Positions 1 to 64,000 of a DNA stretch of 64,000 nucleotides are shown piece by piece; the first letter of the stretch is position 1, and the number at the start of each line of letters is the position of its first letter. The translations under genes were made by a program, and so were the position numbers. This DNA comes from Fervidibacillus halotolerans (GTDB taxonomy: Bacteria > Bacillota > Bacilli > Bacillales > Caldibacillaceae), in contig NZ_CP106877.1 of the NCBI RefSeq assembly GCF_026547205.1, positions 1,204,771-1,268,770 on the forward strand, read 5' to 3'. The notes beneath the pieces were generated by a model. That model made no database searches. It had not been told where the DNA came from and saw only the letters and a program-made list of their open reading frames with translations.

Positions 1-353
1 AAAGGAGGTGGAACATTTCCGAAATCCTTGTTTTCATCGGCGATTGTTGCAACCATGTTTTTGATCGATGCAATCTCTTTTAAAAGGTTTTCTTCCTCCC
101 TTTTCGTTTGGAAACCTGTTATTTGTTTCGAATGATTGTATGTAGACAGTTCTTGTTTATGGATATTCCGAGAAATTGGACGTTCCTTATCTATTGCTGC
201 AATCACTTCAATTCTTTTTTTTCGAAAAAAACGTAACAACCCTCCTTTGTGAATTTCCCTCGAATTTAGGATGATGGCATCTCGGCCTAATTCGGACCGA
301 ATTTGTTTCATCGCCTCCTGCATATTCGGAGCAGTATATTTTTTTACCTTCAA
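1..353 (-). CDS. flhF: Flagellar placement GTPase FlhF (N-terminal part)
   Basis: SRP-type GTPase that, from family knowledge, controls flagellar number and position. Only the first 117 codons are inside the window; the frame stays open to base 1, so the NG GTPase domain is not visible. The start is a TTG at 353 that overlaps the flhA stop (ATTGA), giving MKVKKYTAPNMQEAMKQIR followed by LGRDAIILNSREI, which is the typical FlhF N-terminus. Position immediately after flhA matches the B. subtilis fla/che operon, and the overlap suggests translational coupling. The identity is secure from the N-terminal motif and context; the GTPase motifs cannot be checked here. Confidence 0.9.
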   Translation of the reverse strand, partial: MKVKKYTAPNMQEAMKQIRSELGRDAIILNSREIHKGGLLRFFRKKRIEVIAAIDKERPISRNIHKQELSTYNHSKQITGFQTKREEENLLKEIASIKNMVATIADENKDFGNVPPP

Positions 354-2386
354 TCGATATTCACCACCCCAACACTTTGAACTTCAATACTAGGTTCCAA
401 TTCGTTATACGATAAAATTGGAACTTGCGGAAAATGCCTTTCTGTCAAATCCTTAACGTACATCCGGATTCCTGGTGAACATAAAACGATCGGTGTTTCA
501 TTTCGACTCATCATTTTTTCAATTTCTTTAGCCAATCTTTCAATAATCAACTGGGTTGTCGTTGGATCCAAAGATATGTAATTTCCATGTTCCGTTTGTT
601 GAATGGAATCGGCGATCGTTTTTTCAACTTTTCCAGATAAGGTAATCACTTTTAACATTTGTTGATCTGAAACATATTGGTGAGTGATTTGACTCGATAA
701 AGCTTGTCTAACATATTCGGTTAAAATATTCGGATCGGTCGTTACTTTACCAAAATCCGCCAACGTTTCAAAAATGACCGGCAAATTTCGTATCGACACC
801 CGTTCTTTCAATAAATTCGCCAATACTTTTTGCACATCTCCTACTGAAAGGGGATTTGGGGTCACTTCTTCCACTAATATTGGATAAGATTCCTTTAAAT
901 GATCGATCAATTGTTTCGTTTCTTCCCTTCCGAGCAATTGATAAGCGAAAGCCTTCAACACTTCCGTTAAATGGGTGCTTACGACTGATGGAGGGTCAAC
1001 GACGGTATATCCTGCTAGCTCCGCCTTCTCTTTCATTTCTTCATTGATCCATTTTGCTGGAATGCCAAAAGCAGGTTCGACCGTATCAATTCCGACAATA
1101 TCAGGGCTATCTTCGCCAGAAACCATCGCTAAGTAATGATCCAATAGAACTTCTCCTCGACCAACTTCATTCCCCTTAATTTTTATCCGGTATTCATTAG
1201 GAGCCAGTTGAATATTGTCACGAATCCGAACAACCGGAATGATAAAACCAAGTTCAATCGCCAATTGTCGACGAATCATGACAACACGATCGAGCAAATC
1301 TCCGCCTTGATTCGTATCCGCTAAAGGAATCAACCCGTAACCAAATTCAAATTCAATCGGATCTATATTTAATAATTGGACGACATTTTCCTGTTTCCGC
1401 AATTCCTCGCCAGCGGCTTCTTCTTGAGCTTGGATCTCCTTTTCAATCGGAACCTGATCTTCCCTCGTCATTACATACCCACCAATAAATAACAAAGCAG
1501 ATATTGGCACCGTTAAAATCGACTCGATTGGTGTAAACAAACCTAATAGAAAAATCGTTCCCCCAGCCACATATAACATTTTCGGAAAAGCGAAAAGTTG
1601 GTTCGTTACATCGTGACCGAGATTATCCTCTGAAGCTGCACGGGTGACGATAATGGCAGTTGCAGTGGAAATCAACAATGCAGGCAACTGGCTGACGATG
1701 CCATCGCCAACCGTTAACAAAGAATATTTATTCGCCGCTTCTGCAAAGGACAAACCTTCCTGCACCATGCCGATTATCATTCCAAATATAAGGTTAATTA
1801 AAACGATAACAATCCCTGCAATAGCATCCCCTTTTACAAATTTACTAGCTCCATCCATCGCTCCATAGAAGTCAGCTTCACGGCCAATTTTTTCTCTACG
1901 GATTTTCGCTTCTTGTTCCGAAATCATCCCTGCATTTAAATCCGCATCGATGCTCATTTGCTTTCCGGGCATCGCATCTAACGTAAATCGGGCAGCTACT
2001 TCTGCAACCCGCTCTGCTCCTTTCGTAATGACGACGAATTGAATAATAATTAATATTAAAAAGACGACTAAACCGACTAAAACATTTCCACCGACTACGA
2101 ATGTTCCAAAGGTTTCTACAACACTTCCTGCCGTTCCTTCACTTAAAATCGATCGAGTTGTCGAAACATTCAATCCGAGGCGATATAATGTTAATAATAA
2201 TAAGAGAGAAGGAAAAACAGAGAATTCCAACGCTTCATGCATATTCATCGCCGCTAACAAAACGAGCAATGCTAAAGCGATATTGGTGATGATCAATATG
2301 CTTAAAAGCCACGGTTCTAGTGGAATAATTAACATAATAATGATTAAAATAACGCCAAAAACTACGGATAAATCTCTCGGTGACAT
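350..2386 (-). CDS. flhA: Flagellar export gate protein FlhA
   Basis: Export gate component of the flagellar type III apparatus, in the cytoplasmic membrane; its C-terminal cytoplasmic ring docks chaperone-substrate complexes. The 678 residues match the usual family length. Hydrophobic helices fill roughly residues 8-120 and 190-305, and the FHIPEP signature (RFTLDAMPGKQMSIDADLNAG region, about 133-153) is intact. The soluble domain follows from about 330. The ATG has a good Shine-Dalgarno site (GGGGAGAAAGGA). It lies 51 bases after flhB and overlaps flhF. Nothing appears damaged. Confidence 0.97.
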   Translation of the reverse strand: MSPRDLSVVFGVILIIIMLIIPLEPWLLSILIITNIALALLVLLAAMNMHEALEFSVFPSLLLLLTLYRLGLNVSTTRSILSEGTAGSVVETFGTFVVGGNVLVGLVVFLILIIIQFVVITKGAERVAEVAARFTLDAMPGKQMSIDADLNAGMISEQEAKIRREKIGREADFYGAMDGASKFVKGDAIAGIVIVLINLIFGMIIGMVQEGLSFAEAANKYSLLTVGDGIVSQLPALLISTATAIIVTRAASEDNLGHDVTNQLFAFPKMLYVAGGTIFLLGLFTPIESILTVPISALLFIGGYVMTREDQVPIEKEIQAQEEAAGEELRKQENVVQLLNIDPIEFEFGYGLIPLADTNQGGDLLDRVVMIRRQLAIELGFIIPVVRIRDNIQLAPNEYRIKIKGNEVGRGEVLLDHYLAMVSGEDSPDIVGIDTVEPAFGIPAKWINEEMKEKAELAGYTVVDPPSVVSTHLTEVLKAFAYQLLGREETKQLIDHLKESYPILVEEVTPNPLSVGDVQKVLANLLKERVSIRNLPVIFETLADFGKVTTDPNILTEYVRQALSSQITHQYVSDQQMLKVITLSGKVEKTIADSIQQTEHGNYISLDPTTTQLIIERLAKEIEKMMSRNETPIVLCSPGIRMYVKDLTERHFPQVPILSYNELEPSIEVQSVGVVNID

Positions 2387-2437
2387 TCCTTTCTCCCCTA
2401 ACCATTCGATCTAATCTTCTGGAAAAATCATAATATT

Positions 2438-3514
2438 TTATACTTTGTTACGTAAACGATAAACGTAAGCTAAAATTTCAGCCACTGCTTTAAAAAACTC
2501 CTCTGGGATCGCATCGCCGATTTCCACTTGCGCATAAAGGGCGCGAGCTAATGGACGATTTTCTACAGTGTAGACATCGTTTTCCTTTGCAATGTAAATA
2601 ATTTTTTGTGCCACAAAATCGACACCTTTTGCAACAACAATGGGGGCATCCGCTAACGTTTCATCATATTTTATAGCAACGGCATAGTGGGTCGGGTTCG
2701 TAATGACCACATCTGCCTTTGGAACCTCCTGCATCATTCGACGCATCGCCATTTCCCGTTGCTTTTGTTTAATCTTTGATTTAATAAGTGGGTCCCCTTC
2801 GATATTTTTTAATTCGTCTTTAATATCCTGTTTTGACATTCGGATATTTTTTTCAAAATCATAGCGTTGATAAATATAGTCAAAAATAGCAAGAAAAAGT
2901 AAAGCAATTCCTGAAAATAAACCCATTTTTCCTGTAATCGTAGCGATGATTACTAAACTATTTCCCGTCGTTTGATGAATCAATCGCAAAATATCTGGCA
3001 TATTCATCCACAAAAAAGCAAAAGCAATTACCCCTACAAACGATATTTTTAATATCGATTTCAATAACTCAACAATGGCGCGTAACGAAAAGATTCGTTT
3101 TGCCCCTTTGATTGGGTCCAAACGTTCCAACTTCATTTTCAACGGATCGGATGAAAATAAAAATCCGACTTGAATATAATTTGCAACTAAAGCCGCCACT
3201 ATTGCAGCGAGCATTACAGGTGCAAGAACCTTCATGATTTCAATGATAATTTTATATGTAATAGTTCGGATGGTCAGTTCTGTTACTTCTTGAAACATAA
3301 AATTGTTAAATGTCTCTCGAAAAATATCGAGAAAATGTCCTAAAATGAATGAACCGAAAAGAAATAAGGAAAAAAACACTGCCAGTAAGACGAAAGCAGT
3401 ATTAATTTCTTGGCTCTTAGCCGTCTGCCCCTTTTTCCTTACATCTTGACGTTTCTTCGGTGTCGCCTTTTCCGTCTTTTCGCCAGCAAAAAACTGTAAA
3501 TCGATCGAAAGCAA
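2438..3514 (-). CDS. flhB: Flagellar export switch protein FlhB
   Basis: Membrane component of the flagellar export gate whose cytoplasmic domain switches substrate specificity from rod/hook to filament after self-cleavage. The autocleavage motif NPTH is at residues 273-276. Four hydrophobic segments lie at about 40-60, 90-115, 155-172 and 187-212. The start is TTG at 3514, preceded by AGGAGAG at suitable spacing, giving MLSIDLQFFAGEKTEKATPKK, the expected N-terminus. It sits 12 bases after fliR. A second gene in this window, ylqH at 30965, resembles only the part of FlhB beyond the cleavage site. Confidence 0.97.
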   Translation of the reverse strand: MLSIDLQFFAGEKTEKATPKKRQDVRKKGQTAKSQEINTAFVLLAVFFSLFLFGSFILGHFLDIFRETFNNFMFQEVTELTIRTITYKIIIEIMKVLAPVMLAAIVAALVANYIQVGFLFSSDPLKMKLERLDPIKGAKRIFSLRAIVELLKSILKISFVGVIAFAFLWMNMPDILRLIHQTTGNSLVIIATITGKMGLFSGIALLFLAIFDYIYQRYDFEKNIRMSKQDIKDELKNIEGDPLIKSKIKQKQREMAMRRMMQEVPKADVVITNPTHYAVAIKYDETLADAPIVVAKGVDFVAQKIIYIAKENDVYTVENRPLARALYAQVEIGDAIPEEFFKAVAEILAYVYRLRNKV

Positions 3515-3526
3515 AGCCCGTCTCTC

Positions 3527-4303
3527 CTAACCTTGCCCCAGAAGGAACATAAAATCTCTCATCGAATATAGCAAGAGTTCAAAAATATGTTTCATTGCCA
3601 AAATCATCGTCCCCATTACAAAAAACATTAAAAGAAAACTAACCAAGATTTTCACAGGAAGTCCAACGACAAACACATTCATTTGAGGAACCGTGCGAGC
3701 CACGATACCGAGGGCGACATCGACTAAAAATAAACTAGCCACAATTGGCAATGAAATTTGAAAGGCAATCATAAACATGGCAGCAAAGGTTTTCATGATT
3801 AAAATGATTGTATTTTCCTCGCCAAAGGCTAAAAAAGGCTCCTCCAAAGGAATAAAATCGTAGCTATGGAAAATACCATCGATCAATAAATGGTGACCAT
3901 CGATCGAAAGTAAAAATAGCAATGCAAATATATATAAATATTGCCCGATAATCGGACTTTGGGCACCAGTTTGAGGGTCGATCACATTGGCGATGGCAAA
4001 ACCCATTTGAAAATCGATGAATCCTCCAGCAACTTGAACAGCTGACATGACGATATAGCCGATTAATCCTAAAACCAATCCGACTAAAGCTTCCTTAATC
4101 GCTAGGAATAAAAATAGCCCGTCAATTTCGATCGGTTTTGCCTCCATGGATAAGGAAAGAATGAGCGCCAAAAATGCAGCTAGCCCGATTTTGAATCGAA
4201 TCGGTACGGATCTGTAAGAAAATATCGGAATCATTATGAAAAAGGACACGATTCGGACAAGAACGAGCAAAAAGATTGGAAATATATTTAACATATTTTC
4301 CAT
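3527..4303 (-). CDS. fliR: Flagellar export gate protein FliR
   Basis: Core subunit of the FliP-FliQ-FliR export gate in the membrane at the base of the flagellum. The 258 residues are almost entirely hydrophobic helices, and the conserved stretch GGFIDFQMGFAIANVIDPQ lies around residue 95. The ATG begins 7 bases after the fliQ stop, with a modest AGGTTGA ribosome site, so expression probably depends on coupling to fliQ. Order fliP-fliQ-fliR-flhB is the standard one. Confidence 0.96.
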   Translation of the reverse strand: MENMLNIFPIFLLVLVRIVSFFIMIPIFSYRSVPIRFKIGLAAFLALILSLSMEAKPIEIDGLFLFLAIKEALVGLVLGLIGYIVMSAVQVAGGFIDFQMGFAIANVIDPQTGAQSPIIGQYLYIFALLFLLSIDGHHLLIDGIFHSYDFIPLEEPFLAFGEENTIILIMKTFAAMFMIAFQISLPIVASLFLVDVALGIVARTVPQMNVFVVGLPVKILVSFLLMFFVMGTMILAMKHIFELLLYSMRDFMFLLGQG

Positions 4304-4310
4304 TGTTCAA

Positions 4311-4580
4311 TCAACCTATAAATCTCGTTAAATTTGAAAATATGTTCGATGCGTATTGAACCATCCGACTAATCATCCACGGGGCAAAAATAACGACTCC
4401 GATTAGCACGGCAATAATTTTCGGAATAAAAGCTAACGTTTGTTCTTGAATTTGTGTCGTCGCCTGAAAAATGCTTACTATTAAACCAACAACTAAAGCT
4501 AATAACAAAAGGGGACCTGCTACGAGTAATGTCGTATACACTCCCTGCTCTGCCATTTTAATGACCGTCTCCGTTGTCAT
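4311..4580 (-). CDS. fliQ: Flagellar export gate protein FliQ
   Basis: Small gate subunit of the flagellar type III export apparatus. It has 89 residues with two long transmembrane helices (about 15-38 and 50-72) separated by the conserved loop VSIFQATTQIQEQTLAFIPK. Length and sequence are fully typical. It lies 13 bases after fliP and 7 bases before fliR. Confidence 0.96.
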   Translation of the reverse strand: MTTETVIKMAEQGVYTTLLVAGPLLLLALVVGLIVSIFQATTQIQEQTLAFIPKIIAVLIGVVIFAPWMISRMVQYASNIFSNLTRFIG

Positions 4581-4593
4581 ACGTTACACCCTC

Positions 4594-5259
4594 TTAAAAA
4601 CTTTGTAATAGCGATTGGACGACCAAATACCAACCATCAACTAATACGAACAATAATATTTTAAACGGCAATGAAATCATAACAGGTGGCAGCATCATCA
4701 TACCCATTGACATAAGAACACTGGCGACAACCATATCGATCACTAAAAATGGAAGAAAAATCATAAATCCAATTTGAAAGGCTGTCTTCAATTCGCTTAT
4801 TGCAAAGGCAGGAACAAGTGCCGATAGTGGTATGTCTTCCACTGAAGTAGGCGGTTCAGCATCCGCATAATCTAAAAATAGTGCCAAATCCTTTTGCCTC
4901 GTATACTTACTCATAAATTCCTTAAAGGGCACACTGGCTCGATGATAGGCTTCTTCCAAGTTAATTTCATCATTGAACAACGGCTGTAATGCTTCTTCAT
5001 TTACTTCGTAAAAGACCGGAGACATGATAAAAAATGTCATGAATAGTGCAATCCCGATGATTACTTGATTTGGTGGCATCTGTTGAGTCGCCAAACTCGT
5101 ACGGACAAAGGATAAGACGATTACGATTCGTGTAAAGGAAGTGAGTAAAATTAATATAGCAGGAGCGACGGATAGAACCGTCAATAAAATCAATAGTTTG
5201 ATAGCGGTTGATACCGTCCCAGGATCACTGCTATTGAAAAATGACATAAATTCATTCAT
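4594..5259 (-). CDS. fliP: Flagellar export gate protein FliP
   Basis: Core subunit of the export gate. It has 221 residues, four hydrophobic segments, and the conserved stretches SFTRIVIVLSFVRTSLATQQMPPNQVIIG and IDMVVASVLMSMGMMMLPP (shown in part). The N-terminal helix (about 17-45) may be a cleaved signal, as in other FliP proteins. The ATG overlaps the end of fliO by 8 bases (ATGAATGA) and has a strong purine-rich ribosome site, so it is likely coupled to fliO. Confidence 0.97.
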   Translation of the reverse strand: MNEFMSFFNSSDPGTVSTAIKLLILLTVLSVAPAILILLTSFTRIVIVLSFVRTSLATQQMPPNQVIIGIALFMTFFIMSPVFYEVNEEALQPLFNDEINLEEAYHRASVPFKEFMSKYTRQKDLALFLDYADAEPPTSVEDIPLSALVPAFAISELKTAFQIGFMIFLPFLVIDMVVASVLMSMGMMMLPPVMISLPFKILLFVLVDGWYLVVQSLLQSF

Positions 5260-5920
5260 CGTTTATTCCTCTCTCCACTTTGCCCTTCATTGCTTCCTTT
5301 CGTTCTTTCAATATTCGATCAAATTGATTCTCCATTTCCTGCTTAAAGGAAGAGCTCGTATTTTGTTTCTGAAAGGTATGATTGAACCGATTCAGCAAAT
5401 TTTTGAAAAGATCTTTATTTTTATATAAAGGGATTGCTTCATCGCTACTCATTTTTAATATCCCTTCGATTTCCGATCTTTCATCGATTTCCTTTAACAA
5501 CTCAATGTTTTCTCCAACACCAATCATATAAAGCTTATCTCCAATTTTTACGATTTGAATTGAACGGTTTCCGCCCAAATTCATTCCCGCGATGGGTCGG
5601 ATAATTTGGGATGGAGGAATTTGTCCATTTTTCCTCTGCAACCACCTTAAAACGATCACGAGAAGAAATAAAACAAAAACGAGGGCAAAAATCGATTTAA
5701 TCACATCCCAAACACCGATCCCAACGCGATGATCATCCGAATCCGAATCGGAAGGCCTTTTCTCCACATCTCCATTTTCAACAGAATCACCTTGCTGTTG
5801 AATCCAATCGGAAACCGAAGTATTTGATTCCGATTGGGCAAACACTTCAATAGTTAAAAAGAATGATAGAAAGGATGATAAAAGAACGGGCATTAAGATA
5901 AACATTAATTTTTGTTTCAC
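5252..5920 (-). CDS. fliO: Flagellar export assembly protein FliO (FliZ in B. subtilis)
   Basis: Membrane protein thought to help assemble the FliP-FliQ-FliR gate. The 222-residue product has an N-terminal signal peptide (about 1-28, ending near VFA), an extracytoplasmic acidic stretch rich in Ser/Asp/Glu, one transmembrane helix at about 75-95, and a basic cytoplasmic domain with the conserved core IQIVKIGDKLYMIGVGENIELL. Position between cheY and fliP matches B. subtilis fliZ. Sequence conservation in this family is low, so the assignment rests on architecture plus context. Confidence 0.9.
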   Translation of the reverse strand: MKQKLMFILMPVLLSSFLSFFLTIEVFAQSESNTSVSDWIQQQGDSVENGDVEKRPSDSDSDDHRVGIGVWDVIKSIFALVFVLFLLVIVLRWLQRKNGQIPPSQIIRPIAGMNLGGNRSIQIVKIGDKLYMIGVGENIELLKEIDERSEIEGILKMSSDEAIPLYKNKDLFKNLLNRFNHTFQKQNTSSSFKQEMENQFDRILKERKEAMKGKVERGINDE

Positions 5921-6010
5921 AACGGTATGTTGTCACCACCTTACTATGAAAAGGCCTGTCCGTTTATTTTTCCAAAACGATTAAAAATACCCATTTAATC
6001 CATCAACTTC

Positions 6011-6376
6011 TTATGAGCCGAGGGTCTTTTTAATCGCTTCAATCACGCGATCCGCTTGAAATGGTTTTACGATAAAATCTTTAGCACCTGCCTGAATCGC
6101 ATCGATCACCATCGCTTGTTGACCCATTGCAGAACACATGATAATTTTCGCATTTGGATCGATTTCACGGATTTTTTTCAGAGCTTCAATGCCATCCATC
6201 TCTGGCATTGTAATATCCATCGTGACTAAATCTGGGTTTAATTCTTTGAATTTTTCTACAGCCTGTTTTCCGTCTTGGGCTTCTCCGACCACTTGGTATC
6301 CATTTTTAACTAAAATGTCTTTGATCATCATTCTCATAAATGCCGCATCATCAACAACTAAAATTTTGTGTGACAT
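6011..6376 (-). CDS. cheY: Chemotaxis response regulator CheY
   Basis: Single-domain receiver that, when phosphorylated by CheA, binds the switch protein FliM and alters motor rotation. All 121 residues form the receiver fold: the acidic pair is D9/D10, the phosphoacceptor D54 (in TMDITMPEMDG), the Ser/Thr switch S82, and the conserved lysine K104 in KPF. No output domain is present. It lies between fliY and fliO, exactly as in B. subtilis. The cognate phosphatase is probably FliY next door; cheA is outside this window. Confidence 0.97.
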   Translation of the reverse strand: MSHKILVVDDAAFMRMMIKDILVKNGYQVVGEAQDGKQAVEKFKELNPDLVTMDITMPEMDGIEALKKIREIDPNAKIIMCSAMGQQAMVIDAIQAGAKDFIVKPFQADRVIEAIKKTLGS

Positions 6377-6392
6377 CTTAACTCCCCCAAAT

Positions 6393-7541
6393 TCATTTCA
6401 TTCTTTTCATTCTTTCAGATTTGCTTAATATTTCCGTTACTCGAACTCCAAAATTTTCTTCAATGACCACCACTTCTCCTTTGGCGATCAACCGATTGTT
6501 TACGAGAATATCCACCGGTTCTCCCGCAAGTTTATCCAGTTCAATTATGGAACCTGGTGATAAATCGAGTATATCCTTAACGACCTTTTTCGTTCTTCCT
6601 AATTCAACCGTAACTTGCAACGGAATATCAAATAACATTTGTAAGTTACGGGGTTCGCTCCCTTCTTCCTTAATAACTTCTTGGAAATCTTGAAATACAG
6701 CAGGTTGGATTTTCTTTTTTTCTTTTGGTTTTTCTTTTTTCGTTAATGAAGATGATGTTTTCATCGATTGGTTGGATTCCTCCAAATATTGTTCTTCGAT
6801 CTCTAATCCATCGTGATCCATCGATTCAAATTGTCGATCACGATGTTCTTCTTTTGGTTCAGGTTTGTTTATTAAATGAGTAACCATGGATTTTGCAAAT
6901 CGAATCGGTAATAATTGCATAATTGTAGAATTGATTAAATTACCGACCGTCAGTTTAAAGCCGATTTTCACAATCGGATCATCTTCAGGAATTTTATCAA
7001 TTCCCTCCTTTTCTGGAATATTCAATATATCAATAATTGGTGGTGATATTTCCACCCGCTTATCAAAGATCGTCGACATACTCGTTGCAGCAGAACCCAT
7101 CATTTGGTTCATCGCTTCTTGGATGGCACTCATTTGCAATTCATTAATCTCTTCACTAACATCTTCACCTGAACCACCGAGCATTAAATCGGCGATAATA
7201 CTAGCATCCCGTTGATTAATGACGAGTAAATTTGATCCACCAAAACCGGCGGTATAATTAACGACAACAGCAACATATGGATGAGGAAATTCTCTTTCCA
7301 AATTTTCTTTCCGAATAATTGAAACACTTGGTGTCGTAATTTCCACTTTTTGATTTAACAATGTGGAAAGGGCGGTCGCTGAATTGCCAAAGGAAATATT
7401 CCCTATTTCACCAAGGGCATCCTGTTCCACTTCCGTCAATAATTTATCGGATGAATGAGACATTTTTTCATTCGATTCAGTTGTATCTCCATTCAGTAGT
7501 GCATCGATTTCTTCTTGGGAGAGTAAACCATCACTCTTCAT
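6393..7541 (-). CDS. fliY: Flagellar switch protein and CheY-P phosphatase FliY
   Basis: Switch-complex protein of Gram-positives that combines a CheC-type CheY-P phosphatase with a C-terminal FliN (SpoA) domain. The N-terminus carries the CheY-binding motif LSQEEIDALLNGD. The phosphatase half has both E-x2-N type motifs (GEIGNISFGNSA and the later EAMNQMMGSAA). The FliN domain starts near residue 290 (DIPLQVTVELGRTKK). A longer frame begins at 7565, but that segment contains the ribosome site AAGGAGGGAG; the ATG at 7541 is correctly spaced from it and gives 382 residues. It overlaps the fliM end by 11 bases. Confidence 0.95.
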   Translation of the reverse strand: MKSDGLLSQEEIDALLNGDTTESNEKMSHSSDKLLTEVEQDALGEIGNISFGNSATALSTLLNQKVEITTPSVSIIRKENLEREFPHPYVAVVVNYTAGFGGSNLLVINQRDASIIADLMLGGSGEDVSEEINELQMSAIQEAMNQMMGSAATSMSTIFDKRVEISPPIIDILNIPEKEGIDKIPEDDPIVKIGFKLTVGNLINSTIMQLLPIRFAKSMVTHLINKPEPKEEHRDRQFESMDHDGLEIEEQYLEESNQSMKTSSSLTKKEKPKEKKKIQPAVFQDFQEVIKEEGSEPRNLQMLFDIPLQVTVELGRTKKVVKDILDLSPGSIIELDKLAGEPVDILVNNRLIAKGEVVVIEENFGVRVTEILSKSERMKRMK

Positions 7542-8532
7542 CCTTTTCTCCCTCCTTAATGACATCTAGGATTTGCACAGCCAACCGTTTATTTCTTTTT
7601 CCGAGTTGACCGAAAAATTTCGGAATATGACCAACTTTTACAACGACCGGTTCATCAATCCTGTTATTCAATTCAATACTATCACCGACGGATAAATTTA
7701 AAAATTCCTCTACAGTGATTTCCGATTGACCGAGTTCACAAATAATCTCTAGTTCAGATTCTTTCACTTTTCCCTTTAAAGCAGAGATATTTTCAGGTTT
7801 TGTTTCCTTTTTTTCCGTTTGCATCCAATAGCTAACAGATAACTTTGGAATGATCGGTTCTAATAAAATATGAGGAATACATATGTTGATCATTCCGCTC
7901 GTTTCACCAATTGTCGTATTTAATGATATAACAACAACCGTTTCATTTGGTGAAACCATTTGTAAAAATTGTGGATTGACTTCAAAACCTTTTAAAACAG
8001 GATCGATTTGAGCGATTGTTTCCCATGCTTCACTTAACTGTTCAAAGGCTTTCTCAAATAAATTATTCATAATTTTCGTTTCTATATCTGTTAACTGATC
8101 AATCTTATTCACACTCGTACCAGTACCGCCCAGCACCCGATCGAGCATCGAATAGGCAATATTCGGATTGATTTCAATTAACATTCTACCATCTAAAGGA
8201 GGAACTTCATATAAATACAAAATGGTCATTTTCGGTATTGAACGGATAAATTCTTCGTACGGAATTTGGTCTGCACTAGCTACATTGATTTGTACATATG
8301 TACGCAACTTTGCAGAAAAGAAAGTCGTCAATAACCGGGCGAAATTTTCATGAATTCTCGTTAAACTTCGAATTTGTTCTTTGGAAAACCGTAGCGCCCG
8401 TTTAAAATCATATGTTTTTATTTTCCTCTGTTCTTCTTCCTTTTTAATCTCTTCAGCACTTACTTCCCCTGTTGAAATGGCAGAAAGAAGTGCATCAATT
8501 TCACTTTGCGACAAAATTTCACCCGAGGACAA
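7531..8532 (-). CDS. fliM: Flagellar motor switch protein FliM
   Basis: Switch (C-ring) protein that binds CheY-P and transmits the signal to FliG. The N-terminal CheY-binding motif LSQSEIDALLSAIS is present, followed by the CheC-like middle domain and a C-terminal SpoA domain (about 255-325). At 333 residues the length is normal. The start is TTG at 8532 with a near-ideal ribosome site GGAGGTGA, matching the family N-terminus MSSGEILSQ. Gene order fliL-fliM-fliY is standard. Confidence 0.97.
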   Translation of the reverse strand: MSSGEILSQSEIDALLSAISTGEVSAEEIKKEEEQRKIKTYDFKRALRFSKEQIRSLTRIHENFARLLTTFFSAKLRTYVQINVASADQIPYEEFIRSIPKMTILYLYEVPPLDGRMLIEINPNIAYSMLDRVLGGTGTSVNKIDQLTDIETKIMNNLFEKAFEQLSEAWETIAQIDPVLKGFEVNPQFLQMVSPNETVVVISLNTTIGETSGMINICIPHILLEPIIPKLSVSYWMQTEKKETKPENISALKGKVKESELEIICELGQSEITVEEFLNLSVGDSIELNNRIDEPVVVKVGHIPKFFGQLGKRNKRLAVQILDVIKEGEKDEE

Positions 8533-8589
8533 ATTGAGTCACCTCCACACTTCCATTTTTGATCACAGGAATGGAGAAACCTGTTTAAA

Positions 8590-9009
8590 CTATTGAATAA
8601 TGCAGGATGTTATGTATACTTGTTCCACTTTTCCATTTTGCAATATGGCATTAATTTTTTCTTTAATACTTTGTTCCAGTTGAATTTTTCCTTCGGTAGT
8701 AAGAATATCCTTCGCTTCCAATGAGGATAAATGTTTAATAATGATGTTGTTCACTTGAAATTCTCGTTTTTCCAATTCTTTTTTTGCATCTTTTCTATCG
8801 GTTTGAATTTTAAAAGCGATGTTTATGTAATGATCACTACTTAAATTGGTCGTGATTTCAGGTATATCGACGGAAAGTTCAAGAATTTCCTCTACTGTCG
8901 GCTCATCGTTTGCCTTCGGTTTCTCTGACAAGAAAAAAATATAAATGGCAGCAGCGACTAATAATATGGACATTGTAGAAAAAAGAAAGACTTGAAACGA
9001 TTTATTCAT
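8590..9009 (-). CDS. fliL: Flagellar basal-body/stator protein FliL
   Basis: Single-pass membrane protein that supports stator function. The frame is open from 9078, but the ATG at 9009 is preceded by AAGGGGGCG and gives [11 protein letters not shown] and 139 residues, close to the B. subtilis length; the longer version would add an unusual 23-residue tail and overlap swrD far more. A transmembrane helix spans about 8-27, followed by the periplasmic-side FliL domain ([21 protein letters not shown]). It overlaps swrD by 8 bases. Confidence 0.93.
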
Positions 9010-9220
9010 GGAAAAGCGCCCCCTTTTCGTGACGACCAAGCACTTGAATATCTTTATAAAAATCTTTTGATAAATCAATTACTGTCTGTTCCTTTTCCTT
9101 CACGACAATTTTTTTCCCATTCGTTAACGTAATGGTCGTATCAGGAAAGGATTCTACCGTTTCGATGTAGAGAGCATTTAAATAAAATTTTTTTCCGTTT
9201 AATTTCGTTAATTGAATCAT
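9002..9220 (-). CDS. swrD: Swarming motility protein SwrD (FlbD family)
   Basis: Short FlbD-family protein of 72 residues. In B. subtilis SwrD raises flagellar motor power for swarming. The conserved core is [19 protein letters not shown] and [16 protein letters not shown]. Context between flgE and fliL is the usual one. The ATG has no good ribosome site next to it; the nearest strong one (AAGGAGGGG) lies about 25 bases upstream, with a short GGGG/CCCC hairpin in between (see findings). Confidence 0.92.
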
Positions 9221-9278
9221 GTTTCGGGGGCAGATATTCCCCTTCCCCTCCTTAAAACGGAATATTTAGGATTGATTC

Positions 9279-9323
9279 AAAAAGGAGAAACCAAGGGGAG
9301 AGTGTCTCCCTCTGGTTCCTTTC
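9279..9323 (-). terminator. Hairpin with U-run after flgE, inside the fla/che operon
   Basis: On the minus strand a stem (AAGGAACCAgaGGGAG / CTCCCctTGGTTTCTCC, loop ACACT) is followed by TTTTT. It begins about 9 bases after the flgE stop. The shape is that of an intrinsic terminator, though its stem has an internal mismatch and the U-run is short, so it is more likely a partial terminator or RNA processing/stability element than a full stop. Confidence 0.6.
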
Positions 9324-9331
9324 ATTATTCA

Positions 9332-10588
9332 TTAACGTTTCAAATTCACCAATTCTTGTAAAATTTCATCGCTTGTCGTTATAATCCGCGTGTTCGCTTG
9401 AAATCCCCTTTGGGCGACGATCATTTCTGTAAATTCTTCTGATAAATCCACATTGGACATTTCGAGTCTTTCCGATAAGATTGAGCCGCGACCGTCACCA
9501 GCATAACCGATATTGGCAGCCCCAGAGTTAACGGATGATTGGAATAAATTTCCTCCCACACTTTGTAACCCGGAAGGATTACTAAATTTGGCAACGGCTA
9601 AATAGCCGAGGGTGGCAATAAGCCCGTTGGAATAAATGCCGTTTATTTCACCAGTTGGACCGATATTAAAGCTTAACAACTGACCTTCCGTATTTCCGTC
9701 GGGTAAAATGGTTGCATCATTTGAACCTTGTTGGAATGTTAATTGATCTAAATTTAATGAATAATTGACATTATTTCCATCAACAGTAATCGCTTGTGTA
9801 ACAGAAACCGAATCTCCTGGATTAAATGTATTTGTAGAAGAAGTCAAAGTTCCTGAACCGTTATCAGTCATCGAAATCACTTGAGTGATATTCCCATTCC
9901 CATCATATTGGATGACCATGTGTGGATCTGTTGTTGAATCAAATGTATCTGGATTCGTAAAATAAACGGTCCACTCGTTCCCATTTGCTTTTTCAAAATA
10001 AATATCAATTCGATTCGTCTTCCCATTGGAATCCACTACTTCAAATTGTTGGGAATAGACAAATCCGTCAACAGCATTACTGGATAAATTCCCAGAAATC
10101 CCGATACTTTGGGTTGCTACAGCTGGCAACGTAGCGTTGACGTTCACGATAACATCGCCCAAATTCCCGTCCATATCAAAGGCTTGTACTTTGTAACCAT
10201 CTGCGTTTACCATCGTTCCAAATTCATCTAAATATAAATTTCCTGCCCTTGAAAACAAATATTGATCTCCATCTTTAAAGACAAAATATCCGTCTCCGTT
10301 AATGGCCAAGTCTAAGGAACGACCGGTGGATTGCATACTCGCCTCCGTATGAATCGAGTCGATTGTGGCAATTTCCGTACCTAATCCAACTTGTTTCGGA
10401 TTCATTCCTCCCCGGTTTCCTTGGGCGGCAACAGCACCGGAGATCGTTTGACTCATCGCATCTTTAAAAGTAACCCGACCCTTTTTAAACCCATATGTGT
10501 TCACATTGGCAATATTATTTCCGATTACATCAAGTTTCGTTTGAAAACTTTTTAGCCCACTTATGCCAGAATACATGGATCGTAACAT
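9332..10588 (-). CDS. flgE: Flagellar hook protein FlgE
   Basis: Hook structural protein exported through the flagellar apparatus. The N-terminus MLRSMYSGISGLKSFQTKLD with the GNNIANVNTYGFKK motif and the C-terminus (MSNVDLSEEFTEMIVAQRGFQANTRI, shown in part) are the coiled-coil D0 ends of the rod/hook family. At 418 residues it is too long for a rod protein, and the middle contains Gly/Asn/Thr-rich beta regions of hook D1/D2 domains. In older B. subtilis annotation this gene is called flgG. Ribosome site AAGGAGAAATGGGAT before the ATG. Confidence 0.93.
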   Translation of the reverse strand: MLRSMYSGISGLKSFQTKLDVIGNNIANVNTYGFKKGRVTFKDAMSQTISGAVAAQGNRGGMNPKQVGLGTEIATIDSIHTEASMQSTGRSLDLAINGDGYFVFKDGDQYLFSRAGNLYLDEFGTMVNADGYKVQAFDMDGNLGDVIVNVNATLPAVATQSIGISGNLSSNAVDGFVYSQQFEVVDSNGKTNRIDIYFEKANGNEWTVYFTNPDTFDSTTDPHMVIQYDGNGNITQVISMTDNGSGTLTSSTNTFNPGDSVSVTQAITVDGNNVNYSLNLDQLTFQQGSNDATILPDGNTEGQLLSFNIGPTGEINGIYSNGLIATLGYLAVAKFSNPSGLQSVGGNLFQSSVNSGAANIGYAGDGRGSILSERLEMSNVDLSEEFTEMIVAQRGFQANTRIITTSDEILQELVNLKR

Positions 10589-10662
10589 ATCCCATTTCTC
10601 CTTTCATCGTTTTATTTGCTGCTTCAGTCGGTCCACAGCAAGGCTTTCCTATCCGGTCCAGC

Positions 10663-11049
10663 CTACGATTCATCAATAATAATCGTACCATTTATATTTG
10701 TAAAGATTTGTTTCGTCGCTTCCTGACGGTTCATAGCAGTAATGACCGTTTCATTTTTCGCACTAACAATCAACGCCGCATCTTTTAACAACACGAGGGA
10801 TTCATTTACACCCATTTCCTTAGCCTCTTTGACCTTTTCGGAAATTTTATTCCAATTGGCCTCAGAAATTTTTATATCCCGCTGTTGGATGCGCTCCTTT
10901 GCATGTTTACTAATGACTAAAGAGCGATCGTATTTTTCAACTGCTTCCTTTAAATGATGAGTAAAACTTGAAACATTTCGATGTTCTATAGCCGTTTTAC
11001 TTGATTTTTGAAAACCTACTGGTGGAATAAAGGACTTTTGAATATGCAT
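10663..11049 (-). CDS. Flagellar operon protein of the TIGR02530 type
   Basis: Small soluble protein of 128 residues found between flgD and flgE in many Firmicutes; its precise role is not established. Recognisable features are the basic stretch SKHAKERIQQRDIKISEANW and the C-terminal NETVITAMNRQEATKQIFTNI region, which I recall as characteristic of the TIGR02530 family. No signal peptide or membrane helix. The ATG at 11049 has AAAGGAATG upstream. Co-location with hook genes suggests a role in hook assembly, but this is inference. Confidence 0.8.
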   Translation of the reverse strand: MHIQKSFIPPVGFQKSSKTAIEHRNVSSFTHHLKEAVEKYDRSLVISKHAKERIQQRDIKISEANWNKISEKVKEAKEMGVNESLVLLKDAALIVSAKNETVITAMNRQEATKQIFTNINGTIIIDES

Positions 11050-11080
11050 ATGACCATTCCTTTATGTGAAATCTATCCTT

Positions 11081-11719
11081 TTACGGCTGATTTGTGACAG
11101 AAATAATGTCTTCTGGACTAAGTACAGTACGATCTTCATCGTCTAATTGGAAATAAATCGCTCCATCTTTTCGAATAACCGATTGGACAGTCCCCGATGC
11201 TTCTATTCCATCCTTTTTCCAACTGACTTGTTTTCCAATTAAATAACTAGCTTGAACGATTGTCTGTTCATAAGAGTCATTGTGCACTTCCGAGACATTA
11301 CTTGGGGACAGTTCCGTGCCATCTTCCAGATAAAAGCGTGGTGTATCTTCAGCAAATGAAATGGTTGAAATAACCCCTTTTCCTTCTTCAATGATTGGTT
11401 CCTTTTCCTCGTTGTACGAAACTTTATGCCAAAGAACTTCCTTTCCTATAAGTTGTAAGTAGTTCACTTGTTGATCATTTTTTTCAGCTTGCAAAAGAGA
11501 ATTGAGGGATTCTTTCATATCCATTAATTGTTCTACCGATGTAAAAGTTGCCATTTGTGCAATAAAATCTTTATCTTCTAAAGGATTTAACGGATCTTGA
11601 TTTTGTAGTTGGGCCATCAATAATTTTAAAAATGTGTCCTTCCCGATCGTATTTGTGGGCGTCCGTTTATCTTGTTGTACGGAAGATAAGAAAAGATTCG
11701 TATCGATTATATTCGACAT
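11081..11719 (-). CDS. flgD: Hook assembly scaffold protein FlgD
   Basis: Scaffold (hook cap) needed for FlgE polymerisation. The family motif KDTFLKLLMAQLQNQDPLNPLEDKDFIAQMATFTSVEQL (residues about 25-65, shown in part) is intact. The C-terminal half carries charged beta-rich segments. The frame is open three codons further to a GTG at 11728, but AGGTGA is best placed for the ATG at 11719. It follows fliK with essentially no gap, so the two are coupled. Confidence 0.93.
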   Translation of the reverse strand: MSNIIDTNLFLSSVQQDKRTPTNTIGKDTFLKLLMAQLQNQDPLNPLEDKDFIAQMATFTSVEQLMDMKESLNSLLQAEKNDQQVNYLQLIGKEVLWHKVSYNEEKEPIIEEGKGVISTISFAEDTPRFYLEDGTELSPSNVSEVHNDSYEQTIVQASYLIGKQVSWKKDGIEASGTVQSVIRKDGAIYFQLDDEDRTVLSPEDIISVTNQP

Positions 11720-11728
11720 TTTCATCAC

Positions 11729-13237
11729 CTATATTTCCATATTAAATAACGCTTCTTGAAAGGTCATTTCCTTTGAGTCTTCGTTTTTTTCCCCATCTTC
11801 GTTTCGATCGTTTGAGTATCCCCCAGATCCGTAGAAGGATTGTTCCTGATCTTCAAACCCATCAAATGCCCCTTCTGTTTGCATATCAATGCGAGTAACA
11901 TTGATATTTTGTTGAACAAAAGCATGGCGTAATGAGGACAGTTGGGTTTCTAATAATTCTTTTGCTCGATCCGTAGAAGAAATAATTTTTGCAATGATTT
12001 CTCCTTGTTTTTGAACGAGCTCGATTTTCAATTCTCCGAGATGTTCTGGATGTAATTTCACCGTAAGGCGCTGGACATTTCCGTTTTTAATGAAATTACC
12101 ACGGGAAAGGATCGATGCAAATTCCTTTTCAAATTGCTTATAGGAAACCGGTTGTTGATCACGATCGATTAATTTTAACGTTTCCGGATGGCCCGTTTGC
12201 TGAAGGGACTGAATTTTATTAACAACTGAAAAGGATCCTTCTGCTTTTTTATCGTTTAGAATCTTTTCCTCTCCTTCGAAAGTTGTCACAGAACTTGCCA
12301 TTCGATTTAAAATTGGTTCATCGGTTTTCCCCTTCCCTGAACGACCTAATTGTTGACTGATTTGGAAAAAATCCGTATTTTTTTCATTTTTCTCATTCAA
12401 AAATTGGCTGTCGTCATTTTGTTGCGGAAGGGGTGGGGATGTATTGAGTTTAATTTGATCTTGTCCACCGGCTAATCCTTGTTTGGAAATCCCATCTTGA
12501 TTTGAGTGATTCGCTACATAATTTTTTATTTGTGCCACTTGAAAGCGATCCTGCCCTAAAGGAAATGGGAAAACGATATTTCTTTCCTTCGTCCCGTCGC
12601 CCCCATTCCATCTAGAGTAAACAGATTGTAAATCCAAATCAAACCCATTCTTTTGGATAAACGTCTCAAGAACACGAAAGGATTCTGGATCCAACTGTTT
12701 CTGTTCCATCGTTTGATAACGAATCATTTGGCCAGCCATTTTCAAAAGAGGAACGACATTGGCTTTAAATTTTTCAGTCGATGGAAAGGAACTCATCAAC
12801 TGATTTAAAACATTGAAAACTCCAATCAATGACCAATCTAAATTCTCTTCATTCATATCTTTGACGAATGATTGCAATTCAGTTAATTTCACCTGATCAT
12901 CTTCATCCATTTCAGAAGAAAGAGCCGAAATGAGGTTTTTTAATACTGTTTTAATATCCTCAATAGAGATCGAGTTGAGATCCTCTTGATCCGTTAGTAA
13001 AGCATCTTCATCGGTGAGAAGGGGCCCTACTGAAGGAAGGAAGTCCTTAACAAAGGATGTAGTTTTCCATTTGGCTTCTTCCAAATCGCTCGTCTCAACT
13101 ACATCTTGCCCGTTTCCACTTGTCAATCTTGTCAATACGTTGTGAAAATCACTGTTTCCTTTTTCATCTTTAATTTGTCCTTGAACAAGTTGTTCTTTAC
13201 CAAAGTTCATGAAGCTTTCAATCGGTCCGATTTGCAT
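11729..13237 (-). CDS. fliK: Flagellar hook-length control protein FliK
   Basis: Secreted ruler that measures hook length and triggers the FlhB specificity switch. The 502-residue product has a long, poorly conserved, Gln/Ser/Asp-rich N-terminal and central region and the conserved C-terminal Flg_hook domain (RLTVKLHPEHLGELKIELV to ITRIDMQTEGAF region, about 390-470). The frame is open from 13255, but AAGGAGGTGAAATC immediately before the ATG at 13237 decides the start. It precedes flgD as in other Bacilli. Confidence 0.93.
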   Translation of the reverse strand: MQIGPIESFMNFGKEQLVQGQIKDEKGNSDFHNVLTRLTSGNGQDVVETSDLEEAKWKTTSFVKDFLPSVGPLLTDEDALLTDQEDLNSISIEDIKTVLKNLISALSSEMDEDDQVKLTELQSFVKDMNEENLDWSLIGVFNVLNQLMSSFPSTEKFKANVVPLLKMAGQMIRYQTMEQKQLDPESFRVLETFIQKNGFDLDLQSVYSRWNGGDGTKERNIVFPFPLGQDRFQVAQIKNYVANHSNQDGISKQGLAGGQDQIKLNTSPPLPQQNDDSQFLNEKNEKNTDFFQISQQLGRSGKGKTDEPILNRMASSVTTFEGEEKILNDKKAEGSFSVVNKIQSLQQTGHPETLKLIDRDQQPVSYKQFEKEFASILSRGNFIKNGNVQRLTVKLHPEHLGELKIELVQKQGEIIAKIISSTDRAKELLETQLSSLRHAFVQQNINVTRIDMQTEGAFDGFEDQEQSFYGSGGYSNDRNEDGEKNEDSKEMTFQEALFNMEI

Positions 13238-13278
13238 GATTTCACCTCCTTTCAAAGGATCGAAATAAGATATTCGGT

Positions 13279-13869
13279 TTATTGACTTTTTTCTAACTCT
13301 GCCAACCGATTTGTAAACTGGGCAGCATCTTGTGGTGGCATCTTTTCCAAAATATCAGCCAATTGATCTTCCGATAAATCAGCAAGTATGTTTAAAGCGG
13401 TATTTTCATCCATTTCCACTAATATAAGGGCTGCTTCCTTCGGTTTCATTGTTTCGTATGTCTTGATTACAGAATCCCAGTTTTTACTTGTCGTTCCCTT
13501 CGAATTCATTAATTCATTTAAATCTCGTTCCAATCGCTTCTTCTCTTCTTCCAATTGGGCAATTTCTTTCTCTTTATCTTCCAGTTTTGATTGTAATTGG
13601 GATGATTTTGCTTCCTCATTTTTCAATTCCGCTTGTAACTTGCGAATTGTATTTTCCAAATCATCCACTGATGTTTCATCATTCTTTTCTTGCCCAAGAA
13701 AATTCCCTATTACTGGTATTTTTTCCGTCTCTTTGAAAACATTGATTCCTTGAATTGATAAAACGATGAGTAAAATTGAGAGCGCAATTAAAATAGGGAA
13801 TATTCCGCCAAAAACAATCCATTGAAAAATACCAAACTTTTTCTTCTTCTTTTCCTTTTCTTTACGCAT
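13279..13869 (-). CDS. motE: MotE-type flagellar chaperone (YlxF)
   Basis: Membrane-anchored coiled-coil protein. Residues 1-12 are strongly basic, a transmembrane helix spans about 14-38, a heptad-rich coiled coil runs about 68-118, and the end is an MgtE-N-like domain (KPKEAALILVEMDENTALNIL). This is the architecture of B. subtilis YlxF, also called MotE, at the same place between fliJ and fliK. Role in stabilising the stator or rod-associated proteins is from the literature on homologues, not visible here. Confidence 0.88.
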   Translation of the reverse strand: MRKEKEKKKKKFGIFQWIVFGGIFPILIALSILLIVLSIQGINVFKETEKIPVIGNFLGQEKNDETSVDDLENTIRKLQAELKNEEAKSSQLQSKLEDKEKEIAQLEEEKKRLERDLNELMNSKGTTSKNWDSVIKTYETMKPKEAALILVEMDENTALNILADLSEDQLADILEKMPPQDAAQFTNRLAELEKSQ

Positions 13870-13871
13870 CG

Positions 13872-14318
13872 TTATACCGTTTTCTCCCTTGCCACAATTT
13901 GCATCGAAATTTCATCGGTCATTTTTCCATCCTCATCGTTAAGAAATTGTAAAAATCTTTCAAATTCCTTCTCCTTTAGAATTTCTAGTTTTTTTACTTC
14001 AATGTTTTTCTCAAGAAGTTGTTTTTCTTCCCTTTGCATATTCGTTCTTGCAATGATTACTTCTTTCTGGCACTGATCAATTTCCCGATTTAATTTTGAT
14101 AAATAATATTGGTTCAATTGGATCGCTTGAATTGATATGCCCTCTTGAATTTTTTCCTGTTGATCGGCCTCGAATATTTCCTTCTGTTTCAATAGGTGAT
14201 ATAATTTTTCTGCCACTTTTGAAAATTGATCTACCGATTTTTGATAGGATACGATCGCTTCTTGTTTTTCCTTTTCACGGATTTCAAGAACTTTTTCAAA
14301 TTTATATGTGAATTTCAT
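13872..14318 (-). CDS. fliJ: Flagellar export protein FliJ
   Basis: Soluble coiled-coil protein of 148 residues that couples the FliI ATPase to the export gate. Almost the whole length is Lys/Glu/Gln-rich helix, beginning MKFTYKFEKVLEIREKEKQE, the usual FliJ N-terminus. The start has AAGGGTGAT upstream. It lies 6 bases after fliI. Confidence 0.92.
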   Translation of the reverse strand: MKFTYKFEKVLEIREKEKQEAIVSYQKSVDQFSKVAEKLYHLLKQKEIFEADQQEKIQEGISIQAIQLNQYYLSKLNREIDQCQKEVIIARTNMQREEKQLLEKNIEVKKLEILKEKEFERFLQFLNDEDGKMTDEISMQIVAREKTV

Positions 14319-14324
14319 CGGCTA

Positions 14325-15641
14325 TCACCCTTTTATCAGTTCATTTAACGCATGAATCGTTTGTTCCATAGTGATCTTTTCGTCGATATTTTGTTTTAAA
14401 AAGGCAGATATTTTTGGATGATACCGGATGGCTTCATCGATTTCCTTCGATGTTCCTTTTTTATATGCACCGATATGAATTAAGTCTTCCGATTCGTGAT
14501 ATGTATGTAATAAATCTCGTATTCTTTCTGCTTGCAACCGATGTTCTTTCGAAACGATTTCATTCATTAAACGACTAACACTTTTCAATATATTGATAGC
14601 TGGATATTGACCCTTATTCGCTAATTTTCTGTCGAGAACAATATGTCCATCGAGTATGCCTCTTACTGTGTCAGAAATCGGTTCGTTGAAATCATCACCG
14701 TCAACTAAAACGGTATATATACCGGTAATCGTTCCGTATTCATCTGTCCCTGTTCGTTCTAATAATTTCGGTAACATCGAGAATACGGAAGGAGTATATC
14801 CTTTCGTTGCAGGTGGCTCACCGATGGCCAAACCGACTTCCCTTTGTGCAAGGGCAATTCGTGTAACGGAATCCATCATAAGCATGACATCTAAGCCCTT
14901 TTTACGGAAATATTCGGCAATTGCAGTTGCTGTATACGCCCCTTTGATCCGCATTAAAGCTGGTTGATCACTCGTTGCAGCGACGATAATCGATTTTCTT
15001 AACCCTTCTTCTCCAAGATCCCTTTCGATAAACTCCCTAACTTCCCTACCTCTTTCTCCAATCAGGGCGATCACATTTAAGTCAGCTTTCGTATTTCTTG
15101 CAATCATCCCAAGCAATGTGCTTTTACCAACACCACTTCCTGCAAAAATACCGATTCGTTGACCCTTTCCAATCGTTAATAATCCGTCGATGGCACGGAT
15201 TCCTAACTCCAAAGATTCACGAATAGGCGGTCGTTTCAACGGATTCGGCGGCTCTTGTTCCGTTGAAAAAAGTGGCATATTCGGTAAATTCGAACCATCC
15301 AACGGTTGCCCAAGGGAGTTTAAAACTTTACCGATTAATGCATCTCCTACCTTTATTTTCAACGATTCTCCCGTATTTTCCACAAGCCAGCCGGGTGCGA
15401 TTTCATTAACGGATGTATAGGGCATAATAATAATCGTCTCTTCTTTAAAGCCGACTACCTCACCGATAATTTTTTTCCCCTTTCGATTATGAAAGTCGCG
15501 GGAATAAATATAGCAAATGTCACCGATGGAACTGGTAGGCCCTTCTGCTTCAATCATGATACCGATCACTTGTTTCACTCGGCCAAACCGTTTATATGTA
15601 TCAACTCGATCGATTTCCTCTAATACATCAATTGCTCTCAT
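14325..15641 (-). CDS. fliI: Flagellum-specific export ATPase FliI
   Basis: F1-beta-like hexameric ATPase that energises substrate unfolding and delivery to the export gate. Walker A is GSGVGKST at residues 168-175; the region VMLMMDSVTRIALAQREVGLA follows, with the family signature PPATKGYTPSVFSMLPKL. The 438 residues match the family. The ATG overlaps the fliH stop by 4 bases (ATGA), indicating translational coupling. Confidence 0.97.
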   Translation of the reverse strand: MRAIDVLEEIDRVDTYKRFGRVKQVIGIMIEAEGPTSSIGDICYIYSRDFHNRKGKKIIGEVVGFKEETIIIMPYTSVNEIAPGWLVENTGESLKIKVGDALIGKVLNSLGQPLDGSNLPNMPLFSTEQEPPNPLKRPPIRESLELGIRAIDGLLTIGKGQRIGIFAGSGVGKSTLLGMIARNTKADLNVIALIGERGREVREFIERDLGEEGLRKSIIVAATSDQPALMRIKGAYTATAIAEYFRKKGLDVMLMMDSVTRIALAQREVGLAIGEPPATKGYTPSVFSMLPKLLERTGTDEYGTITGIYTVLVDGDDFNEPISDTVRGILDGHIVLDRKLANKGQYPAINILKSVSRLMNEIVSKEHRLQAERIRDLLHTYHESEDLIHIGAYKKGTSKEIDEAIRYHPKISAFLKQNIDEKITMEQTIHALNELIKG

Positions 15642-16393
15642 GAATTGGTCCCTGCCAGTCGTTCGTATAATTTTTCTGCCAATTGTTGAAATTGACTATC
15701 GATTCCCGCATCGATAAAGCCACCTTCCATTTCGATCAAACAGGCCGTCTCTGCCAACTCATCTTTCGGATGAAAAAAGATTTGGTAGTCGATTGGGATG
15801 TTCGAAAAAATTTCATCTTTTCGATCGAGTAATGTGGAATAATATTTTGGATGCACATATACCTGAATTTCTTTCGAATGCTTCGCTTCTTCTATCGCTT
15901 CCTTTACGATTGGAAGAAACATTTCTTTTTTATCCGCCAAACTTGTTTTGACAATTTTTTCGGCAGCTTTTAAAGCAATTGATAATATCATTTGTTCCGC
16001 CCGTTCGATGGCTTGATCATATTCGTTTTTCGCATCGATTGCTATTTGCTTCGCCAATTGTATGTGCTTTTCCATTTCTGAATAGCCAATTTCTTTCCCT
16101 TGAACAAACCCATCGTTATAACCTTTTTTCTTCGCTTGATCAAATATTTGGCGCCTTTTTTTTTCCATATTTTCTTTCAAAGTTTTCATTTCATTTTCGA
16201 TTCGTAGTGCCTTTATTTTTGCCTCTTCAATAATGTTTTGGGCTGTTTTTTGAGCTTCTTCCAAATGTTGTGAAAAATTTTGTTCTTGTATTTCTTCCTT
16301 TTCCCTTTCGGCTGGAGTGGACGGGAAGAGACGAATGGTAATGACTTTTTCTTCGGCTTTTCCTGCGAAACCATTCTTAATTAATTTAGACAA
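15638..16393 (-). CDS. fliH: Flagellar export stator protein FliH
   Basis: Negative regulator and tether of FliI. The product is mostly long charged helix (about 35-150) followed by a conserved C-terminal domain (SIALKAAEKIVKTSLADK onward). The frame is open to 16438, but that start lies 53 bases inside fliG with no ribosome site. A TTG at 16393 preceded by GGAGGTGA at 8 bases gives MSKLIKNGF and 251 residues, overlapping fliG by 8 bases; I prefer it. The exact start is uncertain, the identity is not. Confidence 0.87.
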   Translation of the reverse strand: MSKLIKNGFAGKAEEKVITIRLFPSTPAEREKEEIQEQNFSQHLEEAQKTAQNIIEEAKIKALRIENEMKTLKENMEKKRRQIFDQAKKKGYNDGFVQGKEIGYSEMEKHIQLAKQIAIDAKNEYDQAIERAEQMILSIALKAAEKIVKTSLADKKEMFLPIVKEAIEEAKHSKEIQVYVHPKYYSTLLDRKDEIFSNIPIDYQIFFHPKDELAETACLIEMEGGFIDAGIDSQFQQLAEKLYERLAGTNS

Positions 16394-17396
16394 TGATATC
16401 GTCACCTCCACCCCGTGCGATGATGATTTCTCCAGCATCTTCTAATCTACGAATAACAGAGACGATTCGGGTTTGGGCTTCCTCCACATCACGCAATCTG
16501 ACTGGTCCCATAATTTCCATTTCTTCCATAAATGTTTCCTTCATTCGTGTGGACATATTTCTGAAAACAACTTCTTTTACTTCATCACTCGCACCTTTTA
16601 ATGCAAGTAGTAAATCATCATTTTCACAATCCCGAATGACAAGTTGTATAGCCCGATTATCTAGGGTTACGATATCTTCAAATACAAACATTCGCTTCTT
16701 AATTTCCTCAGTTAGTTCAGGGTCTTGTACAGCTAACGATTCTAAGATCGTTCTTTCCGTCGATCGGTCAACACCATTTAACACTTGGACAATCGCTTCG
16801 ATTCCACCAGCCTTCGTGTAATCTTGTGTGAAGGTAGCGGATAATTTCTGCTCAAGTATTTGTTCAACTTCAAAAATAATTTCGGGCGATGTACTATCCA
16901 TAAGTGCAATTCTTTTCGCCACATCCGCTTGCATTTCATCAGGCAAATTGGAGAGAATTTGGGCTGCCTGATTCGGTTCTAAATAAGACAAAATCAGTGC
17001 GATCGTTTGTGGATGCTCATTTTGAATAAAGTTTAAAATTTGGTTAGGATCCGCTTTTCTTGCAAAATCAAAGGGCCTTACTTGTAAAGATGATGTCAGA
17101 CGATTGATGATCATCGAAGCCTGTTCTGGTCCTAACGCTTTTTCTAATATCGCCTTTGCATAACCAATTCCACCTTGGGATATATAATCTTGGGCAATCG
17201 CTAAATTGTAAAATTCCTCTATAATTTCCTCTTTTTTTTCCGAGTCTACTTTTTTTACCGATGAAATTTCCAACGTTAATTTCTCAATTTCTTCTTCCGT
17301 TAAATGTTTAAAAACATTGGCAGCGGCATCCTCTCCGAGAGTGATGAGGAGGATCGCTGCTTTTTGCAACCCGGAAAATTGTTTTTTCAAAGCCAA
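16386..17396 (-). CDS. fliG: Flagellar motor switch protein FliG
   Basis: Torque-generating rotor protein linking the MS ring to FliM/FliY. Three domains are visible: N-terminal (1-100), middle with the EHPQTIALILSYLEPNQAA motif near residue 125, and C-terminal (about 230-336) with the charged torque helix region NMSTRMKETFMEEMEIMGPV. The start is TTG at 17396, with AAGGAGTGG upstream, giving MALKKQFSGLQKAAILL. At 336 residues it is of normal length. Confidence 0.97.
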   Translation of the reverse strand: MALKKQFSGLQKAAILLITLGEDAAANVFKHLTEEEIEKLTLEISSVKKVDSEKKEEIIEEFYNLAIAQDYISQGGIGYAKAILEKALGPEQASMIINRLTSSLQVRPFDFARKADPNQILNFIQNEHPQTIALILSYLEPNQAAQILSNLPDEMQADVAKRIALMDSTSPEIIFEVEQILEQKLSATFTQDYTKAGGIEAIVQVLNGVDRSTERTILESLAVQDPELTEEIKKRMFVFEDIVTLDNRAIQLVIRDCENDDLLLALKGASDEVKEVVFRNMSTRMKETFMEEMEIMGPVRLRDVEEAQTRIVSVIRRLEDAGEIIIARGGGDDIIV

Positions 17397-17409
17397 TATC
17401 CACCACTCC

Positions 17410-19008
17410 TTAATCTTGGGACAGCCATGTACGAATTAGTTTTGCAAATTCTTCTGGGCGTTCTTTTGCCATTCTCTCAATCCGTTTTTTACGTACTGTG
17501 CTTTCCGTTTCATTCTCCTCATCTAAATCTGGAATTTCGATCGCCTCTTCATGGCTTGCCGCTTGCAAGTCTTCCTCTAGTATGTCGGATCGTCTCCGTC
17601 TTAACAAGAATAGGATGAGGAAAATCAAACCTAGGATAACCATTGCACCAATTATGTATGCCCAAAGTGGGACACCGGTTTTTTCACTCACACCACCTAC
17701 CGTGTCCATCTTCCCTAAGAGTGGCTGGAATGAAACGGCGATTTTATTATTTAACTGTTCATCAGTTAATTCTGCCGTATCATCATCTTTATAAATGGTG
17801 GTCCGAATAATCGTACTTAAAATTTTTTGGATATCCTCTTCGATATTTGTATATGTAGCATTTTCGCCTTCAGGAGGTTCAACGACTACTTGAATCCCTA
17901 AATCTCGAATTTTATAAGGACTTTCCACGATTTGTTTTCGAATCCGATTTACTTCTTTGTTTACGGTTTCTTCTGTTCGTTCATACTCGCCAGAACCGTC
18001 TGTTCCTTCAATATAAGAACCACCCAAAGCATCATTATTATCTTCGGCTGCAGGAATCCCACCTGGTTCCACATTCGTTCCCGAATATGTTTCAGTTAAC
18101 TTTTGGGCACTGATGGTAATACCCTCATTATTTTCTTCATCGACAGGCTCCACTAAATTTTCTTCCCGATTTTCTTGAGTGAAATCGATATCTGCACTAA
18201 CGGAGACGATTACGTTATTTTGTCCCATTAACATACCTAAAAAACTTTGTACTTGACGTTGAATATCCCGTTCAATTTCCCTTTTAATCTTGTATTGGGT
18301 AGCAATTGTATCTCCGTTCTCAAAATTGTCACCATTTTTGTCATCAAAGTACTCAAAATTTTGATTCATAATGACGATATTATCCGTAGGAAGATTTGGG
18401 ACGGATTTCGATACTAGTGTATACAATCCGTTGATTTGCTTATCAGTAAAATTGTAACCGGGTTTTGTCGTAATTACGATTGATGCGGATGCTTCCTGCC
18501 CTTGATCTTTTACGAATATTCCTTGTTCCGGCAAATTAATCATCACGTTTGCGTCCTGAATTCCTTCAATCGTTTTAATTAAATTTGCAAGTTCCGTTTG
18601 CATGGCATCGAGCTTCATAACGTTAAATTCATTATCCGTCATCCCAATACCAGCATTGGAACTAAAAAAGGAATAATCGATGTTTCCTGATTGGGGGATT
18701 CCTTCCGCAGCAAGTTCGACGAGTAATGATTCTACCTTTTCTTTCGGCACTTTAATCGTCGTTCCATTTTCAGTAATTTCCGATTGAATTCCTTTTTCAT
18801 CTAAAGTTTCTTTTATTCTTCCCGTTTCCGCAGGTGTGAGATCACTGTATAGCGGAACCATCGTCGTTCTAGTAGAAAAATAGACGATAAAAGCGATAAG
18901 AACAAAAACAATAGCAAGGGAACCGACAAACCACATTTTTTGTTGTTTATTTTTTTCATTCCAATATGCTTTTATTTTTCGAACGATATTTTGCAACTGT
19001 TCTTTCAT
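17410..19008 (-). CDS. fliF: Flagellar MS-ring protein FliF
   Basis: Membrane ring protein on which the motor assembles. Transmembrane helices lie at about 25-44 and 440-462; between them are the ring-building motifs (STRTTMVPLYSDLTPAE and NLIKTIEGIQDANVMINLP). The C-terminal cytoplasmic tail (about 505-532), ending ERPEEFAKLIRTWLSQD, binds FliG. Length 532 is standard. Ribosome site GGAGAGAGAG precedes the ATG. Confidence 0.97.
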   Translation of the reverse strand: MKEQLQNIVRKIKAYWNEKNKQQKMWFVGSLAIVFVLIAFIVYFSTRTTMVPLYSDLTPAETGRIKETLDEKGIQSEITENGTTIKVPKEKVESLLVELAAEGIPQSGNIDYSFFSSNAGIGMTDNEFNVMKLDAMQTELANLIKTIEGIQDANVMINLPEQGIFVKDQGQEASASIVITTKPGYNFTDKQINGLYTLVSKSVPNLPTDNIVIMNQNFEYFDDKNGDNFENGDTIATQYKIKREIERDIQRQVQSFLGMLMGQNNVIVSVSADIDFTQENREENLVEPVDEENNEGITISAQKLTETYSGTNVEPGGIPAAEDNNDALGGSYIEGTDGSGEYERTEETVNKEVNRIRKQIVESPYKIRDLGIQVVVEPPEGENATYTNIEEDIQKILSTIIRTTIYKDDDTAELTDEQLNNKIAVSFQPLLGKMDTVGGVSEKTGVPLWAYIIGAMVILGLIFLILFLLRRRRSDILEEDLQAASHEEAIEIPDLDEENETESTVRKKRIERMAKERPEEFAKLIRTWLSQD

Positions 19009-19050
19009 TACTCTCTCTCCGGAAGTTATTATCTATTTTAGATTTTAAAA

Positions 19051-19356
19051 TTATACTTGCATTCGCATAATTTCTTGATATGCTTCAATTACTTTATTAC
19101 GAATTTCCATCGTCGCATTTAACGTAATCGACGCTTTTTCAGCTGCGATCATGACTTGATGCAGTTCTACATTTTCTCCAAGAGCTAATTTTTCCGTTAA
19201 ACGATCCGCTTGAATTTGCGCATCGTTCACTTCGTTAATTGCATTTTTTAACATGTTGGAAAAAGATTGTTGGGCTTGTGAAGGACTTATATTTGTTTTT
19301 GTTTGATCATTTTGAGTAGAAATAAAATTATTGTTAAAAATCGATTGGATATTCAT
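19051..19356 (-). CDS. fliE: Hook-basal body protein FliE
   Basis: Small export-dependent protein joining the MS ring to the rod. The C-terminal half (LALGENVELHQVMIAAEKA and EIRNKVIEAYQEIMRMQV) is the conserved FliE core. An in-frame ATG at 19374 lies upstream of AAAGGAGTG; the ATG at 19356, correctly spaced after that site, gives 101 residues. Confidence 0.95.
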   Translation of the reverse strand: MNIQSIFNNNFISTQNDQTKTNISPSQAQQSFSNMLKNAINEVNDAQIQADRLTEKLALGENVELHQVMIAAEKASITLNATMEIRNKVIEAYQEIMRMQV

Positions 19357-19434
19357 TTGAAACACTCCTTTCATTTAAAAAGGATCCCATTAATCGGATA
19401 TAAAGGATTCGTCATCTATCGAATCAACAAAAAA

Positions 19435-19878
19435 CTATTTTCCGATTTCTAACGTTTTTAACAGCATCGCCTTTGAAGCATTTAACACCGTGACATTCGC
19501 TTCATACGTTCGGGTCGTACTTAACAAATCGACCATTTCCCGTAGCGGATCCACATTTGGCATTTGAACATACCCATCCTCGTTTGCATCCGGATGACTA
19601 GGATTATAGACGAGTTTAAAAGGGGTTGAATCCTCGACAATTTTTGATACTTTCACGCCCGATCCTGACGACTGTTCTTTCAATGTACTATTAAATATGG
19701 AGGAAAAAGATTGGCCTTGTTCTTGAAGGACGACAGATTTTCGACGATAAGGAATCCAATTTCCATCAACGAGTTCGCCCCTCGTCGTCTCTGCGTTCGC
19801 CATATTCGAGGAAATTACGTCCATCCGAAGTCTAGATGCTGTTAAAGCAGATGCTGAAATATTTAAACTTGAAAACAT
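19435..19878 (-). CDS. flgC: Flagellar proximal rod protein FlgC
   Basis: Rod protein of 147 residues. The N-terminus MFSSLNISASALTASRLRMD, the SSNMANAETTR motif and the C-terminal EMVDLLSTTRTYEANVTVLNASKAML (in part) are the rod/hook family ends. The ATG shares one base with the flgB stop (TAATG) and has AAAGGAGGGAG upstream. Confidence 0.96.
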   Translation of the reverse strand: MFSSLNISASALTASRLRMDVISSNMANAETTRGELVDGNWIPYRRKSVVLQEQGQSFSSIFNSTLKEQSSGSGVKVSKIVEDSTPFKLVYNPSHPDANEDGYVQMPNVDPLREMVDLLSTTRTYEANVTVLNASKAMLLKTLEIGK

Positions 19879-20273
19879 TATTGGCTCCCTCCTTTAATAA
19901 CGGATTGCAACGTTTGGAATTTACCGTTCAATCGATCAACAATCGCGTTATAATAAATTTGATTTTGAGCCAATTTTACCATTTCCAAGTCCACATCTAC
20001 ACTGTTTCCATTATGATTGTATTGGACATTCGGCTCGGTAGTAACAATCGGATTCGAAGTGGTTGGGGAGATCGGAATATGTTTTTCGTTTGTCAAATTT
20101 GCTTTAAATGATCCATTCATTTTCTCATCTAAGATCGCCTTAAATTTGACATCCCTTGCTTTGTAATTTGGTGTATCAACATTAGCAATATTATGTGAAA
20201 TAACCTTTTGTTTCACTGTTGAATAATCCAATGACGTTTCCAACAATGAAATGGTGTTTGAAAATAATTTCAT
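19878..20273 (-). CDS. flgB: Flagellar proximal rod protein FlgB
   Basis: First gene of the fla/che operon, a rod component of 131 residues. Motifs VISHNIANVDTPNYKARDVKF and LEMVKLAQNQIYYNAIVDRL (in part) are characteristic. The frame is open to 20327, but GGAGGAGAAAAGG directly before the ATG at 20273 sets the start, giving MKLFSNTISLLE, close to the B. subtilis length. A sigma-A-type promoter lies 63-91 bases upstream. Confidence 0.96.
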   Translation of the reverse strand: MKLFSNTISLLETSLDYSTVKQKVISHNIANVDTPNYKARDVKFKAILDEKMNGSFKANLTNEKHIPISPTTSNPIVTTEPNVQYNHNGNSVDVDLEMVKLAQNQIYYNAIVDRLNGKFQTLQSVIKGGSQ

Positions 20274-20335
20274 CCTTTTCTCCTCCAAAAATCGTAATAA
20301 AATGATGAAATCCGACAATATTTTCATATATCTTT

Positions 20336-20364
20336 ATATTAATCATTGTTTCAAATAATGTAAA
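20336..20364 (-). promoter_or_regulatory. Sigma-A-type promoter of the fla/che operon
   Basis: On the minus strand TTTACA (20364-20359), a 17-base spacer and TAATAT (20341-20336) form a near-consensus sigma-A promoter 63 bases before the flgB ATG. A further possible sigma-D match downstream (TAAA with GTCGGAT at 16 bases) is too weak to call. Confidence 0.7.
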
Positions 20365-20449
20365 CAGCTTCATCATAGGTATAATTGCCTATTTTTTGGA
20401 AAAAAGTAGATTGGATAAATAGGACGTATAGAGATTGTTTCCGTAATCA

Positions 20450-20479
20450 TTCGACATCTTTTAATACTATTCGACGAAA
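20450..20479 (-). promoter_or_regulatory. Two tandem Spo0A-box-like sequences upstream of the flagellar promoter
   Basis: Read on the minus strand, TTTCGTCGAA and ATGTCGAA sit in tandem with 20 bases between their GTCGAA cores, two helical turns apart. The first differs from the Spo0A box TTTTGTCGAA at one position. They lie about 86 bases upstream of the -35 element. Binding is inference from sequence only. The rest of 20365-20581 shows nothing else I can name. Confidence 0.35.
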
Positions 20480-20597
20480 TTCACTTAAATCCTTTATTTT
20501 TTTTACAACAATTGTATTTTCCACATTTAAATCCTAACAAAATTTGCTACTAGAATTACTATCGTTTTTAAACAAAAAACAGGCACTATAATTTTTG

Positions 20598-20630
20598 GTG
20601 TTGGTGACTAAACCTAACACCTTTTTTTGA
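20598..20630 (+). terminator. Strong hairpin with T-run at the left end of the IS remnant
   Basis: The inverted repeat GGTGTT / AACACC, extended by a GGT/ACC pair around a short loop, is followed by TTTTTTT on the plus strand. Such a structure near an IS end typically blocks transcription entering the transposase from outside. There is no plus-strand gene upstream for it to serve. Confidence 0.6.
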
Positions 20631-20705
20631 TCAAAAAAATAGAGACAAGTGACACTTCCCTAGTAAAATGTAATCGCCAAACCACATTTAAAGGAGTGAT
20701 GTCAC

Positions 20706-21014
20706 ATGTCTCAACATGATTGGATATGCATTTTATTGAATATAAAAAGATAATAATATCTTTTTTGAGAACGAAGAACTTTAAGCTCTTAAAGAAGGTG
20801 TTGTCAAAAAAACAAAACACGTCTCCAAATATTTAAAAACCGCCATCAAACACAATGATGAAATACATACCTCATGTAGAAAATACGTTTACATGAAAAT
20901 ACAACAACGGGGTTTTGGAAGGAATCAATAAAGACGAAGACGATGAAACCCATTGCCTTTGGTTATAAGTGCTTTGATTATTTTATACATCGTATTCTTT
21001 TTACCAATCATTTC
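20706..21014 (+). pseudogene. Broken ISL3-family transposase
   Basis: Starts ATG with GGAGTG upstream (MSQHDWICILLNIKR) and stops at once. Further on, one frame reads NNGVLEGINKDEDDE at about 20903-20947 and a shifted frame reads MKPIAFGYKCFDYFIHRIL at 20943-20999. Together these match the ISL3 transposase C-terminal pattern N-G-x-x-E-G-I-N ... K-x-I-A-F-G-Y-x-x-F-x-x-F-x-x-R-I-L. The catalytic core is missing (about 300 bases remain of roughly 1200), so it is a dead, internally deleted copy. Confidence 0.65.
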
Positions 21015-21057
21015 GTAACCATAAAAAAGGTGTCCATTAAGTCCAAAATAGAAAACA

Positions 21058-21170
21058 TTTGCGGCGACTCCTGCGGGGAAAGCACGGGTCTCGAGACTCC
21101 GCAGGAGAGAAGTGACGAGGAGGTTTGAGCCGTACCACTGGATGCGCGTCCGCCAATGGAACGTATAACT
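21058..21170. repeat. GC-rich structured intergenic repeat of Bacillaceae type
   Basis: A GC-rich island in AT-rich surroundings. CTCCTGCGG at 21068-21076 pairs perfectly with CCGCAGGAG at 21099-21107, enclosing a second self-complementary element (GTCTCGAGAC-like, near 21088-21097). Downstream follows AGTGACGAGGAGG and a GCGTCCGCC-type end. From memory, repeats with GCGACTCCTGCGGG ... GCGACGAGGAGG are scattered in many copies through Bacillus and Geobacillus relatives. This copy is degenerate in its 3' third. Only one copy is in the window. Confidence 0.65.
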
Positions 21171-21263
21171 TTAAACCAATTTTGGATGAATGGACAACGT
21201 GATCCGATTACATTTTACTAAAAAAAATTACGAAATTATTCTCCAACACGATTTGACAAAGAA

Positions 21264-21300
21264 ACAAAAAACAAAGCGGAAAATTCATCCGCTCTGCTTT
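21264..21300 (-). terminator. Terminator of the xerC-hslV-hslU-codY operon
   Basis: On the minus strand AGAGCGGA pairs with TCCGCTTT across a short loop (tgaattt), followed by GTTTTTTGTTT. It lies 25 bases after the codY stop and isolates codY from the flagellar operon. Confidence 0.75.
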
Positions 21301-21324
21301 TCATTCGATTTCGAAAAAAACCGA

Positions 21325-22101
21325 TTATGATTTTACTTTTTCAAGTTCTTCGAGAAATTTATCGTTCAATACTTTGATAAATGTTCCTTTCATTCCAAGG
21401 GAACGGGATTCAATGACCCCTGCACTTTCTAATTTTCTCAAAGCATTTACGATTACTGAACGAGTAATACCGACCCGATCAGCGATTTTGGAAGCTACTA
21501 ATAATCCTTCTTTTCCGTTTAATTCTTCAAAAATATGTTCAATTGCTTCTAATTCACTGTAAGAAAGGGAGCTGATTGCCATTTGAACGACCGCTTTACT
21601 GCGGGCTTCTTCTTCAATTTCTTCAGATTTTTCCCGCAAAATTTCCATTCCTACAACGGTTGCACCATATTCAGCAAGAATTAAATCATCATCATTAAAT
21701 TCTTGATTTAATCGGGATAGAATTAATGTACCGAGTCTTTCACCTGCACCGACAATCGGTACAATCGTCGTTAATCCGGTTTTGAATAGTTCTTTATTTT
21801 CCACTGGGAAAGCTGTATACTCACTATTCACATCAATATTAGCAGTCGTATCGGTTATATTGAAAAGATTTTTCGTATAGTCTTCTGGAAATTGACGATC
21901 CTCTAACATTTTTTTCATCCGCTCATTTTCAATTTGTTGGACGATGGAAAATCCGAGCAATTTCCCTCTTCTACTAACAATAAACACATTCGCATCAATA
22001 ACATCCCGAAGAATTTCAGACATTTCTTTAAAATTAACAGGTTTCCCCCCTGCATTTTGCAACATCGCATTAATTTTTCTAGTTCTTGCTAATAATTCCA
22101 T
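21325..22101 (-). CDS. codY: GTP- and branched-chain amino acid-sensing global repressor CodY
   Basis: Represses stationary-phase and nitrogen/amino-acid genes when GTP and branched-chain amino acids are abundant. N-terminal GAF domain (about 1-155) and C-terminal winged helix ([20 protein letters not shown] region, about 203-222, with [12 protein letters not shown] after it) are nearly identical to B. subtilis CodY. Two start codons compete: the ATG at 22107 is only 2 bases from AGGAGG, while the ATG at 22101 has ideal spacing and gives [11 protein letters not shown] and 258 residues. Last gene of the xerC-hslV-hslU-codY operon. Confidence 0.97.
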
Positions 22102-22166
22102 ATCCATTACCTCCTATTTTTCATTTGTTATTCATCTTATCGTTTTCCATACATGTTCTTTTTCCA

Positions 22167-23579
22167 TTACAAAATAAATTCACTTAAATCTTTGTCCTTC
22201 GAAATTGCTCCTAGTTTTTCATCTACATATTGGGGAGTAATCGTAATTTTCTCCAGCGTAATATCAGGCGCCTCAAAGGATAAATCTTCCAATAATTTTT
22301 CCATAATCGTATACAGTCTTCTCGCACCGATATTATCCGTATTTTGATTCACTTCATATGCAACTTCAGCAATTCTACGAATAGCTTCGTCTGAAAATTC
22401 TATTTTTATACCTTCTGTTTCCAATAATGCGATATATTGTTTAATGATCGCATTATCCGGTTCAATCAAAATTCGCACAAAGTCATCAATTTGAAGTTTA
22501 TTCAATTCGACTCTGATCGGAAATCTTCCTTGTAATTCAGGAATTAAATCTGAGGGCTTCGCCATATGGAATGCACCGGCAGCAATAAATAAAATATGAT
22601 CCGTTTTAACCGGTCCGTATTTCGTCACTACCGTCGAACCTTCCACAACAGGTAAGATATCCCGTTGAACACCTTCCCTAGAAACATCGACAGAGCTTCC
22701 ATTTCCTTTGCTAGCGATTTTATCGATCTCATCGATGAAAATAATCCCTGTTTGTTCGGCCCTTTGAATCGCCTCTTGAACAACTTCATCCATGTCGATC
22801 AATTTGTTAATTTCTTCATTTACTAAAATTTTTCTTGCATCTTTTACAGGGAGTTTCCTTTTTTTTCTCTTTTTTGGAAGGAAACTACTTAAAGCATCTT
22901 GTAAATTAATGCCCATTTGTTCCATTCCAGAACCTTGCAACATATCGAACATGGATGGAGCTTGTTCTTCGATTTCAATAGTCACCATTTCATTTTCTAG
23001 TTCGCCCTTCTCTAATTTTTCTTTAATAATTTTTCTTTTCGTAGAGATCGATTCATCTTCCTGTTCCGTTTCTTGATGCTGATCGTCTTTTTGTTCTCCT
23101 CCGAATAGTAAATCGAATGGATTTTTTACATTCGCTTGCCTTTTCATCGAAGGTACAAGAAGATGAACCAGTCGGCGATTGGCATTTTGTTGGGCCTTTT
23201 CTTTTACAGTATCAGCTTTTACTTGTTTAACGAGACGAACGCTCGTTTCCACTAAATCCCGGACCATTGATTCAACGTCTCGACCGACGTAACCAACTTC
23301 CGTAAATTTTGTTGCTTCAACTTTCACAAAGGGGGCTTGAACAAGCTTAGCGATTCTTCGAGCAATTTCGGTTTTACCGACCCCCGTCGGCCCAATCATT
23401 AATATATTTTTCGGTATTACTTCATCTCGGATCTTTTCCGGTAATAAACCTCTTCGCCAGCGATTGCGAAGGGCGATAGCAACCGCTCGTTTCGCTTCCT
23501 TCTGACCGACAATAAATTGGTCTAATTTTTCAACGATTTCCCTCGGGGTTAAATGCGCCTCAATTTCCCTTTGATTCAT
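22167..23579 (-). CDS. hslU: HslU/ClpY, ATPase subunit of the HslVU protease
   Basis: AAA+ unfoldase that feeds substrates to HslV. Walker A GPTGVGKT is at residues 63-70; Walker B ([11 protein letters not shown]) and the sensor region follow, with the variable I-domain between (about 110-250), which here is rich in Lys/Glu. The C-terminal tail KDLSEFIL is the docking segment for HslV. At 470 residues it is of normal size. Ribosome site GGGAGTGA. It lies 29 bases after hslV. Confidence 0.97.
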
Positions 23580-23608
23580 TATGTCACTCCCTTATTTCCA
23601 ACAACAAA

Positions 23609-24148
23609 TTATAATTCTTCTACAATAATATTCCTATTCGTATATACACAAAGATTTGCTGCAATTTCTAAAGAAGCTTTAGCGATCTCAGTTGCAGACA
23701 GGTGACATGCATACGTTTTTAACGCCCTGCCTGCTGATAAAGCATAGTTCCCTCCAGAACCGATAGCCAAGATCCCATCATCGGGCTCTATAACTTCCCC
23801 CGTTCCTGAGATCAACAACATATGGGTCTTGTTCATCACAATTAACATCGCTTCCAGTTTACGTAATACTTTATCACTTCTCCACTGCTTCGCCAATTCA
23901 ACAGATGCCCTCTGTAAATTCCCATTATATTCTTCCAATTTTCCTTCAAACATTTCAAATAATGTAAATGCATCGGCAACTGAACCTGCAAAACCAGCGA
24001 GAACTTTCCCGCTATATAATTTTCTTACCTTTTTTGCTGTATGTTTCATCACAACCGCATTTCCAAATGTCACCTGACCGTCTCCAGCCATTGCGCCTTT
24101 CCCATTATGATGAATGGCAAATATGGTCGTTGCATGAAATTGACTCAC
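23609..24148 (-). CDS. hslV: HslV/ClpQ, peptidase subunit of the HslVU protease
   Basis: Proteasome-like peptidase. The longest frame starts at 24169, but that leader contains the ribosome site AAAGGAGGG. A GTG at 24148, properly spaced, gives [29 protein letters not shown] and 179 residues. After Met removal the first residue is serine, as in B. subtilis CodW, which is an N-terminal serine protease rather than the usual threonine type. The conserved [18 protein letters not shown] and [10 protein letters not shown] motifs are present. The start lies a few bases after the xerC stop. Confidence 0.94.
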
Positions 24149-24161
24149 CAAGAACCCTCCT

Positions 24162-25058
24162 TTACGCACGGGGATGATGTTGAGAATATACTTTCTTCAA
24201 TCGTTCTTTCGTTACATGTGTATATACTTGTGTAGAAGATAAGTGGGAATGACCTAACAATTCTTGAACGGTACGTAAATCTGCGCCATTGTTTAATAAA
24301 TGAGTTGCAAAAGAATGCCGAATCATATGGGGGTGAACATGGTAATTTTCCCCTGCTTGGTCAATAATCCGTTGGAAAATATATTGGATACCTCTCACTG
24401 TCAACGGCGTTCCTCTTTGATTAACAAATAAAAACGGATGATTATGTTTTTTCATCAATTTTTGCCGTCCATTTTGTAAATAGTCCTGCAGAGCTTTTCT
24501 TGCCATCGATCCAAAGGGAATATATCTTTGTTTCTTTCCCTTTCCCGTGACGAGAAGTACCGATAATTGTTCATCCACATCCGAAAGGCGAATACCCGCA
24601 CATTCAGCAACCCGAATACCTGTTGCATACATCAGTTCTAACAAGGCTAAATCCCGTTTCCCAACCGGATCGGACGTATCGATCGAATGAAATAAAAATT
24701 CCAGTTCTTGTTCATAAAAAAATTCTGGCAGGCGCTTTTCCAGTTTCGGCAAAGTGACCTGTGCGAAAGGATTGGATTTTACATATGATTCACGCATTAA
24801 AAATTTGTAAAAGGAACGGAGAACTGAAATTTTCCGTGTTACCGATTTTTTTGCATACCTCTGTCCATATAATTTCGTTAAGTATAATCGCGCATCCTGA
24901 TAAGTGACAAGTTGCAGATTATGTATTTCTTGTTCATTCATGAACATAAAAAAATCTTGAACATCATGTTTGTAGGCGCCAATTGTATATTGTGAATAAT
25001 TTTTTTCTATTTGTAAATATTCAATGAATTTCTGTAACAAAAAATTCATATTTTCCAA
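24162..25058 (-). CDS. xerC: Tyrosine recombinase XerC (CodV)
   Basis: Site-specific recombinase that resolves chromosome dimers at dif with a partner Xer protein. The N-terminal SAM-like DNA-binding domain begins [20 protein letters not shown]; the catalytic domain holds the conserved R ([14 protein letters not shown]), K ([12 protein letters not shown]), HxxR ([14 protein letters not shown]), the second H ([13 protein letters not shown]) and nucleophile Y in QVYTHV. The frame is open to a GTG at 25067; AGAAGGTGA fits a TTG at 25058 (MENMNFLLQ), the same N-terminus as B. subtilis CodV. In related genomes trmFO precedes it; here it does not. Confidence 0.94.
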
Positions 25059-25085
25059 CAGATTCACCTTCTAATTGGCTTTTAA

Positions 25086-25114
25086 ATAATAACACAAATA
25101 TTTGAATATTGCAA
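25086..25114 (-). promoter_or_regulatory. Sigma-A-type promoter before xerC-hslV-hslU-codY
   Basis: TTGCAA (25114-25109), 17 bases, TATTAT (25091-25086) on the minus strand, 28 bases before the xerC start. A second candidate further up is TTGGAT (25247-25242), 16 bases, TATAAT (25225-25220). An inverted repeat AAAATCATC/GATGATTTT (25156-25198, 25-base loop) lies between the two. Confidence 0.6.
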
Positions 25115-25277
25115 CAGTTGGATTATGGCAATTCCTAACTTTCTGAATTGAAATAAAAATCATCTTGAAATGAACGTTTAGAAAAACATGATGATTTTCA
25201 AAGTTTATCCAATTATTATATTATATCATTTTTTTTTATTTATCCAAACAGTTTTATTTAATTCACATATCTTTCAA

Positions 25278-25305
25278 GAAAAAAAGAGTGAATGGACTCA
25301 CTCTT
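25278..25305 (-). terminator. Terminator of topA
   Basis: AAGAGTGA and TCACTCTT form a perfect 8-bp stem with loop GTCCAT, followed by TTTTTTC on the minus strand. The stem starts within the topA stop codon. Confidence 0.9.
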
Positions 25306-27376
25306 ATAGTTCCTCTTTATAATCACATTGACTACACTGTATTTGTACGCCTTTTTTTATTTTTTTCTCCACTAACATTCCACTACATTTTGGACAAGGA
25401 CGATTGACCGGTTTATCCCAGGAAAGAAAATCACATTCAGGATAACGATTGCAACCGTAAAAAACCCGCTTGTTCTTACTTTTTCTTTCGATCACTTGAC
25501 CCTTTTTACATTTTGGACATGTAACACCGATTTCTTTCACGATTGGCTTTGTGTTTCTACATTCGGGAAAATTGCTACAAGCCATAAATTTACCGAAACG
25601 ACCCATCTTGATCACCATCGGGTGTCCGCATTTCTCACAATCTTGGCCTGCGTATTCATCTTCAATTTCTACCTTCTCCATTTCAATCTCTGCTTTTTCT
25701 AAGTTTTTCTTAAACCCGTTATAGAAATGGTCCAAAATATTAATCCAATTTTCCTTTCCTTCTTCAATCAAATCCAAATCCGATTCCATTTTTGCAGTGA
25801 ATTCAACATCGATGATTTCGGGAAAAAATTCGGAAATTAATTCGATGACAATTCTTCCTAATTCTGTCGGAACAAACCGCTTTTTATCTAACGTTACGTA
25901 ACCACGCCTTTGAATCGTATCGAGGATCGGTGCATATGTAGAAGGACGACCGATCCCCAATTCTTCTAATGTTTTAACGAGCCTTGCCTCCGTATATCTT
26001 GGAGGTGGTTGGGTGAAATGTTGGGTCGGTTTCATTTCTATGTTTTTTACTTCATCTGATTCTTTTAAATCGGGGAGAAAGTCGTTTTCCTGTTCATCTA
26101 AATCATCCGAACTTTCCACATATACTTTCATAAATCCTGGAAATTTTAGTTTTGAACCGTTCGCTCGAAATATAATCGAGTTGTTTTCTAAATCAACAGT
26201 CATCGTATCCATTATTGCCGAAGCCATTTGACTTGCCACAAACCGTTCCCAAATTAATTTATACAATCGGTATTGATCCCTCGATAAATATTGTTTAACG
26301 GAATTCGGTGTCCGAAACACACTTGTCGGTCGGATCGCTTCATGGGCATCTTGAACATTGTCCCCTGTTTTTTCCTTTCTCTCCTTTTCCTTCACATATT
26401 CTTTCCCGTATTCCGTTTCGATAAACTGGGTTGCCTCCCGTTTTGCTACATCCGAGACGCGTATGGAATCCGTTCGCATATAAGTGATCAGACCAACTGT
26501 CCCTTCTTTTCCCAAGTCGATACCTTCATAAAGTTGCTGGGCGACCATCATCGTTTTTTTCGCTCGGAAATTTAATTTTCGAGCGGCTTCTTGTTGCAAC
26601 GAAGAAGTAATAAAAGGGGGAGAAGGTTGTCGTTTTCGTTCTTTTTTTACGACTTTTTTAACAGAGAAAAATTCCCCTTTTATTTTTTGGAGAATGTTTT
26701 GAACGTCCTGTTCCGATTTTAAGGATATCTTTTTCCCGTCTTTTCCATAAAAATGGGCTTCAAACGTTTCTCCATTTATTGCGAAATGACCAGTTATTTT
26801 CCAATATTCCTCTGGAACAAATTGATTAATTTCATTTTCTCGGTCGATGATTAATTTAACCGCTACCGATTGAACTCGCCCGGCACTTAATCCCTTTTTC
26901 ACTTTTTTCCATAAAATGGGGCTGATCTTATAACCGACAAGTCGATCAAGTATTCGCCTCGCTTGCTGGGCATTTACTAAATCCATATTGATTGATCTTG
27001 GTTTTTTAAAGGATTCTTTAATCGCATCCTTCGTTATTTCATTAAAAACGACTCGACAATCGCTCATTGTATCTAGCTCTAGGGAATTGGCTAAATGCCA
27101 AGCAATCGCTTCCCCTTCTCGGTCCGGGTCGGCAGCTAAATAAACTTTTTTCGCTTTTTTTGCGGCATTTTTTAATTCTTTTATAACCGGACCCTTTCCT
27201 CGAATCGTAATATATTTCGGTTGGAAACCGTTATCCACATCCACTCCGATTTGACTTTTCGGTAAATCACGGACATGACCCATGGATGCCTTTACCTTAT
27301 ATTTTTTTCCTAAATATTTTTCAATTGTTTTCGCCTTTGCCGGCGATTCCACGATCACTAAATATTCTGCTGACAT
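25304..27376 (-). CDS. topA: DNA topoisomerase I
   Basis: Type IA topoisomerase relaxing negative supercoils. The Toprim domain starts [17 protein letters not shown] and includes the acidic motif [12 protein letters not shown] (83-94). The active-site tyrosine is Y299 in [10 protein letters not shown]. Three C-terminal zinc-ribbon repeats (from about residue 575: CEKCGHP, CPKCKKG, CPKCSGM) end the 690-residue protein. Ribosome site AAGGAGGATATTTT before the ATG, adjoining a CCTCC stretch that could pair with it. Has its own promoter downstream of dprA. Confidence 0.98.
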
Positions 27377-27471
27377 AAAATATCCTCCTTGGAGGTTGAC
27401 TTGACATTTTCCTTTTGAACCATTTCGTTAAATGGATAAAAAGGCACTTAAAAAGATGAATCTCCCAATAA

Positions 27472-27500
27472 TTATTAAAGGAAAAGGAATGATTTGTCAA
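27472..27500 (-). promoter_or_regulatory. Sigma-A-type promoter of topA
   Basis: On the minus strand a perfect TTGACA (27500-27495), 17 bases, then TAATAA (27477-27472), about 95 bases before the topA ATG and 44 bases after the dprA stop. This lets topA be expressed apart from dprA. Confidence 0.75.
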
Positions 27501-27544
27501 TAAGCAAATGATATTCTAATGAAAAAACTGAAATCTTATTTTCA

Positions 27545-28429
27545 TTATTCCATGTTTTTTAATTCATTCGTGATATCTTCAACGGATAAAACGAGTTTCG
27601 CTCCTTGTTGGATAAGCAAATTCGTTCCTTTTGATGTGGCGGAAGTAATCGGACCAGGAACGGCAAACACTTCCCTTCCCTCTTGTAAAGCAATATTTGC
27701 CGTAATTAAAGATCCACTTCGTTCTTTGGCTTCAATCACTAATGTGCCTAAGCTGAGTCCAGCGATGATTCGATTCCTTTCCGGAAAATGGTATTTTTCA
27801 GGTCTTTTATTTGGCGGGTATTCGGAAAGAATTAAATGTTTTTTGGAAAGAATTTGGAAAAGGTTCCGGTGATCTTTCGGATAAATATGAAATAAACCGC
27901 TTCCTAAAACTGCGATCGTTTTTCCGTCGAATTGATCGGCTTTTAAGTGGGTGAGCCCGTCAATTCCTTTTGCAAAACCGCTAATAATTACATAATTTCT
28001 TTCAACTAAACCTTTGACGAGTTGTTCTGTTACCCGTTTCCCATATTCGCTAGGATTCCTTGTTCCTACTATGGAAATCATACGCTTTTCTTTCAATAAA
28101 TGTCCATCCCCTAAATAATATAAAACAAAAGGGGGCTGGTAAATTTGTTTCAATAAAAAGGGATAGTTGTCATCGAAACGAGTAATTGTTTGAATATTTC
28201 TTTCTTTGTACCACTGCAGGAGATTTTTCCTTTGAACCGTTTGAAGATCGTAAACGATAGTTTCTGCTCTTTTTAGTGGAATTTGAAAATGAAGATATAA
28301 ATCCTTTGGGGTATATGCGAAGATTTTTCTTAAAGTTGGATCGAGTTTTAACATTTTATCCAATGTTTTCCATCCGATACCCCGACAATGATGCAACTGA
28401 ATCAGCCGTTTTCGAAAGGATTGTTCCAT
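27545..28429 (-). CDS. dprA: DNA-processing protein DprA (Smf)
   Basis: Loads RecA on incoming single-stranded DNA during natural transformation. The Rossmann-like core shows the family motifs IVGTRNPSEYGKRVTEQL, ISGFAKGIDGLTHLKA, AVLGSGL and the FPERNRIIAGLS segment near residue 220. At 294 residues it is of B. subtilis type, without a C-terminal winged helix. Lies between the sucD terminator and topA, as in B. subtilis. Presence suggests a competence pathway but does not prove transformability. Confidence 0.95.
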   Translation of the reverse strand: MEQSFRKRLIQLHHCRGIGWKTLDKMLKLDPTLRKIFAYTPKDLYLHFQIPLKRAETIVYDLQTVQRKNLLQWYKERNIQTITRFDDNYPFLLKQIYQPPFVLYYLGDGHLLKEKRMISIVGTRNPSEYGKRVTEQLVKGLVERNYVIISGFAKGIDGLTHLKADQFDGKTIAVLGSGLFHIYPKDHRNLFQILSKKHLILSEYPPNKRPEKYHFPERNRIIAGLSLGTLVIEAKERSGSLITANIALQEGREVFAVPGPITSATSKGTNLLIQQGAKLVLSVEDITNELKNME

Positions 28430-28474
28430 ATTCCAAAACTCCCTTTTGAAATGAAAAATGATTTATAGAAATTC

Positions 28475-28519
28475 GAAAAATGAGCCGATAGCCCCATCTA
28501 TTAGGACTATCGGCTTATT
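28475..28519 (-). terminator. Terminator of sucCD
   Basis: AAGCCGATAG pairs with CTATCGGCTC (9-10 bp stem, loop about 15 bases), followed by ATTTTT on the minus strand, just after the sucD stop. Confidence 0.9.
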
Positions 28520-28520
28520 T

Positions 28521-29423
28521 TTAAAGGTTTTTACATTTTTCATACAATCCTTGTTCTTTTAATACGTTGATTAATGTTTCTCCAATAACAGCTGGCGTTT
28601 CAGCTACTTTAATTCCACATTCGTTCATGACACGAATTTTTTCATCAGCAGTTCCTTTTCCGCCAGAAATAATCGCTCCCGCATGTCCCATCCGTTTTCC
28701 GGGTGGAGCAGTTCTTCCGCCGATAAATCCAACGACTGGTTTTTTCATATTTTCTTTTACCCATAAAGCCGCTTCTTCTTCAGCGGTTCCACCAATTTCT
28801 CCAATCATAATAACCGCATATGTTTCAGGATCCTCATTGAACGCTTTTAAAACATCGATAAAGTTTGTTCCGTTGACCGGATCCCCACCGATTCCAACGG
28901 CCGTCGTTTGTCCAATTCCTGCTTTCGTTAATTGGTAAACAGCTTCATAAGTCAACGTACCAGAACGGGATACGACGCCGACGTGACCTTTTTTATGAAT
29001 ATATCCAGGCATGATACCAATTTTACATTCATCAGCTGAAATCACACCGGGACAGTTTGGACCGATTAGACGGGTCTTTTTCCCTTCCATATAACGTTTT
29101 ACTTTAACCATATCCAATACTGGGATATGTTCAGTGATGCATATAACTAAATCGAGTTCTGCATCAACGGCTTCCATAATTGCATCTGCTGCAAATGGGG
29201 CGGGAACGTATATGACAGATGCAGTCGCACCTGTCGCTTCAACCGCTTCGGATACCGTATTGAAAACTGGTACACCTTCCACCTCCGTTCCACCTTTTCC
29301 TGGAGATGTACCGCCGACAATTTTCGTCCCATATTCGAGCATTTGTTTCGTATGGAAAAGGGCTGTTTTCCCTGTGATTCCTTGAACGATTACTTTCGTG
29401 TTTTTATCGATAAAAATACTCAT
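28521..29423 (-). CDS. sucD: Succinyl-CoA synthetase, alpha subunit
   Basis: Forms succinate, CoA and NTP from succinyl-CoA in the citric acid cycle, with SucC. The N-terminal CoA-binding Rossmann fold ([16 protein letters not shown]) and the phosphohistidine site H247 in [16 protein letters not shown] are intact. 300 residues, normal length. Ribosome site GAGGGGATAGT. Confidence 0.97.
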
Positions 29424-29512
29424 ACTATCCCCTCGCTTTCCGCTTCATTTCATAACCGAATCAATCTTCTGTAATTGAAATATGAAACAATCATATTCAA
29501 AATGCACTTCTC

Positions 29513-30673
29513 CTATCCTACTAAACTTACGATTTTTTCAGCACCTTCAGCCATGGAATTTGCAGCTATAATGTTCAATCCTGATTCTTGCAAGATTTGT
29601 TTTCCTAGTTCCACATTCGTTCCTTCTAGGCGTACGACAAGTGGTACAGAAAGTCCAACTTGTTTTGCTGCTTCGACAACGCCGGTGGCTATGATATCAC
29701 ACTTCATAATACCGCCGAATATATTCACGAAAATACCTTTTACTTTCGGATCAGATAAAATAATTTTAAAGGCTTCGGCTACTTTTTCTGCAGTGGCACC
29801 TCCACCGACATCTAAAAAGTTCGCAGGTTGACCACCATAATATTTGATGATATCCATCGTAGCCATTGCAAGACCTGCACCATTTACCATACAACCGATA
29901 TTGCCATCGAGCGAAATATAACTTAAGTCATATTTAGAAGCTTCGATTTCTTTCGGATCTTCTTCATCCAAATCCCGATATTCTAAAAGCTCCGGATGTC
30001 GGAATAAAGCGTTTGAGTCAAAATTCAATTTCGCATCGAGGGCCATAACAGAACCATCGCCGGTGAGGACTAGGGGGTTAATTTCTGCTATGGAACAATC
30101 CTTTTCTACAAAGACTTTATAAAGTCCTAACATAAATTTGACCGCCTCGTTGACGGATTTCTTCGGAATATTCATTTTAAAAGCAATTCTTCTCGCTTGG
30201 AAAGGTGCAAGACCAACTACTGGATCGATATATTCCTTATAAATTTTTTCCGGGGTACGGGCAGCTACCTCTTCAATTTCCATACCCCCTTCACTGGATG
30301 CCATTAATACTACTTTCGATGTTGCCCGATCGACAACAAAGCCGATGTAATATTCCTTTTGAATATCGCATCCTTCTTCAATCAGTAAGCGCTTTACTTC
30401 TTTACCTTCAGGACCCGTTTGGTGTGTAACGAGTTTTTTTCCTAATAAATCCTCTGCGTATGTACGAACTTCATCTAAATTTTTCGCTACTTTTACTCCC
30501 CCTGCTTTCCCACGTCCACCAGCATGGATTTGGGCTTTCACAACAACTACATCTGAACCCAGTTTTTTCGCTGCTTCAACGGCTTCGGCTATCGAAAAAG
30601 CAACATGCCCCTTGGGAACGGAAACCCCGTATTGACGTAAGAGGTCCTTCCCTTGATACTCATGGATATTCAT
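29513..30673 (-). CDS. sucC: Succinyl-CoA synthetase, beta subunit
   Basis: Nucleotide-binding ATP-grasp subunit of succinyl-CoA synthetase. The sequence begins [17 protein letters not shown], has the grasp-fold region [19 protein letters not shown] and ends with the ligase domain [19 protein letters not shown]. The frame is open to 30688, but that leader is the ribosome site GGGAGGATGGCAG; the ATG at 30673 gives 386 residues, matching the family. 89 bases separate it from sucD. Confidence 0.97.
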
Positions 30674-30964
30674 CTGCCATCCTCCCATCAGTATTTGTCT
30701 AAATTTTTGATTGCGTCTTTATTTTATTAAAATAAAGAAACAATGTCCAACAAAAAGCAAAACCCGATCAAAAGTAAACAAAATGTCAAGGATAGAAGCC
30801 TTTGTTTTTAATAATGAGTTTATCTTTTCCCGCCTTAATTCTTTTACAAAATAATTTTTCCGATTTTTCATTCTATTCATAAACGATATGATTAGGCCTT
30901 TTTGTGAAGTAAAGTCAAATTTTATATAAAAATAAAATATATTTAAAAAATATTTCAAAACGGT
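30674..30964. other. AT-rich intergenic region between ylqH and sucC
   Basis: 291 bases with no credible gene. It must hold the sucCD promoter. On the minus strand TTGGAC with TAAAAT at 18 bases near 30720-30755 and TTGACT with TAATCA at 18 bases near 30890-30920 are both possible, and neither stands out. No clear terminator follows ylqH; only an A/T-only inverted repeat is seen. Confidence 0.4.
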
Positions 30965-31240
30965 TTAGGTTTTCGACGCTTTTTGATCCACGTTATAAAT
31001 GAAGGCGAATACTTCCGCCACCGCCATAAATAACTCCTCCGGGATCTTTTCCTCGATATTAACTTTATCTAAAAGTTCTACTAAAGAAGCATCTTCATAA
31101 ATCGGTATGCGATGCTTTTTTGCTTCTTCGATGATCTTTTCTGCAACGAATCCTTTCCCCTTTGCCTTCACAACCGGAGCCGTGTCCTTTTTTTCATCAT
31201 ACGTAAGAGCGATAGCTTCTTTTTTTTCGTTTTTTTTCAT
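30965..31240 (-). CDS. ylqH: FlhB C-terminal-domain-like protein YlqH
   Basis: 91-residue soluble protein that aligns with the part of FlhB just beyond its NPTH autocleavage site: AIALTYDEKKDTAPVVKAKGKGFVAEKIIEEA here against YAVAIKYDETLADAPIVVAKGVDFVAQKIIYIA in FlhB (excerpts). There is no membrane part and no NPTH, so it corresponds to a pre-cleaved FlhB fragment. In other bacteria such stand-alone proteins can substitute for the FlhB C-terminus, but the role in Bacilli is not settled. It overlaps ylqG by 4 bases. Confidence 0.88.
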   Translation of the reverse strand: MKKNEKKEAIALTYDEKKDTAPVVKAKGKGFVAEKIIEEAKKHRIPIYEDASLVELLDKVNIEEKIPEELFMAVAEVFAFIYNVDQKASKT

Positions 31241-32469
31241 ATTTTCACATCAACCTTTCCACTATGAAAATAAGAAAGGGGAACCTCCCTACGAGATTGA
31301 TTTTGTTCTAATCGTTCAAATTTAATGGTGCTAAGGGAATATCCAATCTTCTCGATATTTTCCTTTAACATTTGAACATATGATTGAATAGATGTTTTAT
31401 TAATTATCTGTTCCGTTTTTACTTGTAAACTAATGATTCGATTTTGCACATTCATATGAATAAATGTTTTCCCAAGTCGAGGCATATTTAAATCAAAAAG
31501 AATGCGGGAGAAATGTTTGTCTAGCTCCCCATCTTTTCCCCTTTTTCCTTCCCATTGAAAAGTGGCGTCGATCATTTTTTCCTTCAATGGTACCGGAATA
31601 GAAAAAGTTAAAATCATATACGGATTTTGGTCTTTATTGGATAATTGTCCCCCGAGGATTCGGTAATATAATGCTTCAAAAGCTTTAAGAACTTGTTTTG
31701 GCAAATGTTCTCCCTTTTGTAATTGTTGACTGAGAAGATCTTTTAATGATGGTGGTACCACGTTCTCCTCAGATGGCGTAGACATCCGAGAATCAATTCC
31801 GATTTCTTTTAAAAGGAAACGTATAGCCCGATATACGTCATGACCTTTCCCCCAATTGGTTTCGACTAGAGGGGTTTCCCCGTGAATTTTCCTTCCAGAA
31901 AGGGTTTGAAGGTGATGTGAAATCTCTTCTTTTTTCTCTACTGAACTGTTAGATAATTCCTTCATCAAACGATCGAACAAAACCGAGAATGGTTCCCTTT
32001 TGATCGTTGCAAAAATCGTTTTAAACATATGGTCGGTAAAAGGGAGCTTTCCCTCAATCATCAAACGAATTGCTTCTAACGTTCTTTTCGCATCCCCTGT
32101 TTCTTTTAACCATTTTTCACCTATTGTAAATTTCGATTGATCAATGGGAACTTTCCAATCCTTTAAAGCAGAAAGGAATAATTTCGCTTCTTTAGAAGTA
32201 GATACGCCAAAAAAATCTCCTTCTTTCTCATGTGAAATCATTAAACGGATTCCTTCGTTTTGTCTTTTTACTCGAAACCAGTAATCCTTTGAAACATCTA
32301 ACGGTGCATCAACCTTCGCAGTAATGAGTTGATTCCCAAATTGTACCTTTGCAAAACCGTTCCCATCAAGGTGAATCACCTTTCCGAAAAAAATTTGTCC
32401 GGAGCGAAAGGAAATTGAACTTTCGTAATACTTTGGAGCAGGTAGATTTCCAAATTGAACATGATCCAT
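31237..32469 (-). CDS. ylqG: FliK-like protein YlqG
   Basis: Uncharacterised protein of 410 residues at the B. subtilis ylqG position. An N-terminal beta-rich module contains FGKVIHLDGNGFAKVQFGNQ; the middle is helical; the C-terminal part (HMNVQNRIISLQVKTEQII to IGYSLSTIKFERL) resembles the FliK hook-length-control C-terminal domain in pattern. No signal peptide. The frame is open to 32508; TTAGGGAGGGTCACC fixes the ATG at 32469. Its coupling with ylqH mirrors the FliK-FlhB partnership, so a type III export link is a reasonable inference. Confidence 0.8.
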   Translation of the reverse strand: MDHVQFGNLPAPKYYESSISFRSGQIFFGKVIHLDGNGFAKVQFGNQLITAKVDAPLDVSKDYWFRVKRQNEGIRLMISHEKEGDFFGVSTSKEAKLFLSALKDWKVPIDQSKFTIGEKWLKETGDAKRTLEAIRLMIEGKLPFTDHMFKTIFATIKREPFSVLFDRLMKELSNSSVEKKEEISHHLQTLSGRKIHGETPLVETNWGKGHDVYRAIRFLLKEIGIDSRMSTPSEENVVPPSLKDLLSQQLQKGEHLPKQVLKAFEALYYRILGGQLSNKDQNPYMILTFSIPVPLKEKMIDATFQWEGKRGKDGELDKHFSRILFDLNMPRLGKTFIHMNVQNRIISLQVKTEQIINKTSIQSYVQMLKENIEKIGYSLSTIKFERLEQNQSRREVPLSYFHSGKVDVKI

Positions 32470-32520
32470 GGTGACCCTCCCTAAATCAGTAATGGATAAA
32501 ACGAGCATACCTTTTTATTT

Positions 32521-32547
32521 ATATCGTCAATCTTTCATTCAGTTTCA
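32521..32547 (-). promoter_or_regulatory. Sigma-D-like promoter before ylqG-ylqH
   Basis: On the minus strand TGAA (32547-32544), 15 bases and GACGATAT (32528-32521) compare with the flagellar sigma-D consensus TAAA-N15-GCCGATAT: 10 of 12 positions agree and the spacing is exact. It lies 52 bases before the ylqG ATG and downstream of the rnhB terminator, in the right place to drive ylqG-ylqH. Confidence 0.5.
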
Positions 32548-32577
32548 CAACTTATTATTTTCATCGTTAAACTAATG

Positions 32578-32609
32578 AAAAAAAATCCCGACGAAAAAAC
32601 GTTGGGATT
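32578..32609 (-). terminator. Terminator downstream of rnhB
   Basis: AATCCCaACG and CGTcGGGATT form a stem with one mismatch around a TTTTTT loop, followed by TTTTTT on the minus strand, about 155 bases after rnhB. Confidence 0.75.
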
Positions 32610-32765
32610 CGAATGAAAAATATGTAGCTTCTTCGATGGAAAAGGTTCGTAAGGTAAATGTGTCCTTTTGTCCAAAGAAATTGAGAAAATCCTATTCGAG
32701 TCGAAGGTAGTGTTACCATCATACGTACACTAACAAGGAAAAATGGGAAAACTTTCGAATGTAAA

Positions 32766-33572
32766 TTAAAAAAGCGAATTTGTATTTGCGGTTGAATCGA
32801 AAAATTGTTTAATTGGAGCAAAAGTTTTCCGATGAATCGGGGAAGGCCCGAACCGATTGATCGCTTCAAGATGCTCCTTTGTTCCATACCCCATATTTCT
32901 TTCAAAACCGTATTCAGGATACGTTTTTCCATATTGGATCATCATCCGGTCCCGACGAACCTTCGCAACGATGGAGGCACTCGCAATGGAAAGGGATCTG
33001 GCATCTCCTTTGACGATGCTCGTTTGAGAAATCGGACAATCGATGTTCATTCCATCGATTAATAAATAATCGGGAAGGGGGCTTAATTGTTTTATAGCCA
33101 TATTCATCGCCTTTTTTGTTGCTTGATAAATATTGATTCGATCGATTTCTTCATGATCGACCATTCCGATACCTACGGAAATAGCTTGACGAAGGATTTG
33201 TTCATAAAGCTGCTCTCTCTTTTTCGGCGACAATTGTTTCGAATCATTGATACTTTGTAAACGAAAGTCATCAGGTAAAATCACTGCCGCTGCAACAACT
33301 GGACCTGCCAACGGACCACGACCTACTTCATCAATACCAGCAATGTAACGGAATCCTTGGAACTTTACCTGTTTTTCAAAAACAAGCATTTCCTCTAAAC
33401 GTTTTTCTTCCTGTAATAAGCGTTCTTTCTTTCTTTTCCACTTTTCGATTAATTTTGCAACACTTTTCCTTTCGTCTTGTTCACATAGTGCGATTAACGG
33501 ATCATCCAAGGAAGTGACCGATTTCAGTTTTTCCTCTATTTGAGCAAGTGTCAAATGAACTCTATTGTTCAT
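32766..33572 (-). CDS. rnhB: Ribonuclease HII
   Basis: Removes ribonucleotides and RNA from RNA-DNA hybrids. The catalytic DE pair is D81-E82 in [20 protein letters not shown]; further acidic residues occur in [11 protein letters not shown] and around [12 protein letters not shown]. The N-terminal 75 residues are the substrate-binding extension of Bacillus RNase HII. The frame is open to 33596, but GGAGGAAATCGGGG directs the ATG at 33572 (268 residues), overlapping rbgA by 11 bases. Confidence 0.96.
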
Positions 33573-34425
33573 CCCCGATTTCCTCCGGTGTTTCAAAGGT
33601 TAATTTACCGAGCTTTTCCGAACGAATATCACGGATGATTACTTCCGCGGTTTTATCATAATCGACGACTCCCCCACTTGCTAGGCAACCTCTTTTCTTT
33701 CCGATATGGACAAATAGATCGACGATTTCATCCGAAAAAGAGGAAAATCCGTATCGTTCTTTTAATGCTTCAGGATATTCTTCCTTTAAATATTGAAGTC
33801 CGTAGACGGCAACATCTTGCAAATTCAAAATCGTATCCTTTATGGCACCGGTTAAAGCCAATTTATAACCGACTTTTTCATCTTCAAATTTCGGCCATAA
33901 TATACCTGGAGTGTCGAGAAGTTCGATGTCCTTTCCAACTTTTACCCATTGTTGCGCCTTCGTGACTCCTGGTACATTTCCCGTTTTTGCGATATTTCGA
34001 TTCGCAAGTCGATTAATCAACGTTGATTTTCCAGAATTTGGAATTCCCACGACGAGTGCACGCATGGCACGGGGATTCATTCCTTTGGCACGCATTCGTT
34101 CCAATTTATCTTGCAATATTTCCTTCGTTTTTATTTTAATTTTATCGATTCCTTCCCCTGTTTGGGAATTGATAGGTATCGCATAAATGCCCTTTTCTGT
34201 AAAATAGGTTAACCATTTATCCGTTTTTTTCAAATCGGCTAAATCCGCTTTATTCATCAGCACGATTCGCGGTTTATTTTGGATGATTTGATCGATCATC
34301 GGATTTCTTGAAGAAAAGGGGACTCTTGCATCGACTAATTCATAAACGATATCGATTAGTTTTAGTTTTTCTGTAACTTCCCTTCTCGCCTTTGCCATAT
34401 GGCCTGGAAACCATTGTATGGACAT
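33562..34425 (-). CDS. rbgA: Ribosome biogenesis GTPase RbgA (YlqF)
   Basis: Late 50S subunit assembly GTPase. The circularly permuted G motifs appear as G4 MNKADL (57-62) first, then G1 GIPNSGKST, then G3 DTPGILWP. The C-terminal ANTAR-like helical domain follows. N-terminus [15 protein letters not shown] is the family hallmark. 287 residues, normal. Coupled with rnhB downstream. Confidence 0.97.
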
Positions 34426-34462
34426 TTTTTCACCTACTTTTATCCAATCATAGATGTGTTCA

Positions 34463-34993
34463 TTATTTTATAATTTTAATTTCATCTAACGGCCAATAAA
34501 TAATATTTGCTTTTCCTAGAACATTTTCCATCGGAATCGGTCCGATATGTCGGCTATCTTTACTATAGCGTCGATTATCGCCCATGACGAATACATGACC
34601 TTCTGGAACTACTATGGAAAATGGCTCAGTTAATGTTCCTCCGACTAATTCCTTTTTATATTTATCCAAATATGGCTCGTCATATTTTTGCCCGTTAATA
34701 TAGAGGGTATCATTTTTGTATTCAATATGGTCACCAGGTAACCCGATGATTCGTTTAATGTAATCCTTTTTTTCTGGTGCGTGGAATACGATAATATCAA
34801 ACCGTTTGGGCTCACCAATTAAATAGGAAAGTTTGTTAACGATCATCCGGTCATTATCCTCTAAAGTGGGCATCATCGATTCGCCATCAACAACGATTGG
34901 GGTAAATAGAAAAAAACGAATAATAGCAGTAAGAATCGCTGCAATAATAAATATTTTTATCCATTCCCAAATTTCATTTTCTTTTTCAAACAC
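34463..34993 (-). CDS. lepB: Type I signal peptidase
   Basis: Membrane-bound Ser/Lys protease that removes signal peptides. One N-terminal transmembrane helix (about 13-32), catalytic serine S39 in DGESMMPTL, catalytic lysine K80 in [14 protein letters not shown], and box [21 protein letters not shown]. 176 residues, the short Bacillus SipS type. Start GTG at 34993 with GGAGGG upstream. A signal peptidase at this site is common in Bacillaceae other than B. subtilis. Confidence 0.96.
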
Positions 34994-35063
34994 GTATTAG
35001 CCCTCCAACATGTTTATTCATCGAGACCTAAAACTAAACATTTACGTTCAATGTAAAACAAGA

Positions 35064-35092
35064 AATATATCGTTATATTAACAGTATATCAA
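35064..35092 (-). promoter_or_regulatory. Promoter candidate for lepB-rbgA-rnhB
   Basis: TTGATA (35092-35087), 17 bases and TATATT (35069-35064) on the minus strand, downstream of the rplS terminator and 70 bases before lepB. Confidence 0.5.
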
Positions 35093-35125
35093 ATTTTAGC
35101 CTATTTTTTCATTTTTTTATTAAAC

Positions 35126-35157
35126 AGAAAAAGGGCCTGCACACAAGCCCCTTTTTC
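35126..35157 (-). terminator. Terminator of rplS
   Basis: AGAAAAAGGGGCT and AGGCCCTTTTTCT form a long stem (one bulge) with loop TGTGTGC, then TGTTTAAT, on the minus strand 8 bases after the rplS stop. Part of the U-run lies in the stem. Confidence 0.8.
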
Positions 35158-35165
35158 TCCACAGG

Positions 35166-35510
35166 TTATCGAATTTCTTTAATACGTGCAGCTTTTCCAC
35201 GTAAGTTACGTAAATAATAAAGTTTCGCACGACGTACTTTTCCTCGACGCACAACTTCTAATTTAGCGATTTTTGGTGAATGAACAGGGAATGTCCGTTC
35301 CACACCAACACCGTAGGAAATTTTTCGCACAGTGAATGTTTCGCTAATGCCACCACCGCGACGTTTGATCACTACACCTTCGAACACTTGAACCCGTTCA
35401 CGATTTCCTTCCACGACTTTCACATGTACGCGGACGGTATCGCCAGGACGGAATGAAGGAAGATCCGTGCGCAATTGTTCTTTTGTAATTTCATTAATAA
35501 TATGATGCAT
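35166..35510 (-). CDS. rplS: 50S ribosomal protein L19
   Basis: Large-subunit protein at the 30S-50S interface. The sequence [25 protein letters not shown] (excerpt) to [18 protein letters not shown] and the Arg/Lys-rich C-terminus are fully typical. The frame is open to 35540, but AAGGAGTGG leads to the ATG at 35510, giving the normal 114 residues. Preceded by a structured leader. Confidence 0.98.
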
Positions 35511-35632
35511 TCGTTTCCACTCCTTCCAACAGATGCTCATACAAACATAATCGGTAAGGAATTTCTGTCATTCCTTCCCCACATTTGCAGCGGAACATCG
35601 TTATCAATCTTCCGTTTAACGGAAGCCATTGA
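35511..35632 (-). ncRNA. L19 (rplS) leader
   Basis: The mRNA leader between the promoter and rplS folds: CTTCCGT-TAA-ACGGAAG is a perfect 7-bp hairpin, and AAGGAAT-GACAGA-AATTCCTT a second. The segments CCGCTGCAAAT and TGAGCATCTGTTGG resemble, from memory, the Bacillus L19 leader (an Rfam family) thought to give autoregulation by ribosomal protein. The match was not tested against a covariance model. Confidence 0.6.
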
Positions 35633-35634
35633 CT

Positions 35635-35664
35635 ATATTATCATATTTCCCAAAGAAGATTCAA
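35635..35664 (-). promoter_or_regulatory. Promoter candidate for rplS
   Basis: TTGAAT (35664-35659) with TAATAT (35640-35635) at 18 bases, or GATAAT at 16, on the minus strand, directly after the trmD stop and before the L19 leader. Confidence 0.5.
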
Positions 35665-35668
35665 TAGA

Positions 35669-36409
35669 TCATTTCTTTTTTTTCTCTTTTTTTATTTCTT
35701 CAAACCATCTTTTCTCTTCTTCGGTAAATGGATAATGGTTTAACAGATCTGGTCGGCGTTCAAATGTACGCTTTATTGATTCTTTTTTTCTCCATTCTGC
35801 TATTTTTTTATGATCACCGGATAGGAGGACATCTGGAACAGTCATTCCCCGAAATTCCCGGGGACGAGTGTAGTGGGGGTGTTCCAATAAACCGCTGGAG
35901 AACGAATCGTTGATGGGAGAATCATTATTCCCTAGTACACCGGGTAGGAGTCGTACAATACTATCGACTAGCACCATCGCCCCCAATTCTCCTCCAGTTA
36001 AAACGAAATCACCAATAGATATTTCATCCGTAGCCAAATTTCGAATCCGTTCATCAAAACCTTCGTAATGTCCACATATCAATATCAAATGATCTTCTTG
36101 AGCTAATTGCTCAGCCTTTTTTTGTGTATACCGTTCACCTTGTGGAGTTAGCAAAATAATACGGGGGTGGCTTTTGTTTTGATCCAAAAGATTATCGACG
36201 GCACGGTAGATTGGTTCCGGCTTTAAAACCATTCCTGCACCACCGCCGTATGGATAATCATCGACGCTTTGATGCTTATTGTTCGCATATTTTCGAAAAT
36301 CGATGACGTTTATACGTACAGTTCCTTTTTCCCGTGCCTTTTTTAAAATCGATTCGTTCAATACACCTGTAAACATATTCGGAAATAATGTTAAAATATC
36401 GATTTGCAT
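35669..36409 (-). CDS. trmD: tRNA (guanine-N1)-methyltransferase TrmD
   Basis: SAM-dependent SPOUT methyltransferase modifying G37 of tRNA. The trefoil-knot motifs are present: [33 protein letters not shown], and [18 protein letters not shown]. The [14 protein letters not shown] segment and C-terminal helices follow. 246 residues. The ATG shares a base with the rimM stop (TGATG). Confidence 0.97.
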
Positions 36410-36927
36410 CAGTTGAACAATCCTTCCATCGGTTCGATTCGAACGACTTGATCTTCCACATTGATTTCTTTAACGACTTCACCAATATATGGAATGTAAT
36501 ACTCTTTTCCATCCTCGCCTTTTACGACCCAAACATCATTTGCACCGGGAGTGAGAATATTTGTTATCACTCCCATGTGCTGGTTGTCTGTCGTCATTAC
36601 TTTGCAACCGATAATCTCATGGAAATAGTATTCACCATCAGACAGGGGTGACAATTCCTTTTCTGAGACTTTTAAAATGCCCCCCTTTAAAGGTTCCACA
36701 TCATTGATGGAATGGTAACCGGTAAAAGTAAGGAGATCGAAATTTTTATGTTTTCGCCAACTGTTTACTTCCAATTCAATCGGGGGTTTTTCAGGGGTTA
36801 AAAATAAATACAATTTCGATCCCTTTTTATACCGTTGCTCTGGAAAATCCGTTACCGAGATTACCCGCACTTCCCCCCGAATTCCATGGGTATTTACGAT
36901 TTTCCCAACTTTGTAATATTTCTCCAA
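36409..36927 (-). CDS. rimM: Ribosome maturation factor RimM
   Basis: 16S rRNA processing and 30S assembly factor. N-terminal RimM domain ([20 protein letters not shown]) and C-terminal PRC-barrel ([31 protein letters not shown], excerpt). The frame is open to a GTG at 36936; GAGGTGA is better spaced for TTG at 36927, giving [15 protein letters not shown] and 172 residues, in register with B. subtilis RimM. Confidence 0.95.
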
Positions 36928-36940
36928 TCTTCTCACCTCG

Positions 36941-37327
36941 CTATTGAATATCGATTACAATCCCATCTTTTACAATAATCGATCGCTCAAAACGAATTTT
37001 GTTCCAATCATCGCCCACCTTCACTTCAACGAGTCCTTGCAATTCATCTTCCTTTAATTCGGAACCAATTGGTAAAACGTCCAATTGCTCCATTTGAAAA
37101 TCCAATAGTTTGATCTTTTCCAAACGGGTATCCATTTCCTTTTCAAATCGTTGACGTAGTGTAGGATCTGGATATTTTCTTGCTTTTTCCACCCTTTTCC
37201 ACTCAAATTGGAGTTGTTCTAACTCCTTTTTTAATTGGGCCTTCCGATTGGAAAAGGAGATGAACAATTCCTTTTTGCTTGTTTCTGTTAAAACTTGTTT
37301 AACGGTTACTTTCGTTAAAATTTTCAT
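36941..37327 (-). CDS. ylqD: YlqD family protein
   Basis: Conserved Bacillaceae protein of unknown function, 128 residues, between khpA and rimM as in B. subtilis. The first 75 residues are charged helix with heptads ([20 protein letters not shown]), then a small beta-rich end ([20 protein letters not shown]). No signal peptide or membrane segment. GAAGGGAGATAAGTTG before the ATG at 37327 sets the start; the frame is open to 37345. Confidence 0.9.
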
Positions 37328-37505
37328 CAACTTATCTCCCTTCATTCATCGGATTGAAGAATTAGGAGTGAGCGCGTAAAAAATTCAGTCCTATCACCGA
37401 ATTTTACAATATAAATAAATTAGATCGAGTCAAGATCAATCAGCAAATGCCATCGTTATCGAAACGATTTTGATGAAGAAATCGACATTTTCAACAATAT
37501 ATGAG

Positions 37506-37530
37506 AAAAAGGAGGGTTATCCCCCTCCTT
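37506..37530 (-). terminator. Terminator of rpsP-khpA
   Basis: AAGGAGGG and CCCTCCTT form a perfect 8-bp stem with loop GGATAA, followed by TTTCTC on the minus strand, immediately after the khpA stop. The bases between here and ylqD must hold a promoter; TTGACT near 37415 is the only hint. Confidence 0.85.
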
Positions 37531-37762
37531 ATTCGCTAATTTTTAAATACACTTTCTTTTGTTCCGTTGCTTGTGCATGGGCATAAACAACCGTTCGAAT
37601 CGCCTTTGCCACTCGTCCTTGTTTACCGATTACTTTTCCCACATCATTTTTATGAACAGATAATTTATAAGTAATGTGGTTCCGTTCCTCAATCACATCG
37701 ATTTGGACGTCCTCGGGATGTTCAACAAGGGGTTTGACGATCGTCTCAATTAACTGTTTCAT
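37529..37762 (-). CDS. khpA: RNA-binding KH-domain protein KhpA (YlqC)
   Basis: Small RNA-binding protein of 77 residues with one KH domain; the GxxG loop is GKQG in VGKVIGKQGRVAKAIRTVV. In other Firmicutes KhpA pairs with KhpB (Jag). Lies 5 bases after rpsP, as in B. subtilis, with only a weak ribosome site (AAAGG), so coupling to rpsP is likely. Confidence 0.95.
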   Translation of the reverse strand: MKQLIETIVKPLVEHPEDVQIDVIEERNHITYKLSVHKNDVGKVIGKQGRVAKAIRTVVYAHAQATEQKKVYLKISE

Positions 37763-37767
37763 GGCCT

Positions 37768-38040
37768 TTATTTACCATTTTTTTCGTTATGAAATTTTTC
37801 CAAAATGCCTTCTTTTGAGAAAAGATTGCGAACGGTATCAGAAGGTTTCGCCCCGTTTTTCAACCATTTTAATGCCAATTCTTCATCAATTTTCACACTA
37901 GCTGGTTGTGTTAACGGGTTATACGTTCCGATTGTTTCGATTTGACGTCCATCACGTGGAGAACGGGAATCTGCAACTACGATTCGATAAAATGGGGATT
38001 TTTTCGCTCCCATACGTTTTAAACGAATTTTTACTGCCAT
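37768..38040 (-). CDS. rpsP: 30S ribosomal protein S16
   Basis: Small-subunit protein of 90 residues, [19 protein letters not shown] to [15 protein letters not shown], fully typical. The frame is open to 38091 but GGAGGTGT precedes the ATG at 38040, which is the family start. Confidence 0.98.
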
Positions 38041-38077
38041 TTTTCGTACACCTCCAAATAGTTTCACACAAAACAGT

Positions 38078-38106
38078 ATATTAGCAGACAAATTTTACTT
38101 TGTAAA
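38078..38106 (-). promoter_or_regulatory. Sigma-A-type promoter of rpsP-khpA
   Basis: TTTACA (38106-38101), 17 bases, TAATAT (38083-38078) on the minus strand, 38 bases before rpsP. It uses the same -35 and -10 hexamers as the fla/che promoter. Confidence 0.65.
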
Positions 38107-38156
38107 GTATTTTTTCTTAACAGCTATAATTTTTTACCACTGAAATCATGTAGCTG

Positions 38157-39503
38157 TTACATAAAAGGGAATTTCAATGCGCCCCGCTTCTTCCCTTTTT
38201 TCTGCATATTCGTCATCTGCTTCATCATTTTTTTCATTTCCTCGAATTGCTTTAACAGGCGATTCACTTCTTGAATCGGTCGCCCACTACCCTTTGCAAT
38301 TCTTCGCTTTCGACTCGCATTGATAATTTCTGGTTTTTGTTTTTCTTCCGTTGTCATCGATTGGATAATGGCTTCCACGTGACGAATTTGCTTTTCATCG
38401 ATGTGAATATTATTTAAACCTTTCATCTTCCCAGCACCGGGAAGCATTTTCAACAATTCATCAAGGGGGCCCATGTTGCGGACTTGGGAAAGCTGTTCGA
38501 GAAAATCGTCTAATGTAAAAGACATCGTCCGCATTTTTTTCTCCAATTCCTTCGCCTTTTCCTCATCGACGGAGGCTTGGGCTTTTTCAATTAACGTTAA
38601 TACATCACCCATACCTAAAATTCTCGAAGCCATTCGTTCGGGATGAAATGGTTCTAACTGATCGAGTTTTTCACCGAGACCGACAAATTTAATCGGTTTT
38701 TCGGTAACAGCACGGATGGATAATGCCGCTCCGCCTCGAGTATCCCCGTCCAACTTCGTTAAAATGACGCCGGTGATCCCAAGTTGCTCATTGAAACTTT
38801 TTGCCACATTGACTGCATCTTGTCCAGTCATCGCATCGACGACTAAAAAAATCTCATCGGGTTTTACCGCATCTTTTATGTTTTTTAGTTCATCCATCAA
38901 TTCTCCGTCGATATGAAGGCGACCTGCCGTATCGATTAATACGTAATCATGATGATCTGTCCTCGCCTGCTCAACCGCCTTTTTCGCAATATCTACCGGG
39001 TTGACTTTGTCACCTAACGTGAAGACAGGCATGTTGATTTGTTTCCCTAATGTTTGCAATTGTTTGATAGCTGCTGGACGGTAAATATCAGCCGCTACAA
39101 GTAATGGGTTTCGATTGTGCTTTTTCCGTAAATGATTTGCCAATTTTCCAGTCGTCGTCGTTTTCCCTGCCCCTTGAAGACCGACCATCATTATGACGGT
39201 AGGCGGTTTCGGACTTACGGCAATTTTACTTTGTTCCCCACCCATTAATGCGGTTAATTCTTCTTTAACTACTTTAATCACTTGCTGTCCGGGAGTTAAA
39301 CTTCTCATGACTTCTTGGCCTACAGCACGTTCGCTAACCTTTTTAATAAAATCTTTGACGACTTTCAAGTTTACATCCGCATACAATAAGGCGAGCCGAA
39401 CTTCTCGCATCATCGCCTTAACATCCGCTTCTGTCACTTTCCCTTTGCCACGAATTTTTTGCATCGTACTTTGTAGTCGGTCGGCCAATCCTTCAAACGC
39501 CAT
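38157..39503 (-). CDS. ffh: Signal recognition particle GTPase Ffh
   Basis: Binds signal sequences and SRP RNA and delivers ribosomes to FtsY at the membrane. Domains: N (1-90), G (about 100-295) with GLQGAGKTTTTGKLA, DTAGRLHID and TKLDGDTRGG, and a methionine-rich M domain (about 325-448) with the RRIAKGSGRP RNA-binding motif. 448 residues. It lies 11 bases after ylxM, as in B. subtilis. Confidence 0.98.
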   Translation of the reverse strand: MAFEGLADRLQSTMQKIRGKGKVTEADVKAMMREVRLALLYADVNLKVVKDFIKKVSERAVGQEVMRSLTPGQQVIKVVKEELTALMGGEQSKIAVSPKPPTVIMMVGLQGAGKTTTTGKLANHLRKKHNRNPLLVAADIYRPAAIKQLQTLGKQINMPVFTLGDKVNPVDIAKKAVEQARTDHHDYVLIDTAGRLHIDGELMDELKNIKDAVKPDEIFLVVDAMTGQDAVNVAKSFNEQLGITGVILTKLDGDTRGGAALSIRAVTEKPIKFVGLGEKLDQLEPFHPERMASRILGMGDVLTLIEKAQASVDEEKAKELEKKMRTMSFTLDDFLEQLSQVRNMGPLDELLKMLPGAGKMKGLNNIHIDEKQIRHVEAIIQSMTTEEKQKPEIINASRKRRIAKGSGRPIQEVNRLLKQFEEMKKMMKQMTNMQKKGKKRGALKFPFM

Positions 39504-39514
39504 GTAACGACCTC

Positions 39515-39853
39515 CTAATCTAATTCATTCAATTCTTTTACAATTTGCAAACTACGTTTTCGATCCTCTTCTGTCATTTTTCCTTCCAACAGTTCTGTTA
39601 AATCCTTCAACAACTGCCGCCGTTTTAAAAACTTTTCATATAGGTGAAGTTTTTTCTCATATTGTTCAAGAATTGCTTCCGTTCGTTTAATATTATCATA
39701 AACGGCTTGTCGACTAACAGAAAACTGTTCAGCTATTTCACCGAGGGAAAAATCATCCAAATAGTAAAAGGACATATAATCCCGCTGTTTACTTGTTAGC
39801 AGTTCCTGGTAAAAATCGTACAAATAATTCATTCGGGTCGTTTTTTCCAGCAT
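39515..39853 (-). CDS. ylxM: YlxM, SRP-associated helix-turn-helix protein
   Basis: Small sigma-factor-region-4-like protein (112 residues) found next to ffh. The HTH reads [21 protein letters not shown]. In streptococci a YlxM homologue modulates SRP activity; in Bacilli the role is not established. The frame is open to a TTG at 39868; GGAGAGAAAAATC fits the ATG at 39853. Confidence 0.94.
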
Positions 39854-39901
39854 GATTTTTCTCTCCAAAATAGGTGTTAAGTAAAAAAACTTTACAAAAA
39901 C

Positions 39902-39930
39902 ATGTTACACGGATTTGGCTTGATTGTCAA
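39902..39930 (-). promoter_or_regulatory. Sigma-A-type promoter of ylxM-ffh
   Basis: Perfect TTGACA (39930-39925), 17 bases, TAACAT (39907-39902) on the minus strand, 49 bases before ylxM. It makes ylxM-ffh independent of the 12-kb block upstream. No terminator is visible between that block and this promoter. Confidence 0.75.
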
Positions 39931-39981
39931 TTGGGATTCGCTTACGAAATTGAACCAAGTTAAAATTGCTTCCATAAGGAT

Positions 39982-42762
39982 TTAAAGCCGCTTTCTCTTT
40001 TTCGCTTCAATCAATCGGTTAATCTTCTCCTCTCTACTTTGTTGATCATTCGTATAGTTGTCCCCTCTACTTTTTAGAGATTCACCTTTTTCAATACTCT
40101 TATCTTGAATTTTTTCAACGTTTTTTCCCTTCGGAGTTTTACTGATGCTGGGTTCGGTCTGTTTCCTTTCTTTCGTTTTTTCCAAAATCGTTCCAATGCT
40201 TTTTCCGTGACTTCGATTTACATTGATTTCCTTATTCCTTCTTTCTTTTATTTTGTCGATCAAGAAAGAAAAACCAAATCGACGATAGAAAAATTCAAAA
40301 AATAGGAGAAAAAAAACAGTAAGTAAAATCGAATGGCTAAGTTCCGTACGATTTACTAACGGTTTTTTCAACGGACGAAAAACGTTTGTTTCCTCCGAAA
40401 TTTGACTCCCCCCTGTTTCTTTAGCAATTTCCTGTAATAAATCTTCGTTCGTTCCTAAAAGAAGATACTCTTCAGAATAAGGGATGGAAAAGCCCGTTTG
40501 GTATGTTCGTACTTCCCCATCTTCAAACGTCTGCTTTACTTGTAAATAATACAGCCCCGATTCCTCTGGTAAATCCAATTCATATTCATTTGGTCCAATT
40601 AATTTTACGTTTTCATCCATCTTTTCTCCTTGATCGGAAACGATGGAAACTTCCATTTGGAACAGGCGACGATCGCCCGTTTTCAAGCGACCGAATTTTT
40701 CTCCACCTTCTTTTTCAATCGTAAAGGAAAAGGGTGTTGTTTCATACTGGGGCAGAGAACGGGAAACGATATAATTTAAAAATTTTGACCAATCTTTCCA
40801 ACTAGCGAATTCTCCAGACCATTTCCCTGTTACATCGGATGTAAAGGCAACCGTTCGACCAAGTCCATATGTCCACTCACTAATAATCGGGTCATCTTTA
40901 TCGCTAATGATCGGGATGGAAGCTAAATCCTTCGGTGTTGTGGCAATGTATGCATTCATTTTCGGAACGGTTTCTGTAAACAAACGATCCCATCCATCCA
41001 TAGGAAATACCCTTGGAACAAAAGGGTCATCTACGATATACGTTCTCGTCATCATCGATGTTTCCCTCGATAAAATACTCGGAATGACCGATTCGTTTTG
41101 TACATCGTAAAACCTTCCTTCCCCTTCTTTAGCAAGTTTTTCTAACAGGAGACGATTCGCTTCAGTTCCGATAGCAACAGTTGATAACGTAATATGGCTT
41201 TTTTTTGCCCGGTCAATTAATGAAAAATAATCCCCATCGATACTCGCTTCTCCGTCAGTTAATAAGATGATATGCTTCCTTTGGAGATCAAGGGTTTCCA
41301 ATTGTTCAACTGCAAGTTTCAATGAATCATAAAACTGCGTCCCACCACCGGAAGAAATGGAACGTATTTTTTCAATCGTTTTATCACGATTCTCAATGGG
41401 ACTCGTTTCGATGATAACGTGAGGTTTATAATCGAAGACAATAAATCCAAAATAATCCTTTTCACGAAGTAATTCGACTGATCTAGCTGCAGCTTCTTTC
41501 GCAATCATGATCTTTTCTCCACGCATGCTTGAGGAACGATCGAGTACAATGACCAAACCGAGGGAAGGCAATTGCTTTTTCCCCGTAATTTCCATATTAA
41601 CAGGCAATAATCGTTCGATCGGAGTTTGGAAATATCCGCCTAAACCGAAACTATTTTCTCCACCGAGCATAACGAATCCTTTCCCGAATTCTTTAACCGC
41701 CTGTTCAATGAAATTCATTCGATGTTCAGGGACATAGGTGGCAGATATATTGTTAAAAAGGATCGATTCATAGGATAAATAACCCCTTAATGTGTCTGGT
41801 AACATGCTAGGTAAAAGCGAATCCACATGTAGACCGGATTGTTGTAAGATTCCGCTTAATGGAGATGGTTGATCTTCTACAAGCAATATTTTTGGAATAC
41901 CCTTCACATTGGTAACAGCAAAAAGGGTATTATTTTCGATAAATGTATCCTGATCAGTCATGAGTTCAGCTTTAAACACGTTCAGACCTGTTTCTTGAAC
42001 GATGTCATGAAAGGAAAAACGGTTTTCCCCTCGCTTTACTTGAACAGGTTCATGGATGATTTTTTTACCGTTTTTAAAAATAGTTAAATACGCAAATCCA
42101 TCCGTATTGCTTTGCACGTGAACAGTGATGACCGCCTGTTCCCCTTCGTATAAAGATTCGGATAGAGAAAACAAGGAGAGGGCCATCTCTTCTTTTTCAT
42201 TTCCCTCCACTAGCATATAATCGACTTCGATTCCACGGTCTTTTAACAATTGACCCGCATTTATGGCGTTTCCTTTCGTTTCTAATCCGTCGGTAATTAA
42301 AACGATCCTACCGCCATTTTTCAGTAAAGAACTGGCTAAATACAGACCGTCTTCGATATTGGTATCCCCTTTTTCATCAAAGGAATAAAAGGTAAAGGGT
42401 TCTTTCCGTTGACGTAAAGGGGACTCCAACTGGGGGGAATTCCCAAAGGAAAGGACTGCGTACCGATCTTCCAGCCCTTTCTTTTCGATCATTTCATTGA
42501 CGATGGATAGTGTTTCCTCCTCCGAACCGGTTACACTATTCGATCGATCGATCAGGAAAACGACATCCACATTTTTATCAGGTATTCTGATACCCGGTAT
42601 AGTCAAAGCAAATACAAGAAGGATAAAGATTATACCGCGGAAAATAACGAGAACGAATTTTCCGCTTCTATTTGTTCCAATATGTTTTTTGTAAAAAAAA
42701 TACATGCTAAAAAGGATGGGAATTAGGAGAATGAGCATAAATGGGTATTTCATTTCAAGCAT
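39982..42762 (-). CDS. Twin-vWA membrane protein with GATase-like domain
   Basis: 926-residue protein not matched to a named gene. Two N-terminal transmembrane helices (about 8-25, 37-56), then vWA domain 1 with MIDAS D72-S74-S76 (LIDRSNSV), a beta-rich segment (200-285), a GATase-1-like region (KILLVEDQP near 291; MLGGENSFGLGGY 365-377), vWA domain 2 with MIDAS D408-S410-S412 (VLDRSSSM) and the LLTDGEASIDGD strand, then one helix near 815-835 and a Lys/Glu-rich cytoplasmic tail of about 90 residues. Both metal sites look complete. Last gene of the eight-gene block, overlapping the preceding BatA-like gene by 8 bases. Probably displays its vWA domains outside the membrane. Confidence 0.85.
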   Translation of the reverse strand: MLEMKYPFMLILLIPILFSMYFFYKKHIGTNRSGKFVLVIFRGIIFILLVFALTIPGIRIPDKNVDVVFLIDRSNSVTGSEEETLSIVNEMIEKKGLEDRYAVLSFGNSPQLESPLRQRKEPFTFYSFDEKGDTNIEDGLYLASSLLKNGGRIVLITDGLETKGNAINAGQLLKDRGIEVDYMLVEGNEKEEMALSLFSLSESLYEGEQAVITVHVQSNTDGFAYLTIFKNGKKIIHEPVQVKRGENRFSFHDIVQETGLNVFKAELMTDQDTFIENNTLFAVTNVKGIPKILLVEDQPSPLSGILQQSGLHVDSLLPSMLPDTLRGYLSYESILFNNISATYVPEHRMNFIEQAVKEFGKGFVMLGGENSFGLGGYFQTPIERLLPVNMEITGKKQLPSLGLVIVLDRSSSMRGEKIMIAKEAAARSVELLREKDYFGFIVFDYKPHVIIETSPIENRDKTIEKIRSISSGGGTQFYDSLKLAVEQLETLDLQRKHIILLTDGEASIDGDYFSLIDRAKKSHITLSTVAIGTEANRLLLEKLAKEGEGRFYDVQNESVIPSILSRETSMMTRTYIVDDPFVPRVFPMDGWDRLFTETVPKMNAYIATTPKDLASIPIISDKDDPIISEWTYGLGRTVAFTSDVTGKWSGEFASWKDWSKFLNYIVSRSLPQYETTPFSFTIEKEGGEKFGRLKTGDRRLFQMEVSIVSDQGEKMDENVKLIGPNEYELDLPEESGLYYLQVKQTFEDGEVRTYQTGFSIPYSEEYLLLGTNEDLLQEIAKETGGSQISEETNVFRPLKKPLVNRTELSHSILLTVFFLLFFEFFYRRFGFSFLIDKIKERRNKEINVNRSHGKSIGTILEKTKERKQTEPSISKTPKGKNVEKIQDKSIEKGESLKSRGDNYTNDQQSREEKINRLIEAKKRKRL

Positions 42763-44524
42763 TTCTACGGAACACCTCCCATTCCACGAACAAAATGAGT
42801 AGGGCGAAAAGGGCTAATGGAAACCAAAGGGAATTTGTACCTACCTGTTGTTTTTCCCCTGTCGTTCCATCCAATAGGGAATCGTTTAATGTAAAGGACT
42901 TTTCCGATGATACCTTTTTTTCTTGTTCATCGATTAGTACCGAAAAATAATATATTTGATGACCCGATATAGCTTGGTAGATTCCCGGTTCAAAGGGAGC
43001 TTGGAAAGCCTCTCGATTCGTTTGTACGGTATACAAATTTTTCCCATCGATTGAGAATACTTCGACCAACTCGGATTCGAAGTTGAGCCATTTTTTTTCT
43101 CCTGGTTGAAAATATTCCATCGGCTTCGATTGTTGGACGAGCCATTCGTAACTATTGTATAAGAAGATTGGAAAGTTCGGATGCATTGGCCAATCCGTTT
43201 GTTCGATAGGAAATAAAAACGCGACCGTTGGAATGCCATCGAGCATCCCCTTTTGAATTAGCGGTCGATCGCCGACAGAAACGATCGATTCCAATTCATT
43301 AAAGGGCGAACTCGAACGACTTTTTGAAATATGAACATTTCTCATATCTACATAGTTCAATAAAGGATCGTCTACTTGTTTAATAGAACCGAGCACCGGT
43401 TCCAAATTTTCCGTAGTACTCTCAAACAAAAAATAACCGATTCCATAGTCGTCTTCTATAGACGAAAGATCTGTCGCAACGATTCCCTTTTCATGAGGAG
43501 CCGTCTGTTGGTCATCGAGATGGTAAACGTCCACGCCGATACTTTCAAGTCCCCTTACAAAAAATGGAGAAATATTTCCGTGAACATATACTGGTTGTGT
43601 ATTTTGATGGAATAGGGCAGTGGAAAAGTTATCGGGTACGTATTCATCTTCTACATCTACAATTCCGTAATAAAAACTTTGTTTCGGTAATGAATCGATC
43701 GGAATGAGCATTTCCGAATCGGGGGAAAGAACGACGGTTTTCTGAAAGAGGATTCCTTTTTCTCCTTTAACCGAGAAGGTAGCCTCTCTTTTAACGTCAC
43801 TATCGTTTTTCAAAACCGCAATCCCCTTTACTTTATCAAACATGGATCCAACGACAAAGGAACGAAGGGAGACATTGATTACATCCTCTTGTGAATTATG
43901 AACAACGACATATCGGTCATTTATGATCTTCGTAACTTCCTCCCATTTCACCCCATCTGAAAATAGATGGATAGCCCCCTTTTCGTTAGCCAACATAGCC
44001 CTGGCCAGTCGTAAAGCTTGAGCTATATTTTCATGTTCGTATGTAACGGATAATCCCTCAATCGCATCCTTTATCTTTTTTCGATCCGATTCCTTCCATA
44101 ATTGTATTTCCGGATTGGACCCGGCTGTAATGATTGTCACTTCCTGCTCGTGAAGTTGATCGAGGATCGATAACATTTCTTCCTTATGCCGGTCAAAAAC
44201 GGTTTTGGACCCGTGATTTGCCAACATCGTTGCAGATGTATCCACAATAAAAATGAATTCTTCTCCCTTTTCCCTTTCGACGGTTAAATAAGGACGCATT
44301 AACGCAAACATTAAGAAGAGTAACGACAAAAGTTGCAACCAAAACAACAGGTGATTTTGCCATTTTTGGAAAAAACGAGATGCTTCCCGTTCTTTCATAA
44401 CTTGGATCCATATCATATTGGATGGAATGACTTTTTTCTCGTATTGTTTTCGAAAAAAGTAAAACAACACAAAAAGTCCGATCAATGTGATCAATGCAAA
44501 CATATACGGGTTTAAAAATCCCAT
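42755..44524 (-). CDS. BatA-like vWA domain membrane protein
   Basis: 589 residues. Residues 1-80 form the BatA/aerotolerance N-terminal module with two transmembrane helices (about 8-24, 57-77; FLNPYMFALITLIGLFVLFY). A vWA domain follows with an altered MIDAS, D95-T-S97-A-T99 (DTSATM in place of DxSxS), then a long beta-rich region and a C-terminal helix (about 565-583, LWFPLALFALLILFVEWEVF). Ten bases separate it from the DUF58 gene. Function unknown; such proteins usually work with a MoxR ATPase and a DUF58 protein, as here. Confidence 0.85.
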   Translation of the reverse strand: MGFLNPYMFALITLIGLFVLFYFFRKQYEKKVIPSNMIWIQVMKEREASRFFQKWQNHLLFWLQLLSLLFLMFALMRPYLTVEREKGEEFIFIVDTSATMLANHGSKTVFDRHKEEMLSILDQLHEQEVTIITAGSNPEIQLWKESDRKKIKDAIEGLSVTYEHENIAQALRLARAMLANEKGAIHLFSDGVKWEEVTKIINDRYVVVHNSQEDVINVSLRSFVVGSMFDKVKGIAVLKNDSDVKREATFSVKGEKGILFQKTVVLSPDSEMLIPIDSLPKQSFYYGIVDVEDEYVPDNFSTALFHQNTQPVYVHGNISPFFVRGLESIGVDVYHLDDQQTAPHEKGIVATDLSSIEDDYGIGYFLFESTTENLEPVLGSIKQVDDPLLNYVDMRNVHISKSRSSSPFNELESIVSVGDRPLIQKGMLDGIPTVAFLFPIEQTDWPMHPNFPIFLYNSYEWLVQQSKPMEYFQPGEKKWLNFESELVEVFSIDGKNLYTVQTNREAFQAPFEPGIYQAISGHQIYYFSVLIDEQEKKVSSEKSFTLNDSLLDGTTGEKQQVGTNSLWFPLALFALLILFVEWEVFRRNA

Positions 44525-44533
44525 CCTTTCACC

Positions 44534-45400
44534 TCATTCCAACCAACCGTGCTTTATACAAGTTTGTAAAAAAAACTTATGCAAATTTTCGCCCTCAACT
44601 ACTTGTAAGTAATGGATTTTATATCGACGACATAAAACCTCCAGTCGTTTTATATGCTGATGTAATCGATTTTTGTACTTTTCAACCACAGTGTTTGACA
44701 TCGACACATTTACCGTAGTATTTTGTTCACTATCTACCAATTGAACATCCCTTTCATAGGGTGGGGCAATTTCTTCTTTTCCTAATATGTGAAGAAAACG
44801 GACTTCTTTTACCCTAGGTGCAATCCGTTGAAAGAGCGTTGCAATTTGGTCAATCGGTTCCCAAGCATCGGTGATGATAATTGTTAAATCTCGCATCGGG
44901 ATAAATCGCTTCTCCATATTTTTTGAGAAATCCGTCGAGTTTTCTTTTTCTTTTGGAAGTTCACAAATATGATCAACGATGTTTTTGCTAAAGGAGCTTC
45001 CTTTTCGTTCTAACGGAGGAGTATTCCAATGTTCACCAACGGGAAGAAATGTGAACCGATCTTCATTATTTAATGCAATAAACCCAAAAGCAGCAGCCAA
45101 TAGCTTAGCAAACTCCCATTTTTTTTCATCCAATGTCATGGAAGTCGTACTATCTAAATACACAACAACAGATATTTCCTGTTCATCCAAAAATCGTTTA
45201 ATATACAATTTTTCTGTTCTCGCATAAACATTCCAATCAATTCGTCGGGGATCATCCCCTAATTCATACTGACGATAATCGGAAAAATCGAAGGAATATC
45301 CGAATGCGCTGGAAACCCGCATTCCTTTATGAAATCCTTTTCTTTTCGTTTTTACGACTAATTTTCGTTTCGCCAAATGATGAAACCAATTGTAGGACAT
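44534..45400 (-). CDS. DUF58 domain protein (vWA-like)
   Basis: 288 residues, no membrane helix. The DUF58 hallmark RQYELGDDPRRIDWNVYAR lies at 43-61, followed by a vWA-type strand YLDSTTSMTL with D83 at the metal site. Related to B. subtilis YeaD, but without its transmembrane N-terminus. DUF58 proteins are partners of MoxR ATPases; here the ATPase gene ends 5 bases upstream. Function is not established. Confidence 0.88.
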   Translation of the reverse strand: MSYNWFHHLAKRKLVVKTKRKGFHKGMRVSSAFGYSFDFSDYRQYELGDDPRRIDWNVYARTEKLYIKRFLDEQEISVVVYLDSTTSMTLDEKKWEFAKLLAAAFGFIALNNEDRFTFLPVGEHWNTPPLERKGSSFSKNIVDHICELPKEKENSTDFSKNMEKRFIPMRDLTIIITDAWEPIDQIATLFQRIAPRVKEVRFLHILGKEEIAPPYERDVQLVDSEQNTTVNVSMSNTVVEKYKNRLHQHIKRLEVLCRRYKIHYLQVVEGENLHKFFLQTCIKHGWLE

Positions 45401-45404
45401 TTCC

Positions 45405-46403
45405 TCAACCCCCGCTTTCCGTTACCTTTTCCAGTATATTAGAAATAATCATTTCAGGGGTAATTCCTTCTGCTTCTCCTTCAAAATTCAAATAAATTCG
45501 ATGACGTAACACCGGGAAAGATACCCGTTTCAAATCGCCGGTAGAAACAGCATAGCGACCGGAAAAAAGGGCACGAGTTTTCGCCATTTGAATGAGGCTT
45601 TGTAACCCCCTTGGTCCACTCCCGTATTGAACATATGATTTCACCATTTCCGGAGCGGATGGATCATCCGGATGGGTAGCCGAAATAATTAATACTGCTA
45701 AATGTAACATATCTTCAGAGATGAGGATTTTCTTTGCCAATTGTTGATAATGGAGAACATCTTCCACATCCATCACTCGATTTAAAACGATATTTTCCGT
45801 TCCTGTCGTTTTTAAAGCAATTTCCTTTAATTCTTCTTTCGATGGATAGGGCACGATAATTTTACTTAAAAAACGATCCTTTTGCGCCTCTGGTAGGGGA
45901 TATGTCCCTTCCATATCGATTGGATTTTGCGTAGCTAACACGAAAAAGGGGGTTTTCATCGGCCTTGTTTCTCCCATGACGGTAACGGTCCGTTCTCCCA
46001 TCGCCTCGAGCAATGCGCTCTGGGTTTTCGGAGTAGCCCGATTAATTTCATCAGCTAATATGATGTGATGGAAAATCGGGCCTTCGTGAAAGAAAAACCT
46101 TTGTTTTCCTGAATCATCCCTTTCCAAAATCATCGTTCCGGTAATATCCGATGGCATTAAATCTGGCGTAAATTGTATACGACGAAAAGATAAATGGAGA
46201 CATTCGGACAAGGTGCGAACGAGCATCGTTTTTCCTAAGCCGGGTAAACCTTCTAAAAGGGCATGGCCACCGGAAAAAATCGTCCATAACAATTGGTCGA
46301 TCGTCTCGGATTGACCGACGATGAAACGTTGAATTTCATCCTTTAATTGGAGCAATTTCGTTTTTGCTTCTAAAAATTGCGTTTCATCATTTTGAATCGA
46401 CAT
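45405..46403 (-). CDS. MoxR-family AAA+ ATPase
   Basis: 332-residue AAA+ ATPase, probably a chaperone that remodels or loads metal on vWA partners. Walker A GLPGLGKT is at 52-59, Walker B IILADEINRATPKTQSALLEAM (excerpt), sensor ATQNPIDMEGTYPLPEAQKDRF (excerpt). Closest in layout to B. subtilis YeaC. The frame is open to 46532, deep inside the upstream gene; GGGGGGATTTT before the ATG at 46403 (MSIQNDETQF) gives the proper start. Confidence 0.93.
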   Translation of the reverse strand: MSIQNDETQFLEAKTKLLQLKDEIQRFIVGQSETIDQLLWTIFSGGHALLEGLPGLGKTMLVRTLSECLHLSFRRIQFTPDLMPSDITGTMILERDDSGKQRFFFHEGPIFHHIILADEINRATPKTQSALLEAMGERTVTVMGETRPMKTPFFVLATQNPIDMEGTYPLPEAQKDRFLSKIIVPYPSKEELKEIALKTTGTENIVLNRVMDVEDVLHYQQLAKKILISEDMLHLAVLIISATHPDDPSAPEMVKSYVQYGSGPRGLQSLIQMAKTRALFSGRYAVSTGDLKRVSFPVLRHRIYLNFEGEAEGITPEMIISNILEKVTESGG

Positions 46404-46416
46404 AAAATCCCCCCAT

Positions 46417-47970
46417 TTACGGTTTAATACTGGAAAAATAATTTTGGATAATTTTTTGTAATTCTTCAGGCAACCTTGTTCGATTCGTACTCTCGAAGTA
46501 GGCTTTTTCATATTCGGAAAAAACTTCTTCATATGGACGGAGATTTCCTTTCATAGCGAGACCCTCGCTTTCAAATTCTACACCTTGGCTACCTTCACCG
46601 ATGATTCCAAAATCATTCTCTAAATTAATCGGCCCATCGATCTTCTCTGGAACGGTCAAAAACAAATTTTCTGTCGAATCGATTCCCGCTCCACGATCCC
46701 CTGATCGATTTTCAGAATTCGAGCCACCGCTTTCACCTCCTCCTGAACGCTGTCCGTTATTAGTGCCTAGATTCCTTTCAGACGTTCCGTTACGATCCGC
46801 CTTCTCTCCGTTATTTATTTCTTGAGATTGACCTGTATCATTCCCTCCCTTGTCATTTCCACCATCTCGACCGGATCCATTATTCAGCTCGTCACTACGA
46901 TCTGTTTCATTTTTTAAATCGGAAGCAACATCAGGCGGTAGCAGGTTGGAGGATGCCAATTGCTGGGTAAAATGATTCCTTAAATTAGCTAAGTATTCTC
47001 CCTTCTTTTGGACCGATTCGGTTCTTTTTTCCAACTGTTTCCATTCCTCAATTTGTTTTTCTAATGATTCCGTCCAACTTTCATCGGACTTTTCAGAAAT
47101 CGCACTTTTCAACGCATTTTTACTTTTTTCATCCAATTGATTGAATTGTTTTTCCAATTGGGCCAATTCCCTTTTAATCGCTTCCATATCCTTTGATTCA
47201 ACCGTATCGGCAAAGGAAGATAATCCACTGTTTCGCAATTCCTCTAACCATTTTTCGTAATTTTTCGCATTTTCTTGTTCCTTCATTGCAGATAAATCGT
47301 TTTCTTTTAAAGATTTTTCCATATTTGCCAACAGTTCATTTGCATCTTTCGTATCTTCAATCATTTGCAACAATTCTTCCTGCAATGGTTTTAAATCCGG
47401 ATCCGTTTCTTTCCTCCAATGGTCACGTATCCTTTCTTTCAATTCTTGGACAATCTCCCGCTCTTTTTCCTGTTTCTTTGCTTCCTTCATCACCTCATTC
47501 GGATACAAACTGGATAGAATGCCAAAGAAAAGAAATACAGAGGATAAAAGTAAAAATATTGGATAAATCTTTTTCGCCTTAAACTTCATCAATTGTTCCC
47601 GTGCATCTTCTAAATGTTTAACGGCGTCTTGTACTAATAACTTTTCCACTGGACCATTTTTTTCAATAAACCGATATGCGGACAAAACCCGATCTTCTCC
47701 AACAAATTGATTTGCAAATTTGACCGCCTCTTCTGTTCGAATCCTGCCTTTCCATAATCGAATGATTTGAAAGAAAAGAAGTAGAACGATTGTAATTCCG
47801 ATGAACCGATCAACAAAATTAATGACAATCAATCGGGAAAGGATCATCCATAGAAAAAAAACGAAGCTAATCTCAAATAAAAATCGTTGGGATTCCTTTA
47901 TTATTTTTGCCCGATTCAACTTACCTTTCACCGATTGTATTAGTGAAACAAACCGTTTTCTTTCATTCAT
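46417..47970 (-). CDS. Coiled-coil membrane protein, function unknown
   Basis: 517 residues with two transmembrane helices near the N-terminus (about 33-50, 55-70), a third at about 135-155, a long Glu/Lys-rich coiled coil (about 165-345), a Gly/Asn/Ser-rich low-complexity stretch (about 355-425) and a conserved-looking end (YEEVFSEYEKAYFEST, RLPEELQKIIQNYFSS). By topology the coiled coil would be outside the cell. The last motif is reminiscent of DUF4175-type proteins found beside MoxR/DUF58/vWA genes, but I do not claim the family. It lies 13 bases before the MoxR gene. Confidence 0.75.
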   Translation of the reverse strand: MNERKRFVSLIQSVKGKLNRAKIIKESQRFLFEISFVFFLWMILSRLIVINFVDRFIGITIVLLLFFQIIRLWKGRIRTEEAVKFANQFVGEDRVLSAYRFIEKNGPVEKLLVQDAVKHLEDAREQLMKFKAKKIYPIFLLLSSVFLFFGILSSLYPNEVMKEAKKQEKEREIVQELKERIRDHWRKETDPDLKPLQEELLQMIEDTKDANELLANMEKSLKENDLSAMKEQENAKNYEKWLEELRNSGLSSFADTVESKDMEAIKRELAQLEKQFNQLDEKSKNALKSAISEKSDESWTESLEKQIEEWKQLEKRTESVQKKGEYLANLRNHFTQQLASSNLLPPDVASDLKNETDRSDELNNGSGRDGGNDKGGNDTGQSQEINNGEKADRNGTSERNLGTNNGQRSGGGESGGSNSENRSGDRGAGIDSTENLFLTVPEKIDGPINLENDFGIIGEGSQGVEFESEGLAMKGNLRPYEEVFSEYEKAYFESTNRTRLPEELQKIIQNYFSSIKP

Positions 47971-48024
47971 CGGATGCGGGTTGGATAGTCCACCAAATGT
48001 GGACCTCCCTTCCTCCTTTCGTAA

Positions 48025-48861
48025 TTAACGTCCGATATTTGGACGGATTTTTTTTACGCTGACGAAAATCGATATGAGGAAAATGAAAAGATAAAAACTA
48101 ACATACGTAACCCAAGGGGGAAGATGAATATTGAATAACAATTGATTAATTTCATTGTAAAACTCCTGATTCAATATACTAAGCATAACGACGAAAGGAT
48201 TTAAACTGGCGAAAATATAAGAAACGACATTTGTCGTATAAGGTGGACTTAGATTGGTGCCGATCATCATCGAAAGAACTAACAAAATTCCCGTTCCAGC
48301 TGAGAAAAAAACCATCAAAGCATAGGAAGTAACCATCGCTGGAATGGTTTTACGAATAATCGTAGAAAATAGGATACTAAAACTACCAATTGCAAAAATC
48401 GTGATCAAATACAGCATAAAAACCGTAACCAATTGACTAGGTGATATTCCGCCATATATAAAAACAAAACTGTAAATAGGTAAAGACGAAAAAAGTAATA
48501 TAAGTAAGTAAGAGATGGAGGAAAGAAGTTTGCCAAGTACAATAGTCAACGAACTTTGGGGAGTCGTTAGTAAAATATTTAACGTTTGCTTTTCCCGTTC
48601 CCCACTAATAATCCCTGCAGTTAAACCCGGGGTCATAAACAAAATTAATCCCAATTGTAAAAACGAAAGATAGTAAAACATCCATTGGCTTTCCCGGGGA
48701 TGAAAAAAACCAAACTGGGAGGAAAAAGATTGAGCGAAAATAAAGGTGATAACTAAAATCCCTAACGCTAGTAAATAAAATAATAATCCGATGTAGCTTT
48801 TACCTGATCGAAAGCGAAGTTTAAATTCTTTGGAAAGAACCGGGTTATTGAATCGCTTCAT
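48025..48861 (-). CDS. ABC-2 type transporter permease
   Basis: 278 residues, six transmembrane helices (about 22-45, 62-82, 112-132, 143-165, 175-200, 250-270). The cytoplasmic loop ISGEREKQTLNILLTTPQS is the typical ABC-2 exporter motif. It overlaps the ATPase gene by 17 bases. Substrate cannot be read from the sequence; the linkage to a vWA/MoxR system suggests export of or signalling through envelope components. Confidence 0.88.
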   Translation of the reverse strand: MKRFNNPVLSKEFKLRFRSGKSYIGLLFYLLALGILVITFIFAQSFSSQFGFFHPRESQWMFYYLSFLQLGLILFMTPGLTAGIISGEREKQTLNILLTTPQSSLTIVLGKLLSSISYLLILLFSSLPIYSFVFIYGGISPSQLVTVFMLYLITIFAIGSFSILFSTIIRKTIPAMVTSYALMVFFSAGTGILLVLSMMIGTNLSPPYTTNVVSYIFASLNPFVVMLSILNQEFYNEINQLLFNIHLPPWVTYVSFYLFIFLISIFVSVKKIRPNIGR

Positions 48862-49792
48862 CTTTTTCCACCTCTTTCATAATGTCGATAAATACCCTCT
48901 CCAAATTTCTTTCCCTTTCATAGAAACTAGTAATCGGCAATCCTTTTAAAACCGCACTTCGTAATAATTGAATCTGTTGTTCATCGGTTCCTTTATAAGT
49001 GAATATAAACTGTTTGTTTCCTTCATTTTTAACAACGGAGGTGACGAATGGATCGTCTTCAAAAAAGCGAATTGCTTCTTCCAATTGCCCATTCATTTTT
49101 ACCTCGATTACCTTTTCGCCAGACAATTGTTTGCGGATTTCGGAAACCGATCCTTTCATCACTAACTTTCCTTTTTCGATAATACCAATTTCATCGGACA
49201 TTTCCGCTAATTCAGGTAAAATATGGGAGGAAATCAAAATTGTCTTTCCCATTAATTTTAACTCTCGAATGATATCTTTCACTTCACTCCTTGCCTTTGG
49301 GTCGAGTCCGGAAGCAGGCTCATCTAAAATTAACACTTCCGGATCATGTACGAGGGCCCGTGCTAAACAGAGTCGTTGTTTCATTCCTCGAGATAATAAA
49401 TCAACATATGTGTTTTTTTTATCCGTTAAATTGACTAGCTCCAATAATTGGGGAATCAGTTTTTTCCTTTCATTTGGGAGAATGCCGAAACAGGAACCAA
49501 AGAAGTCTAAGTATTCTTCTACTTTTAAATGATCGTATACGCCGAAAAAATCGGGCATATAACCGATTTGTTTACGTACTTCCTTCGGTTGATGAACGAC
49601 AGAATATCCGTTAATGAATGCATCTCCAGATGTGGGTGGTAATAATGTTGCCAAAATATTAAATGTCGTCGTTTTTCCAGCACCATTTTGCCCGACAAAT
49701 CCAAATACCGTCCCCCGTTCCACATTAAAACTTACAGCATTCAAGGCAGTAAGATTCCCAAATTTTCTCGTTAACTGACGCACTTCAATCAT
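48845..49792 (-). CDS. ABC transporter ATP-binding protein
   Basis: 315 residues of the CcmA/NatA type. Walker A GQNGAGKTT at 34-42, signature LSRGMKQRLCLARAL (first position LSRG in place of LSGG), Walker B VLILDEPASGLDP and the switch histidine in ISSHILPEL. The C-terminal 90 residues form a regulatory extension. It overlaps the 788-residue gene upstream by 8 bases and the permease gene by 17, so the three are translated together. Confidence 0.93.
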   Translation of the reverse strand: MIEVRQLTRKFGNLTALNAVSFNVERGTVFGFVGQNGAGKTTTFNILATLLPPTSGDAFINGYSVVHQPKEVRKQIGYMPDFFGVYDHLKVEEYLDFFGSCFGILPNERKKLIPQLLELVNLTDKKNTYVDLLSRGMKQRLCLARALVHDPEVLILDEPASGLDPKARSEVKDIIRELKLMGKTILISSHILPELAEMSDEIGIIEKGKLVMKGSVSEIRKQLSGEKVIEVKMNGQLEEAIRFFEDDPFVTSVVKNEGNKQFIFTYKGTDEQQIQLLRSAVLKGLPITSFYERERNLERVFIDIMKEVEKDEAIQ

Positions 49793-52151
49793 TGGCTACA
49801 CGACCTTTCACCGTAAGCTGTGGCATATATGTGTTCGGATTCATATTTGAAGTTTTCTCCAACTGAAGTGTAATCGTTCCATCATCCGAAATGTATTCAT
49901 TTGCATCGTCTGTAAACTTTATTATATTCCCGAACTCATTCAATGGAAGGAAGGTATCATTTTTAACATTTAAAATGGAATATTGGTCTGATTCCATCAT
50001 TTGTACTTCGATCGTCAACTCATCGATTACGGGCGTAATATCTTTTAAATTCTCTGGTAAATAAAAGATTAACTGAAAAATTCCTTCTTCTAAAATCACT
50101 TCTCTCCTCCAGTAAGGCATCTCCATCCATCTTTCCAGTTTTCCTTCCGTATTCGATATGCCCGATTCCTTAAAAATATCGAAGGTGATATCCCTTTCTG
50201 TAATCGTAAACGATTCAAATGCTTGCCTATTAAGGGAAAACGGTTGAATAACTATTGACAAACTGTTTTTCTTTTCGTTCTTTTTGGCCATTTCCACATC
50301 AATCACCGCATCCTCTGTAAAACCGGCAATGACCGATTGATTTTTGGAATAGGGAACTAAACCTGTTACATTATACATTAACCTTTTTTTCAGCGTATCG
50401 GTTAAATTATCCTCGTTCATATAAACGTAAGAATCACTTGCTGGTTTCGTTAGCCAAGGACTTTGTAATACGATATCTACCGATTTTTCCTCACCTTGTT
50501 TGACCGATCCTAAAGGGTATGTGTATACGCCAGACCAAATAAATACTTCTTCAAAATCAAATGGGTATAAATTCGTAATTTTTCCCTTCAAACGATTATT
50601 ATTGATTGAAAGATCATAAACGAAGGAGTGATCTAATGATTTATTCGCCTTTCCGATCAATGAATTAATCGACCAGTACGGTACATCTGAATAGGTAAGG
50701 TTCATTTCTCCCTGATTCTCTGTAATGTAAGCGACGATCGATTGGAAATTCCGGAAGTATGATGAATGTCCGATCGGCATTGGACGAAATTCAGTTTTAT
50801 TCGTTTTTAATTCATATTCACCACTTTTATTCGATTGAAAGGATACTAAATAATAACCGTTTAGTTGCTCGCCCTCAGAAATGAAAAATCCGAGTTCATT
50901 TTGTAACGGTTGTTTCATTCGATCCTTTCCCCCGTATAAAAATAAGGAAATGGAGATGACAAGGGATATGGTTGGAATGATCCACCACGCATATTCTCGC
51001 TTATCAATCCGTTTCAAGAAAAAATACAAACCCGGTACGAGTACCAATGTATATAAAAGTAAAATAACCAATAAATGGAAGGGTGATAAACTAGCTTTTC
51101 CAAATAATTCATTTAGCTCGCCTAATTCCCAATATATATTGTTCAACCTATTTTTCGTATTTAACGAGGAGGTAATGGCAGTTTTTAATAATTCCATAAA
51201 ATACTCGGCAGATGCAACGGTAGACACATCCGGATGATCACCTAAGGAAAAGGAAGTTTGGATGATTTTTCCAGACCCACTTGTTTTTTCTAAAATTAAA
51301 GGATGATCGTTATGAGAACGAATAATTTTTCCATCTTCGACCGGTCCGGTAAATATGACCAGATCATCCAAATGTACATCAACATTTCCCTTTTTCAATT
51401 TAACATCTGTTACCATTTCCTCTGTTTCTAGTTTCATCGGCAGTTGCTCATAAATCGTTCCGTAAGCCTGTTTCGCATTTGATGTGGCTCCGATCAATAA
51501 CACTCCACCGCGATTGATCCATTCATCCAATGCTTCAATTTGATCTCTTTCAAGGGTAGAGAGGGGATATTCATCAACGATCAGTACATCAAACATTTCT
51601 AAGCCGACGGAATCTCGCGGTAAATTTTCCCTTGATAAAGTTGACCAATGGAATTGATCAGATGTTATCCCCCACCAATTTTTTAAACGTTCTGAATTCT
51701 CGCTTAACACACCGACAAAGAGTCGATTATAATCGATAATGTTCACGGTCAGTTTTTTATCACCGGTAAAAGAAACCTTCGTCCCATCTGCCCAATCTCC
51801 TTCATATAATTCAATATCATCCCTCCCAGTACTTGCACGAAAAATTTGGTCCTTCACACGGGGTAAAGATGTATAATATCTTTTACTTTCCCCTGGTCCT
51901 ACATAAACGGGAAGAACCTTGGCAGCTCGAGAGGAAGTTTCGATTTGAAAATAAACGATCAATTGTCCATCAAACGGATGATCCCCTTCATTTTTCACAG
52001 TAAACCAAATTGGAAAACCTTCCGATGATTGAATAAATCCGTTTGCACCGAGTTCATAAGAAACGGAAAGGGTTGCATCATCCGCTTTTACATTCGTTGA
52101 AAAACAAAGGAATATGATGAGAGGAACGATGAAAGCGGTGAATCTTTTCAA
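49785..52151 (-). CDS. Secreted/membrane protein with GATase-1-like domain
   Basis: 788-residue protein, first gene of the block. Signal peptide 1-23 (ending VKA-D), a beta-rich domain (25-125), a flavodoxin/GATase-1-like segment (about 130-330; FDVLIVDEYPLS, EWINRGGVLLIGAT), two transmembrane helices (about 352-374 and 384-404) and a 380-residue extracytoplasmic C-terminal part of beta character. No cysteine-type glutaminase active site is apparent, so the fold is probably non-catalytic. Start TTG at 52151 with AAGGAGGAAACAAA. Proteins of this build accompany ABC-2 exporters in Bacilli; function unknown. Confidence 0.82.
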   Translation of the reverse strand: MKRFTAFIVPLIIFLCFSTNVKADDATLSVSYELGANGFIQSSEGFPIWFTVKNEGDHPFDGQLIVYFQIETSSRAAKVLPVYVGPGESKRYYTSLPRVKDQIFRASTGRDDIELYEGDWADGTKVSFTGDKKLTVNIIDYNRLFVGVLSENSERLKNWWGITSDQFHWSTLSRENLPRDSVGLEMFDVLIVDEYPLSTLERDQIEALDEWINRGGVLLIGATSNAKQAYGTIYEQLPMKLETEEMVTDVKLKKGNVDVHLDDLVIFTGPVEDGKIIRSHNDHPLILEKTSGSGKIIQTSFSLGDHPDVSTVASAEYFMELLKTAITSSLNTKNRLNNIYWELGELNELFGKASLSPFHLLVILLLYTLVLVPGLYFFLKRIDKREYAWWIIPTISLVISISLFLYGGKDRMKQPLQNELGFFISEGEQLNGYYLVSFQSNKSGEYELKTNKTEFRPMPIGHSSYFRNFQSIVAYITENQGEMNLTYSDVPYWSINSLIGKANKSLDHSFVYDLSINNNRLKGKITNLYPFDFEEVFIWSGVYTYPLGSVKQGEEKSVDIVLQSPWLTKPASDSYVYMNEDNLTDTLKKRLMYNVTGLVPYSKNQSVIAGFTEDAVIDVEMAKKNEKKNSLSIVIQPFSLNRQAFESFTITERDITFDIFKESGISNTEGKLERWMEMPYWRREVILEEGIFQLIFYLPENLKDITPVIDELTIEVQMMESDQYSILNVKNDTFLPLNEFGNIIKFTDDANEYISDDGTITLQLEKTSNMNPNTYMPQLTVKGRVAND

Positions 52152-52189
52152 TTTGTTTCCTCCTTCGTATGAATCATTTCATTAATTTA

Positions 52190-52216
52190 GACGATGAGAA
52201 AGAAAATGAAGTTACA
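52190..52216 (-). promoter_or_regulatory. ECF-sigma-like promoter of the vWA/MoxR/ABC block
   Basis: On the minus strand TGTAAC (52216-52211), exactly 17 bases, CGTC (52193-52190), 39 bases before the TTG start of the first gene. TGTAAC-N17-CGAC and TGAAAC-N16/17-CGTC are the classes used by Bacillus sigma-X and sigma-M. No comparable sigma-A promoter is visible between the ftsY terminator and the start. Confidence 0.55.
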
Positions 52217-52257
52217 AAATTTACAAATAATTCCCTGTGATCATGGAATGAGATTAC

Positions 52258-52290
52258 GAAAAAAAGGGGAACCCTCCCCTTTTTTTTAAA
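52258..52290 (-). terminator. Terminator of rnc-smc-ftsY
   Basis: AAAAAAAAGGGGA and TCCCCTTTTTTT form a long stem with loop GGGT on the minus strand, 18 bases after the ftsY stop. It separates ftsY from the accessory block. Confidence 0.9.
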
Positions 52291-52308
52291 AAAATATGAT
52301 GTAACTAA

Positions 52309-53277
52309 TTATTCTGCAAACAGCCCATATACATAAGCTTCCGCATCAAAGGGTTGAAGATCATCGATTTTTTCACCTAGACCGACAAATTTGACCGGTA
52401 TGTTCAGCTCTTTTTTAATGGCGATCACAATTCCCCCTTTTGCTGTACCATCTAATTTCGTTAAAACAATCCCGGTCACACCTGTCGCCTCTTTAAATTG
52501 TTTTGCCTGAACCATTGCATTTTGTCCTGTCGTTGCATCCAAAACGAGGAGCACTTCATGGGGGGCTTCAGGAATTTCCCGTTGAATGACCCGTTTTACC
52601 TTTTCTAATTCTTTCATTAAATTTACTTTATTCTGTAGCCTTCCAGCTGTATCACATAACAACACATCCACTTTTCGACTTTTCGCCGCTTGAATCGCAT
52701 CGTATATGACCGCTGCCGGGTCAGAACCTTCCTGATGTTTAATGACTTCTACACCGGTACGATCTCCCCAAACTTCCAATTGTTCGATGGCTCCTGCTCG
52801 AAACGTATCTCCTGCAGCGAGAAGCACCCGTTTACCTTCCGACTTTAATTTATAAGCCATTTTCCCAATCGTCGTCGTTTTTCCAACCCCATTGACACCG
52901 ACGAATAAAATAACCGCAAGTCCAGTGTCTGGAAGATTCAATGTGGAAATATTTTCATCTTCCCCATAATAAATTTCCACTAATTTTTCTACAATCATCT
53001 CTTTCAAAAGTTCCGATTGTTGAATTTTTTTTCGTTTCGCTTCCATTTTTAATTCATCCACAAGTTCGATCACGGTATCAAAACCAATATCTGCTTGAAT
53101 AAATATTTCTTCCAATTCCTCAAAAAATTCTTCGTCTACTTTTCGATAACGGGCAACCAAATCATTTACCTTTTCCGTTAAATTTTGACGGGTTTTCAAT
53201 AATCCGTCTTTAAATTTTCCCGTTACCGCCTCCGTTTGACTTGTGAATTTTTCTTTGAATTTATCGAGAAATCCCAT
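52309..53277 (-). CDS. ftsY: Signal recognition particle receptor FtsY
   Basis: Membrane-associated SRP receptor GTPase. N-terminal helices (LTEKVNDLVARYRKVDEEFFEEL), then the G domain with GVNGVGKTTTIGKMA, DTAGRLQNK, TKLDGTAKGG and the C-terminal FVGLGEKIDDLQPFD. 322 residues from the ATG at 53277 (MGFLDKFKEKFTSQ), which is the usual start; the frame is open to a TTG at 53301. It follows smc by 35 bases. Confidence 0.97.
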   Translation of the reverse strand: MGFLDKFKEKFTSQTEAVTGKFKDGLLKTRQNLTEKVNDLVARYRKVDEEFFEELEEIFIQADIGFDTVIELVDELKMEAKRKKIQQSELLKEMIVEKLVEIYYGEDENISTLNLPDTGLAVILFVGVNGVGKTTTIGKMAYKLKSEGKRVLLAAGDTFRAGAIEQLEVWGDRTGVEVIKHQEGSDPAAVIYDAIQAAKSRKVDVLLCDTAGRLQNKVNLMKELEKVKRVIQREIPEAPHEVLLVLDATTGQNAMVQAKQFKEATGVTGIVLTKLDGTAKGGIVIAIKKELNIPVKFVGLGEKIDDLQPFDAEAYVYGLFAE

Positions 53278-53312
53278 ATGATCCCAATTCCTTTCTTCCA
53301 AAATATGAGTAT

Positions 53313-56300
53313 TTATCCAACAACACTTACTTCATCCAATCGAACGGAAACAAGTTTGGATACCCCGGACTCTTGCATTGTTACCCCATAAAGAACATCT
53401 GCTTCTTCCATCGTACCCTTTCGATGGGTAATCACGATAAATTGAGATTGTTTACTAAATTGTTTTAAATATTGACTAAAACGATACACGTTCGCTTCAT
53501 CTAAAGCTGCTTCCACCTCATCGAGTACACAAAAAGGGACAGGGCGAACCCGTAAAATGGAAAACAATAAAGCAATCGCCGTCAACGCACGCTCTCCACC
53601 GGAAAGAAGGGCTAAGTTTTGCAATTTTTTTCCAGGTGGTTGGGCGATAATTTCCACTCCAGTATTCAATAAATCTTCCGGATCCGTCAATGTTAAATCT
53701 GCCCTTCCACCACCAAACAATGAACAGAATACATCGTTGAATTCGTCACGAATAGCTGAAAATGTTTCTTGAAAACGGCGAACCATTTCCTCATCCATTT
53801 CAGCAATGATTTGATAGAGAGTATCCTTTGCATCTTGCAAGTCTTTCTTTTGTTCCATTAAAAATTCATAACGTTCTTTTACCCGTTCATATTCATCGAT
53901 CGCTCCGAGATTAACCGTACCGAGTTCGTCGATCGCTCGTTTAATGAGCATAACCTTTTTCTTCGCTTCTTCATAAGGAATGGATAACGGGTATGACTGC
54001 TTTGCTCCTTCAAAACTAAGGAAATATTCCTCTCTCAATTTCACTAACCGATTATCCAAGTCCACATCGAGTCGATTTAATTTGACTTGTTCGTCGGTTA
54101 ATAATTCGGTTAAATCTTTATGCTGTTTTTTCAGCCCTTTCGTTTCCCCTTCGAGATCTTCTAAAAGGTGTTGTAATTCTAACCTCGTTTTCCTTCTTTC
54201 CGAAATTAATTCGAGGGTTTTTTCCTTATCTATTAAGGTTTCTTTTGCCTTTTGTTCAATATGAATCTCCTCTTTATCGTTTGAAGCGATTACGTGAAGA
54301 TATTCCTCTCGTTCCCGTTGATTTCTCTCCATCCGTTCCTTTAGTTCAATTTGGCGTTGTTGGAAAGTATTCAACTGTTCTTGTAAATGATTGAGTTTTT
54401 CTTCCTTCTTCGCCAAATCCACTTTCAATTGATGAATCATTTCCATTAAATCCGTTTTTTCGGATTCCTTCATATTTTGTCTTTCCGATAGGGTAGCAAT
54501 CTCTTCCTCTGTTTGTTGGATGGTTAACTGAATGTTTTCCAATTGTTCCTGATTTTGATTCGCTCGTTTTTCCAATTCCTGTTTTTCTTCTGCTAAAGAT
54601 TTTTCTTCCCGATCAAATATAACGAGTCGCTCATCGATATTTTTTTCTTGCCAATACAAATCCTTCCGTTGATCCTTTAAATTTTGCAACTGTTTTTGTA
54701 ACGAATCTCGATGATCATCCATCTTTTGAAACTCGTTTTTCTGATTGTGAATCATTTCTTTTTTTCGTTTCATATCTCGTTCTAGTTTTGTCACGGTCGC
54801 ATCCATTTCCGACAATTTTTTTCGCAATGTTTCCAATTCTGTCTTTCTTGCAAGAAATGATCCACCTTTTTGTTTCGTTGCCCCACCGGTCATCGAACCA
54901 CCGGCATGTACCACATCCCCATCTAATGTAACGATTCGGTATCGATATTGTATCTGTTTTGCAATGTCGTTTGCACCTTTTAAGTCTTTACTAATAATTA
55001 CATTTCCCAATAAATTTTTAATAATATGGTGATATTTCGGATCGATGGAAACGATATCCGATGCAACTCCTACAAAGGATGGATGATCGCGGACGATTTT
55101 TTCAATAGACTCCGGCAATGCCTTCCCTCTTATGACTGATAAGGGGAGAAAAGTTGCCCGACCGAAACCGTTTTTCTTTAAATAACTAATAGCCTTTCTC
55201 GCGTCTTCTTCCGTTTTCACAACGATATGTTGCATCGCGGAAGAAAGGGCAATTTCAATAGCTGTTTGGAACGGTTCATCTACACGAATTAATTCAGCGA
55301 TTGCACCTTCGACACCAGATAGCTGGTTTCGGACCTTTAGCACTTCCTTGACTCCCCGGAAAAATCCGGAGAAATCTTCTTCCAATTCTTCAAGGAGTTC
55401 TTTTCGATTTTTCGCCTGTTGAACAAATTGTAATGTTTTGTAATAGTTTTGTTCAGCCCTTTTATATTCCTTTTCCAATCGTTCCAAGTTTCGTTCCCTT
55501 TCTAAACGGGCTGAAGCGAGTTGTTCGAGTACTTGTTGCACTTCTTTTATCTGTTCTTCCACCGAATGAATCCGATCTTTCACTTTTTTCCGTTCAACGA
55601 GGATTTGTTCATTTTCCTTAAGGAGACGGTCCCTCCGATTTGCCAACTGTTCCAACTGGTTGCGAATATGTTGATCTTCATTTTTTATTGTCGCTTGATC
55701 ATTCAGTAAATCGATATATTCGCTTTTCAACGTTTCGATTTTCTTTTCGATATCACCTTGAAACAATTGTAACGCTTGACTTTTTTCGGACAATAATTTC
55801 CGATCTCGTTCGATCGTTTGTAAAAGATGGCTTCGTTGTTCTGCTATTTTCTCCGTTTCTCGTTGCAATTGGGAAAGTTTTTCCATATCTTCCGCAATTT
55901 GTTGATCGATTCCTTGCAATTGTTGTTTTGCATTCCGTTTTCGTTCCTTTATAACTCCCTTTTTCCCTTCTAACTTTTCCAACTCTTCACTCGTTGTCAA
56001 GAGCAATTTTTGGAGTTGTTCCACCGACTCATCGATCGCTGCGAGTTCATTACGGAACTGTTGAATTTCCGCCTCTTTTTTTTGGATAACTGCAGCTAAG
56101 CGACCTTCTTCATCCGTATGTTTTTCCACATTCTTTTTTTGCTTTTCCCATCGTGCATGCAATTGTTCAATTTCATAAACGATGATACTGATTTCATGAT
56201 TATTAAGCTCTTCTTTTTTTTCCAAATAGTCTTTAGCGATGGATGCTTGAGCGGCTAAAGGTTCCAACTGGTTTTCCAGTTCATGTAAAATATCTTTCAC

Positions 56301-56870
56301 CCGGTTCAAATTATCTTCCGTTTCTTCTAATTTCGACTCAGCTTTTCGTTTTCTCGTTTTATATTTTAATACCCCTGCTGCTTCTTCGAAGATCGATCGC
56401 CGCTCAACAGCTTTACTATTTAATATTTCTTCAACTTTTCCTTGACTTATGATAGAAAAGGCCTCTCTTCCAAGTCCTGAATCCATAAATAAATCGACGA
56501 TATCTTTTAAGCGACAAGGTTGTTTGTTGATAAAAAATTCACTTTCACCAGAACGATCGATGCGTCTCGTAATACATATTTCTTGATAATCGAGGGGGAG
56601 GAAATGATCTTCATTATCGAGGGTTAAAGATACTTCAGCAAAGTTCAACGGTTTTCTCGTATCACTACCGGCAAATATAATATCTTCCATCTTTCCCCCT
56701 CGTAACGATTTTACCGATTGTTCTCCAAGCACCCAACGAATGGCATCGGTAATATTACTTTTTCCACTTCCATTTGGTCCGACGACCGCGGTCAAACCTT
56801 TATCAAAATCGATGGATATTTTTTCCGCAAAGGATTTAAATCCAACGATCTCCAATTTTTTTAAATACAT
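53313..56870 (-). CDS. smc: Chromosome condensation protein SMC
   Basis: ATPase that organises and segregates the chromosome with ScpA and ScpB. Walker A GPNGSGKSNITDAIRW at 32-47, long coiled coils (about 165-500 and 680-1010), hinge at about 505-665 (GGSMTGGATKQKGGSF at its end), and C-terminal signature LLSGGERALTAIALLFS with Walker B PFCVLDEVEAALDEANV. 1185 residues, the B. subtilis length. Overlaps nothing; 44 bases after rnc. Confidence 0.98.
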   Translation of the reverse strand: MYLKKLEIVGFKSFAEKISIDFDKGLTAVVGPNGSGKSNITDAIRWVLGEQSVKSLRGGKMEDIIFAGSDTRKPLNFAEVSLTLDNEDHFLPLDYQEICITRRIDRSGESEFFINKQPCRLKDIVDLFMDSGLGREAFSIISQGKVEEILNSKAVERRSIFEEAAGVLKYKTRKRKAESKLEETEDNLNRVKDILHELENQLEPLAAQASIAKDYLEKKEELNNHEISIIVYEIEQLHARWEKQKKNVEKHTDEEGRLAAVIQKKEAEIQQFRNELAAIDESVEQLQKLLLTTSEELEKLEGKKGVIKERKRNAKQQLQGIDQQIAEDMEKLSQLQRETEKIAEQRSHLLQTIERDRKLLSEKSQALQLFQGDIEKKIETLKSEYIDLLNDQATIKNEDQHIRNQLEQLANRRDRLLKENEQILVERKKVKDRIHSVEEQIKEVQQVLEQLASARLERERNLERLEKEYKRAEQNYYKTLQFVQQAKNRKELLEELEEDFSGFFRGVKEVLKVRNQLSGVEGAIAELIRVDEPFQTAIEIALSSAMQHIVVKTEEDARKAISYLKKNGFGRATFLPLSVIRGKALPESIEKIVRDHPSFVGVASDIVSIDPKYHHIIKNLLGNVIISKDLKGANDIAKQIQYRYRIVTLDGDVVHAGGSMTGGATKQKGGSFLARKTELETLRKKLSEMDATVTKLERDMKRKKEMIHNQKNEFQKMDDHRDSLQKQLQNLKDQRKDLYWQEKNIDERLVIFDREEKSLAEEKQELEKRANQNQEQLENIQLTIQQTEEEIATLSERQNMKESEKTDLMEMIHQLKVDLAKKEEKLNHLQEQLNTFQQRQIELKERMERNQREREEYLHVIASNDKEEIHIEQKAKETLIDKEKTLELISERRKTRLELQHLLEDLEGETKGLKKQHKDLTELLTDEQVKLNRLDVDLDNRLVKLREEYFLSFEGAKQSYPLSIPYEEAKKKVMLIKRAIDELGTVNLGAIDEYERVKERYEFLMEQKKDLQDAKDTLYQIIAEMDEEMVRRFQETFSAIRDEFNDVFCSLFGGGRADLTLTDPEDLLNTGVEIIAQPPGKKLQNLALLSGGERALTAIALLFSILRVRPVPFCVLDEVEAALDEANVYRFSQYLKQFSKQSQFIVITHRKGTMEEADVLYGVTMQESGVSKLVSVRLDEVSVVG

Positions 56871-56914
56871 GACCGCTCCCCCCTATCCCTAAACATACGT
56901 CCATTTTCATAATT

Positions 56915-57673
56915 CTAAATATCCTTTCTTTCACCATGAAATACATTTTTCAATTTACATAACGCTATGTGGGCTGCCTGTTGCTCAGCTCCTTTTTTCG
57001 ACTTTCCTATACCCGTTCCATATGTTTTGCCGTTAATGATTACTTGGGAAACGAATTCCCGATTATGGGCCGGGCCCCTTTCCTCGACAATTTTATATTC
57101 TACCACACCTAATGCGTCCCTTTGAACAAGTTCCTGTAATTGGCTTTTATAATCCATCACATGGGAAAAAGCACCTTCCAAAACTTTCGGGAAAACGATT
57201 TTTTCTAGAAAACGTTGCACGACACCGATCCCCTTATCCAAATATAAGGCACCGATAAATGCTTCGAAAGCATCCGCTAATAAAGCTGGACGGTTCCTAC
57301 CTCCGGTTAATTCTTCGCCTTTTCCTAACAACATTAAATTACCGAAATCGAGTTCCTTAGCAAAGGATACGAGGGACGACTCACATACGATTGCTGCTCG
57401 GAGCTTCGTCAATTCCCCTTCTTCCATCATCGGATACGTTTGATAAAGAAAATGGGATACGGTAAGTTCTAAGACGGCATCACCGAGAAATTCCAATCTT
57501 TCATTGTCTTCCCGATACTTTTTGCGATGCTCGTTCACATAAGATGAATGGGTAAAAGCTTGAGTAAGCAAACTTGGGTTGGAAAATTGTATTCCAATCT
57601 TCTCTTGAAATTGTTTAAATCGAATTTTCATGCGATCGTTTTTTACTTCTTTTCCTCGATGAAACTTAACCAT
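56915..57673 (-). CDS. rnc: Ribonuclease III
   Basis: Double-strand-specific RNase for rRNA and mRNA processing. The signature [14 protein letters not shown] is at about residue 60, with the second catalytic acidic residues in [16 protein letters not shown]; the dsRNA-binding domain occupies about 180-245 ([11 protein letters not shown] to [14 protein letters not shown]). 252 residues. Ribosome site AAAGGTGTGA before the ATG. Confidence 0.97.
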
Positions 57674-57705
57674 TTTTATTCACACCTTTTATAGTATACA
57701 CATCA

Positions 57706-57733
57706 AGTGTAGTAGAAAATTTCAATTAAGCAA
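57706..57733 (-). promoter_or_regulatory. Promoter candidate for rnc-smc-ftsY
   Basis: TTGCTT (57733-57728), 16 bases, TACACT (57711-57706) on the minus strand, after the acpP terminator and 33 bases before rnc. Confidence 0.45.
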
Positions 57734-57767
57734 AGTTTTTTTTTCGTTCTAACGGTTTTTATAGAAA

Positions 57768-57802
57768 GAAAACACCTCACTTAAATCAAGTGAAGTGTTT
57801 TC
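57768..57802 (-). terminator. Terminator of acpP
   Basis: GAAAACACTTCACTT and AAGTGAGGTGTTTTC form a 15-bp stem with one mismatch and loop GATTT, followed by TTTC on the minus strand, 27 bases after acpP. Confidence 0.85.
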
Positions 57803-57828
57803 CTTTTCGTTCATTTGCTTAAAATTGA

Positions 57829-58062
57829 TTACAGCTTACTTTCTATGTATTTTACCGCATCGCCTACGGTAACGATTTTTTCAGAATCCTCATCGGAAAA
57901 TTGTAAGCCGAATTCATCTTCTAATTCCATAACAAGTTCTACAACATCGAGCGAATCGGCACCGAGGTCATCTTTAAAAGTTGCTTCCATCGTAACTTTT
58001 TCATCTTCTACCCCGAGACGTTCGACAATAATATTTTTTACTCGTTCAAATACATCGCTCAT
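57829..58062 (-). CDS. acpP: Acyl carrier protein
   Basis: Carries growing acyl chains on a phosphopantetheine arm in fatty acid synthesis. The attachment serine is S37 in [16 protein letters not shown]. 77 residues from the ATG at 58062, preceded by GGGGAGGTGA; the frame is open to 58098. Very acidic, as usual. Own promoter candidate upstream and terminator downstream. Confidence 0.98.
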
Positions 58063-58082
58063 ATTTTCACCTCCCCTCAAGT

Positions 58083-58111
58083 AGTATATACGAATCATTT
58101 ATTTATATAAA
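58083..58111 (-). promoter_or_regulatory. Promoter candidate for acpP
   Basis: TTTATA (58111-58106), 17 bases, TATACT (58088-58083) on the minus strand, 21 bases before the acpP ATG. It would allow acpP levels above the fap operon. Confidence 0.45.
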
Positions 58112-58154
58112 GATGCACATTAGGCTGAATCATACATTGGTGGGTTACTACCCT

Positions 58155-58898
58155 TTACATATACATTCCACCGTTAACATGGATCGTTTGTCCGGTAATA
58201 TAACTACTATTATCCGATGATAAAAAGGCAACGGTTTTTGCAATATCCTTTGGCTCACCGAGTCTACCTAAAGGAATTTGTTTTGCTAAATCATTTTTTA
58301 CATCTTCCGTTAATTGACTCGTCATATCCGTTGTAATAAATCCTGGTGCAACCGCATTTACAGTAATATTCCTACTCGCCAGTTCCTTTGCTGTCGTTTT
58401 CGTAAGACCGATAATTCCAGATTTTGCAGCCACGTAATTGGCTTGTCCAGCATTTCCGCTCGCACCGACGATCGAAGAAATATTAATAATTCGACCTTGT
58501 TTTTGCTTCATCATTTGTCTCGTTACGGCCTTCGTAGTCAAAAATACACCTTTTAAATTAACATCAAGTACTTCGTCCCACTCCGATTCCTTCATCCTTA
58601 CAATTAATTGATCTCGAGTAATTCCAGCATTGTTAACGAGGATGTGTAAACCACCTAAATAATCAATCGCTTCCTTTACCATCTGTTCCACTTCTTGACT
58701 GTCTGCAACGTTTGCTCGTATAGCCATACTTTTTTTTCCTAATTTTCGTATTTCCTCGACAACTTCTTGAGCTAATTGTTCGTTTCCGGCATAGTTGACA
58801 ACGACATCAGCTCCACATCTTGCCAACTCTAATGCGATTTCCCGACCGATCCCCCGAGAAGCACCGGTAACTAGCGCCTTTTTTCCTTCTAAATTCAT
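58155..58898 (-). CDS. fabG: 3-oxoacyl-[ACP] reductase FabG
   Basis: NADPH-dependent reductase of fatty acid elongation. Cofactor motif [21 protein letters not shown], catalytic Ser in [14 protein letters not shown] and Y-x3-K in YVAAKSG; C-terminus ends GGMYM as in FabG proteins. The frame opens with GTG at 58901, but the ATG at 58898 overlaps the fabD stop (TGATG) and has GGGGGAGAAG at good spacing; 247 residues. Confidence 0.97.
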
Positions 58899-59845
58899 CA
58901 CTTCTCCCCCTTTAATTCGCTAATGGCAATGTTTAAAGTCGACTCATCATAAATTGGCAAAACTTTCACCGTACGATCAATTTTTCGAATTAATCCCGTT
59001 AATACTTTTCCTGGTCCAATTTCCACAAAGGTCGTCACACCTAACTGAATCATCTTTCGGACGGAATCTTCCCATAAAACTGGAGAAGTAATTTGCTGGA
59101 TTAACAGTTGTTTGATTTCGTGACCTAGTGTCGTCGGCTCAGCAGTAACGTTGGAAATTACAGGGATTTCCGTCTTTCTTATATCATAGTTTGCCAATAC
59201 AGATTTCATTCGTTCCCTTGCCGGTTCCATCAAAACGGAATGGAATGGACCACTTACTTCAAGGGGGATTGTCCTTCTCGCTCCGTTTTCCTTCGCAATG
59301 GAACAAGCCTTGTCCACACCTGCTTTCGTTCCGGATATAACGATTTGCCCAGGGCAATTTAAATTTGCCAATTGCACCGAATCCCCCGAACCTGATACTT
59401 GTTCCGTAATTTCTTTTAATATTTCCCGATCCATTCCTAAGATGGCAGCCATCGTCCCTTGTCCGTGTGGTAACGCCGTCTCCATATATTCACCCCGTTT
59501 TCGAACGATCTGTACTGCATCTTCGAAATTCAAAGCGTTATTTGCGACTAATGCACTGTACTCACCAAGACTATGTCCTGCAACATAATCAGGGAAGATG
59601 GATTGTTCCGTTACCGCTTGTAAGATGGCAGTACTTACGGTCAGTAATGCGGGTTGGGCATTTGTCGTTAACGTTAGGTCATGTTGAGGACCGTCAAAGA
59701 TCAGGTCGGATAATTTTTCACCTAATACTTCATCGGCCTTGTGGAAAATTTTTTCTACATTTGGATATATATCGGCCAATTCCTTTCCCATGCCAACCGT
59801 CTGGGAGCCTTGACCTGGAAAAATAAAGGCGATTTTTGTCATCAT
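58898..59845 (-). CDS. fabD: Malonyl-CoA:ACP transacylase FabD
   Basis: Loads malonyl groups on ACP. The N-terminal [14 protein letters not shown] and the nucleophile serine in [13 protein letters not shown] are present, with the conserved HSVLMEPA histidine region near residue 200. 315 residues. Two adjacent ATG codons follow AAAGGAGTTCG; either is possible. Confidence 0.97.
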
Positions 59846-59878
59846 CGAACTCCTTTCAATTTTCTAGGGAGGTTCCAC

Positions 59879-60865
59879 CTATTTTTTAGAAATAGCCGTT
59901 GCAATTTTATCAGAAACTTGATTTAATACTAATTCCCTCGCTTGCCTAATCGCATGAAAGATCGCCTGCTTATCGGAAGAACCGTGGGCTTTAACGATCG
60001 GTGCATTTAAGCCAAAAAGACAAGCGCCACCATATTCGGAGTAATCCATTTTATTTTTTAATTTTCCTAAGTCGGTTTTAATAAGTGAGGCAGCCAGTTT
60101 CGCCTTCATATTCGCCGTCAATGTTTCTTTCAACATTTTAAAAATGGATAAAGCAGAACCTTCGATGCTTTTTAAAACCATATTGCCAGTAAATCCATCG
60201 GTTACAACGACATCACTAACACCGTTTAGCAAATCCCTCGCTTCTACATTTCCGATGAAATTCAAGTCGCTTTTTTTCAATAGTTCGTAGGATTTGCGAG
60301 CTAGATCGTTTCCCTTTTTCGATTCCGTTCCGATATTCAATAATCCCACGGTCGGATTTTCAATACCCCTTACTTTTTCGGAATAAATGGAACCCATATA
60401 AGCATATTGTAATAAATGTTCAGGTTTTGCATCGGCATTAGCACCCACATCTAAAAATAAAAATCCCTTCCCATCAATGGTCGGTAATGTCGGTGCAAGG
60501 GCAGGACGGTCAATACCACGAATTCTCCCGACCACAAACAAACCGCTGGCCATTAACGCCCCGGTGTTTCCTGCAGAAATACAAGCATCTGCCTTGCCTT
60601 CCTTTACTTGTTGGGCCATTAACACCATAGACGAATCTTTTTTTCTCCGTACAGCTCGAACGGGTTCTTCATCGCCCATAATTTGAACATCCGTGTGAAT
60701 AACAGATATTCGTGAGGAATCGTTTAAATAACGATTGATTTCCCTTTCATTCCCGATTAATGTAATTTCCAAATCAGTAAACTGTTCGACTGCTCGGACC
60801 GCTCCGCTAGCGACAATTTCTGGTCCGTAGTCTCCGCCCATTGCGTCGATTGCTAGTCTAATCAT
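59879..60865 (-). CDS. plsX: Phosphate acyltransferase PlsX
   Basis: Makes acyl-phosphate from acyl-ACP for phospholipid synthesis. Begins [22 protein letters not shown] and contains [38 protein letters not shown] and [14 protein letters not shown]. 328 residues. It overlaps the fapR stop by 4 bases (ATGA), so the two are coupled. Confidence 0.97.
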
Positions 60866-61446
60866 TGTTTGTCACCTGTTTCTGTAAAATTTGAACGGAA
60901 CATGGAAAATTCACCGATAAATACGAGTTCCTTATGTACATAACTTTTTACTTTAACAATCGTTCGTCCTTTTGCATCCTCTTTATTGATGACTTTTGCC
61001 TTTGCAACTACCCGTTCTCCAAGCTTTACTTGCCGGATAAATCGAATATTCGCTTTCGCAGTTAAAGCTAATTCATCATTAATGACAGCTACCGCCAAGG
61101 AATTTGCTTGGGCGAATAAGTGATGACCCCTTGCAATATGCGTTCTACTAAAAACATGTTCCCTTTTAATATCCAAAATAGAAATCGCCTGTTGATCCAG
61201 TTCGATATCGATAATCTCTCCGATGACTTCTTCGATTGGAAGTGAACGAAGCTGGTCAGCAAAATTTTGTTGAGCGACATTTTTAATACGTTCCCGTAGT
61301 TCTGGAATGGATAGCTCAAGCCGATCCAACCGAATCGTCTGAACACTGACGGAAAATTTTTCTGCCAGTTCTTCGTCCGTGATAAACGGATTTTCCATAA
61401 TCGTTTCTTTCAGTTGTTTCTGTCGTTCCTTTTTATTCCGTCTCAT
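60862..61446 (-). CDS. fapR: Fatty acid/phospholipid synthesis repressor FapR
   Basis: Repressor of lipid synthesis genes that releases DNA on binding malonyl-CoA. N-terminal HTH ([21 protein letters not shown], residues about 23-43) and C-terminal hotdog domain ([18 protein letters not shown]). 194 residues. Its own promoter carries a FapR operator, indicating autoregulation. First gene of fapR-plsX-fabD-fabG. Confidence 0.97.
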
Positions 61447-61467
61447 TTGTTTTTCCCCATTTATGTA

Positions 61468-61484
61468 TTATGACTAGGTCCTAA
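61468..61484 (-). promoter_or_regulatory. FapR operator
   Basis: On the minus strand TTAGGACCTAGTCATAA, an imperfect palindrome close to the FapR consensus TTAGTACCTRGTACTAA (13-14 of 17 positions). It covers the expected transcription start of the fapR promoter, as in B. subtilis, so bound FapR would block its own operon. Confidence 0.85.
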
Positions 61485-61488
61485 TAGT

Positions 61489-61517
61489 AGTATAAATAAG
61501 CTAGATACGGATTGCAA
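61489..61517 (-). promoter_or_regulatory. Sigma-A-type promoter of the fapR operon
   Basis: TTGCAA (61517-61512), 17 bases, TATACT (61494-61489) on the minus strand, directly upstream of the FapR operator. Confidence 0.75.
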
Positions 61518-61546
61518 GAGAAATATGCATTCAAAATATTTGCACT

Positions 61547-63601
61547 TTAATCCAGTTTTTTCCCATCCAAAATACCGGACTGTTCAACCTGTCTTCTCAA
61601 TCTAGAAAATTCATCCTTCGTCCAAAACTCATCGGATTGAATGAACATCTCGGCATCTTTTCTCGCCACTTCCAATGCCCGATAATCATGGACCATATCA
61701 GCGATTTTAAAATCCGGAAGTCCGCTCTGTTTTTTTCCAAAGAAGTCCCCTGGTCCACGTAATTTTAAATCCTTTTCGCTCAGTAAAAAACCATCGTAAG
61801 TCTCCGTCATAATTCGCATCCGTTCTTTACCCGTTTCTGATTTCGGATCGGCAAGTAATATACAGTAGGATTGGTGATTTCCCCTTCCAACCCTCCCACG
61901 TAATTGATGCAACTGGGCAAGGCCGAATCGTTCCGCATCGTAAATGACCATCATGCTGGCATTCGGTACATTTACACCAACTTCTACGACTGTCGTTGAG
62001 ACGAGTACGTGAACGTTATTTTCTGAGAAGTCCCGCATGACAGCTTCCTTTTCTTCCGGTGAAAGTCGACCGTGCATCAGCCCAATTTTAAACCGATGGC
62101 GAAAAAATTGGACGAGACTCGCATGAACATCGATTGCATTTTGCACATCTAATTTTTCCGATTCTTCAATAAGAGGACAGATTACATAAGCTTGTCTTCC
62201 CTTTTTCAACTCCCTTTCCATCATCGACAAAACCTGCTCTAGCATTTCCGGCTTTGCCCAATAAGTTTTCACCCTTTTCCGTCCAGCCGGCATCTCATCG
62301 ATCACGGATATATCCAATTCTCCAAAAGCAGTGATGGCAAGGGTTCTCGGAATTGGGGTTGCCGTCATAATTAACGTATTCGGATTGACCCCTTTTTCCC
62401 GTAAAATGCGTCGTTGTTCAACACCAAAGCGATGTTGTTCATCGGTAATGACAAGACCTAAATTGGAAAACTGAATATCCTCTTGAATTAATGCATGGGT
62501 TCCGATGATAATTTGAATACGACCATCTTCAAGACCGGCTTGAATTTCCTTCCGTCGTTTCCCTTTTACAGAACCGGTCAGTAACGCGATTTCTACGGAA
62601 AAGGGGGACAATAATTTTTCAATTGATTCCGCATGCTGTTCGGCTAAAATTTCAGTCGGTACCATTAATGCACCTTGATAACCGGAAAGGGCCGTGGCAA
62701 ATAAGGCGATGGCGGCGACAACGGTTTTCCCTGAGCCAACATCCCCTTGTAACAATCGATTCATCCGATAAGGGGAGCGGAGATCGTATAATATTTCCTT
62801 CAGCACCCGTTTTTGGGCAGTCGTTAACGGGAAAGGTAACGATTGAATCATCATTTTTAATGGTTCATTTTTAAATGATAGGGCTGCACCCGCTGATTTT
62901 TCCCGTTCAATTTTTCGTAATGCTTGGATTTTTAGTTGAAACTGCAAAAATTCTTCATAAACAAGGCGCCTTCTTGCCTGTTTAATTTCTTCAGCATTTT
63001 TAGGAAAATGAATGGCACGGATCGCTTCTTTCCTCGGTAAAAGTCGATACTTTTCCAATAAAAAGGTTGGAATCGTCTCTTCGATCGCGTGAAAATATTG
63101 GGTCAAGGCTAAGCGAATAAAGCGATGTATCCCTTTCGATGTTAAATCCCCTTTAACCGAATAGAACGGTTGAAATTCTGTCATATGAACATGGTTCGCT
63201 TTACCAAATTTTACTTCGTTAACGATGATTTGCTGACGATGTCGATTCCATTTCCCACTTAACGTAACGATCGTGTTTAACTGCAATTTTTTCTTTAAAT
63301 ACGGGCGATTAAAAAAAACAGCTGTAACGAGGTAAGATCCAACCATCACTCGGACAGCTAAACGGGATTTATTTCGTCCATAAAAAGTTAAGGAAGGGGC
63401 ACTCATAACGGATCCTTCCACCGTCACTTTTTCATCGTGATCGACTTCTGCTAAATCCTTTAACCGCTGATCCTCAAATCGAAAGGGATAATACGTTAGT
63501 AAGTCTTCTACAGTATGAATGCCCATGGTTGCTAACATCGAAGCCGTCTCTTCCCCGATTCCTCGAATGGATGTAACATTTTTTTCTAATTCTTCTGTCA
63601 C
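61547..63601 (-). CDS. recG: ATP-dependent DNA helicase RecG
   Basis: Branch-migration helicase that remodels stalled replication forks. N-terminal wedge/OB region (about 60-160), Walker A GDVGSGKT near residue 288, DEQHRFG box, motif III MTATPIPRTLA and C-terminal helicase motifs (VSTTVVEVGVNVPNA, QLRGRVGRG). 684 residues, normal. Start GTG at 63601 overlapping the sdaAA stop by 4 bases. Confidence 0.98.
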   Translation of the reverse strand: MTEELEKNVTSIRGIGEETASMLATMGIHTVEDLLTYYPFRFEDQRLKDLAEVDHDEKVTVEGSVMSAPSLTFYGRNKSRLAVRVMVGSYLVTAVFFNRPYLKKKLQLNTIVTLSGKWNRHRQQIIVNEVKFGKANHVHMTEFQPFYSVKGDLTSKGIHRFIRLALTQYFHAIEETIPTFLLEKYRLLPRKEAIRAIHFPKNAEEIKQARRRLVYEEFLQFQLKIQALRKIEREKSAGAALSFKNEPLKMMIQSLPFPLTTAQKRVLKEILYDLRSPYRMNRLLQGDVGSGKTVVAAIALFATALSGYQGALMVPTEILAEQHAESIEKLLSPFSVEIALLTGSVKGKRRKEIQAGLEDGRIQIIIGTHALIQEDIQFSNLGLVITDEQHRFGVEQRRILREKGVNPNTLIMTATPIPRTLAITAFGELDISVIDEMPAGRKRVKTYWAKPEMLEQVLSMMERELKKGRQAYVICPLIEESEKLDVQNAIDVHASLVQFFRHRFKIGLMHGRLSPEEKEAVMRDFSENNVHVLVSTTVVEVGVNVPNASMMVIYDAERFGLAQLHQLRGRVGRGNHQSYCILLADPKSETGKERMRIMTETYDGFLLSEKDLKLRGPGDFFGKKQSGLPDFKIADMVHDYRALEVARKDAEMFIQSDEFWTKDEFSRLRRQVEQSGILDGKKLD

Positions 63602-64000
63602 TTCTTTTGCGGTTTGCCAAAAATTTCCCTTTCTAATTTTTTCCCTGTTGGCGTGACCGCTAACCCCCCTTGTGCGGTTTCTTTTAACGCCGAAGGCATC
63701 ATTTGTCCAACCCTAAACATTGCCTCAATCACTTCATCGCACGGAATCCGACTTTTTATACCAGCAAGGGCCATATCCGCAGCGACCATCGCATTTGCTG
63801 CACCCATGGCATTTCTTTTCACGCAAGGTACTTCTACAAGACCGGCAACCGGGTCACAAACGAGACCGAGCATATTTTTTAACGTAATGGCCATCGCTTC
63901 TGCGGACTGACTCGGTGTTCCTCCTGCCATTTCCACAATCGCTGCCGCTGCCATTCCACTGGCTGAGCCAATTTCTGCTTGGCAACCTCCACTGGCACCG
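63598..64000 (-). CDS. sdaAA: L-serine dehydratase, alpha chain (C-terminal part)
   Basis: Iron-sulfur enzyme converting serine to pyruvate and ammonia, with SdaAB. Only the last 133 codons are visible; the frame runs off base 64000. It reads GASGGCQAEIGSASGMAAAA at the window edge, then LGLVCDPVAGLVEVPCVKRNA, which holds the conserved cysteines of the cluster-binding region. Order sdaAA-recG-fapR is as in B. subtilis. Confidence 0.95.
   Translation of the reverse strand, partial: GASGGCQAEIGSASGMAAAAIVEMAGGTPSQSAEAMAITLKNMLGLVCDPVAGLVEVPCVKRNAMGAANAMVAADMALAGIKSRIPCDEVIEAMFRVGQMMPSALKETAQGGLAVTPTGKKLEREIFGKPQKK

Follow-up and report, generated by a model that had tools for sequence, protein, structure and literature searches.

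A possible sigma-D-type promoter upstream of the FliK-like/FlhX-type gene pair ylqG-ylqH in Fervidibacillus halotolerans

Among the substrate switches of type III export, the one controlled by FliK and FlhB has been studied best; it ends construction of the flagellar hook and begins that of the filament. In the 64,000-nt stretch of the Fervidibacillus halotolerans genome analysed here (the window), the adjacent, little-studied genes ylqG and ylqH appear to encode proteins resembling parts of this switch, and the question raised by the locus is whether the pair is transcribed by the flagellar sigma factor, sigma-D. The first-pass annotation of this DNA had suggested as much, based on a promoter-like sequence between the rnhB terminator and ylqG and on the resemblance of the YlqG C-terminus to FliK and of YlqH to cleaved FlhB, and had proposed that the two genes act late in flagellar assembly.

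The sequence it described, TGAA-N15-GACGATAT, is present exactly so on the minus strand at 32547-32521, where it matches 10 of the 12 consensus positions. Motif scanning placed the -35-like element, TGAA (consensus TAAA), at 32544-32547 on the minus strand and, 15 nt further on, the -10-like element, GACGATAT (consensus GCCGATAT), at 32521-32528 on the same strand. The ylqG ATG is at 32469, 51 nt 3' of the box, and is preceded by a ribosome-binding site, AGGGAGGG, with AGGGAGG (32475-32482, minus strand). An upstream ATG at 32508 was considered as the ylqG start and rejected because AGGGAGG stands before 32469. The upstream gene, rnhB (32766-33596, minus strand), has its stop codon 296 nt from the ylqG ATG, and between the two genes is the intrinsic terminator of rnhB (32577-32610, minus strand), a stem-loop at 32610-32583 followed by a T-run. 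This terminator was absent from the list produced by the consensus terminator scan and was found by folding against shuffled sequences, its energy being -12 kcal/mol compared to a shuffle mean of -4.92 (z = -3.63). The box lies within the roughly 105 nt between the terminator and ylqG, where some promoter is expected. Sigma-70-type sites in a 4-kb region were at chance level (11 found, 10.8 expected), and the nearest same-strand site, at 32581-32554 with 9 of 12 matches, coincides in part with the T-run of the rnhB terminator.

The strength of the box was assessed against flagellin promoters. Flagellin was identified in 57 of 61 genomes, and upstream regions were taken from 30 of these; a weight matrix was built from the 26 promoters, including one from the window's own genome, whose best site matched at least 10 of 12 positions, with four regions (G032, G055, G003, G009) falling below that value. 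The -35 of these 26 promoters was TAAA (A in 24, T in two and G in none at its second position) and the -10 was [GT][CTA]CGATA[TA] (G in 14, T in ten and A in two at its first position), with a spacing of 15 in 20 promoters and 14 in six. The ylqG box scored 11.3, compared to 14.0-20.1 for the 26 flagellin sites, which had themselves trained the matrix, and to 18.3, 16.7 and 18.9 for the boxes of flaG, flgM and a chemoreceptor gene in its own genome. Since its score is under all 26 and TGAA occurs in none of them, the box is weak and its -35 unusual. The -10, in contrast, has the CGATA core after 15 nt, within the 14-16 nt allowed, and its GACGATA is legitimate because four of the 26 flagellin promoters share GACGATA[T/A]. 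This candidate box is like the Bacillus sigma-D (sigma-28) motif TAAA-N15-GCCGATAT, as quoted in PMC5200910, in its spacing of 15, its CGATAT core and its position 51 nt before a gene, and unlike Bacillus sigma-D promoters in having TGAA and in its low score.

The genome as a whole provided the machinery for such a promoter and also a considerable background of similar sequences. It encodes sigma-D (250.3 bits, cut-off 189.6) and flagellin, and a pattern with the spacing fixed at 15 and one mismatch allowed identified near-consensus TAAA boxes before hag, flgM, flaG and the chemoreceptor gene (the last three names being read from the open reading frames); the ylqG box is similar to the first three of these. 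A consensus scan of the 64-kb window gave 14 matches of 10/12 on the plus strand, and 14 of 10/12 and one of 11 on the minus strand, some of these being the same site recorded at two or three different spacings. By matrix score the ylqG box was third in the window, behind sites of 14.0 (before dprA) and 12.5. The best of the window's sites, TAAA-N15-GCCGATAG on the minus strand at 28533-28507, matches 11 of 12 positions and is separated from the dprA ATG by 77 nt. Across the genome, 43 sequences fitted TAAA-N15-GCCGATAT when one mismatch was permitted and 32 fitted the reversed pattern, so that the majority of such matches must be due to chance. A less stringent pattern including the ylqG box occurred 95 times against 22 for its control, an excess that CGAT-rich sequence may explain in part. 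In addition, an identical 27-nt near-consensus sequence was observed within open reading frames of 391, 391 and 289 aa (L095, L105 and L222) of the same genome, probably copies of a mobile element. By itself, the ylqG box is no more than a chance match would give.

A serious contender, which we hold at somewhat less than even odds, is that the box is such a chance match, and that ylqG-ylqH are expressed either by transcripts that run through the rnhB terminator or from a sigma-A promoter, as yet unrecognised, within the ~105 nt. The weak -35 and the third rank of the box in its window are in keeping with this explanation, while the strength of the rnhB terminator and the lack of any sigma-A-like site above chance argue against it.

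The products of the two genes are consistent with a role in type III export. YlqG (410 aa; 31237-32469, minus strand) was predicted to have an N-terminal OB-like domain, a helical middle and a probable FliK/PscP-type switch domain (about residues 279-387). Its match to the Pfam family Flg_hook is below the cut-off (E = 2.2e-5, 24.6 bits, cut-off 29.8), and six of 11 relatives match the family at E 0.01. The C-terminal part of its AlphaFold model (mean pLDDT 82.2) matched PscP (5cuk, Z = 6.3, residues 301-387) and FliK (2rrl, Z = 5.9, residues 321-387), although these Z values tie with unrelated OB-fold matches to the N-terminus and alone could reflect a common arrangement. Foldseek found no match to the model at E 0.001; PscP ranked third, with an E-value of 0.037. 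Together, the modelled fold, which is like that of the T3S4 proteins FliK (2rrl) and PscP (5cuk), and the weak Flg_hook match make a switch domain at the C-terminus of YlqG probable, much as the first-pass annotation had proposed. Unlike FliK, YlqG has an OB-like and a helical domain at its N-terminus, and it is not the main FliK, which is encoded elsewhere in the window, at 11729-13255 (59.8 bits to Flg_hook). The modelled OB-like fold, at about residues 19-81, was unexpected for a FliK-type protein. In genus g71, six genomes out of 36 (G182, G402, G403, G404, G412, G422) seem to have a ylqG that is split or has a broken frame, which may represent decay of the gene or faulty assemblies.

YlqH (91 aa; 30965-31240, minus strand), whose gene shares its first 4 nt with the end of ylqG, is of the FlhX type and corresponds to the stretch of FlhB that begins at the NPTH cleavage motif and extends to the C-terminus, so that its claimed likeness to cleaved FlhB was borne out. 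It shares 44% identity over 85 aa with the genome's own FlhB, from FlhB N273, and matches positions 261-335 of PF01312 (76 bits), with homology confined to the part after NPTH cleavage and no membrane domain; its best NCBIfam model is flhB_rel (105.2 bits, below the cut-off of 117.35). The FlhB C-terminal homologue HP1575 (FlhX) of Helicobacter pylori was reportedly termed a 'spare part' by Wand et al. in 2006. Like FlhX, YlqH has a similarity to FlhB that starts no earlier than the cleavage motif, and it is paired with a FliK-like gene; unlike HP1575, it occurs in a different phylum, in the context rnhB-ylqG-ylqH-sucC. Elsewhere, FlhX is counted as an export component and flhX-fliK is mentioned for Nitratiruptor (PMC9321776), and a gene named ylqH is listed as a type III secretion gene in Aliarcobacter (PMC9235176). 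Mutations in ylqG are listed in evolved clones (PMC11523185). Among the papers listed in our search of the openly licensed literature, none dealt with the function of a second FlhB C-terminal copy in Bacilli. We interpret the pair as probably comprising a type III switch-domain protein and the C-terminal part of cleaved FlhB produced as a protein of its own.

The distribution of the pair supported its tracking flagella. When 397 genomes from the order were surveyed, 379 had matches to the FlhB family, 36 of them a single match and 343 at least two, in a survey that scored at most five candidates per genome and in which the second match was not always canonical ylqH (e.g., G029). Of the single-match genomes, 35 had E-values of a full FlhB and one (G059) had the short copy only, which indicated that the pair is dispensable for flagella in those 35. 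Three FlhB-less genomes (G028, G040, G058) have sucC next after rnhB and no trace of ylqG-ylqH, and four genomes have FlhB, yet their sucC directly follows rnhB without the pair (G027, G029, G031, G039). In G059 (L090/L162) the frames of both ylqG and ylqH are open; this genome has no sigma-D match over the cut-off, and flagellin and FlhB were undetected in it.

These exceptions bear on the alternative that YlqG-YlqH is non-flagellar and merely a neighbour of the fla/che operon, which we consider very improbable. Retention of the pair in G059, the presence of flagellin and FlhB without it in G027, G031 and G039, and the seemingly split ylqG frames of g71 would fit that alternative. Against it stand the finding that only one of 379 genomes has a short copy without a full FlhB, and the probable switch-domain fold of YlqG.

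A sigma-D box conserved before ylqG in relatives, the check proposed by the first-pass annotation, was largely absent across the order. This comparison comprised 53 loci, the window and 52 syntenic loci from 60 relatives, with the ylqG starts of three set by hand; seven relatives had no match, and the match in G029 was to a paralogous cassette (see below) and not to ylqG. The distance from the rnhB stop to the ylqG start was at most 80 nt in 49 of the 53 genomes, the exceptions being the window (296 nt), G004 (283 nt), G019 (about 360-420 nt) and L053 (117 nt). Based on this spacing, ylqG-ylqH would in most relatives probably be transcribed as the tail of an rbgA-rnhB operon. Only the window and L079 had a score of at least 10 within 300 nt upstream of ylqG, which is no excess, since among 1060 stretches drawn at random from these loci 3.5% reached 10, predicting 1.9 of 53. 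There was no box upstream of ylqG in G004, the closest relative by YlqG, despite its 283-nt gap, and none scoring at least 10 in the other uncoupled loci (L056, L186, L196, L202, L208, L277, L302). The G004 locus (L002/L041) has a terminator-like hairpin directly 5' of the ylqG ribosome site. The notion that the box is conserved across all relatives was rejected by this comparison, and its general conservation is close to refuted. The same observations favor a chance match, which fits the apparent co-transcription with rnhB in most relatives; a similar spacing was found among 58 named loci, of which 52 were syntenic and 44 of those had a gap of at most 80 nt.

The wider comparison revealed boxes before ylqG in other lineages, which counts against chance. 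Six loci of Neobacillus, Pseudoneobacillus and Bacillus (L157, L163, L165-L168) have ylqG-ylqH away from rbgA, rnhB and sucC, and L277 is a seventh such relocated, stand-alone pair. Three of the seven have an aligned sigma-D-type box 101-145 nt upstream (L163, 10.6; L165, 16.7; L166, 13.7), and it is absent in L157, L167, L168 and L277. In genus g46, all five genomes sampled in the 397-genome set have TAAA-N15/16-xCGATA 33-43 nt before ylqG, two of the five upstream regions being nearly identical. The TAAA overlaps rnhB codons, and the CGATA is inside rnhB in one frame in L079, coincides with the stop codon of rnhB in a different frame in L296 and L301, and is past the stop in L285 and L306; because these contexts differ, the CGATA is not explained by protein conservation.

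The recurrence was also apparent in counts from 141 loci, reduced to 133 after the removal of near-duplicates, using 160 nt before ylqG, a threshold of 10 and a score that weighs spacings of 14-16 equally and is thus more lenient than that for the 53 loci. At least 10 was reached by 13 of 133 ylqG upstream windows, compared to 0/132, 2/133 and 1/133 for other stretches of the same loci and, for control genes, 1/111 for sucC, 0/92 for rbgA and 5/128 for ylqH. Fisher tests against pooled sucC and rbgA (1/203) gave 3.7e-5 for the 13 and 0.0013 for the nine of 133 with a CGATA core, values that are optimistic because the matches cluster in few lineages, because the pooled control omits ylqH, because L183, among the nine, is probably in rnhB, and because L277-L306 had been selected by the resemblance of their YlqG to a relocated one. 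The matches are indeed not independent, as five of the 13 came from one genus and two from one relocated group, and four of the five g46 loci had entered via the set chosen by similarity to relocated YlqG. Three of the 13 (L155, L197, L086) lack the CGATA core, and the L304 match is rnhB coding sequence, as apparently is that of L183. We read the recurrence as a few independent lineages, not nine events.

Not every high-scoring upstream site can be taken as a promoter, and several were rejected. Sites ending in TTTGC[TA]CCGATA are conserved rnhB C-terminal codons (L304 and L305; similar in L042, L153 and L185), GTCGATAT-type sites before ylqH derive probably from the last ylqG codons, and a site in L282 (G254; 15.7 at 164 nt) was left uncounted as it was within an upstream open reading frame; this locus had no rnhB in the 1500 nt upstream. 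A genus search from G353 gave a genus with long YlqG and not the relocated group, and its loci L247-L276 stand outside the box counts.

The g46 genomes combine a short rnhB-ylqG distance with a box. The box could there, and likewise in the window, be a minor promoter, with read-through from rnhB providing basal expression and sigma-D a late boost, an explanation that we regard as possible but rather unlikely.

A further line of evidence came from the paralogous cassette, which was identified in 13 of 61 genomes (L227-L239) and comprises a long YlqG-like gene (720-1888 aa), a YlqH-like gene (95-99 aa), a fliS-like gene and a flagellin gene (up to 781 aa), with a yaaR-like (DUF327) gene after the flagellin in 12 of the 13. 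The YlqG-like gene was linked to YlqG by E-values of 4.6e-10 to 3.5e-5, and two of its products scanned against Flg_hook gave no match. Pfam confirmed FliS in two loci and DUF327 in one, these genes being assigned by sequence elsewhere, and in L229 the YlqH-like frame is present though missing from the list of open reading frames. Sigma-D-type sites of at least 10 in a 110-nt window at the gene start were found for 10 of 13 YlqG-like genes and 12 of 13 fliS genes, compared to none of 12 ylqH2 genes, none of 13 flagellin genes and 10 of 751 random stretches. A stricter spacing score over 250 nt upstream gave 10/13 for the YlqG-like gene, 10/13 for fliS, 0/13 for flagellin and 0/12 for the yaaR-like gene. 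The -35 elements of these sites are often imperfect (TAAG, TATA, TTAA), which makes the TGAA before ylqG less damning. The window's own genome, with two PF01312 matches only, lacks the cassette, and it is not described among the matches listed in our search of the openly licensed literature. The direct placement of a paralogous pair before fliS and flagellin is a further argument against a non-flagellar role, as is the persistence of relocated pairs off rnhB and sucC, three of seven with sigma-D-type boxes.

Taken together, we give a probability of about one in two to the reading that ylqG-ylqH are transcribed, at least partly, from the weak sigma-D-type promoter at 32547-32521. The domains of the two proteins, their co-occurrence with flagella, the position of the box between terminator and gene, the recurrent boxes and the cassette are all on its side, and conservation across the order is the part of the proposal that did not hold. 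Sigma-D control of the pair is thus plausible in this genome and recurrent, but lineage-specific and unproven, and the interpretation of the first-pass annotation is supported in part. The terminator and 296-nt spacer part the pair from rnhB in this genome, and the promoter would most likely supply at least part of its transcription. Both proteins would act at the export gate once export has reached the filament stage. YlqH would stand in for, or replace, the C-terminal domain of FlhB, with YlqG as the switch protein that partners it, and sigma-D may time the supply of the two in some lineages. Promoter activity, timing and protein function are in each case what we infer.

A bolder extension, which we consider improbable, is that the pair forms a module, produced late under sigma-D timing, that resets the gate of flagellar export, and that the cassette is a self-contained second-flagellin switch. 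According to PMC13344023, FliK of Salmonella ejects the cleaved FlhB domain on completion of the hook-basal body, after which the domain is lost. If a protein consisting of a free FlhB domain were made just after this ejection, together with its own FliK-like partner, the two might reload or tune the gate for filament-stage export. The 13 of 61 genomes with the cassette might package a second copy of the module together with a dedicated FliS and flagellin, all driven by sigma-D-type promoters.

The broader significance is that 343 of the 379 sampled genomes bearing the FlhB family have a second copy of the FlhB C-terminus, usually beside a FliK-like gene where examined. If the pair is sigma-D-timed, it acts after the classical switch and would point to an unrecognised late step. 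The flagellin cassette is a natural experiment tying such a pair to one filament protein.
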